A stretch of DNA of 34,266 nt from positions 1 to 34,266 of the forward strand of contig CALUSN010000005.1 in the NCBI GenBank assembly GCA_944323435.1. The letters are read 5' to 3'. Each line of letters begins with the position of its first letter. Within the stretch, counting starts at the first letter, position 1. This document shows, in pieces, positions 1 to 34,266 of the stretch. The translations under genes were made by a program, and so were the position numbers. The notes below the pieces were generated by a model that ran no database searches, was not told the DNA's origin, and saw only the letters and a program-made list of their open reading frames with translations. This DNA is from Candidatus Gastranaerophilales bacterium (GTDB taxonomy: Bacteria > Cyanobacteriota > Vampirovibrionia > Gastranaerophilales > Gastranaerophilaceae).

Positions 1-75
1 TTTAACACGTTGTACAACAATTACAGCAATTAGTATTACTGATACAACTGCTGCAATAGCTAATAATGCATCCAT
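1..75 (-). CDS. Possible SecG N-terminus (partial, cut by window start)
   Basis: Twenty-five codons are visible, running off the left edge. An ATG at 75 follows an AAAGGAAC ribosome site about ten bases upstream. The peptide is one hydrophobic helix starting MDALLAIAAVV and ending in VVVQRVK. A first helix closing with V-Q-x-x-K is what SecG, the small SecYEG translocon subunit, looks like at its N-terminus. The second helix lies outside the window, so this is only a suggestion. Any small membrane protein could begin this way. Confidence 0.4.
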   Translation of the reverse strand, partial: MDALLAIAAVVSVILIAVIVVQRVK

Positions 76-118
76 CTGGCACCTGTTCCTTTTCTATTTT
101 TTATATATACACGAGGTG

Positions 119-143
119 TCCGGGCACATATAACCTGCCCGGA
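119..143. other. GC-rich hairpin in the leader of the first gene
   Basis: A perfect 8-bp inverted repeat, TCCGGGCA and TGCCCGGA, with a nine-base loop stands out in AT-rich DNA. On the minus strand it is followed by no T-run, so it is a poor terminator for the gene at 289-606. It would sit in the 5' leader of the gene starting at 75. Function unknown. Confidence 0.4.
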
Positions 144-288
144 AATTATTTTATATTCATCAATAATCTTTTCTATCGCATATATTTTCAAAAATTTTTA
201 TACTACTACTAATTTTATCATACCATATAAACTTGATTTTGTATACAAGTAGCTGATACAAGAGATGATTAAGTTATTATATAATCCA

Positions 289-606
289 TTATGCAAAATA
301 ATCTATTCTGGAATTACTGCCGTAAGCACCGGAATTTTCTTCTCTGGCTTGCATTTTTTCCTGTTTTTTTATTTCAAGCTTTTCTTCATATGATCCTGCA
401 ATATCAGACAACTCCGGAACTTTGTTATTCCAGTAATCAAATTCCGCCATCATTTTTTTATATTTTGGACTTTCTCTGTCATCCGTTTTATGTTCATAAG
501 TAATAATATCATTTCTTATTTTGTCAAATTTATTACATCCATGGTAATAATCACCCGCATAAATATTATTTGGGGAATATGAAATAATCTTGCAGTTATC
601 CACCAT
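289..606 (-). CDS. Hypothetical 105-aa protein, possibly in the flagellar regulon
   Basis: I do not recognise this protein. It is small, soluble and rich in Asn, Tyr and charged residues. A Lys/Glu-rich helix lies around residues 73-90 (EEKLEIKKQEKMQAREE), and the tail is polar. There is no signal peptide or membrane segment. The start at 606 has an AAAGGAG ribosome site twelve bases upstream. A sequence close to a flagellar sigma-28 promoter lies about 46 bases further up (653-679). If that promoter is real, the gene would be expressed with late flagellar genes. Function is otherwise unknown. Confidence 0.65.
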   Translation of the reverse strand: MVDNCKIISYSPNNIYAGDYYHGCNKFDKIRNDIITYEHKTDDRESPKYKKMMAEFDYWNNKVPELSDIAGSYEEKLEIKKQEKMQAREENSGAYGSNSRIDYFA

Positions 607-652
607 AATCTAAATCCGCTCCTTTAATATAATAAAACAATTCAGAAATTAA

Positions 653-679
653 TAATTGCCTATTTGTTACAAAACTTTA
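653..679 (-). promoter_or_regulatory. Sigma-28-like promoter for the 105-aa gene
   Basis: On the minus strand the sequence is TAAAGTTT, eleven bases, then GGCAATTA. The -35 half is identical to the enteric FliA consensus and the N11 spacing is exact. The -10 half matches GCCGATAA at five of eight positions. It lies about 46 bases before the ATG at 606, close to the distance seen for the better sigma-28 site at 30096-30122. Confidence 0.45.
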
Positions 680-680
680 C

Positions 681-822
681 TAAACATCCAGACTGATAGG
701 CTGAACTTACCGGTTTAGCGTCATTGCGGGGGTAAATATTTGGACTTGTAGGTTAAACTTATCAGCTTAGCGTCATTGCGGGGGTAAATATTTGGACTTG
801 TAGGTTAAACTTATCAGCTTAA
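681..822. repeat. Tandem copies of a 52-bp dispersed repeat (module A)
   Basis: Two identical or near-identical 52-bp units (719-770 and 771-822) begin CGTCATTGCGGGGGTAAATA. A diverged partial unit precedes them (681-718). A further single copy of the module occurs at 28027-28069, so the unit is dispersed as well as tandem. There are no variable spacers, so it is not CRISPR. It carries no credible coding sequence. Confidence 0.75.
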
Positions 823-927
823 CGTCATTGCGAGAAAATCTTTGATTTTCGCGGCAATCCATTATTATTAATTGTAATACCTGTTCAGGATTGCTTCGGG
901 CTAAATCGCTATCTCCTCGCAATGACG
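823..927. repeat. Intergenic palindromic repeat with CGTCATTGCGAG ends (module B)
   Basis: The element opens with CGTCATTGCGAG (823-834) and closes with its inverse CTCGCAATGACG (916-927). Just inside the left end is a hairpin around GAGAAAATC-TTT-GATTTTC, then GCGGCAATCC. This TCATTGCGAG...GGCAATCC family is a common bacterial intergenic repeat. Related copies are at 28070-28104 and 28164-28204. Together with module A it fills the 607-940 gap, where I see no gene. Confidence 0.75.
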
Positions 928-940
928 TAATTTTTTTTAA

Positions 941-1996
941 TCATTTTAACTTCATATACAAAATAGGATAAGGGTTTCCCTGCACATCAAGCTCTGATCT
1001 TTTGTAAACCTCAAATCCCAAATGTTCATAGAATCCTATTGCCTGCGGATTTTGTTCATTTACGGTTAATTCATTTACAGAATAAGTTTTTATACCGTAT
1101 GTAAGAAGCATTTTACCAATACCGCAGCCTCTTTTTTCAGGCGAAACAAAAAGCATTTCAAGTTTTTTGCCGTCTATGCCAATAAATGCAACAGGTCTGT
1201 TTTCATTTTTTGCAATTATTAGATAAGAAATATTTTTTAAAGCATCCGGCAGGAAATTTTGTTTTATATTAATAATTTCATTTTCCGGTAAAAACAAATG
1301 CGTCTCTCTGACCGATTTTTCCCATACTTCTATAAGCGAATCAATCAGAGTCTGCGGTCTTTCTGTAAGCTCAATTATTTCAGTCAAGAGAAAGGAGTGC
1401 AAATCAACCGGGTGCATAAGTGTAAATTTTGCTTCTATATCCTGCCTCTTATTTCCCCATTTTGCAAAAGCAAAATCTACACCAGCGGATTTTGCACATT
1501 GCATATCATAAACACTGTCACCAATATAGAGCGTTTCATCTTTTTTTGCATTTGCAAGTTCCATATATCTAAGAAGAGGCTCCGGAGCCGGCTTATGTTT
1601 TTCTGTATCATCAGCACATATAATTACTCCAAAATATTTATTTAATCCGAAAGAGGTAACTTCCTCTTCAAATTCTGCTTTTGTTTTGGAAGTTACAATC
1701 CCTAATTTGTAATCAGGATAAAGTTTTTTTATAAGCTCCTCTATTCCTTCAAAAACAGAAACTGAACTCTTATACTTCTCTAAATTTTTATTCCACAAAT
1801 CCACTGTATTATTTACTTCTGATATTCCAAGCTGCTTTATTGCAGCTTCCCCTGTTATACCAAGAACAAAATCCAATTCTGAGAGTTCATATTTTTTGTT
1901 CAATAAAGTCAATAATGTTTCCTGAAGAGACTTTAAAACAGCATACTCCGTATTTATCAATGTTCCGTCTACATCAAAAACTATATGTTTATACAT
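941..1996 (-). CDS. HAD phosphatase fused to a GNAT acetyltransferase
   Basis: Residues 1-210 form a HAD-family phosphatase of the phosphoglycolate phosphatase/PgmB type. Motif I is DVDGT (D8 nucleophile, D10), motif II is VTSK near 103, then K135 in HKPAP, and motif III is GDSVYD (D160, D164). Residues 213-351 form a GNAT domain resembling YjaB-type N-acetyltransferases. It has the acetyl-CoA loop RGCGIGK at 289-295 and the typical late NPQAIGFYEHLGF block. The ATG at 1996 is chosen because TTAGGAG sits just upstream; an in-frame ATG at 2017 lacks such a site. The gene overlaps the end of the upstream acetyltransferase gene by eight bases, so the two are co-translated. Substrates of both domains are unknown; the HAD part may act on a sugar phosphate or damaged metabolite. 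Confidence 0.88.
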   Translation of the reverse strand: MYKHIVFDVDGTLINTEYAVLKSLQETLLTLLNKKYELSELDFVLGITGEAAIKQLGISEVNNTVDLWNKNLEKYKSSVSVFEGIEELIKKLYPDYKLGIVTSKTKAEFEEEVTSFGLNKYFGVIICADDTEKHKPAPEPLLRYMELANAKKDETLYIGDSVYDMQCAKSAGVDFAFAKWGNKRQDIEAKFTLMHPVDLHSFLLTEIIELTERPQTLIDSLIEVWEKSVRETHLFLPENEIINIKQNFLPDALKNISYLIIAKNENRPVAFIGIDGKKLEMLFVSPEKRGCGIGKMLLTYGIKTYSVNELTVNEQNPQAIGFYEHLGFEVYKRSELDVQGNPYPILYMKLK

Positions 1997-2582
1997 TATT
2001 TCTCCTAATTTCATCAAAAGTTTTTATTACACGGCAAGGATTGCCGACTGCAACGCAATTATCAGGAATTGAACGGTTTACAACACTTCCGGCTCCTATT
2101 ATGCTGTTTTTGCCGATTGTTACACCAGGAAGAATTATAGCCCCTCCTCCAATCCAGGCGCCGTCTTTAATTTCAACAGGGTCAGCGCATGTCCTGTAAT
2201 AAATAGGATCGTCCGCATCTCTTTCAAAAATATATCTTTCTTCCGGCAAAACAGGGTGATAAGCAGTATAAATCTGAACATTCGGCGCAAACATAATGCA
2301 GTTTCCGATAAGAATCTTTTCATTATCAATAAAAGTGCAGTTCGGACCTATAATGACATCATTTCCTATAAAAATATTTTTCCCGTATTCGCAATGAAAA
2401 TTTTCATCTATCGGAACATTTCTTCCGATTTTTCCGAACAACTGCTCAAGAATGCGTCGCTTTCCGCCTTCATCACCAAAATCAAGAGCCTCGTATTCTT
2501 TCATTAGAATTCTTGCATTTGCACGCAGCTCGCATAATTCTGTCGATGCGGTTTCTATATATTTATACTCTTTTTTACCCAT
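1989..2582 (-). CDS. maa: Maltose/galactoside O-acetyltransferase family (hexapeptide repeat)
   Basis: This 197-residue protein has the layout of Maa/LacA/NodL enzymes. An N-terminal helical 'Mac' segment (about 5-55) precedes a left-handed beta-helix of hexapeptide repeats (about 60-180). The catalytic His is H109 in YTAYHP, and the glycine-rich coil GAWIGGGAIILPGVTIG binds acetyl-CoA. The enzyme would acetylate a sugar hydroxyl in the cytoplasm. The start has AAGGAG nine bases upstream. It lies between a hairpin behind leuS and the overlapping HAD-GNAT gene, which suggests a shared job with sugars or sugar phosphates. The exact substrate cannot be told from sequence. Confidence 0.88.
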   Translation of the reverse strand: MGKKEYKYIETASTELCELRANARILMKEYEALDFGDEGGKRRILEQLFGKIGRNVPIDENFHCEYGKNIFIGNDVIIGPNCTFIDNEKILIGNCIMFAPNVQIYTAYHPVLPEERYIFERDADDPIYYRTCADPVEIKDGAWIGGGAIILPGVTIGKNSIIGAGSVVNRSIPDNCVAVGNPCRVIKTFDEIRRNNV

Positions 2583-2605
2583 ATAAACTCCTTATAAAAC
2601 TTAGA

Positions 2606-2635
2606 AAAGCCGGCATAAATACCGGCTTTCGAGTT
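2606..2635 (-). terminator. Hairpin terminator after leuS
   Basis: On the minus strand an 8-bp stem AAAGCCGG/CCGGCTTT with an eight-base loop follows the leuS stop codon, then a short T-rich stretch (TTTTCT). It is a plausible intrinsic terminator only 23 bases before the next start codon, so some read-through into the downstream operon is likely. Confidence 0.7.
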
Positions 2636-5140
2636 TTATTTAACAACGATATTAACCAGCTTCTTTGGAACAACGATTACTTTTACAATATCTTTTCCGG
2701 CGGTTAATTCTTTAACCTTGTCGCTTGAGAGAGCCAATGATTTTAATTCCTCATCATTTAACCCTTCATCTGCTTCAAGTTTGTCCTTGACTTTTCCGTT
2801 GACCTGAACAACAAGAGTTATTTTGCTTGCTTTTGCAAGGTTTTCGTCCCACTCACACCATTTTTCATCGTGGATAGAACCCTCATAGCCAAGATCATGC
2901 CAGATTTCTTCGGACATATGAACCGTAACCGGAGCCATAAGCTTGATTAAGGAAATTACTGCAAAACTAAATACATTTTTATCCTCTTCAGCAAGAGCAG
3001 CACCCCCATTACATTTACTCTCTTTACATTTACCCCCGAGCCATTCGTAAATAGCATTTGTAAGTTCTCTGTACTTAGAAATAACCGTATTAAACTGGAA
3101 GTCACTGGCTATATCGTTTGTAATACCTTTCATTGCTATATGAACGGTTCTTACAAGATCGTCATTCTCTCTTTTAAGAGGAAATTCAAGCTTATAATCT
3201 TTAGTAATCATATTTTGATTTTCGCTCACAAGCCTCCACACACGGTTAAGGAATTTGTAACATCCCTCAACACCTGCATCAGACCAGTCAAAATCTCTTG
3301 CCGGCGGTGAGTCGGAAAGAATAAACAATCTTGCCGTATCAGCCCCGTAGTTTTCAAATATTTCATCCGGATCGACCGTATTACCTTTGGATTTTGACAT
3401 TTTTGACCCGTCTTTCAAGACCATACCCTGAGTCAACAGGTTTGTAAACGGCTCATCAAAACTAAGAAGACCTAAATCCTTCAAAGCTTTTGTAAAGAAT
3501 CTTGAATACAAAAGGTGTAAAATTGCATGCTCAATTCCGCCTACATACTGGTCAACAGGAAGCCATTTGTCTACAAGTTCTTTAGAAAACGGCTTTTCAC
3601 TGTTTTTTGCATCAGAATACCTCATATAATACCAGCTTGAGCATACAAAGGTATCCATGGTATCCATCTCTCTTCTGGCTTTTCCGCCGCAAACCGGACA
3701 GGTGGTTTCTGCAAATGTTTTTGAAGTTGTTATCGGAGATTTTCCGACAACGGAAAAATCAACATCAGTCGGAAGCATAACCGGAAGATTTTCTTCTTTT
3801 TCCGGAACGATTCCGCATTTGTCGCAATAAATCATAGGGATTGGAGCTCCCCAGTATCTCTGGCGTGAAATCAGCCAGTCACGGAGTCTGTACTGGGTTT
3901 TAAATTCGCCGAATCCTTCATTTACAGCTTTTTGTGTAATTGCCTTCTTAGCTTCCGTATTTTTCATGCCGGAAAATTCGCCTGAATTTACAAGAACACC
4001 TTCTTCTGTATAAGCGGCTTCAGCGCAGTCAGAAGGGTTTTTAGGATCCTGAATAACAACTTTTAGAGGAAGATTGTATTTTTTTGCAAAATCATAGTCT
4101 CTTGTATCGTGCGTAGGAACTGCCATTACAGCGCCGGTTCCGTATTCTACAAGCGCATAGTCTGCCGTCCAGAGCGGAAACTCTTCGCCGTTAAACGGGT
4201 TTATGCAGTGAGTACCTAAAGGCACGCCTGTTTTGACTCTCTCTGTAGAAAGCCTTTCAATTTCCGTCATTTTTCTTGCATTTGCTCTGTATTCTTCAAC
4301 CGCCTGCTTGTTTTCAGGAGTTGTAAGTTTTTCTATATCTTTGTATTCCGGAGCAACAACGAGATAAGTAATTCCGTAAACCGTATCAGGTCTTGTAGTA
4401 TAAACAGGAACTTCAAGCCCCGGGACTTCTTTTACTTTAAACCTGATAATAGCACCCTGAGATTTTCCAATCCAGTTTGCCTGCATGGTCTTAACATTAT
4501 CACCCCAGCCTTTAAGCTTGTCTAAATCTTCAAGAAGGCGCTCTGCATAATCAGTAATCTTAAAGAACCATTGAGACAGATATTTCTTTTCTACGACACT
4601 GTCGCATCTCCAGCACTTGCCATCAATTACTTGTTCATTAGCAAGAACGGTTCCGCAATTGTCGCACCAGTTAACAGCAGCTTCTTTCTTATAAGCAAGA
4701 CCTTTTTTGTAAAGCTGGATGAATAACCACTGCGTCCACTTGTAATAATCCGGCTTGCAGGTAGTAACTTCTCTCTGCCAGTCATAAGAAAGACCGAGCA
4801 TTTTAAGCTGCTTTGTCATATAAGCAATATTTTCATCAGTCCATTTTGCAGGATCAGCGCCGTGTTTCATAGCTGCATTTTCAGCCGGAAGCCCGAAGCT
4901 GTCCCATCCCATAGGATGAAGGACATTGTACCCTTGCATTTTCTTAAACCTTGCAATAACGTCAGTTATTGTATAGTTTCTGACATGTCCCATGTGAAGT
5001 TTTCCGGATGGATACGGAAACATCGACAGGGCATAATACTTAGGCTTGTCACAATTATCAGGCGTATGGAAAACATTATTATCTTCCCAATACTTCTGCC
5101 ATTTCTTCTCTATTTCCTGCGGAAAATATGCCTCTTTCAT
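2636..5140 (-). CDS. leuS: Leucyl-tRNA synthetase
   Basis: Class Ia aminoacyl-tRNA synthetase that charges tRNA-Leu in the cytoplasm. It carries the HIGH-type motif HMGH near residue 49, the CP1 editing domain (TTRPDT near 248), a zinc-binding C-x2-C module in the middle, and KMSKSKGN near 577-584. The C-terminal domain ends VNGKVKDK...IVKVIVVP as is usual. Its length of 834 fits bacterial LeuRS. The start is set by GGAGGAG just before the ATG. One oddity is a Cys/Lys/Gly-rich stretch around residues 700-713 (GGKCKESKCNGG) in the anticodon-binding domain. It is encoded by a small internal direct repeat and looks like an insertion. Confidence 0.98.
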   Translation of the reverse strand: MKEAYFPQEIEKKWQKYWEDNNVFHTPDNCDKPKYYALSMFPYPSGKLHMGHVRNYTITDVIARFKKMQGYNVLHPMGWDSFGLPAENAAMKHGADPAKWTDENIAYMTKQLKMLGLSYDWQREVTTCKPDYYKWTQWLFIQLYKKGLAYKKEAAVNWCDNCGTVLANEQVIDGKCWRCDSVVEKKYLSQWFFKITDYAERLLEDLDKLKGWGDNVKTMQANWIGKSQGAIIRFKVKEVPGLEVPVYTTRPDTVYGITYLVVAPEYKDIEKLTTPENKQAVEEYRANARKMTEIERLSTERVKTGVPLGTHCINPFNGEEFPLWTADYALVEYGTGAVMAVPTHDTRDYDFAKKYNLPLKVVIQDPKNPSDCAEAAYTEEGVLVNSGEFSGMKNTEAKKAITQKAVNEGFGEFKTQYRLRDWLISRQRYWGAPIPMIYCDKCGIVPEKEENLPVMLPTDVDFSVVGKSPITTSKTFAETTCPVCGGKARREMDTMDTFVCSSWYYMRYSDAKNSEKPFSKELVDKWLPVDQYVGGIEHAILHLLYSRFFTKALKDLGLLSFDEPFTNLLTQGMVLKDGSKMSKSKGNTVDPDEIFENYGADTARLFILSDSPPARDFDWSDAGVEGCYKFLNRVWRLVSENQNMITKDYKLEFPLKRENDDLVRTVHIAMKGITNDIASDFQFNTVISKYRELTNAIYEWLGGKCKESKCNGGAALAEEDKNVFSFAVISLIKLMAPVTVHMSEEIWHDLGYEGSIHDEKWCEWDENLAKASKITLVVQVNGKVKDKLEADEGLNDEELKSLALSSDKVKELTAGKDIVKVIVVPKKLVNIVVK

Positions 5141-5166
5141 TTACTCCTCCTTGCATTAATATTGAT

Positions 5167-5175
5167 ATTTTACCA
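5167..5175 (-). promoter_or_regulatory. Extended -10 promoter for leuS
   Basis: TGGTAAAAT on the minus strand (an extended -10, TG-n-TAAAAT) lies 26 bases before the leuS ATG and gives a leader of about 20 bases. No good -35 is visible. The leader is too short to hold a T-box, and none was seen further up. Confidence 0.4.
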
Positions 5176-5197
5176 CAAAAAAGAGAATATTTCTTCA

Positions 5198-5231
5198 TTT
5201 TTTCTTCTTTGAAAAATGTAAGAAGAAAAAA
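5198..5231. other. AT-rich 11-bp hairpin upstream of leuS
   Basis: TTTTTTCTTCT and AGAAGAAAAAA form a perfect 11-bp stem around a 12-base loop. It lies upstream of the likely leuS promoter, so it may mark the end of the preceding flagellar transcript rather than regulate leuS. Confidence 0.35.
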
Positions 5232-5264
5232 CGAAGCAAAAAAGAAGAAACATTAAATATTACA

Positions 5265-5280
5265 ATGCTCTTAAGAGCAT
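5265..5280. promoter_or_regulatory. 16-bp perfect palindrome, possible operator
   Basis: ATGCTCTTAAGAGCAT is fully self-complementary. It sits in the gap between the 2-TM protein and leuS, upstream of the leuS promoter. The size is right for a dimeric repressor site. No regulator is identified. Confidence 0.3.
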
Positions 5281-5380
5281 AATATCAAATTGTTGTTGCG
5301 TGCAAGCCCGCACTTTGCCCCTCGCTAAGAAACGCTCGGGAAAATTTTGGGGCAGACCTAAATTGCAAATATTTTATGTG

Positions 5381-5725
5381 CTATACATCAATATCATCAT
5401 CCGGCTGCTCGGGTAAATCAGGCTCTGCAACCTGTTTTTGCAGTTTTTCATTTAATTCTTGAAGGGTTATAGACTTATCCATTTGCTTAAGAGCATTCAA
5501 AACAGCTATCTTATAATCAGCGTCCGCTCTGTTTTTAGGGTTATCTACAATTTCTCCGATTCTCTGCCCCAAATACCCCATAACTATGACCGCAGGAACA
5601 AGTATTGCTGCAGTTGTTAAAATCGCATGCATATCAATTGTACCGACTCTTATTATACTTACGGTACCGATAACAATCATCGTTATAACGATAAATAATA
5701 ATCTTATATTTTCTGTATAACCCAT
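5381..5725 (-). CDS. Two-helix membrane protein at the end of the flhA operon
   Basis: I do not recognise this 114-residue protein. Two membrane helices (about 8-26 and 33-52) are followed by a cytoplasmic part with an amphipathic, coiled-coil-like segment (about 70-102, including LQELNEKLQKQ). The tail is acidic and ends DDDIDV. It starts 17 bases after the PilZ gene stop with only a weak ribosome site, so it is probably translated by coupling. Its place behind flhA and a PilZ gene suggests a role near the flagellar basal body or in c-di-GMP control of motility, but this is inference from position only. Confidence 0.72.
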   Translation of the reverse strand: MGYTENIRLLFIVITMIVIGTVSIIRVGTIDMHAILTTAAILVPAVIVMGYLGQRIGEIVDNPKNRADADYKIAVLNALKQMDKSITLQELNEKLQKQVAEPDLPEQPDDDIDV

Positions 5726-5742
5726 ATTATATTTGTTCTATA

Positions 5743-6348
5743 CTACTCTTCATTACTTGATTTATTAAGGTTTTCCATATCTTTTTTCATACAGAATTGA
5801 ACAAGCGTCATCTTATCAATATTGCTCAGGCAGATAAAGCGTCCTGATATTGTATACAGCCCGCTGTCACCTTTTTCAACCCTGATAAGCTGGTATTTAC
5901 AATTAATAACCTGCTCATCGCTCAGTTTTATTGATACATCATAATCCTTATCCATATCAATATTTTCTTCTGTTCTAAGTTTCATACCGCCCGCTGAAAG
6001 GTCTAGAGTACGGACTTTATGCGAAATCTCTCCGCAGGTTAAAGTCAAATCTTCAATAAACTTAATACGCGTAAATTTACGTCTCTGCAAGAATCTATGT
6101 TTAACAGGGTTAGCTATAGTTATAACGTTATTTTCAAGATTCTGAATATAAGATTCAAAATAAAGATACCCGTTATCCGTAAAAGAATAAAAATCACAAA
6201 TATGATTAATCATTAGTCCTTCAGGTTTATATTTCAACTCCATTCTAAACCCTTCCGGAGAGATTTCAAGCACTTTCCCCTTATTTGTTTTCTTAAAATC
6301 CTGCGGAACTATAGTTACTATTTGATTATCCTTAATCAGTTCTCTCAT
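5743..6348 (-). CDS. PilZ-domain c-di-GMP receptor (YcgR-like)
   Basis: The protein has an N-terminal YcgR-type beta domain (about 1-85) and a PilZ domain (about 88-195). The c-di-GMP binding residues are present: R90 and R94 in RRKFTR, then D116, S118 and G121 in DLSAGG. YcgR proteins bind c-di-GMP and act on the flagellar motor to slow swimming. The gene starts 23 bases after flhA on the same strand, which supports a flagellar brake or export-linked role. The start is at ATG 6348 with AAGGGTAAG upstream. Confidence 0.88.
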   Translation of the reverse strand: MRELIKDNQIVTIVPQDFKKTNKGKVLEISPEGFRMELKYKPEGLMINHICDFYSFTDNGYLYFESYIQNLENNVITIANPVKHRFLQRRKFTRIKFIEDLTLTCGEISHKVRTLDLSAGGMKLRTEENIDMDKDYDVSIKLSDEQVINCKYQLIRVEKGDSGLYTISGRFICLSNIDKMTLVQFCMKKDMENLNKSSNEE

Positions 6349-6371
6349 ACTTACCCTTTCTATATATTTAA

Positions 6372-8465
6372 TTAAGTTTTAACCATCCCGACCGAACGCA
6401 CTTTTACATTCGGACTTATTTCATTATATGACATAATTGAAATCTGAGGATATGTTCTTTCAACAAGTTTTCTAAATAAAAGCCTTATCGGAGAAGAACA
6501 AAGAATTACAGGCTGATTTCCCGTTGCCGTAATTGCTTTTTCCAGCTCAAGATTCATCTTGTCAAACATATTTTTAGTAAATGAAGGATCTAAAGTTACA
6601 CTCATGCCGTCAGGACTTGCGCCTTTTGCAATTGTATTTTCAACATCCGGAGCAAGAGTGATAACATAAAGTTCGCCCGTATCTGCAAGATTCTGTTTGC
6701 AAATATTTCTTGAAAGCGCCTGACGAACATGTTCCGTTAAGAAGTTCGGATTTTTATTAATTTTAGCCTGCAAGCTAATCGTCTCCAGTATTGTTTTCAA
6801 GTCTCTTACAGCAACCCCCTCTTTCAAAAGATTCTGCATAACGACTTGAACATCGCCTACTGTAATATCTTTCATCATGTCGTTAACATAATCTTCCGAA
6901 ACCTCTTTTTTAAGATTATCAATAAGCTGCTGAACATCGAATCTGGAAAGAATTTCAGAAGCGCATTTTTTGATAACTTCCGTTATATGTGTAGAAATAA
7001 CCGCAGACGCCGACACAACCGTATAACCGGACATTTCAGCCATATCTTTATCTTTGGCCTCAATCCACAATGCAGGAAGCCCGAATGCCGGCTCAATTGC
7101 GTGAATACCGTTTATTGCAAGGTTCCCGACAGGGTCGCCGGCACACATAGCAAGATATCTCTCCGGATAAACTTCACCGGATTCAAGCGCAACGCCTTTT
7201 AGTTTAATTTGATATGAGTTTGGTGAAAGCTGTAAATTATCTCTTACACGTATTGAAGGCAGAACAATACCTAAATCAAGAGCGGTTTGCCGCCTTATTT
7301 GCGCAATACGTTCCAGTAAATCGCCTCCCATTTCAACGTTTAGAAGCTGCACCAGTCTGTAACCTACTTCTATTTCTATAGTATCTACATTTAAAAGCTC
7401 CATAACGCTTTCTCTTGTAGCCTTGGCCCTTTTTTCTTTTTTGCCGAGTTTTTCCTGATGCGCCTGTTCAATTTGCTGCGCCTGCTCTGTAGCTTTTTGT
7501 TCTTTCTTTGCCTTCATTTTAAAGTAAGCAAAAGCACCTGTAATTGCCGCAATTGTAATAAACGGTATTGTCGGCATGCCCGGAACTATACCCATAAATC
7601 CTATTAAGCCGGATACAACGCCAAGAACACGCGGATCAGAAAACATTTCGTTCTTGATATCTTCTGAGAGTGATTCGTCTTTACCTGTGGCTCTTGATAC
7701 AATCAAACCTGTTGCTGTAGAAATTAAAAGAGCCGGAACCTGTGATACAAGACCGTCACCTACGGTTAATATTGTATAAGTCGAAAGTGCGGTTTGAATA
7801 TCCATATGAAGCTGAACAACACCTATTATCAATCCGCCGACAATATTTATAACAGTAATTACAATACCCGCAGTCGCATCACCTTTTACGAACTTGGAAG
7901 CACCATCCATTGTACCGTAGAAATCAGTTTCACGCTCTAACTTCCGGCGTCTTTCTTTGGCCTGCTCTTCATTAATAAGTCCGGAGTTTAAATCAGCGTC
8001 AATACTCAATTGTTTACCGGGCATCTTATCCAATGTAAACCTTGCTGAAACTTCTGCAACACGGGTTGCACCGCCTGTAATAACCATAAAGTTGATTAAT
8101 ACAAGGATACAGAAGATTACCGCACCGACTACATAATTACCTCCGACAACAAATTCGCCGAAGGAATTAATAACATTTCCCGCCTCGCCATAGAGAAGAA
8201 TCAGACGAGTAGAACTCACGTTCAACCCCAGACGGAAAAGAGTTGCAATAAGTAACACTGTTGGAAAGGATGAATAATCAAGGGGTTCCTGTGTATATAA
8301 ACATACTAAAAGTATTACTACCGCAAGCGAGATATTTATTGTAAGCAGCAAATCCAGCAGCGGAGCGGGAAGAGGAATTACCATCATGCACACAATTACG
8401 ACCAAGCCTATGGCAAGGACGATATCGTTATTGCTTAAAAGTTTTGATAATTTGCCAAGTTCCAT
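6372..8465 (-). CDS. flhA: Flagellar export gate protein FlhA
   Basis: FlhA is the large subunit of the type III export gate. It couples proton flow to export of flagellar subunits, and its cytoplasmic ring docks chaperone-substrate complexes. Here 697 residues start with about eight membrane helices (about 15-310). Between them lies the conserved cytoplasmic FHIPEP loop (ADLNSGLINEEQAKERRRKL and then FVKGDATAGI). The soluble C-terminal domain (about 350-690) includes the conserved RQALSR segment. It is separated from flhB by a two-gene block on the opposite strand, so it needs its own promoter, which is visible at 8506-8533. PilZ and the 2-TM gene follow closely and are likely co-transcribed. 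Confidence 0.98.
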   Translation of the reverse strand: MELGKLSKLLSNNDIVLAIGLVVIVCMMVIPLPAPLLDLLLTINISLAVVILLVCLYTQEPLDYSSFPTVLLIATLFRLGLNVSSTRLILLYGEAGNVINSFGEFVVGGNYVVGAVIFCILVLINFMVITGGATRVAEVSARFTLDKMPGKQLSIDADLNSGLINEEQAKERRRKLERETDFYGTMDGASKFVKGDATAGIVITVINIVGGLIIGVVQLHMDIQTALSTYTILTVGDGLVSQVPALLISTATGLIVSRATGKDESLSEDIKNEMFSDPRVLGVVSGLIGFMGIVPGMPTIPFITIAAITGAFAYFKMKAKKEQKATEQAQQIEQAHQEKLGKKEKRAKATRESVMELLNVDTIEIEVGYRLVQLLNVEMGGDLLERIAQIRRQTALDLGIVLPSIRVRDNLQLSPNSYQIKLKGVALESGEVYPERYLAMCAGDPVGNLAINGIHAIEPAFGLPALWIEAKDKDMAEMSGYTVVSASAVISTHITEVIKKCASEILSRFDVQQLIDNLKKEVSEDYVNDMMKDITVGDVQVVMQNLLKEGVAVRDLKTILETISLQAKINKNPNFLTEHVRQALSRNICKQNLADTGELYVITLAPDVENTIAKGASPDGMSVTLDPSFTKNMFDKMNLELEKAITATGNQPVILCSSPIRLLFRKLVERTYPQISIMSYNEISPNVKVRSVGMVKT

Positions 8466-8505
8466 TATTCATTCAGCCTTTATCAGGCAATCCTCTCCAA
8501 ATAAC

Positions 8506-8533
8506 ATTTTAACATCACTTATTGAAATATCAA
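8506..8533 (-). promoter_or_regulatory. Housekeeping promoter for flhA
   Basis: On the minus strand TTGATA, sixteen bases, then TAAAAT preceded by TGT (extended -10). Each hexamer matches the sigma-70 consensus at five of six positions. It lies 40 bases before the flhA ATG, so flhA can be transcribed independently of fliPQR-flhB. Confidence 0.6.
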
Positions 8534-8652
8534 AATTCAGATTTTATGTAAATTTTTTTTACAATTTATTTTGAACTGTCAAAAAATATATTTACAGTAC
8601 TTAATAAAAAAGATAACAACAATAAAGAGTTCTATTTTTGAAAGGACAAACA

Positions 8653-10581
8653 ATGAAAATTTTACCTGTTATGCAATGTTCAACATATAAAAAACCCTCT
8701 TATTTACAGCCGAACTTTACCTCAAAATTCAATACCGAAAAAATTGGCAAAGTTGTTTGGGAAAGTACAATTACAGCCGGCGGAATAACTGCTGCATACG
8801 GAACAAATAAGGCATTCAGAAATTCCGAGCAGGAGAATTATAAAATGCTGCCGGAAGAATTGGAGAAATATTTACAACAGCAAAAGGGTAAATCACAAAT
8901 CCCTCCCAAAATATACAACGAAACTAAAGAAAATAATCAAATTATTAGAAAAACTTTAATCGCAAATAATAAGCCGGAATATATACCCGAATTGTATCTG
9001 GATAAATCATACAGTACATTTTTTAAAGATTTAAAAAATCATGACCTTTCAGCACTTCAGGATATATTACTCGGAATAGAAAGTAAAAATGTAACAAAAG
9101 ACCGGAAATTTGAATATTACGACAGAATTCTGGAAAGTATATACGCACTTGCAAAAATGTACCCGAATGAGCTTAAAGATGACAAATTTACAGAAGAACT
9201 CGTACGGGTTATAAAAGACATAAAACTTAAAAGAGATGCGGCATTTGAGGAAACTTCCGATGAGATTCAGGAAAATCGTGCTGACAGAATGCTTATATAT
9301 CTGACGAAAGAGTATGCAAATAAAGAAGCTCCGTCCCGATTTATTGAATCATTAGTAAGAAACACTGTAACCATAGCACCTTCCCGTGTATTCATTGCTG
9401 ACAAAAATGCCGGTGATTTTAAACTGCCGGATAAAATATTTAAGCAATTCATATATGAACAATTCAGTAATTTAACGAAAGTTTCGCCTCTCGTAAATGC
9501 ACCTGATGATGAAGCAAAAATAATAAGACAAATTTTTATTGATAATAATCAGCCGGAATATATTTTCAAATTGTATCTGCCAAGACACGTAGGCAACAGT
9601 AAATTAGACAGGCTTTTAAGCAGATTTTTACCGGAATATAACGGAAACAGCTGGTTAGATAAAAAAATAAAAAAACAGGATATCAATGAAGTATCAGAAC
9701 TTATAAAATGTCTTGAAGATAAGAATCTTAAAGAAGAACAAAGAATTAAATTTTCGGCAGTAACACTTGGGCAGATTTACGATTTTATATTCGAAAATAT
9801 GGAAGAATATAAAAATAATGATACATTCAGACCGCTGGATGATATAGTAAAAGATTTACAAAATTATCTGGCAAAATTCCCCAATAATAGTCATACAATT
9901 TCTTCAAACAACTATCTAAAGTTTCTGCGGGAAAAATATAACTATATAGATTTTACTCCGGATTTTGATTCCGGAATTGTAAAATCTTTCACCGGAGAAG
10001 AATATAAATTACCGCCAAAAGGAAATTATACAGATATTGACAACGTTATAAAATACTTAAACAAGCCGGATGTTATAAATACAGACGGATATATCCTTAA
10101 TTTTAATGACGACATTATTAATTCAATTGCTGATATTGTACCGTTGGAAAATAATAAAACAAAGTACAAAGAAATGATAAGTTTGCTTAAAAATTTAAAG
10201 CAAATAAACTATGACAAAAAAGACAGTTATGATATTTCCGTAATTGAGAAAATAATGAATGCCGAAAACTATGAACTTCTGGAAGTTGTTAAGGACAGCG
10301 GTATAAAATATTTGCCGGAACTCGACTTTGTATACACAAATATCAGCGATAAAAACTTTAAAGAACAGATAAACAATATAAACTTTAATAATGTAGAAGA
10401 ACTTGTAAATATAATCCGTACTAAAGATAAAACCAAGCTTCCTCTGTTGGATAAATACTTATCATCACCTCTGATATTAAATAACCGCAATATTATGGAA
10501 CAGCTGAAATATGAGCATGAACGCACCGGTAATGCTTTTAACATTTATTTATCAGAGACGTATCCGAACATTTTTAATTAA
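8653..10581 (+). CDS. Large unknown protein with internal repeats, inside the flagellar locus
   Basis: I do not recognise this 642-residue protein. The ATG at 8653 is chosen because GAAAGGA lies seven bases upstream; an earlier in-frame TTG (8638) falls inside that site. The N-terminus MKILPV...NFTSKF resembles that of the next gene (MKIFPV...CFTGYK). A weakly hydrophobic Gly/Ala stretch lies at about 32-50. The rest is helical, charged and Lys/Asn/Asp-rich. Two copies of a block about 100 residues long can be seen. They begin IIRKTLIANNKPEYI (97) and IIRQIFIDNNQPEYI (290), each followed by a similar helical part. A weaker third echo (ELLEVVKDSGIKYLPEL) occurs near 535. It may be a repeat-based binding or scaffold protein. 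No catalytic motif was seen. Confidence 0.8.
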   Translation: MKILPVMQCSTYKKPSYLQPNFTSKFNTEKIGKVVWESTITAGGITAAYGTNKAFRNSEQENYKMLPEELEKYLQQQKGKSQIPPKIYNETKENNQIIRKTLIANNKPEYIPELYLDKSYSTFFKDLKNHDLSALQDILLGIESKNVTKDRKFEYYDRILESIYALAKMYPNELKDDKFTEELVRVIKDIKLKRDAAFEETSDEIQENRADRMLIYLTKEYANKEAPSRFIESLVRNTVTIAPSRVFIADKNAGDFKLPDKIFKQFIYEQFSNLTKVSPLVNAPDDEAKIIRQIFIDNNQPEYIFKLYLPRHVGNSKLDRLLSRFLPEYNGNSWLDKKIKKQDINEVSELIKCLEDKNLKEEQRIKFSAVTLGQIYDFIFENMEEYKNNDTFRPLDDIVKDLQNYLAKFPNNSHTISSNNYLKFLREKYNYIDFTPDFDSGIVKSFTGEEYKLPPKGNYTDIDNVIKYLNKPDVINTDGYILNFNDDIINSIADIVPLENNKTKYKEMISLLKNLKQINYDKKDSYDISVIEKIMNAENYELLEVVKDSGIKYLPELDFVYTNISDKNFKEQINNINFNNVEELVNIIRTKDKTKLPLLDKYLSSPLILNNRNIMEQLKYEHERTGNAFNIYLSETYPNIFN

Positions 10582-10606
10582 AATTTATTATCTGAAAGGA
10601 TAAAAC

Positions 10607-11626
10607 ATGAAAATTTTTCCAGTAACCAGTTATACTAAACATAATTTTGTAAAGCAGGCTTCCACCAGTCAATGTTTTACAGGATATAAAAATTTTAAAA
10701 CAAACCCTGTCCCGAAGTTAAATAATATTTTTAAAGACTTTTTGGACAGGAAACAACAAATTGCATTTTTAGGTGCCTGTACACTCACTATAATAGGGTT
10801 TGCATCAGGCAATCCATTTCTCTCATTGCTTGGCGCTCTTTGCGGATTCTGCGGTGCATTGCCAAATATTTTTTTAGAACGCAACTTAAAAGAGTTTGAT
10901 CCAATTCTTATTGATCCTGTCAGGGATCGTAATCTGACACACTCTCAGAAGATTTGTAAAAATGTTTTTTTAGAGAATTATTCTGCTCAAGAATCAAAAA
11001 ACATCATAAATCAATATAAAGACATTATGAAAATATCTGATAAAGAAAATTTTATACGGGTACTTTTTAATAGTTTAACGAAAGATTACAAATTAAATAA
11101 TATTCCTATCAAGCTGATAAATTCAGACAGAAATACAAGCTCTGATATCTCAAGTTTAAAAGCTAACGGCTGGGTTACACCGGATTATTCAAAACAAGTC
11201 TACGAACTTCATTTAGTTTCAAGTAAAGATCGTAACAAAATAATGGAAACTTTAGTGCATGAATTACATCACATAAAGCAGGAATTACTTGCATATAAGG
11301 CTTCGCAATCATATGAAGAAAGAGTCGGAAATGACATACTATTTATAAAATCGTACTTTAAATCTTCAAATAAATATTCAGACAAATTTTACCCTTCAGA
11401 AAGTGCTATTAAAGAATTTGCTAAAACCAGGATGAATCAAAAAGACAGAATGATGAATTCGTTGGGAATATATTCAGGAACAATAAAAGGAGGAGATTTT
11501 TACCGGTATGCAAAGAAAGTTACAAAGACAAAATATCCTTCTTCAGCCGCCTCATATTTGTCTTTATACGAGGAGCAGGATGCAATACGCGCGGGGAAAA
11601 TGTTTGTCAGGAAAATAAATTTATAA
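10607..11626 (+). CDS. Membrane-anchored HELHH zinc metalloprotease-like protein
   Basis: The protein has a short polar N-terminus (MKIFPV...CFTGYK), two adjacent hydrophobic segments (about 51-66 and 69-88), and a soluble domain. That domain holds the zincin motif ETLVHELHHIKQ, with H218, E219 and H222. A third zinc ligand could be E322 or E323 in YEEQDAIRAG, a gluzincin-like E-x-x-A arrangement. I infer a metal-dependent peptidase whose catalytic domain faces one side of the inner membrane; the family is not identified. The gene starts 25 bases after its partner with AAAGGA upstream. Its TAA overlaps the flhB stop region by six bases on the opposite strand. Substrate is unknown; the partner protein or flagellar components are guesses. 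Confidence 0.8.
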   Translation: MKIFPVTSYTKHNFVKQASTSQCFTGYKNFKTNPVPKLNNIFKDFLDRKQQIAFLGACTLTIIGFASGNPFLSLLGALCGFCGALPNIFLERNLKEFDPILIDPVRDRNLTHSQKICKNVFLENYSAQESKNIINQYKDIMKISDKENFIRVLFNSLTKDYKLNNIPIKLINSDRNTSSDISSLKANGWVTPDYSKQVYELHLVSSKDRNKIMETLVHELHHIKQELLAYKASQSYEERVGNDILFIKSYFKSSNKYSDKFYPSESAIKEFAKTRMNQKDRMMNSLGIYSGTIKGGDFYRYAKKVTKTKYPSSAASYLSLYEEQDAIRAGKMFVRKINL

Positions 11627-12706
11627 ATTATTCTCATTCTTTTGTCTGAAAACATAAGCAAGAATTTCAGCGACAGCAACATACATATCGGAAGGAATAA
11701 CTCCGTCAATTGGTACTGTATTATATAGAGCACGCGCAACCGGACGGTTTTCTACTATCGGAACATTGTTCTCTTTAGCAATTTCTCTTATCTGGAATGC
11801 CAGATAATCTACACCTTTTGCTACTACCATCGGCGCCGGCGCCTTTGTTTTATCATATTTGATTGCCACAGCATAATGAGTAGGGTTTGTTACAACAACA
11901 TCAGCATTAGGTACAGCAGACATCATCCTCTGCCGCGCCATCTGCATCTGAATAGATTTTATCCTTGCCTTAACCTTTGGATCCCCTTCGGTGTCTTTAT
12001 ATTCATCCTTAATTTCCTGTTTCGTCATCTTGATAGATTTTTCATATTCATAATTCTGATATTTTTTATCCAAATACCCCAATACGAGCATAGCAAGACA
12101 CATATTAATTATCATATTAATTAAAATTGAAAGGATTATATTTAACGCAACAGGAATTTCCAACCCGACAAGCCCCAATAAATCACCTTTTCTGCTATTA
12201 ATAGCAGAATAGCCGCAGGCCCCTACAACAACAATTTTAAGAATTGATTTTGCAAATTCGACCATTGACCGGGGCTCAAAGGGGTTAAACATTCTCTTTG
12301 CATTTTGAAGCATTCTTCTTGGAGAGAGATTCTCCGGATTAAATTTTGCTTTTTCCAATGCAAACACATGCCCGACATCAAGTCTTATAATAAATATTGC
12401 AGCAATAACCAGCAGCACAAAAAACGGAAGTACAATAATTGCAAGATATTTAAAATACGGCAAGAGCAGCCCCATAATGTTGGAGACATCGAGATTAACA
12501 TAATCCAGATGAGAAAAAGTTTCTCTCATCATTCCTGTAATATTATCGTACATACTTCCGGCAAAGACGCCCAAAAGAGCAATCCCTGCAACCATAACAA
12601 GAGCCGCATCCATATCCCTGCTTTTGGATACATTGCCCCGTTCCCGCTCTTTGTTACGCCGTCGGGTGGTCGCTTCTTCGGTTCTTTCTGCTCCGTCATT
12701 TCCCAT
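11621..12706 (-). CDS. flhB: Flagellar export switch protein FlhB
   Basis: FlhB sets substrate specificity of the flagellar type III export apparatus, switching from rod/hook to filament export. The charged N-terminus (ERTEEATTRRRNKERERG), four membrane helices (about 30-215) and the C-terminal cytoplasmic domain are all present. The autocleavage motif NPTH is at residues 274-277 (cleavage after N274). Its length of 361 is normal. It is the last gene of fliP-fliQ-fliR-flhB. Its 3' end overlaps by six bases the convergent metalloprotease-like gene, leaving no room for a private terminator. Confidence 0.98.
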   Translation of the reverse strand: MGNDGAERTEEATTRRRNKERERGNVSKSRDMDAALVMVAGIALLGVFAGSMYDNITGMMRETFSHLDYVNLDVSNIMGLLLPYFKYLAIIVLPFFVLLVIAAIFIIRLDVGHVFALEKAKFNPENLSPRRMLQNAKRMFNPFEPRSMVEFAKSILKIVVVGACGYSAINSRKGDLLGLVGLEIPVALNIILSILINMIINMCLAMLVLGYLDKKYQNYEYEKSIKMTKQEIKDEYKDTEGDPKVKARIKSIQMQMARQRMMSAVPNADVVVTNPTHYAVAIKYDKTKAPAPMVVAKGVDYLAFQIREIAKENNVPIVENRPVARALYNTVPIDGVIPSDMYVAVAEILAYVFRQKNENNL

Positions 12707-12731
12707 AGCTTATATTATATCATATTTGTTA

Positions 12732-13511
12732 TTAAAATATCAGAGCAATATTTTCCATAAAACGTTGTATCAGCAATGAAATATACTCTGCAGTCGGGCG
12801 CATAAATATAAGCGAAAGCAGCAGCCCCAAATAAATCTTTAAAGGCAGCGAAACCATAAAAATATTCATTTGCGGCATCATTTTGGAGGTAAAACCGAGA
12901 AGAACATCCGTTATAAATAATATCCCGAAAATAGGCAAAGAAATGCTTAAACCAATACTAAACATTTGTCCTGTAACAGTAACAATATGCCCGACAAGCT
13001 CCGGAGTAAATAAAAAGGCATAACCGACAGGCAAGGTTTTAAAACTGTTGTAAATCGCGGAAAACAACCACTGGTGAGCCCCGAGAGATATAAACAACAT
13101 ACAGGCAAGATATGTAAAAGCCTGTGTAATAACCGGAGACTGCCCTCCTGATGTCGGGTTCAACGCCTGATCTGCAGACAAGCCCATCTGAATTGCAAAC
13201 ATATTTACCCCTAGTTCAATTCCGACAAATAATATATTTGCACAGAATCCCATGGCAAATCCGATAAGAAATTCTTTAAGCAAAACAAGAGTTAATGCAG
13301 GAACAGAATTAGGGACAACAAAATCCGTATTATACTGAACAATAGGAAACAGTATAAATGCAATCAGAGCCGCAAGCCAGATTTTAACCTGCATAGGAAT
13401 CGGGTAAGTAGAAAAAACCGGAGCAGACATAAAAAGTCCTGACAGCCGTGTTAAAATTGCCATAAAAAGAATTATATTTGATACTGAAAATAATACATCC
13501 AGATTAAACAT
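12732..13511 (-). CDS. fliR: Flagellar export protein FliR
   Basis: FliR is part of the FliP5-Q4-R1 export gate complex through which flagellar subunits cross the inner membrane. The 259-residue protein has six or so hydrophobic helices and the family blocks MSAPVFS near the start and GFAMGFCANILFVGIELG in the middle. The start is set by AGGAG just before the ATG. A GC-rich repeat separates it from fliQ, and flhB follows after 25 bases. Confidence 0.96.
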   Translation of the reverse strand: MFNLDVLFSVSNIILFMAILTRLSGLFMSAPVFSTYPIPMQVKIWLAALIAFILFPIVQYNTDFVVPNSVPALTLVLLKEFLIGFAMGFCANILFVGIELGVNMFAIQMGLSADQALNPTSGGQSPVITQAFTYLACMLFISLGAHQWLFSAIYNSFKTLPVGYAFLFTPELVGHIVTVTGQMFSIGLSISLPIFGILFITDVLLGFTSKMMPQMNIFMVSLPLKIYLGLLLSLIFMRPTAEYISLLIQRFMENIALIF

Positions 13512-13520
13512 TGCTCTCCT

Positions 13521-13555
13521 ATCCTAACCCTCACCCGCAAGGGGGCAAGGGAGCA
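13521..13555. repeat. CCCTCACCC...GGGGGCAAGGG intergenic repeat in the flagellar operon
   Basis: A C-rich half and a G-rich half fold into a hairpin. This is the common 'CTAACCCTC-CCC-GCAAGGGG' type of bacterial intergenic repeat. A second, longer copy is at 28216-28253. Here it lies in the unusually wide 92-base gap between fliQ and fliR, where it could weaken read-through or protect the upstream mRNA end. Confidence 0.6.
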
Positions 13556-13603
13556 GCCGTTCCGGAACCGTCAGGTAAAAGTTACGGATGCGAGGTTTAT
13601 TTC

Positions 13604-13879
13604 CTACCCGGCGCCTATTAACTGCGGAATCGCATCCATAAATTCATTAACCGTTGTTATAAAAATACTAAATATCCATGGCATTAAAAATATAAGCAAT
13701 ATTACGCAGCCGACAATCTTAGGCACAAAAGTAAGCGTTGATTCCTGTATTTGTGTAACCGTTTGAAAAATACTGACTATTAAACCTAAAATTACACCCA
13801 CAAGCAATATCGGAACAGATATTTCAAGCGTTAATATAAACATTTTTTGCAAAAGAGTAATTACAATATCCTGATTCAT
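13604..13879 (-). CDS. fliQ: Flagellar export protein FliQ
   Basis: This 91-residue protein with two long membrane helices (about 12-40 and 50-80) is typical of FliQ, a gate subunit that packs around FliP. Family blocks GLIVSIFQTVTQIQESTLTF and PKIVGCVILL are present. It starts 13 bases after fliP and is clearly in the same operon. No unusual features. Confidence 0.96.
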   Translation of the reverse strand: MNQDIVITLLQKMFILTLEISVPILLVGVILGLIVSIFQTVTQIQESTLTFVPKIVGCVILLIFLMPWIFSIFITTVNEFMDAIPQLIGAG

Positions 13880-13892
13880 TTATAAAATAACC

Positions 13893-14651
13893 TCACCTGA
13901 CAAAACTTTCGACAAGAGATTTTACAACCAGATACCAGCCGTCAACCATTACAAACATTATAAGCTTAAACGGCAAAGCAATCATTGTCGGCGGCAAAAA
14001 CATCATACCCATTGACACAAGAACTGATGATACCACAATATCAATTACAAGAAACGGCAAATATACAACAAACCCTATCGTAAATGCCGTTTTAAGTTCG
14101 CTTAAAATGAATGCCGGCAAAAGTACATAAGTAGGAACATCATCTTTATTCTTTGGTTTTTCTATTTTTGCCATTCTTACAAAAAGTGCCAGCTCTTTTT
14201 CATGCGTCTGCTTAAACATAAAATTTCTTACCGGTACTATACCCCGGTCTATTGCAGCCTGCTGGGTTATTTGATTCTGCATATACGGCTGCAGCGCTTT
14301 TTCATTAATTTCATTAAAAGTCGGCGCCATTATAAAAAATGTCAAGATTAACGCTAAACTTGTAATAACCTGATTCGGCGGTAATGTGCCCGCGCCAAGC
14401 GCCTGTCTTGTCAAAGACAGAACAACAACCAGACGTATAAAAGACGTAGTCATTATTAATATACTCGGCGCAAGTGTTAATATTGTTAACCAGATAAGAA
14501 TTTGCAAACCATTTGTAAAATCCTGGGGAGTGCTTGCATTCTGGAGTCCTATATTAATATTAGGAAATGTCATTGCAGCTTCTGACGGTAACAATGTTAA
14601 TATCAGCCCGCAAATACACGCTCCCCACTTTTTTATATTTAAAAATTTCAT
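13893..14651 (-). CDS. fliP: Flagellar export protein FliP
   Basis: FliP forms the core ring of the export gate. The 252-residue protein starts with a cleavable signal peptide (cleavage near residue 25, after SEAA), as is usual for FliP. The conserved FIRLVVVLSLTRQALG segment follows, then a periplasmic part, then two further helices ending in FKLIMFVMVDGW. The ATG at 14651 has AAGGA upstream. A hairpin followed by six Ts lies directly before the ribosome site (14664-14704), so expression may be attenuated or may depend on a promoter I could not place. Confidence 0.97.
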   Translation of the reverse strand: MKFLNIKKWGACICGLILTLLPSEAAMTFPNINIGLQNASTPQDFTNGLQILIWLTILTLAPSILIMTTSFIRLVVVLSLTRQALGAGTLPPNQVITSLALILTFFIMAPTFNEINEKALQPYMQNQITQQAAIDRGIVPVRNFMFKQTHEKELALFVRMAKIEKPKNKDDVPTYVLLPAFILSELKTAFTIGFVVYLPFLVIDIVVSSVLVSMGMMFLPPTMIALPFKLIMFVMVDGWYLVVKSLVESFVR

Positions 14652-14663
14652 TTATTTTTCCTT

Positions 14664-14704
14664 AAAAAAGACTATATTCCGGTTTTATACTACCAGATAT
14701 AGTC
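14664..14704 (-). terminator. Terminator/attenuator hairpin in front of fliP
   Basis: GACTATAT and ATATAGTC, extended inward with one mismatch, form a stem of about 13 bp. On the minus strand it is followed at once by TTTTTT and then the fliP ribosome site AAGGA. It fits an intrinsic terminator for the small gene at 14777-14995, or an attenuator controlling entry into fliPQR-flhB. Confidence 0.6.
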
Positions 14705-14776
14705 ATATTATTGCAAATCATTAAGATTTATTTCACACTGATTTTCAATAATTAAGCTGTATGTTTCCCGTAAAAT

Positions 14777-14995
14777 CTACATAGCCCTTGCCAGAAGCTC
14801 TGCCGGTTCCGCAACAGCAGTGCTGTATATAATAAAATCAGTGTCCGGAGCAAAATATTTTCTCATAGCACTTCTGTTTGTCACTTTTTCGTAACAAACA
14901 AACGAATCCACATTATCCTTCAAGTAGCCCGCGAAAATTCTCTGCTTGTGGGATAAATTATAATCCTTTAAATTTTTGACGATATACATATACAC
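14777..14995 (-). CDS. Hypothetical 70-72-aa protein
   Basis: Small soluble protein that I do not recognise. It has a central stretch rich in aromatics (FVCYEKVTNRSAMRKYFAPDTDF) and ends PAELLARAM. There is no signal peptide or membrane helix. The first ATG (14995) is only three bases from the AGGTG site; the second ATG (14989) has better spacing, so the product may be 70 residues. It lies upstream of fliP on the same strand, with a hairpin and T-run between them, suggesting a separate short transcript. Confidence 0.55.
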   Translation of the reverse strand: MYMYIVKNLKDYNLSHKQRIFAGYLKDNVDSFVCYEKVTNRSAMRKYFAPDTDFIIYSTAVAEPAELLARAM

Positions 14996-15093
14996 CTATT
15001 ATTTATATTATATAACATGTGCATACAAATTTATACGTGATTTTAATAAATTTTTACAAAATTATCCGGAGTGGACTCAGGAAACAATAATAC

Positions 15094-15126
15094 TTATTAA
15101 TTAATATATTCCGTTATTAATTAATA
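15094..15126. promoter_or_regulatory. Two 13-bp direct repeats, possible operator before the HdeD-like gene
   Basis: TTATTAATTAATA occurs twice, at 15094-15106 and 15114-15126. The repeat period is 20 bp, about two helical turns. Each copy contains the palindrome ATTAATTAAT. The spacing suggests cooperative binding by a dimeric regulator between the two divergent genes here. The rest of this 207-base gap shows nothing else clear. Confidence 0.35.
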
Positions 15127-15202
15127 CCTGATTTTTTGTCCGACAGGGGGAGTAAAAAATTTTTTTATTTATTATTCTGTAACCGAAAAGGAGATATTTA
15201 AA

Positions 15203-15739
15203 ATGACAGAAAAAAAATTCTTAAGCTGCGTTTTAACTGAAGGCATTCTTTTGACAACTCTGGGAATAGCAATGCTGCTGCTGCCTAAATTAACAACAAT
15301 AACTTTTGGAATGATGGTAAGTCTTGCATTTATTATTTATGGCGGATATAAAGCAATCAATGCCTTTATGTCAAGAAACTATATCAGACATTTTCTTTTA
15401 AATATAATACTCGGAATAATTCTTGCAGGTATCGGATTTTTTTTGTTTACCGCGCCCATGTTCAATCTGGTAATAATAACAAGCGCAATAGGTATTTATT
15501 TTTTATTAGAAAGTATTTCCTCCTGCGCATTCGCCATTCAAAACCGGAAAACTCTTTATTTCTGGTGGGCAGACATCCCGATAGCTATAATGCAATTTCT
15601 GGCAGGACTTATTATAATCATAGGACTGCCTGCAACGGCACTATGGGTAGTAGGACTTCTGGCAGGAATAAATTTTTTAATAACAGGAATGGTAATGATA
15701 AGTATGCATATCGCAACTAAATATAGTTACAATATTTAA
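15203..15739 (+). CDS. HdeD-family (DUF308) membrane protein
   Basis: 178 residues with six predicted membrane helices in three pairs, as in HdeD/DUF308 proteins, linked in E. coli to acid resistance. The repeated short blocks such as GIAMLLLP, GFFLFTAP and GLIIIIGLP are typical of this fold. The molecular role is not known. The start has AAAAGGAG nine bases upstream. The stop lies two bases from the stop of the convergent mntP gene. Tandem AT-rich repeats upstream may serve as operator. Confidence 0.8.
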   Translation: MTEKKFLSCVLTEGILLTTLGIAMLLLPKLTTITFGMMVSLAFIIYGGYKAINAFMSRNYIRHFLLNIILGIILAGIGFFLFTAPMFNLVIITSAIGIYFLLESISSCAFAIQNRKTLYFWWADIPIAIMQFLAGLIIIIGLPATALWVVGLLAGINFLITGMVMISMHIATKYSYNI

Positions 15740-15741
15740 CA

Positions 15742-16281
15742 TCAGATAAGTGCTTTAAAACCCAGTATTACCAATAAAATTCCTGCAAATATTTCTAACC
15801 CTCCGGTTGGTAAATGTTTCAACCTCCCGCCGAGATAAAATCCCGTAGAAGAGTTAACAAACGTAATAAAAGCTATTAGAACAGCCGGTTTCAAAATATG
15901 ATTTCCGAAAAGAGAAAGCGAAATTCCGACTGAAAAAGCATCTATACTGGTTGCAATTCCGACCATCAGCAGGCATTTAAAATCAATGCAAACGGGCTTT
16001 TCTTTTTTATTTTCAAATGCTTCTATAATAAACTTACCCCCCAGATAAATGAATATAAGAAAAACAATCCATCCGGCAAACGGCTCAATATAAGATTTAA
16101 CAAAACCTGTCAAAAAATAACCGATTACAGGCATTATTCCCTGAAACAACCCCGTACAGCAGGCAAGAAGCATTGCGTTTTTAAACCTTTTTTTTGTAAA
16201 AATCAGCCCGTACGAAAAAGACACTGCACAAGCATCTATTGATAAAGCTATTGCAAGCAATATTATTGATATGTAAGACAA
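15742..16281 (-). CDS. mntP: Manganese efflux pump MntP
   Basis: Six-helix exporter of Mn2+ across the inner membrane. The two family signatures are present: LSIDACAVSFSYG (D16) in helix 1 and ATSIDAFSVGISL in helix 4. The protein is 179 residues, a normal size. The start is a TTG at 16281, supported by AGGAG six bases upstream and by alignment of the N-terminus with the family; no ATG fits better. The -10 at 16319 gives a leader of about 30 bases, too short for the yybP-ykoY manganese riboswitch that controls many mntP genes. Confidence 0.9.
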   Translation of the reverse strand: MSYISIILLAIALSIDACAVSFSYGLIFTKKRFKNAMLLACCTGLFQGIMPVIGYFLTGFVKSYIEPFAGWIVFLIFIYLGGKFIIEAFENKKEKPVCIDFKCLLMVGIATSIDAFSVGISLSLFGNHILKPAVLIAFITFVNSSTGFYLGGRLKHLPTGGLEIFAGILLVILGFKALI

Positions 16282-16640
16282 TTTCTCTCCTGCAATTAAA
16301 ATCGTATTCTAATAAAATATTATAATACAATTCAAAATATTAATGAAACAATTCACCTGTTAAAGAGATTCTTCACCCTTAAAATATTATCGGGTTCAGA
16401 ATGACAGGAATATAACAATGGAGTGATTAAGTGACTGAGAATATAAAAATGTAGATCAGGCTCTGCCTGACAATAAATTACAAGTTAAATATTATTAGCA
16501 GACTGCCCAAACAGCCCTGACCAATCCATAACAAATTTGCCAGCCCTGCATTCTAAGACATAAAAACATCTCAAGATTTACCGGCTTTGCAACGCAAGCG
16601 ACAGCAGAGGATTAAAATAGCAGCCGTAAAATCTAAGTAA
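16282..16640. other. Gene-free stretch between mntP and the EF-hand gene
   Basis: No coding sequence is supported here. A perfect TATAAT (minus, 16319-16324) likely serves mntP. A fragment resembling the common TTCAGAATGACA intergenic repeat lies near 16395-16410. A 6-bp hairpin TCAGGC-TCT-GCCTGA is at 16456-16470; on the minus strand it is followed by TCTACATTTTT and could end the EF-hand gene transcript. The remainder shows nothing I can name. Confidence 0.5.
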
Positions 16641-17117
16641 TTAAGCATTGCGTTCAATCTTTGGTTCCGGAAAAGTTACAGCATTGTTAGAGTAACTGGT
16701 TAGCGCGCGGCCTATGTTACGGATAATAAGTCCTGCTTCATTTGTTTCAATGTTTTCCGGTTTTATTGCAGCCCGGGTTGACGGCCTGGAAACAGCATTC
16801 TCCTCGCAATATTTAATATAATCAGTATATGAGATACTTTCTGATTCTGAAGTCTGTTTGTTAATCATAGAATCAGCCAAATTTTGAACATTTTGAGTCT
16901 GTTCTTCTGTACTTATATTATTTTCCTCACAGTATTGCTGATACTCTTCCATTGTAACTACGCCGTCACTGTCAAGATCCATTTCTTCGTTATATCTTGG
17001 CTCGCCCTCTTTTGCATATACTGCCGGTTTATTATTTTGTGCATGATTATTATTAAATCCGTTAGAAACAGCTAAATTTTGTAATAACTGTAAATCCAGT
17101 GATAATCCGTCTGCCAT
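16641..17117 (-). CDS. EF-hand calcium-binding protein, otherwise unknown
   Basis: 158-residue soluble protein. Residues 47-58 (DLDSDGVVTMEE) form a canonical EF-hand loop with D47, D49, D51, G52 and E58, followed by helix YQQYCEENN. A second, loop-less echo SYTDYIKYCEENAVS (97-111) copies the exiting helix and may be a decayed second EF-hand. The N-terminus is polar with no signal peptide. It probably binds Ca2+ with one site; partner and role are unknown. It has its own strong sigma-70 promoter (17152-17179) and AAAGGTG ribosome site, so it is a single-gene unit. Confidence 0.75.
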   Translation of the reverse strand: MADGLSLDLQLLQNLAVSNGFNNNHAQNNKPAVYAKEGEPRYNEEMDLDSDGVVTMEEYQQYCEENNISTEEQTQNVQNLADSMINKQTSESESISYTDYIKYCEENAVSRPSTRAAIKPENIETNEAGLIIRNIGRALTSYSNNAVTFPEPKIERNA

Positions 17118-17151
17118 ATTACACCTTTCTGTATTATTAAATTATATACAA

Positions 17152-17179
17152 ATTATATCATACTTTTTTAAATTTTCAA
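17152..17179 (-). promoter_or_regulatory. Strong promoter for the EF-hand gene
   Basis: TTGAAA, sixteen bases, then TATAAT with an extended -10 TGA on the minus strand, 34 bases before the ATG. This is one of the best matches to the sigma-70 consensus in the window and implies high expression. Confidence 0.65.
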
Positions 17180-17182
17180 TAA

Positions 17183-17839
17183 TTAAAAAGAATTAATTAG
17201 TTTCAGGACGGCAAAGTGACGTTCTTTTGTTCCGTTTTCTTTCCTGTAGGAATAAAATATATCATTGTTGCAGCTTGTACAATAAGGACAAATGTCTATT
17301 GTATGAACCCCGATTTCTTCAAGCTGTCGCGCATTAATTCTTTTTAAATCGACATTTCTGTTATTATACAGCCCTGCAGGATTTTTAACTGTTTCCAGCA
17401 ATTTATCTCTGACATCTTCCGAGACTTCATAACAGCAGATTGAAATTGCAGGACCGATGATTGCAATAATATCTTCAGGATTTGAATTCATTTTTTCAAC
17501 GGTTTTAACTCCGATGCCTGCGGCTGTTCCTCTCCAACCGGCGTGGGAAATCGCGCCGGTTTTTTGTTTTTTATCATAAAAAACAAGCGGCGTACAATCT
17601 GCAAATCGCAGATATATTGTGTCTTTAGTATTTGTAAGGATTAACCCGTCAGTATCAGGATATTTGGATTTTTTGTCAATAAATTCCACATTATCGCTGT
17701 GAGTTTGTTCAGGTTTTATCAATCTCCCCTCAGTATGCGAAATATCCTCCGGCTTAAACCCGCGGGTGGTAAAATACGCACAATCAAGCAGTGAACTTTT
17801 TAAAACTCTTTTTTTATTAATCTCATCAAAGTAAAACAT
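17183..17839 (-). CDS. pgeF: PgeF/YfiH purine nucleosidase-type multicopper-oxidase-fold enzyme
   Basis: YfiH/DUF152 family (LACC1-like). The metal-site signature is complete: His in PEQTHSDN, Cys in FADCTPLV and His in SHAGWRGTAAG, with CCYEVSEDV later. Members act on purine nucleosides in vitro, and E. coli PgeF corrects peptidoglycan building blocks. At 218 residues it is slightly short of the usual 240-250, losing N-terminal residues. No ribosome site is visible before the ATG at 17839, so the start is less sure or the mRNA is leaderless. It lies downstream of the glucokinase gene, behind a hairpin. Confidence 0.88.
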   Translation of the reverse strand: MFYFDEINKKRVLKSSLLDCAYFTTRGFKPEDISHTEGRLIKPEQTHSDNVEFIDKKSKYPDTDGLILTNTKDTIYLRFADCTPLVFYDKKQKTGAISHAGWRGTAAGIGVKTVEKMNSNPEDIIAIIGPAISICCYEVSEDVRDKLLETVKNPAGLYNNRNVDLKRINARQLEEIGVHTIDICPYCTSCNNDIFYSYRKENGTKERHFAVLKLINSF

Positions 17840-17863
17840 AGTAATAACATAACATAAAGAAAG

Positions 17864-17889
17864 GGTACAGCGGAGAAAAACGCCGTACC
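17864..17889 (-). terminator. Hairpin between glucokinase and pgeF
   Basis: GGTAC-A-GCG and CGC-C-GTACC pair with one mismatch around an eight-base loop. On the minus strand CTTTCTTT follows. It is a likely intrinsic terminator after the glucokinase gene. Confidence 0.5.
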
Positions 17890-17919
17890 GTAATTAATGG
17901 AAAATTTACAAAGATATAA

Positions 17920-18864
17920 CTATGATTTAATCAGCAAACTTGCGCCGATTACTCCCGCGGTGTTGCCCAGTTGTGCAGGAACAACTTTGACTTCTCTCTG
18001 AATAGTCATTGCGCGTTTTTGAATAGTTTCCTTAATCGGGTCAAGAAGAATATCGCCTGCATCAGCTACTCCTCCGCCGATTATGATTTTTTCAGGATTC
18101 AAAAGATTAACTACACTTACAAGCCCCATACCAATATATTCGCCCATAATTCTGAAAATCTGTTTTGCAACCGGGTCGCCTTCTTTTGCGGCAACTGCAA
18201 CGATATACGGCGTAATATCAGGGTTAGCGAGTTCTCTGTACTTCGTGGATTTTCCGCCTTTAATGTATTCTTCTGCCATTGCAACAATGCTCGGGCCTGA
18301 AGCATAAGCTTCCAGACATCCCCTGTCACCGCAGCCGCAGAGCGGGCCGCCCTGCATATTAAGTTTAATATGTCCGATTTCACCGGCAGCGTTATCTGCA
18401 CCGCGGACAAGCTTACCGTTAATTACCAGTCCGGAGCCGATTCCTGTTCCGACAGTTATACAAACTAAGTTTTCACATCCTACACCGGCGCCGTAGTTTA
18501 ATTCTCCTAGAGCTGCTGTTCTTACATCATTATCAACACGCGTCGGAATCCCAAACTCTTTTTCCATAATACTTGCTATTGGAACATCAACCCAGCCCGG
18601 AATATTAGGAGCCAGTCTTACTACACCTTTTTTGCAATCAATCTGTCCCGGAAAACCAAATCCCATACCTTCTATATCAGAAGCCTTCATCTTGGTTTCT
18701 TTAAGTAAATCTCTGATTGCATCTTTCATGCTGTTTATTGTATATTCATATCCCATCTCTGCTCTTGTAGGAATGGAATTTGAGTAAATAATCTTTCCTT
18801 TATCGCTTACAAGAGCGATTTTAACATTGGTTCCGCCTACGTCAATACCAATTCTCTGTGCCAT
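17920..18864 (-). CDS. glcK: ROK-family glucokinase
   Basis: ATP-dependent sugar kinase, most likely glucokinase feeding glucose into glycolysis. It has the phosphate loop DVGGTNVKIAL at the start, catalytic Asp in RVDNDVRTAALGE, the glycine-rich GTGIGSGLVINGKL, and the ROK signature GEIGH. The zinc cluster CGCGDRGCLEAYAS is also present. Its length of 314 is normal. The start has AAGGAG eleven bases upstream. Other ROK kinases (fructokinase, N-acetylmannosamine kinase) share these motifs, so sugar specificity is inferred. Confidence 0.92.
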   Translation of the reverse strand: MAQRIGIDVGGTNVKIALVSDKGKIIYSNSIPTRAEMGYEYTINSMKDAIRDLLKETKMKASDIEGMGFGFPGQIDCKKGVVRLAPNIPGWVDVPIASIMEKEFGIPTRVDNDVRTAALGELNYGAGVGCENLVCITVGTGIGSGLVINGKLVRGADNAAGEIGHIKLNMQGGPLCGCGDRGCLEAYASGPSIVAMAEEYIKGGKSTKYRELANPDITPYIVAVAAKEGDPVAKQIFRIMGEYIGMGLVSVVNLLNPEKIIIGGGVADAGDILLDPIKETIQKRAMTIQREVKVVPAQLGNTAGVIGASLLIKS

Positions 18865-18994
18865 TTATATTTTTCTCCTTCCTGTAGATTGATTAAATTT
18901 TACCACAAACAGAGAGAAATGTATAGAAAATAAAAACTTTATGTATTTTATTATACATTTGCATGCCGGCTGTAAATCATGTTATTATTATTTT

Positions 18995-19297
18995 ATGAGA
19001 AAGCTTTTATTATTAACTTTAATTTTGTTTTCAATACCCGCCGCAAATGCAACCTGCTGCAGTGAATATTTGGAGGATTTGTATTCAAAAGAATACAATA
19101 CAAAAGTTCGAATTATATCGAAAGATGAACATATCGACAAATATGAACAAAAAATAGGTGATAATTTTGTTTCATCAATTGTTTACGGTGTCGGGTATAT
19201 GAAGCGTCCGAAATGCAAAAAAATCAGAATAACTTACATTTGTCTTTTAGAGAGTTGTGACAAACCGCCGATTTGGGGATATGTAATTCCAAGATGA
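18995..19297 (+). CDS. Small secreted Cys-containing protein
   Basis: I do not recognise this protein. From the ATG at 18995 it begins with a clear signal peptide (MRKLLLLTLILFSIPAANA). A basic mature part of about 80 residues follows, holding five cysteines: a CC pair at its start, one in RPKCKK, and two in ICLLESC. Disulfides in the periplasm or outside are plausible. No ribosome site precedes the ATG. A TATTAT element with TGT before it lies so close that a leaderless mRNA is likely. An in-frame ATG further up (18941) would hide the signal peptide, so I reject it. The 3' end lies beside a minus-strand terminator. Confidence 0.65.
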   Translation: MRKLLLLTLILFSIPAANATCCSEYLEDLYSKEYNTKVRIISKDEHIDKYEQKIGDNFVSSIVYGVGYMKRPKCKKIRITYICLLESCDKPPIWGYVIPR

Positions 19298-19299
19298 GT

Positions 19300-19337
19300 A
19301 AAAAAATCTTGCCCGATAAAACTACCGGACAAGATTT
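19300..19337 (-). terminator. Intrinsic terminator after the ferredoxin gene
   Basis: AAATCTTG/CAAGATTT plus an inner CCG pairing (one mismatch) forms the stem. On the minus strand a run of seven Ts follows directly. It ends the ferredoxin transcript and lies against the stop of the convergent secreted-protein gene. Confidence 0.8.
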
Positions 19338-19354
19338 GATAAATATGTTTAAAA

Positions 19355-19531
19355 CTATTCAACTTCGATTGCAGAAACAGGGCAGGCGTTAGCTGCTTCT
19401 TTAACGCATTCTTCGTTTCCTGCAATGCCTGCAGGAGTTACTTCTGCTCTATCTTCTACGTGAAAAACCGCGTCGCAGATTGATTCGCAAGCGCCGCATC
19501 CGATACATGAATCATTAATTGTTACGTTCAT
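19355..19531 (-). CDS. Small [4Fe-4S] ferredoxin
   Basis: A 58-residue electron carrier that is easily missed because of its size. Cysteines C9, C12 and C15 (CIGCGAC) and C50 in CPVSAIEVE bind one [4Fe-4S] cluster. C19 and C42 stand where Thermotoga/Desulfovibrio-type monocluster ferredoxins have a disulfide pair. The acidic composition is usual. The start is fixed by AAGGAG before the ATG, with an extended -10 promoter further up and a strong terminator behind. It is a single-gene unit. It likely serves low-potential reactions such as pyruvate:ferredoxin oxidoreductase or hydrogenase, by family knowledge rather than context. Confidence 0.93.
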   Translation of the reverse strand: MNVTINDSCIGCGACESICDAVFHVEDRAEVTPAGIAGNEECVKEAANACPVSAIEVE

Positions 19532-19626
19532 TTGTTTTCTCCTTTTTTATTAAATTCAGTTGAGGAGTTGGAAAGAAGTTATATTTCTTTTAAACTTCTA
19601 AACCTATCTCCTTCTAAACTTACTTA

Positions 19627-19634
19627 ATTATACA
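19627..19634 (-). promoter_or_regulatory. Extended -10 promoter of the ferredoxin gene
   Basis: TGTATAAT on the minus strand, perfect for an extended -10, lies about 95 bases before the ATG. No strong -35 is needed with TGn. The leader between is long and contains a short GAAGTT/AACTTC stem of unknown meaning. Confidence 0.5.
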
Positions 19635-19649
19635 CTCAAATCCGAAAAA

Positions 19650-20831
19650 TTAAAATAACCAACCGGATACCCTCTCTGCTATTGAATCAAAGCCCGTTGT
19701 TATTCCGAGATTTTTCGGCTCGATTGACGGCGAGTAATAAAGTACCGGAACCTGCTCCCTTGTGTGGTCTGTACCCGGAACAGTAGGGTCGCAGCCATGG
19801 TCTGCAGTTATTATCAAAAGGTCATCCTTACCGATTAGCGGCAGAATTTTTGTCAAATACCTGTCGATTTCTTCAATCGCTTCTCCGTAACCTTTTGCGT
19901 TGTTTCTATGACCGAAAAGCATATCAGTGTCTACAAGGTTTGTAAAAATTATTTCTCTGTCATTATCGGTAATATTTACACCCTGATACTTGATGCCATC
20001 CAAATCAAGAGTTCCGTCCAGCGCTTTTATTGTAAGCTCTAAGCCTTCCCTGTTTGAACCCGTATGGATAGCGTGAGTTATGCCTGCTTTTGAAAAAATA
20101 TCTTCAATCTTCCCGATTCCGATAACTTTTGCGCCGGCTTTTTTAACTTTGTCCAGCACTGTATCCTCAGGCGGCGCCATGGAATAATCCCTTCTATCCT
20201 TGGAAATCCTTGTCGGCTTGCCGTCAATAACTTTGTAAGGACGTGCAATAACCCTTGCAACATTATATCTGCCTTCATCGAGAATTCTTCTTGCAATTTT
20301 GCACCAGTTATATAAAGTTTCTAATGGTATCATATCCGTATCAAGAGCTATCTGAAACACACTGTCTGCAGAAGTATAAACAATCGGATATTTTGTTCTG
20401 TGATGTTCGTCGTTTAATTTTTCTATAATTGCCGTTCCGCTTGCAGGAATATTAGCAAGAACACCGCCGCATCCGGTTTCTTCTATAAATTTATCAATAA
20501 GTTCCTTCGGAAAACCCTCCGGAAAAGTTGCAAACGGTTTTTCCGACACAAGCCCCGCAATTTCCCAGTGACCGGTTGTCGTGTCTTTGCCTTTGGATTT
20601 TTCTCTCAAAGTTCCGTATTGCGCTATCGGGCTTTCAGTCTTATTAATCCCTTTAAAATCCTGAATATTTCCAAGCCCCATTTTTTCAAGGTTAGGAAGA
20701 TTAAGCCCGCCGTTAAATTCACACACATTTTTTAATGTGTTACATTCTTTTATATCGCCAAATTCTTCGCAATCCGGCATAGCGCCGATTCCCATGGAAT
20801 CTATTACTATAATTATTGCTCGTTTTATCAT
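19650..20831 (-). CDS. deoB: Phosphopentomutase
   Basis: DeoB interconverts ribose-1-P (or deoxyribose-1-P) and ribose-5-P in nucleoside salvage. It belongs to the alkaline phosphatase-like superfamily with two Mn2+. Metal-site blocks are present at the start (DSMGIGAMPD) and near the end (ADHGCDPTVPGTDHT). The phospho-Thr region GKDTTTGHWE is in the first third. Its length of 393 is normal. It starts nine bases after the HxlR-type regulator gene and is the last gene of the four-gene operon beginning with the UPF0210 gene. Confidence 0.96.
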   Translation of the reverse strand: MIKRAIIIVIDSMGIGAMPDCEEFGDIKECNTLKNVCEFNGGLNLPNLEKMGLGNIQDFKGINKTESPIAQYGTLREKSKGKDTTTGHWEIAGLVSEKPFATFPEGFPKELIDKFIEETGCGGVLANIPASGTAIIEKLNDEHHRTKYPIVYTSADSVFQIALDTDMIPLETLYNWCKIARRILDEGRYNVARVIARPYKVIDGKPTRISKDRRDYSMAPPEDTVLDKVKKAGAKVIGIGKIEDIFSKAGITHAIHTGSNREGLELTIKALDGTLDLDGIKYQGVNITDNDREIIFTNLVDTDMLFGHRNNAKGYGEAIEEIDRYLTKILPLIGKDDLLIITADHGCDPTVPGTDHTREQVPVLYYSPSIEPKNLGITTGFDSIAERVSGWLF

Positions 20832-20840
20832 GTTTTTCTC

Positions 20841-21191
20841 CTAATCAGACAGCCGGCTGTATTTTTCCTGTAATTTGCGCAGCTTTTTATATTCTTTTCC
20901 CCACTTTTGCATACATTCAATAACCGGCCGCAATGTATAACCAATATCTGTAAGATAATATTCAACTTTCGGCTGTAATGTATCATATTCTTTACGAATG
21001 ATAAGCCCGTCCTCTTCCAGTTCCCGCAAGCAGTTTGTAAGCACTTTTGCAGTACAGCCAAGTTTGTTTTTCAACTCCAGAAACCGCATTTCTTTTTTAA
21101 GCAGCTCTTGTATTATAAGTATTTTCCATCTTGCTCCGATAAGCTGCAAAACCACACTTACCGGATTTACTGCTAAATCTTTGTATTGCAT
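20841..21191 (-). CDS. HxlR-family transcriptional regulator
   Basis: 116 residues with the winged helix-turn-helix of the HxlR family: the GARWKILIIQEL start, FLELKNKLGCTAKVLTNCLRELEEDG as recognition region, and YLTDIGYTLRPVIECMQKWG as dimer helix. The near-N-terminal Cys found in redox-sensing members (HypR, QorR) is absent here, although C46 lies in the recognition region. It sits between the DUF4160 and deoB genes with gaps of eight and nine bases. It probably regulates its own operon. The ribosome site is weak, which suggests coupling. Confidence 0.9.
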   Translation of the reverse strand: MQYKDLAVNPVSVVLQLIGARWKILIIQELLKKEMRFLELKNKLGCTAKVLTNCLRELEEDGLIIRKEYDTLQPKVEYYLTDIGYTLRPVIECMQKWGKEYKKLRKLQEKYSRLSD

Positions 21192-21199
21192 ATATTATT

Positions 21200-21547
21200 T
21201 TAATTTCCTGCTGTGCCGGGAGAATTTTCTTCATCTTTATTCTTGGCGGAAGTATCCCAGAGTTCTCTCAATTGGTTTTTAACTCCCATTCTGCCAAACC
21301 ATTTGATAACAAGCCGCTCTTCATATCCTAAACCGCCGTTAATTTTTGAACAGTCAGATATAGAAAATACCGCTTCTGAAATAGAAATTCTGACAAAAAA
21401 GTGAGGCTGCTGGTATTTTGCGGCATCCATCCAAATCCTTATATTATTGTATTTTGCAAGGTTAATACTCTTGACGTTGTGCGCGTCAGATTGTTCATCA
21501 ATCATAAATTTTTTCAAATGGTCTTCAAGATCTTTAAATGTTTTCAT
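21200..21547 (-). CDS. DUF4160-like small protein
   Basis: 115 residues. Residues about 33-97 follow the DUF4160 pattern: an IRIWM strand, a PHFFVRI strand in place of the usual PPHFHV, then AVFSI, a short Ile-x-Gly-x-Leu turn, and an ERLVIKWF...QLRELWDT helix. DUF4160 proteins are often found beside DUF2442 proteins and have been suggested to be toxin-antitoxin related, but their function is not established. No DUF2442 partner is here. It lies ten bases after the UPF0210 gene and eight before the regulator gene, so it is part of the same operon. Assignment is by pattern only. Confidence 0.7.
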   Translation of the reverse strand: MKTFKDLEDHLKKFMIDEQSDAHNVKSINLAKYNNIRIWMDAAKYQQPHFFVRISISEAVFSISDCSKINGGLGYEERLVIKWFGRMGVKNQLRELWDTSAKNKDEENSPGTAGN

Positions 21548-21557
21548 TATTACGCCT

Positions 21558-22925
21558 CTAGTTATTCAAACTGTGTACAGGTGCAGGAATTCTGCCCCCT
21601 CTGTTTACAAAATTTTCTGATGAAAGTGTGTTAATTTTCATCACCGGAGCTTCTCCGAGAAGTCCTCCGAATACAACTTTATCTCCGGCCTTTTTATCCG
21701 GTGCCGGAATAATTCTGACAGCAGTTGTTTTCTTATTAATCATACCTATAGCCATCTCATCTGCTATCATACCGGCAATCGTTGAAACCGGAGTATCACC
21801 GGGGATTGCAATCATATCAAGCCCTACAGAACAAACGCATGTCATTGCTTCGAGTTTGTCAAAAGTCAAACATCCGCTTGCTGCTGCTTCAATCATTCCG
21901 GCATCCTCGGAAACAGGAATAAATGCTCCTGAAAGTCCTCCTACATATGAACTTGCCATAATTCCGCCTTTTTTGACCGCATCGTTTAGCATTGCAAGAG
22001 CAGCTGTTGTTCCGTGAGCGCCGGCATGCTCAAGTCCCATTGCCTGAAATATTTGTGCAACGCTGTCTCCGACTGCCGGAGTCGGCGCAAGTGAAAGGTC
22101 AACTACGCCAAACGGAACATTCAGTTTAGCAGCAAGTTTTCTTCCGACAAGTTCGCCTGTTGTTGTAATTTTATACGCAGTTTGCTTAATTTTATTTGCA
22201 AGAACTCCAAAATCAGCCTTTTTATCCAGATCATTTATTGCGGCTCTTACAACTCCCGGCCCTGAAACACCTATATTCAATGCACATTCCGGTTCTCCGT
22301 ATCCGCAATATGCGCCTGCCATAAACGGATTGTCACTTACAGAATTACAGAATACTACAAGTTTTGCTGCCCCGAGCCCGTCTTTATCAGCCGTAAGTTC
22401 TGCCGATTTTTTAACAGTCTCTGCCATTTTCAACACTGCATCCATATTGATTCCGGCTTTTGAACTTGCAACATTTACGGAAGAACATAGCCTGCCGGTT
22501 GAAGCCAGTGCTTCCGGTATTGATTCAATCAGAGCTAAATCGCCCTGTGTACACCCTTTTTCCACAAGCGCAGAAAATCCGCCGATAAAATCTATACCGA
22601 GATTTTTTGCGCACTCGTCAAGTGTTTTTGCAATTTTTATGTAATCCTTTTGAATGCAGGATTCTCCGACCAGCGAAACCGGTGTTACGGCAATCCGCTT
22701 ATTTACTATCGGGATAGAGTAGTCATTTTCTATATCATTTGCGTATTGTACAAGATTTCCGGCATATTTATCCAGCTTTTTGCGAATTTTGTCACAACCA
22801 ATATTTACATCTTCTGACAAACAGTCCCTTAAACTTATTGTAAGCGTCACAGTTCTTATATCAAAATTGTGAAGCTTAATCATATTTATGGTTTCAAGGA
22901 TTAAACTCTCATCAAATATTGTCAT
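21558..22925 (-). CDS. UPF0210 (PFL/DUF711) family protein
   Basis: 455 residues, the normal length for UPF0210 when started at the ATG at 22925 ([16 protein letters not shown]). A further in-frame ATG (22967) lies upstream of the promoter and is unlikely. The family resembles glycyl-radical-enzyme folds by structure, but its reaction is unknown. Conserved glycine-rich blocks such as [24 protein letters not shown] and [18 protein letters not shown] are all visible. It usually pairs with an ACT-domain UPF0237 gene, which is absent here; DUF4160, hxlR and deoB follow instead. No ribosome site is present, and the -10 is so close that the mRNA is leaderless or nearly so. Confidence 0.92.
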
Positions 22926-22935
22926 AATATTAAAT

Positions 22936-22944
22936 ATTATAACA
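22936..22944 (-). promoter_or_regulatory. Extended -10 for a near-leaderless UPF0210 mRNA
   Basis: TGTTATAAT on the minus strand ends ten bases before the ATG at 22925, with TTCAAA seventeen bases upstream as a weak -35. Transcription would start about two to five bases before the ATG, leaving no space for a ribosome site, and none is seen. Confidence 0.55.
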
Positions 22945-22985
22945 TATATTACAAAATTTTTGAACATTTACAATATTTTTTTGTA

Positions 22986-22991
22986 TATAAT
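22986..22991 (+). promoter_or_regulatory. -10 element for the DAHP synthase gene
   Basis: TATAAT on the plus strand lies 25 bases before the ATG at 23017; candidate -35 elements are poorly spaced. A GGAGG ribosome site follows at 23002-23006. The region is shared with the divergent UPF0210 promoter. Confidence 0.4.
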
Positions 22992-23016
22992 ATTAATTAT
23001 CGGAGGTATGAAGTAA

Positions 23017-24033
23017 ATGCTCGTCGTAATGAACAGCCACGCAACAGAAAAAGATATTCAGCGTGTAGCGTTATTTATAGAATCAAAAGGTTTTAAAACC
23101 CTTATATCACACGGAGAAGCCAGAACAGTCGTTCATGCTATAGGTGTAAAAGATGAAGTTGACCAGAGAGATTTTGAGCTTCTGCACGGTGTAGATGAAG
23201 TAATCAGACTGTCAACAAATTACAAACTTGCGGCCCGCGCAAGTCAGGGAAAAGATACTATTGTAGAGGTTAACGGAGTAAAATTCGGAGACAAATATAC
23301 AGGACTTATAGCCGGTCCTTGTACTATTGAATCATATGACCAGATGGATGAAACAGCGCAGGAGCTTGCGGAATCCAATGTAAAAATTATAAGAGGCGGA
23401 GCGTTTAAACCGAGAACAAGCCCTTACGCTTTTCAGGGGCTGGGTGAAGAAGGTTTGAAAATTATAAGAAGCGTTGCCGATAATCACGGTATGGCTGTAA
23501 CATCTGAAATTATGGAAGTTTCACAGTTGGAAATATTTGAAAAATACGTTGACATTTTGCAGGTTGGAGCAAGAAATATGCAAAATTTCAACCTTCTCAA
23601 AGAGCTTGGACATGCTCATAAACCGGTTATTCTCAAACGCGGTCTCTCTTCTACATATGAAGAGTGGCTTATGTCTGCCGAATACATTATGGCTGGAGGA
23701 AACAATCAGGTAATTCTCTGTGAAAGAGGTATAAGAACTTTTGAAAAATACACAAGAAATACGCTTGATTTAACTGCAATTCCGGTTATTAAAAAACTCA
23801 GCCATCTGCCTATTATTGTTGATCCTTCCCACGCAACAGGATTAAGAGATAAGGTTGAACCTATGTCAAGAGCCGCTGTTGCAGCGGGCTGCGACGGATT
23901 GATTATAGAAGTTCACTATGATCCGGACAGAGCTGTCTGTGACGGGGCACAATCACTTTATCCGTGGCAGTATGACCTTTTGTATAAGCAGATTAAACAA
24001 ATTGCGCCGATTGTCGGAAAAGAAATTATATAA
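23017..24033 (+). CDS. aroF: 3-deoxy-7-phosphoheptulonate (DAHP) synthase, type I-beta
   Basis: First enzyme of the shikimate pathway, joining phosphoenolpyruvate and erythrose-4-phosphate. Residues 1-70 form the ferredoxin-like regulatory domain found in the Thermotoga-type enzyme, which mediates feedback inhibition. Residues about 85-335 form the barrel with AGPC (metal-binding C102), RGGAFKPRTSPYAFQG, QVGARNMQNF, KRGLSST, DPSHATG and the closing EVHYDP block. Its length of 338 matches this subtype. It is monocistronic and ends two bases from the convergent gdx gene. Confidence 0.96.
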   Translation: MLVVMNSHATEKDIQRVALFIESKGFKTLISHGEARTVVHAIGVKDEVDQRDFELLHGVDEVIRLSTNYKLAARASQGKDTIVEVNGVKFGDKYTGLIAGPCTIESYDQMDETAQELAESNVKIIRGGAFKPRTSPYAFQGLGEEGLKIIRSVADNHGMAVTSEIMEVSQLEIFEKYVDILQVGARNMQNFNLLKELGHAHKPVILKRGLSSTYEEWLMSAEYIMAGGNNQVILCERGIRTFEKYTRNTLDLTAIPVIKKLSHLPIIVDPSHATGLRDKVEPMSRAAVAAGCDGLIIEVHYDPDRAVCDGAQSLYPWQYDLLYKQIKQIAPIVGKEII

Positions 24034-24035
24034 AA

Positions 24036-24353
24036 TTATTGTGTAAGCAGTTTTAGTCCTGTTATTCCGCTTATTATAAGCGCAATACATATTAATCGCA
24101 TTGCGGTTACAGGCTCTTCAAAAAGTATAATTCCGAAGAGCACTGTTCCTATAGTTCCTATTCCTGTCCAGATAGCGTATGCAGTTCCGAGCGGGAGGTT
24201 TTTGAGCGCAAGGGAGAGAAAATAAAAGCTCAAAATCATTCCTGCGACTGTCAAAACTGACGGTGCTATGCGCGTAAATCCATGGGTAAATTTCAATCCT
24301 ACTGCCCAGCTTATCTCAAACAATCCGGCAATTAATAAATAAATCCAGTGCAT
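24036..24353 (-). CDS. gdx: Guanidinium exporter Gdx (SugE-type SMR transporter)
   Basis: Small multidrug resistance protein of 105 residues with four membrane helices, working as a dimer that exchanges guanidinium for protons. The Gdx hallmarks are present in helix 1: AGLFEISWAVGLK with E13 and W16. The PLGTAYAIWTGIGT block is also present. The ATG at 24353 is chosen because AAAGGAG lies just upstream; a longer in-frame ORF would read backwards through the riboswitch. The guanidine-I riboswitch directly upstream confirms the substrate and distinguishes it from EmrE-like drug pumps. Confidence 0.95.
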   Translation of the reverse strand: MHWIYLLIAGLFEISWAVGLKFTHGFTRIAPSVLTVAGMILSFYFLSLALKNLPLGTAYAIWTGIGTIGTVLFGIILFEEPVTAMRLICIALIISGITGLKLLTQ

Positions 24354-24370
24354 ATTTCTCCTTTCTGCAT

Positions 24371-24480
24371 AAAAAAACCCGAAGATATTAATCTCCCGGG
24401 TTTTTATCCTTCCGTGTCCGCATTTTGCGGGTTTTCTCTCGGACCTGACCAATTAAATTTTATTGCGGAACCCTAGAAAA
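24371..24480 (-). promoter_or_regulatory. Guanidine-I (ykkC) riboswitch with terminator platform
   Basis: On the minus strand the conserved ykkC-I blocks occur in order: CTAGGGTTCCG, then GGTCAGGTCCGAGAGAAAAC, then ACACGG, GGATAAAA and CCCGGGAGA. The last block also forms the 5' side of a terminator hairpin, AACCCG...CGGGTT, followed by seven Ts (24371-24402). Guanidinium binding should hold the CCCGGGAGA strand in the aptamer, prevent the terminator, and turn on gdx, which begins 17 bases later. This is a standard ON switch, read directly from sequence. Confidence 0.95.
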
Positions 24481-24537
24481 CTTTTATATTCATTTTTATT
24501 CAATTTTACTGTATAAAATAAATATTTCAAGAACAAT

Positions 24538-25905
24538 TTATAAATTATTACTTAATAAATCAACTCCGCCCGCGGCTTTATAGAGACCTATTGCTGAAAT
24601 CAGTGTATTAATTTTGTTTGAAACTTCTTCTTGGCTTACCATCAAATATGCTTCTCTGGCGTATAAAACATCTAAATCGCTTGCCGCACCGATTGAATGT
24701 CTGTCATTCATAAGCGAAAAAGTTTGATTTTGAAGCTTTAAGCGCTTCACACTCTCGTTATAATTTTCTGATGTCTCATTATATGCAATAAGCCCCGTAT
24801 TTATTTCCTTTATCCCGTTAAGAATAGTCTTTTGATAACTGTTCAGTGCTTCCTGATATTCAAACTTCTTTAATTTCAAAAGTGCAGCCTTTCTTCCGCC
24901 CGAAAATAAATCCATTGACGGTAAAATTCCGGCATTAAAGAATTGAGACGCCGAATTAAAAAGCGAGTCAAAATGGTAAGCATTGAGACCGATTTGCCCG
25001 AAAATAATAAACTTTGGCAGAAATTCCCTTCTGGCAGCCTTAACATCAAATCCGATACGTCTTATATTTGCTTCTTCCTGCAAAAAGTCCGGTCTTTTTG
25101 TTACGGCTTCTGTTGTGAATTTATCCGGAATACCGGTTAAAACCGAAACATCTTTATAACTTCCTCTTTCAATATTTCCGCCTGATTCTGAAAGATAAAC
25201 AAGCATGCTGCTTATTAGTGTATCTCTGGTTTTTATATTTTTGTTTCTTTCTTCCCGCAGGTTTGTAAGCATTCTCTCCTCCGCAAGAAGTTCATTTATT
25301 GAACAAAGTCCGATTCCGTATTTGTCAGAAATTTTTGAAACTATATCTTCCTGCGCTTTTATTAAATCTTCCTGAATCCTCAAAAATTCATCGGCTTTAA
25401 TAAGGTTAAAATAATCAGCAGCAAAATCGGAAGTCAGGGCAATATAAGTTGCACGCTCCGCCTGCTTAACAATTTCAAGCTGTTCTTTTACGCTTTTTGT
25501 CCTGAGTCTGTTTGTTCCCCAGATATCAACTTCATATCCTGCAGTAAGCGGCAGATAATAGTTATATTGGGAATAATTAGGAATACTCATGTTTCCGTAC
25601 TGCTTGCGCGCACCTCTTATATCCCTTGATAATTCACCGGAAAACGATATTTGCGGAAGTTCGTTCGCGAATTGCATTTTTACAAGCTGCTCGTTTTCTT
25701 TTACTTTTAGTGCTGCATTTTTCAGGTCATAATTCTTTTCATAAAGTTTTAGAAGATTATTGTTTAAATTTTCATCATTAAACTTTTTCCACCATTCAAG
25801 GTTCATATATTCAATATTATTTTGAACATTGTCCTGCTTTTTTGCAAAAGACGGTGCAGCAATGACTGCACATAATATTAAGGCTAATATAAAAATTTTT
25901 TTCAT
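24538..25905 (-). CDS. TolC/NodT-family outer-membrane efflux protein
   Basis: 455 residues: a signal peptide (MKKIFILALILCAVIAAPSFA), then the two repeated halves of the outer-membrane efflux protein family. Hallmarks include the WWKKFND motif near 38, typical of NodT/OprM proteins, and RPDFLQEEANIRRIGFDVKAARREFLPKF in the middle. It would form the outer-membrane tunnel of a tripartite efflux or type I secretion system. No adaptor or pump gene is adjacent. The ribosome site (AAGGG) is weak and abuts a 42-bp palindrome, with a leader ORF upstream, so translation is probably regulated. Confidence 0.93.
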   Translation of the reverse strand: MKKIFILALILCAVIAAPSFAKKQDNVQNNIEYMNLEWWKKFNDENLNNNLLKLYEKNYDLKNAALKVKENEQLVKMQFANELPQISFSGELSRDIRGARKQYGNMSIPNYSQYNYYLPLTAGYEVDIWGTNRLRTKSVKEQLEIVKQAERATYIALTSDFAADYFNLIKADEFLRIQEDLIKAQEDIVSKISDKYGIGLCSINELLAEERMLTNLREERNKNIKTRDTLISSMLVYLSESGGNIERGSYKDVSVLTGIPDKFTTEAVTKRPDFLQEEANIRRIGFDVKAARREFLPKFIIFGQIGLNAYHFDSLFNSASQFFNAGILPSMDLFSGGRKAALLKLKKFEYQEALNSYQKTILNGIKEINTGLIAYNETSENYNESVKRLKLQNQTFSLMNDRHSIGAASDLDVLYAREAYLMVSQEEVSNKINTLISAIGLYKAAGGVDLLSNNL

Positions 25906-26002
25906 AAAGACTACCCTTTAAATCCCTTGTGCTATAATTATAGCACAAGGGATTTAAAAAGGTTGGATTTTCAGCCCAACAATAACAACTATTTAAATAC
26001 AT
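25817..26002 (-). CDS. Candidate leader ORF overlapping the TolC-like gene
   Basis: A 61-codon frame starts at ATG 26002 behind a perfect GGAGGAGG ribosome site with ideal spacing. It reads through two hairpins and out of frame into the first 89 bases of the TolC-like gene. The product is Cys-rich (MYLNSCYCWAENP...) and resembles nothing known to me. I read it as a leader peptide whose translation controls the palindrome in front of the downstream gene, not as a protein with its own function. Confidence 0.4.
   Translation of the reverse strand: MYLNSCYCWAENPTFLNPLCYNYSTRDLKGSLYEKNFYISLNIMCSHCCTVFCKKAGQCSK
25917..25958. promoter_or_regulatory. 42-bp perfect palindrome in the TolC-gene leader
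   Basis: Two 21-base arms are exact inverse complements, centred on GCTATAATTATAGC. The palindrome ends 12 bases before the TolC-gene ATG at 25905 and touches its AAGGG ribosome site. In RNA it would form a hairpin of about 19 bp. A second small hairpin GTTGG...CCAAC followed on the minus strand by CTTTTT lies just upstream (25956-25980). It could be a regulator site on DNA or a translational switch in RNA. Confidence 0.7.
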
Positions 26003-26056
26003 TTACCCTCCTCCGGCTATGACGCACAACTTATAAACACAGTTTATTTTCTTTTA

Positions 26057-26065
26057 TGTTAAAAT
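26057..26065 (+). promoter_or_regulatory. Extended -10 promoter of the NhaD/ArsB gene
   Basis: TGTTAAAAT on the plus strand, 24 bases before the ATG at 26090, with an AAAGGAG ribosome site between. No clear -35 is seen, which is usual for extended -10 promoters. Confidence 0.45.
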
Positions 26066-26089
26066 TTTTATGTAAAGGAGAGAAAAGAT

Positions 26090-27418
26090 ATGGAATTCAT
26101 TCACAATTTTGTCGCGGCGCACAATGTGATGATATCTGCCGGATTATTAATCCTTGCGTATATCTTTATCGCAACGGAAAAAATCCCTAAGGTTACAATC
26201 GCACTTCTGGGCGCAGCAATCACTATTATTTTAGGGCTTGTAAGCCAGACAAGAGTTCTGGAAGGCGGAGCTTTAAACCCGATTTATTTTGTACAGTATG
26301 TTGATTTTAACGTAATCTTCCTTCTGGTTTCCATGATGATTATTGTTAATATCACTACAAGAAGCGGTATTTTTAGCTTTTTAGCTAATGAACTTTTGAA
26401 AATGACAAAAGGTCATCCGGTAATTATCCTTGCAGCACTCGGTATTTTTACCGCTGTAGTAAGTGCTTTTCTGGATAACGTAACAACGGTTATTCTTATT
26501 ATGCCTATTACTTTTGCTATTGCAAACAAACTGGATATTGATCCGATACCTTATTTACTTACAGAAGTTTTTGCTTCCAATATCGGCGGTACTGCAACAC
26601 TTATCGGCGATCCGCCTAACATTATTATCGGAAGCGCTGCAGGCTTCTCATTTATGGATTTTGTAAACAACTTAACTCTTGTTGTTGCAATAATTCTCAT
26701 TGCTGTAATTTTAGTTATGATGTTATTTTTCAAAAAGAAATTACAGACCACTCCTGAAAAAATGAAAGAAGCAGCAAGTATTGACAACTCAAATACAATC
26801 ACTGACAAAGTTCACATGGTTCGTTCTCTGATTGTTTTAGGTCTTGTTATTCTCGGTTTTGTAACACACGACCAGACACATATTGAAACAAGTGTTGCCG
26901 CAATGCTCGGCGCAAGCGTTCTGTTGTTGTTTGAAAAACCGACCGATATTTTGCGTGATGTTGAATGGAATACAATTTTCTTCTTCGTCGGCTTATTCAT
27001 TATAATCGGCGGGGTTGAAGCTTCAGGCGGTATCAGATTGCTGGCAGAATGGATATTGAAAATTACCCAGGGCTCTCAGGAAGCTGCTTCTATGCTTATT
27101 CTCTGGGCTTCCGGTATTATTTCAGGTATCATTGATAATATTCCTTATACCGCAACAATGTCACCTATGCTTGTTGAAATTGAAAAAACAATGGGTGCAG
27201 ATTATACTTATCCGCTCTGGTGGTGCTTGTCTTTAGGCGCATGCTTAGGCGGAAACATGACAATGATTGGTGCGGCTGCAAACGTTATTGTTTCAGAAAC
27301 CTCTGCAAAACACGGACATCCGATGTTTTTCATGAGATTTATGAAATACGGGGTAATCGTTGTAGCTATTTCACTTATAATAAGTTCAATTTATATTAAT
27401 GTAAAATATTTACATTAG
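26090..27418 (+). CDS. NhaD/ArsB-family ion transporter
   Basis: 442 residues with about eleven membrane helices, ion transporter (IT) superfamily. The two re-entrant signature regions are FLDNVTTVILIMPI in the first half and IIDNIPYTATMSP in the second. GGTATLIGDPPNIIIG and GGNMTMIGAAANVIVS each follow one of them. The family includes Na+/H+ antiporter NhaD, ArsB arsenite pumps and the mammalian P protein. With no arsenic genes nearby, a sodium/proton or organic anion role is likelier. It is monocistronic and ends at a very strong terminator. Confidence 0.9.
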   Translation: MEFIHNFVAAHNVMISAGLLILAYIFIATEKIPKVTIALLGAAITIILGLVSQTRVLEGGALNPIYFVQYVDFNVIFLLVSMMIIVNITTRSGIFSFLANELLKMTKGHPVIILAALGIFTAVVSAFLDNVTTVILIMPITFAIANKLDIDPIPYLLTEVFASNIGGTATLIGDPPNIIIGSAAGFSFMDFVNNLTLVVAIILIAVILVMMLFFKKKLQTTPEKMKEAASIDNSNTITDKVHMVRSLIVLGLVILGFVTHDQTHIETSVAAMLGASVLLLFEKPTDILRDVEWNTIFFFVGLFIIIGGVEASGGIRLLAEWILKITQGSQEAASMLILWASGIISGIIDNIPYTATMSPMLVEIEKTMGADYTYPLWWCLSLGACLGGNMTMIGAAANVIVSETSAKHGHPMFFMRFMKYGVIVVAISLIISSIYINVKYLH

Positions 27419-27441
27419 TAAATAAAGGGCTTTAACAGAAC

Positions 27442-27479
27442 AAAGTGGGGCGCGGTTTTCAACCGCGCCCCACTTTTTA
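27442..27479. terminator. Strong bidirectional terminator
   Basis: AAAGTGGGGCGCGGTT and its perfect inverse form a 16-bp stem around TTC, followed by TT on the plus strand. It ends the NhaD/ArsB gene and probably also the convergent zf-TFIIB gene, whose stop is at 27490. Confidence 0.9.
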
Positions 27480-27489
27480 ATTTACCATT

Positions 27490-27978
27490 CTATTTAAGTA
27501 ACAAATTTGTTATAAAATTCTGAAACCCGAGCCGGTCTCTTGAAGGGGTACCGGAAAGTTTTGGCATAGAAGCTTCCACTTTTTTGAGCGCATTATTTAC
27601 AATTTCCTCACCATCTTTATTTCTCAGTTCTCTTAGCTTTGATAGTTCGCCGTTATCAAGGAAAGTCGCACCGCATAGATTGCAGGAATCTATTTCAACT
27701 TCTGTTTCAGACCCTAATTTAACCATTGGAACTTTACATAAAGGACAAATTCTTTTTGCACTTGTGTCAACTTTTTCAAACTCTTTGTTCTTGATTGCTT
27801 CAAGAATTTTTTCGATATTATCCTCCGGCCCGTCAACTTTTTGAAGCTCTCTGTTATCAAAAAACATGCCGCCGCAGCCGTCGAGACAAATATCCACCTC
27901 TATACCTGCTTCCGGAAGTAAAATTTTTGTCATTTCTTTTCCGCATGCCGGGCACGTAATTGTTGTTTTGTTATCCAT
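27490..27978 (-). CDS. Double zf-TFIIB zinc-ribbon protein
   Basis: 162 residues with two zinc-ribbon modules: C9-x2-C12 with C31 and C35, and C78-x2-C81 with C99 and C102. Each is followed by a GxxFLDxxEL-type block (GGMFFDNREL, GATFLDNGEL) characteristic of bacterial zf-TFIIB proteins. The C-terminal part is helical. Function is unknown; members are small soluble zinc proteins, sometimes fused to membrane or protease domains. The start has AAAGGAG upstream. It has no close partner gene. Confidence 0.85.
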   Translation of the reverse strand: MDNKTTITCPACGKEMTKILLPEAGIEVDICLDGCGGMFFDNRELQKVDGPEDNIEKILEAIKNKEFEKVDTSAKRICPLCKVPMVKLGSETEVEIDSCNLCGATFLDNGELSKLRELRNKDGEEIVNNALKKVEASMPKLSGTPSRDRLGFQNFITNLLLK

Positions 27979-28026
27979 AAAATCTCCTTTCTTATGTGTT
28001 CAATAGTAGTGAGTAAAATTTATTTC

Positions 28027-28104
28027 TGGGGGTAAATGTTTGGGCTGGTAAGTAAAGCTACCGGTTTGGCGTCATTGCGAGACCCGTAAGGGTCGTGGCA
28101 ATCC
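28027..28104. repeat. Dispersed repeat, modules A and B joined
   Basis: GGGGGTAAATGTTTGGGCTGG...TTTGGCGTCATTGCGAG matches the 52-bp module at 681-822. It runs directly into a B-type element with an inner hairpin GACCCGTAAGGGTC and the ending GGCAATCC. The module order is the same as at 681-927. Confidence 0.7.
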
Positions 28105-28163
28105 TGCAGGTTATTGTTGGTTTCACCCAATCTACATTTCCGGTATTGAGACTTACCAATGTG

Positions 28164-28253
28164 CTGTCATTGCGAGAAAATCTTTGATTTTCGTGGCAAT
28201 CCATTTTAATATCAGCCCCTCTCCCTAACCCTCTCCCACAAAGGGGCGAGGGG
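28164..28253. repeat. Second B-type repeat followed by a CCCTCTCCC/GGGGCGAGGGG hairpin repeat
   Basis: TGTCATTGCGAGAAAATC...GATTTTCGTGGCAATCC (28165-28202) is nearly identical to the element at 824-860. It is followed at 28216-28253 by a C-rich/G-rich hairpin repeat related to the one at 13521-13555. Together these repeats fill the 340-base gap between the zf-TFIIB and leuD genes. No gene is supported there. Confidence 0.7.
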
Positions 28254-28318
28254 ATTTGCGTGCTGTCACCCATTTGGCGTGATACAAGTTTGTATCAGAC
28301 CCGTCAACACCATTACAT

Positions 28319-28813
28319 CTAGCCAAGGACTAAATCACCGTGTTTTTTAATGTGTTCAATAAGCCCGCCATCCTCTAAGAGTTTAATCATTACATCAGGA
28401 AGCGGTTCAATTGTCGTAATTGTACCCTTGGTCAAATTCTTTAAAGTTCCGGCTTTAATATCTAAATCCAACTCATCTCCGGCATCAATTCCGTCTGTGT
28501 CGCATTCGATTGCCAGAAGTCCGATATTAATTGCGTTTCTGTAAAAAATTCTTGCAAAAGATTTAGCAATTACGGCACCGACTCCGGCAATTTTAATAAT
28601 CTGCGGAGCGTGTTCTCTTGAAGAACCCAGTCCAAAGTTGTTTCCGGCAACGACAAAGTCGCCTTTTTTCATATTTTTTGCAAAATTTTCATCTGCGTCT
28701 TCAAGAACATGTTTTGCAAACTCCTGCAAATCCGAGCGAAGGTGGAATAACCTGCCCGGAGCAATATGGTCAGTTGAAATGTTGTCACCGAATTTAAATG
28801 CTTTTCCTCTCAT
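28319..28813 (-). CDS. leuD: 3-isopropylmalate dehydratase small subunit
   Basis: Aconitase swivel-domain subunit of 164 residues, the short LeuD/HacB-type form. Signatures are the GDNISTDHIAPG start, the GNNFGLGSSREHAP loop that contacts the substrate, and SFARIFYRNAINIG. With LeuC it isomerises 2- and 3-isopropylmalate in leucine biosynthesis; related small subunits serve homoaconitase or methylmalate enzymes. No leuC lies in the window. It follows dnaN by 11 bases, an unusual partner, so it is probably co-transcribed with the sliding clamp. Confidence 0.9.
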   Translation of the reverse strand: MRGKAFKFGDNISTDHIAPGRLFHLRSDLQEFAKHVLEDADENFAKNMKKGDFVVAGNNFGLGSSREHAPQIIKIAGVGAVIAKSFARIFYRNAINIGLLAIECDTDGIDAGDELDLDIKAGTLKNLTKGTITTIEPLPDVMIKLLEDGGLIEHIKKHGDLVLG

Positions 28814-28824
28814 ACCAACACCTT

Positions 28825-29946
28825 CTATCCTCTCAGTTGAACCGGCATTACAAGATACAGGTAATCTTCATCTGATACAGGTTCAAATATTGTTGCCGAA
28901 AGCGATGAATTCAGATTAATTTTTATATCTTCGGACTCGGCTATTTTCAAAAATTCCAGAATAAATTTATAGTTAAAAGCAATAGCAAGCGGTTCGCTTG
29001 TATACTTAATATCGATTTCATCCTGAGAATTCCCCGCATCGGGAGAGTCGCCGGAAAGTTTTAATGTATTATCCGCAAATTCAAACTTAACAATACTGTT
29101 TTTTTCGTTAACCATAACTGCAACTCTTTCAAGTGCGGAAATAAGATCATTTTTCTTAACCAGCGCTTCTTTCGGAAAACTTTGCGGAATCAGCTGATTA
29201 TATTTCGGGAACTGACCGTGCATTAATCTGGTCACAATCTTTGTTTTATCAATTGTGATTACAATTTTCTTCATTTCTTTACAAATTTTTATTGTATCAG
29301 CTTCTGCAATAAGTGATATTTTTGAAAGTTCAGAAAGAACCTTTGAAGAAATCAGCATTTCAAACGGATTACCCTCATCGGTAGAGTTATTTTTTACAAC
29401 TTCTCTGACTCTTGCAAGTCTGTTTCCGTCAGTTGCAGCCATTTCCAGAATATTTTTATTGACTTCGCATACAACACCTGACAAAAGATTATTAGTTTCA
29501 TATCCCGCTGCCGCTGAGACGACTTCTCTTATAGCCTTTGTAAAAGGACGTGTTTCTATTTCCATACAGTCGGTTTCTGCAATATTTTCTTCAACCTGCG
29601 GAAACTCATTTGCTGAAATACCTATAATATCAAATTTAGAATTTTTGCAGGTAATTGTTGCAGTAGAACCGTTCACTTCAAGATTAATTAACTCATCATT
29701 CAATCTTGATAATATTTCTCCGAGTTTTTTTGCCGGAAGTGTAAATCGGCCTTCTGTCTCAACATTAGCATTAATAAGGGTGATAATTGAAAGGTCAAAA
29801 TCCGTTGCAGTCAACTTTATTTGATTAGAACCGGATGTCTCTATGAGAACATTAGCAAGAACCGGCTGTAACCCTTTAACAACGGTTGCTCTTTCTACAA
29901 TTCTTATACCGTTTAATAAATCGTCTTTATTTGCAACAAACTTCAT
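28825..29946 (-). CDS. dnaN: DNA polymerase III sliding clamp (beta subunit)
   Basis: 373 residues arranged as three similar clamp domains, ending YLYLVMPVQLRG, the typical beta-clamp C-terminus (MPVQLR). The clamp is a ring that tethers DNA polymerase to DNA. The ATG at 29946 is chosen: GGGGGTG lies a few bases upstream, and an in-frame TTG (29961) precedes that site. A promoter with TTGTAA, N17 and TAAAAT lies at 29982-30010. dnaA is not beside it, and leuD follows instead, so the usual dnaA-dnaN origin context is absent here. Confidence 0.97.
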   Translation of the reverse strand: MKFVANKDDLLNGIRIVERATVVKGLQPVLANVLIETSGSNQIKLTATDFDLSIITLINANVETEGRFTLPAKKLGEILSRLNDELINLEVNGSTATITCKNSKFDIIGISANEFPQVEENIAETDCMEIETRPFTKAIREVVSAAAGYETNNLLSGVVCEVNKNILEMAATDGNRLARVREVVKNNSTDEGNPFEMLISSKVLSELSKISLIAEADTIKICKEMKKIVITIDKTKIVTRLMHGQFPKYNQLIPQSFPKEALVKKNDLISALERVAVMVNEKNSIVKFEFADNTLKLSGDSPDAGNSQDEIDIKYTSEPLAIAFNYKFILEFLKIAESEDIKINLNSSLSATIFEPVSDEDYLYLVMPVQLRG

Positions 29947-29981
29947 ATTATACACCCCCAAAAAACTCTTTTCACCTGCTA

Positions 29982-30010
29982 ATTTTAATATAAAAGTGAT
30001 TTATTTACAA
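29982..30010 (-). promoter_or_regulatory. Promoter for dnaN-leuD
   Basis: TTGTAA, seventeen bases, TAAAAT on the minus strand, 35 bases before the dnaN ATG. -35 matches four of six and -10 five of six positions. Confidence 0.5.
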
Positions 30011-30095
30011 TATAGTATTTGACTTTGCGGAGTTTTACATTAAATATTCATCAAAGAGACAATGTAAATATTTGTAACAAAAACACGCCAACCCC

Positions 30096-30122
30096 TAAAG
30101 TTTTAAAAAAAAATGCCGATAT
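30096..30122 (+). promoter_or_regulatory. Sigma-28 (FliA) flagellar promoter
   Basis: TAAAGTTT, eleven bases, GCCGATAT on the plus strand. The -35 half is identical to the enteric FliA consensus, the spacing is exact, and the -10 half matches seven of eight positions. It lies 49 bases before the ATG at 30172. This is the clearest flagellar late-gene promoter in the window. Confidence 0.85.
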
Positions 30123-30171
30123 AAAAAACATAAGCTGTTCAGAGAATTATTTAGGAAAGGATTAACAGTAT

Positions 30172-30327
30172 ATGCGTATCGAAAATGAAATGTTATCAAG
30201 ATTTAACAAAACGGAGGACAAGTCAATGAATAATTTTGAAATGTCGTTATCACAGGAACTGGATTTTTTCTTTGATAATGTAATGGATACAGTTGTAGAC
30301 TATTTTAAAGAAGAAATAAAGGTTTAA
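30172..30327 (+). CDS. Tiny flagellar-regulon protein, unknown
   Basis: A 51-residue acidic, probably helical protein that starts MRIENEMLSRFNKTEDK and ends VVDYFKEEIKV. Two starts are possible: ATG 30172 with AAAGGA ten bases upstream, or ATG 30226 with the stronger GGAGGA, giving 33 residues (MNNFEMSLSQ...). It has a sigma-28 promoter before it and an intrinsic terminator behind it, so it is a complete one-gene unit of the late flagellar set. The size and charge would suit a small chaperone, an anti-sigma-like partner or a chemotaxis accessory, but I cannot assign it. FlgM is longer and no FlgM motif is visible. Confidence 0.7.
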   Translation: MRIENEMLSRFNKTEDKSMNNFEMSLSQELDFFFDNVMDTVVDYFKEEIKV

Positions 30328-30392
30328 TACCCCGCTATACACATTAAGACTCAAAAATACACATACCCTGTCGGCAAAATCCGGCAATTGCT

Positions 30393-30421
30393 AACGGTTT
30401 GATTAATTTCAAACCGTTTTT
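30393..30421 (+). terminator. Terminator of the sigma-28 small gene
   Basis: AACGGTTTGA-TTAATT-TCAAACCGTT, a perfect 10-bp stem, followed by TTT on the plus strand. It lies 66 bases after the small gene and 17 bases from the convergent GH57 stop, and may serve both. Confidence 0.8.
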
Positions 30422-30437
30422 CGTATATCAAACACAT

Positions 30438-32675
30438 TTATTCTCTCGTCATTGATAACAAAATTTCCTGCGGAATATAAGTATTTTTGACTCCGGAATC
30501 CGTATTTGCAAGAAAGAATTCTAAACTCTCGCCGGACTTAACTCCGATAAGGTCGAACGGAATACAAATATCAATAACATCTTCATACACTATTTTAATC
30601 CCTTCCGGATTATCAAGCGTCCACATATTCGGATGAAGAACAGAAGCCAGCCGCGGCGGATAAAGCGTATCACCGACAAGCGTTAGTGTAAGTTCGTGTT
30701 CAAACTTTTCAAGTAAAATAGGATATGGATTATCTGTTTTACTTATCAGGCGGATATAAGCCCGGTTAGAAACCTCGGTAGCATTTCTTGTATATATATA
30801 AAACTGGTTAATCCTGTCTGTAAAACTAATCTCGCCGGAGCCTTTGTTCACATGGAGCCGGAAATAAATATTTTCATTGTCACAGCCAAAATTAATTTTA
30901 TCTACATTTTTATTTTCCCTGTAAACAGGCCCGTCAATAAGCGTCAGAGAGCCCGCATTATACCAGTCATCAATACTTGAATTCAACCCGTCAAGTTTTG
31001 GTGTAATACTCCGTCTCGGATACTTAAACGGCGCTTCTACTGCTGTTATAATTGTATTGTCCAGATATTCCGGATAATTTTTGCCCAATATAGTGTACAC
31101 ATTTTTCAAACGTTCTCTGTACATATAATCAAAAACAAAATCCTGACCTGAATTATTAGGTTCCCCGTACCACCAGAACCAGTCACTGCCCTCGGCTATC
31201 AAAAGCTCGCGTTTTGCATAATTGATATTAGGATTTGCACCTTCCTGTTTGACAAAATTTTCAAAATCTTCTTTTGTTTTCTTCAAATACGACCAGGCTT
31301 TATTTTTTTCAGGCTCGCCTATCCAGAACTGAAATGTTTTATCAATCCAGGAGCCTGAGTATATCTTATTGAGCGGCTTTTTGTGATTATCATTTTCTAT
31401 GTAATCACTTATCAGCACCGTTTCTAGCGTTTCGTCATTTTCTATTAAGGAATAAATTGTTTCTAAAAATTCTTTACCATCATTCTGATAATTTTCCCAA
31501 CAATTCTCGCAGTCAGAAGCTATAGTAAAAAGGTGATTTTCATCCGGAGAAACCAGAAGTTTATTTTGTATCATTTTAATCTTTTCATACAAATCACCGG
31601 CTGCCATCTTAGAATTTATTCCGGCATATTCAAAATTTATAAGATTCGGGATAGATCTGTCTCTGAAAATTATATCTATATCAGAATCTCTGGTCTTGTA
31701 ATTGTAAACTTTCAAAAGATGATAAGGGTCATTCAAATTACCTTTAAAATCGCGTATAAAATCAAAATTTATAGAACTTGCAAGAATCCCTTCATCCGAA
31801 ATCGTCCATCTAATTCCTTCTTTTGCAAGCAGATTTAACGTTTTTGGCCCAAGACATAATTCCGGAGGCCACATTCCTTTCGGACGAATGCCAAAAACTT
31901 CTTCCACCCTGTCCAGAGCGCTTTTTACCTGATACTTTGCATCATCAAGCATACCCAGCGTTGACGGAAGCCCTTCCGTTGTAATAACTGATTTTAAAGA
32001 TGCTTTTAAATCAACCAGAATCGGAAGTATCGAATGATAATAAGGGCTGGTTGTAAGTTCTATTCTGCCTGTTTGAATATATTTTTTATAGGCCGGAATA
32101 ATTTCTTTTATAATTTGTTTCTGAATTTCAAGAATTCTTATACGGTCGTCCTGTGTATATCCGGTTTGTTTATTCCACAGCGCCTGTAATTCAGGATATC
32201 TTTCAAAATGAACGGGATCAATCCATACAAGATTAAACAAAGCCATAAGGTCGGACAGTTCCTGAGGTGAAAATTCTTCATAACTTACAGATTCTTTTGA
32301 AAAACGTTTCTGAAAGAGGTTTTTATAAGTTTCACTCCGGTAAATCATTGTTTCATATCTGGAGCTGAAAAAATTATTTATAATAAACGCTTTTTCTTCA
32401 CTCGTAAGTTTATCCGTATCTGAAACAGAAAGCTGTGAATGTATATCATTATATCCGTTTCCAGAGTAATCGATAATTGCATCTATAAGCGCAGGAACAA
32501 CATTAAAATTCAGTTTCAATTTCGGAAACTTTTCCAGAATTAAAACCATATCCAGATAGTCCTTAACGGCGTGCAGCCTTACCCATGGCATTAAATAAGT
32601 GCCTTCAAGTTCATATACAGGCTGGTGCATATGCCAGTAAACCGCAAGAGAAAGTTTCTTAACACGCGTATTCAT
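30438..32675 (-). CDS. GH57 glycosidase (amylopullulanase/alpha-amylase type)
   Basis: 745 residues. Residues about 8-430 form the GH57 barrel with the family regions: HMHQP at 15-19, GMWPPE with the likely nucleophile E272, and ASDCENCWE with the likely acid/base D388. The C-terminal part (about 560-745) is a beta-rich DOMON/glucodextranase-like domain, often fused to GH57 amylopullulanases. There is no signal peptide, so it should act in the cytoplasm on alpha-1,4/1,6 glucans such as glycogen. A glycogen synthase and a TPR protein lie upstream on the same strand. Substrate specificity is inferred from family and context. Confidence 0.9.
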   Translation of the reverse strand: MNTRVKKLSLAVYWHMHQPVYELEGTYLMPWVRLHAVKDYLDMVLILEKFPKLKLNFNVVPALIDAIIDYSGNGYNDIHSQLSVSDTDKLTSEEKAFIINNFFSSRYETMIYRSETYKNLFQKRFSKESVSYEEFSPQELSDLMALFNLVWIDPVHFERYPELQALWNKQTGYTQDDRIRILEIQKQIIKEIIPAYKKYIQTGRIELTTSPYYHSILPILVDLKASLKSVITTEGLPSTLGMLDDAKYQVKSALDRVEEVFGIRPKGMWPPELCLGPKTLNLLAKEGIRWTISDEGILASSINFDFIRDFKGNLNDPYHLLKVYNYKTRDSDIDIIFRDRSIPNLINFEYAGINSKMAAGDLYEKIKMIQNKLLVSPDENHLFTIASDCENCWENYQNDGKEFLETIYSLIENDETLETVLISDYIENDNHKKPLNKIYSGSWIDKTFQFWIGEPEKNKAWSYLKKTKEDFENFVKQEGANPNINYAKRELLIAEGSDWFWWYGEPNNSGQDFVFDYMYRERLKNVYTILGKNYPEYLDNTIITAVEAPFKYPRRSITPKLDGLNSSIDDWYNAGSLTLIDGPVYRENKNVDKINFGCDNENIYFRLHVNKGSGEISFTDRINQFYIYTRNATEVSNRAYIRLISKTDNPYPILLEKFEHELTLTLVGDTLYPPRLASVLHPNMWTLDNPEGIKIVYEDVIDICIPFDLIGVKSGESLEFFLANTDSGVKNTYIPQEILLSMTRE

Positions 32676-32715
32676 ACTACTTGAGTATACAGGAAATCTG
32701 AAATGTTATCAACTT

Positions 32716-33276
32716 TTATTGATTTGTAAGTTTGTTAAAATTATCCAGATAAGTCTGGGCAAGTTTCGGTTTATCAAGCTGCTTGTATACATACGCCAGA
32801 TTATAGTGAAATTCAGGTATATCAGAACGCAGCATTATTGCTTTATTTAATGCCGTCTTTGCTTTTTTAATTTCTCCGAGTTTTATATAAGCACAGCTGA
32901 GATTATACAAAACGTAAGGATTTTCTTTATTTAAGGAAGCCGCTTTCTTATAATTCTGTACTGCCAAATTTAACCGGTTATTTTGCATATTATAATTGGC
33001 AAGATTGTAGTAAGCCTTGTAATATTTTGGATCCGTAGATATTGCTTTCTGATACATAAAAACCGCATTTTCCTGCTCGCCTTTATCTTCAAGAACATTG
33101 CCCAAAATCAGCCAATCCTGTGCTGTACGTTCTTTTTCATCAATCTGAAGAATCAAATCCATAGTTTTTTGAAAATTGTTATCGCTATAAAATGCCGTTG
33201 CCTGTTTTGACAAATCCTCAGATGCAAAACATGCAGTTGAAAATAATAATAAAGCTGTAATTAAAAATCTTCTCAT
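32716..33276 (-). CDS. Exported TPR-repeat protein
   Basis: 186 residues from ATG 33276: signal peptide (MRRFLITALLLFSTACFA) and then four tetratricopeptide repeats (about 53-86, 87-118, 119-152, 154-185). The cysteine in STAC is a poor lipobox, so cleavage after CFA is likelier than lipidation. TPR proteins in the periplasm act as scaffolds for envelope complexes; no partner is evident. There is no ribosome site. TATAAT ends six bases before this ATG, so the mRNA should be leaderless. A longer in-frame start at 33315 would cross the promoter and hide the signal peptide. Confidence 0.85.
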   Translation of the reverse strand: MRRFLITALLLFSTACFASEDLSKQATAFYSDNNFQKTMDLILQIDEKERTAQDWLILGNVLEDKGEQENAVFMYQKAISTDPKYYKAYYNLANYNMQNNRLNLAVQNYKKAASLNKENPYVLYNLSCAYIKLGEIKKAKTALNKAIMLRSDIPEFHYNLAYVYKQLDKPKLAQTYLDNFNKLTNQ

Positions 33277-33282
33277 AATTAG

Positions 33283-33288
33283 ATTATA
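33283..33288 (-). promoter_or_regulatory. -10 element giving a leaderless TPR mRNA
   Basis: TATAAT on the minus strand is six bases from the ATG at 33276, so transcription would start at or next to the start codon. No ribosome site lies between. Confidence 0.5.
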
Positions 33289-33381
33289 TAAAAAAACAGG
33301 AGGTTTATCAAACAAACATATATATTCTCCGGAAGAAGAATTCCAAAGTGAAGAATTGGAATAAGTAAAACTCTACAAACC

Positions 33382-34266
33382 TCAAACCAGTGATTTGTAC
33401 ATTTCCAAATACTTTTTAGCGCTTTCCTTCCAGCTAAAATCAGCTTCCATTGCAGATTTTCGCATTGCGTTCAAAGTGTATTTGTCCTTATATACATACA
33501 TTGCTGTGAGAATTGCGTCTTTCATTGCCTGACCGTTGTACCCCCAGAATTTAAAGCCGGTTGAATTATCCAGAGGATATCCTATCACCGTATCTTCCAG
33601 CCCGCCGGTTGCACGGACTATCGGAAGTGAGCCGTAGTGCATTGCAATTAATTGAGAGAGTCCGCAAGGCTCAAATTTTGAAGGCATTAAGAAAAAGTCG
33701 CTGCCGGCATAAATCTGATTCGCTAAATCTCCTCTATATCCGACATAAGCCCTTATATTCGGAGTATTGTTAGACAGCCAGATAAACAGATTCTCATAAG
33801 ACTTATCACCGGAACCTAAGAATATAAAGTCCGCTTCAAGATTTCTCAAATCGTTCTCAACTTCACGGATTAAATCAAGCCCCTTCTGGTCAACAAGCCG
33901 TGAAATTAGTGCAACAAGAGGTCTTTCAGGATTGTATTTAAGTCCGAAATATTCAAGAATCTTCTTTTTGTTTTCTTCTTTATTTTGAATATTTTTTACA
34001 TCATAGTTTTTGAAAAGATTTTTATCTGTCTTAGGGTTAAACACGTCATAGTCAATGCCGTTAACTATTCCCAAAAGCTTGCCTGTATGTCCTCTTAAAG
34101 TGTAATCCATACCTTCACCATACTCTCCTGTCAAAATTTCTCTGGCATAATTCGGAGAAACCGCAACAATTCTGTCGGAATAATTTATGGCGCCTTTCAT
34201 CCAGTTAACACGCCCGTAGTGCTCGCAGCCCCATTCGTTAAAGACAATATCTTTTCTCATATTTGC
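33382..34266 (-). CDS. glgA: Glycogen synthase, GT5 (C-terminal part, cut by window end)
   Basis: The C-terminal 295 residues of an ADP-glucose-dependent glycogen/starch synthase are visible. The reading frame continues past the right edge, so about 190 N-terminal residues are outside. Signatures are VNWMKGAINYSD, VSPNYAREI, GIVNGIDYDVFNP, the start of the GT-B C-domain (ISRLVDQKGLDLI), and the nucleotide-sugar site PSKFEPCGLSQLIAMHYG followed by ATGGLEDTV. It extends alpha-1,4 glucan chains. The TPR and GH57 genes follow on the same strand, which together suggests glycogen storage and recycling. Confidence 0.94.
   Translation of the reverse strand, partial: ANMRKDIVFNEWGCEHYGRVNWMKGAINYSDRIVAVSPNYAREILTGEYGEGMDYTLRGHTGKLLGIVNGIDYDVFNPKTDKNLFKNYDVKNIQNKEENKKKILEYFGLKYNPERPLVALISRLVDQKGLDLIREVENDLRNLEADFIFLGSGDKSYENLFIWLSNNTPNIRAYVGYRGDLANQIYAGSDFFLMPSKFEPCGLSQLIAMHYGSLPIVRATGGLEDTVIGYPLDNSTGFKFWGYNGQAMKDAILTAMYVYKDKYTLNAMRKSAMEADFSWKESAKKYLEMYKSLV

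Follow-up and report, generated by a model that had tools for sequence, protein, structure and literature searches.

The two-gene cassette that separates flhB from flhA in a Candidatus Gastranaerophilales genome is probably a lineage-specific accessory insertion at a permissive gap and not a part of flagellar export. The window, that is, the 34,266-nt stretch analyzed here, comes from contig 5 of a 1.86-Mb MAG with 89% completeness, which belongs to a gut lineage of non-photosynthetic cyanobacteria. An earlier note on this DNA had placed two plus-strand genes between minus-strand flhB and flhA, and the open reading frames and their coordinates bear this out. The flagellar neighbors FlhA, FlhB, FliR, FliQ and FliP are all encoded on the minus strand, and each matches its own Pfam family. 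The locus is composed as follows.

6372–8465, minus strand: flhA (Pfam FHIPEP, E 3.8e-260)
8506–8533, minus strand: promoter-like site of flhA, TTGATA-16-TAAAAT with an extended −10, found by consensus scan and ancestral
8534–8652, plus strand: array leader, defined by alignment with G209 and G240
8653–10581, plus strand: gene A, an open reading frame of 642 aa starting with MKILPV...NFTS
10582–10606, plus strand: A-B gap of 25 nt with a GAAAGGA ribosome-binding site, read from the sequence
10607–11626, plus strand: gene B, an open reading frame of 339 aa starting with MKIFPV...CFTG
11621–12706, minus strand: flhB (Bac_export_2; Pfam and open reading frame list)
12732–14651, minus strand: fliR, fliQ and fliP, in the same operon as flhB (Pfam)

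GAAAGGA is located 5′ of the ATG in gene A and in gene B alike, and the two genes likely form one transcript. Gene B and flhB meet tail to tail, with a 6-nt overlap of their stop codons.

As the earlier note had proposed, we compared the flhB-flhA junction across related genomes. The stretch upstream of flhA was resolved in 29 genomes of the genus, namely the window and 28 relatives. flhB and flhA are compact, 11–106 nt apart, in 15 genomes, all of which carry the window-type flhA. In eight genomes flhA is away from flhB, with other genes upstream and no flhB within the fetched stretch, and in one genome an unrelated 364-aa gene occupies the junction in the same orientation as flhA. A-type genes are present in reverse orientation in five (the window, G240, G209, G223 and G086) and absent from the junction in the other 24. 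G240 harbors three tandem A genes, the third of which is 77% identical to A of the window, and G209 harbors two. The A-type array of G223 has decayed and is broken into short frames, while G086, a more distant genome, has a single A gene with 40% identity. In the FlhA tree, the array carriers form the clade {G240,(window,(G223,G209))}, while the junction of its sister, G192, is empty and G086 is placed on a separate branch. As A is found at the junction in two branches, the options are an older array with repeated losses or two separate occupations of the site. The presence of A in two branches at the same junction could also mean long retention by selection, which would count against an accessory insertion.

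The leader of the cassette carries a probable trace of a larger array. Up to ~8633 (AATAAAGAG), the window aligned with the leader of the first array gene in G209 and G240, in both of which this leader adjoins flhA, 5′ of the first A gene. From ~8637 the window reads TTTGAAAGGAC...ATGAAAATTTTACC, which matches the sequence 5′ of and at the start of the third A gene in G240. The leader of gene 1 is thus fused to the start of gene 3, and this fusion is most simply read as a scar left when array genes 1 and 2 were deleted. No counterpart of B was found at the flhB-flhA junction in any of 65 genus genomes, and B seems to be a recent arrival in its place between A and flhB. The cassette would then consist of the remnant of a larger A array, left by a probable deletion, and the newcomer B.

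Between A and its G240 orthologue, dS was 0.74 and dN was 0.147 (dN/dS ~0.2), while FlhA of the same genome pair showed a dS of 0.86 and a dN of 0.019. The dS values of A and FlhA are close, indicating that A was inherited with the locus, and the dN/dS of ~0.2 indicates that A is under purifying selection and is therefore a functional protein. The dN of A was ~8 times that of FlhA in this comparison, and the fastest-changing part of A is its last 120 residues.

The promoter-like site that the earlier note had assigned to flhA at 8506–8533 is present as a consensus match: read from 8533 to 8506, it has 10 of 12 consensus positions, a 16-nt spacer and an extended −10. The further claim that flhA had gained this promoter did not hold, since a similar site occurs in relatives without the insertion. 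TTGnCA-like and TGnTAnnAT elements are located upstream of flhA in relatives with an empty junction, e.g. L056, L060, L074 and L076, and the same kind of element is located upstream of the relocated flhA in L055, L062, L068, L073 and L075. The ribosome-binding region of flhA is also shared with those relatives. Their promoter elements mostly scored better than 98 of 100 shuffles; the element was missing in genomes with the shortest flhB-flhA gaps. Thus, the promoter-like site is ancestral and predates the cassette. Inserts in the flhB-flhA gap would be harmless because flhA has an independent promoter within this ~100-nt gap.

We therefore favor the following history. The pre-existing promoter of flhA would have made the gap permissive for inserts, and a tandem A array would have sat at the junction in reverse orientation, as in the closest relatives. 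Array genes 1 and 2 were presumably lost in the lineage of the window, where A is what remains of the third, and gene B, for an unrelated metallopeptidase, may have arrived between A and flhB. Both genes would belong to a repertoire with fast turnover that is probably envelope- or host-facing and stands apart from flagellar export. As an operon insertion the cassette is ordinary, yet it is well resolved: the empty site, the larger array, a decayed copy and the probable deletion are all visible.

The earlier description of A as a large repeat protein was borne out, as residues ~88–285 align with residues ~281–473 with a score of 119, whereas 300 shuffles reached 70 at most. A is predicted to be soluble and all-helical, although the model is of low confidence (pLDDT 42). 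We collected 40 members of the A family, which were found only within this genus. Many of them are encoded in tandem arrays at other loci (in G203, G206, G246 and contig C111 of the same MAG as the window), and several arrays adjoin a gene for a protein with two AAA+ domains. Arrays of A-family genes are seen at L116, L117, L118, L119, L079 and L080, some of them also with an HExxH protein; no known system was recognised in these AAA+-linked arrays.

Searches of Pfam (over the cut-off), NCBIfam, PADLOC and PDB sequences returned no known family for A, and no relatives were found among viral contigs. The C-terminal region of the A family resembles ankyrin-type helical repeats by eye, and Ank_2 weakly matched one AAA+ protein encoded next to A-family genes (E 0.0021). 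At E 0.05, ankyrin models matched none of the 34 A-family proteins examined. Taken together, the predicted fold and the internal repeat favor a helical-repeat protein that may serve for binding or as a scaffold. The searches point to an undescribed protein family of a common, hardly cultured gut lineage.

Searches with HMMs and structures, which had also been suggested for both proteins, left A without a known family and linked B weakly to DUF6782 and to gluzincins. The HELHH motif noted earlier in B was confirmed at residue 218 (DNA position 11258), and E323 is located near the C terminus. H218, E219, H222, Q225, E323 and A326 are invariant in 25 homologues, so that HExxHxxQ and the late ExxA are shared by all 25 B-family proteins. 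By sequence, B accordingly has the HExxH and the conserved downstream Glu expected of a gluzincin, and the invariance of the catalytic residues suggests that its predicted active site is intact. One clear hydrophobic segment at residues 71–90 supports the view that B is membrane-anchored. DUF6782 (PF20573), a putative metallopeptidase family that shares the HExxH catalytic motif with B, was matched by 12 of the 25 B-family proteins (best E 2.1e-9), while B of the window stayed below the Pfam cut-off (15.3 bits vs 27).

The confident parts of the B model lie in the catalytic half, which aligned with minigluzincins at Z 7.2–7.5 over 91–109 residues. The best VIA-align matches of the model were gluzincins, with Z at most 7.5, and Foldseek E values were above 0.3. 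Minigluzincins (SprT-type protease, IrrE/PprI and selecase) have HExxH and a later Glu, as B does. The likeness to them stays below Z 8 and lacks a sequence match; B further differs from them by its membrane anchor and by the ~100 residues that separate the motif from E323. In PADLOC, A had no match, and the match of B to NsnC reached only 19.5 bits and did not cover the catalytic motif. We infer that B is a membrane-tethered gluzincin that may cleave proteins at or near the membrane. Among 65 genomes of the genus, 22 have B relatives, and among 191 genomes of the family, 12 do; the loci are scattered. A search of genome contigs with a closer subset of the B alignment returned 12 loci. Many B relatives contain PPDTVEIS-type linkers before the membrane segment (alignment A1; L125–L145 and L187–L198), which we take to be reminiscent of the anti-sigma factor FlgM.

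An FHIPEP gene was detected in 190 of 191 family genomes, and FliP was kept in all eight flagellin-free genomes tested. The loci that we read in flagellin-free genomes carry fliE-fliF-FliG-like gene-fliH-flhA2 and FliMN gene-fliO-fliP2-fliQ2-fliR2, which together form a second set of flagellar-type export genes. Flagellated members have this second export set in addition to the set in the window. Across flagellin-free and flagellated genomes, the second set was seen at L147 (G073:C1:437000-456999), L158 (G073:C1:200001-220000), L082 (G000:C88), L199 (G000:C44) and L203–L222. Subsets of flagellar genes have been described in Gastranaerophilales genomes inferred to be non-motile and unable to make a flagellum (Soo et al., 2014; PMC4040986). 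That study inferred the loss of functional flagella, whereas we found the second set throughout the sampled family. Its uniform retention suggests a working export apparatus that is non-flagellar, and the genes previously taken for an incomplete flagellar set probably encode a non-flagellar type III system of the family. Most genomes also encode a third, short FHIPEP-like protein of ~490–510 aa (e.g. L207:106-1584), whose match to FlhA is limited to the C-terminal half (model positions 312–653). Flagellin-type genes number 6 to 11 per genome in G000, G086, G108 and G188, some of them in reading frames of >1000 aa.

A and B might be secretion substrates sorted by their N-terminal tails, possibly via this second apparatus. 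The tail M[KQR][IV]..P[IV]...F[KRQ][GA] in its strict form was found in 24 of 40 A-family members vs 16 of 747 background genes, the second export set persists without flagellin, and a tail-bearing gene adjoins fliR2 in G073 and G006. However, none of 25 B-family proteins has the strict tail, B of the window matches its first half only, and B contains a membrane segment. The F[KRQ][GAS] motif is enriched in the A family, less so in the B family, and hardly at N termini overall in unbiased samples from two genomes. Clustering of tail-bearing genes with the second export gate was considered and dropped, as few of the loci read have such genes flanking the gate. The broader notion of secretion for all MKIxP[IV] proteins was also rejected: the pattern is unspecific at the DNA level and exceeds control levels in some photosynthetic cyanobacteria without the apparatus. 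We thus regard sorting by the tail as unlikely. The stricter version, in which the tail shared by A-family proteins and partly by B is an uncharacterised Gastranaerophilales export signal read by the family-wide second type III apparatus, is slightly more doubtful still; if it were true, arrays like that of the window would be stocks of secreted proteins. A literature search for Melainabacteria in connection with effectors, type III secretion or ankyrins yielded nothing relevant.

The earlier note had offered the pair as an accessory module, perhaps an exported substrate with its processing protease or a modifier of flagellar export kept in this locus by selection. The accessory part stands, since most relatives lack the cassette, the copy number is variable and A is under purifying selection; the flagellar parts do not. 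A role of A as substrate of the flagellar export gate, with B as its processing protease, or of both as modifiers of export, would fit their place within the export operon, the lack of an obvious Sec signal at their N termini, the spacing of A and B that allows a single transcript, and an A family confined to a genus in which all four members tested have flagellins. The last point leaves room for some loose tie of A to motility, which counts somewhat against our account. Nevertheless, such a flagellar role is very unlikely. The junction is empty in most flagellated relatives (15 of the 29 genomes), and eight more have flhA apart from flhB. Linkage of A or B to flagellar genes was not conserved across species, given the 24 junctions without A and the paralogues elsewhere, where other A arrays stand beside AAA+ ATPase genes and not flagellar genes. 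B is not restricted to flagellated genomes, as homologues occur in G074 and G116, which lack flagellin, and among the genomes searched only that of the window has A and B as a pair. The cassette is tied to the flagellum only by position, and it cautions against inferring function from position in a flagellar operon.

We give equally little credence to a chance landing of mobile-element or phage cargo. The distribution is patchy and B is at this place in one species only, but A relatives were not found in viral contigs, no integrase or transposase is located beside the cassette, and A is at the same place in relatives with a dS matching that of FlhA. It is most improbable that the insert acts as a regulator in which transcription of A and B against flhB, tail to tail as the 6-nt overlap of the stops would allow, tunes flagellar expression, because A is under purifying selection as a protein and the junction tolerates arrays of widely differing length.

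An accessory insertion at a tolerant site also agrees with a second kind of insert in this operon. In five relatives (L052, L053, L054, L061 and L115), an opposite-strand gene for a membrane protein is located at the flhB-fliR junction, and the one tested, in L115, belongs to DUF2142. Like the cassette, it is a reverse-oriented gene inside the same operon; unlike the A-B cassette, it encodes an unrelated protein, occupies another junction and is missing from the window. This suggests a general tolerance of the operon for reverse-oriented inserts.
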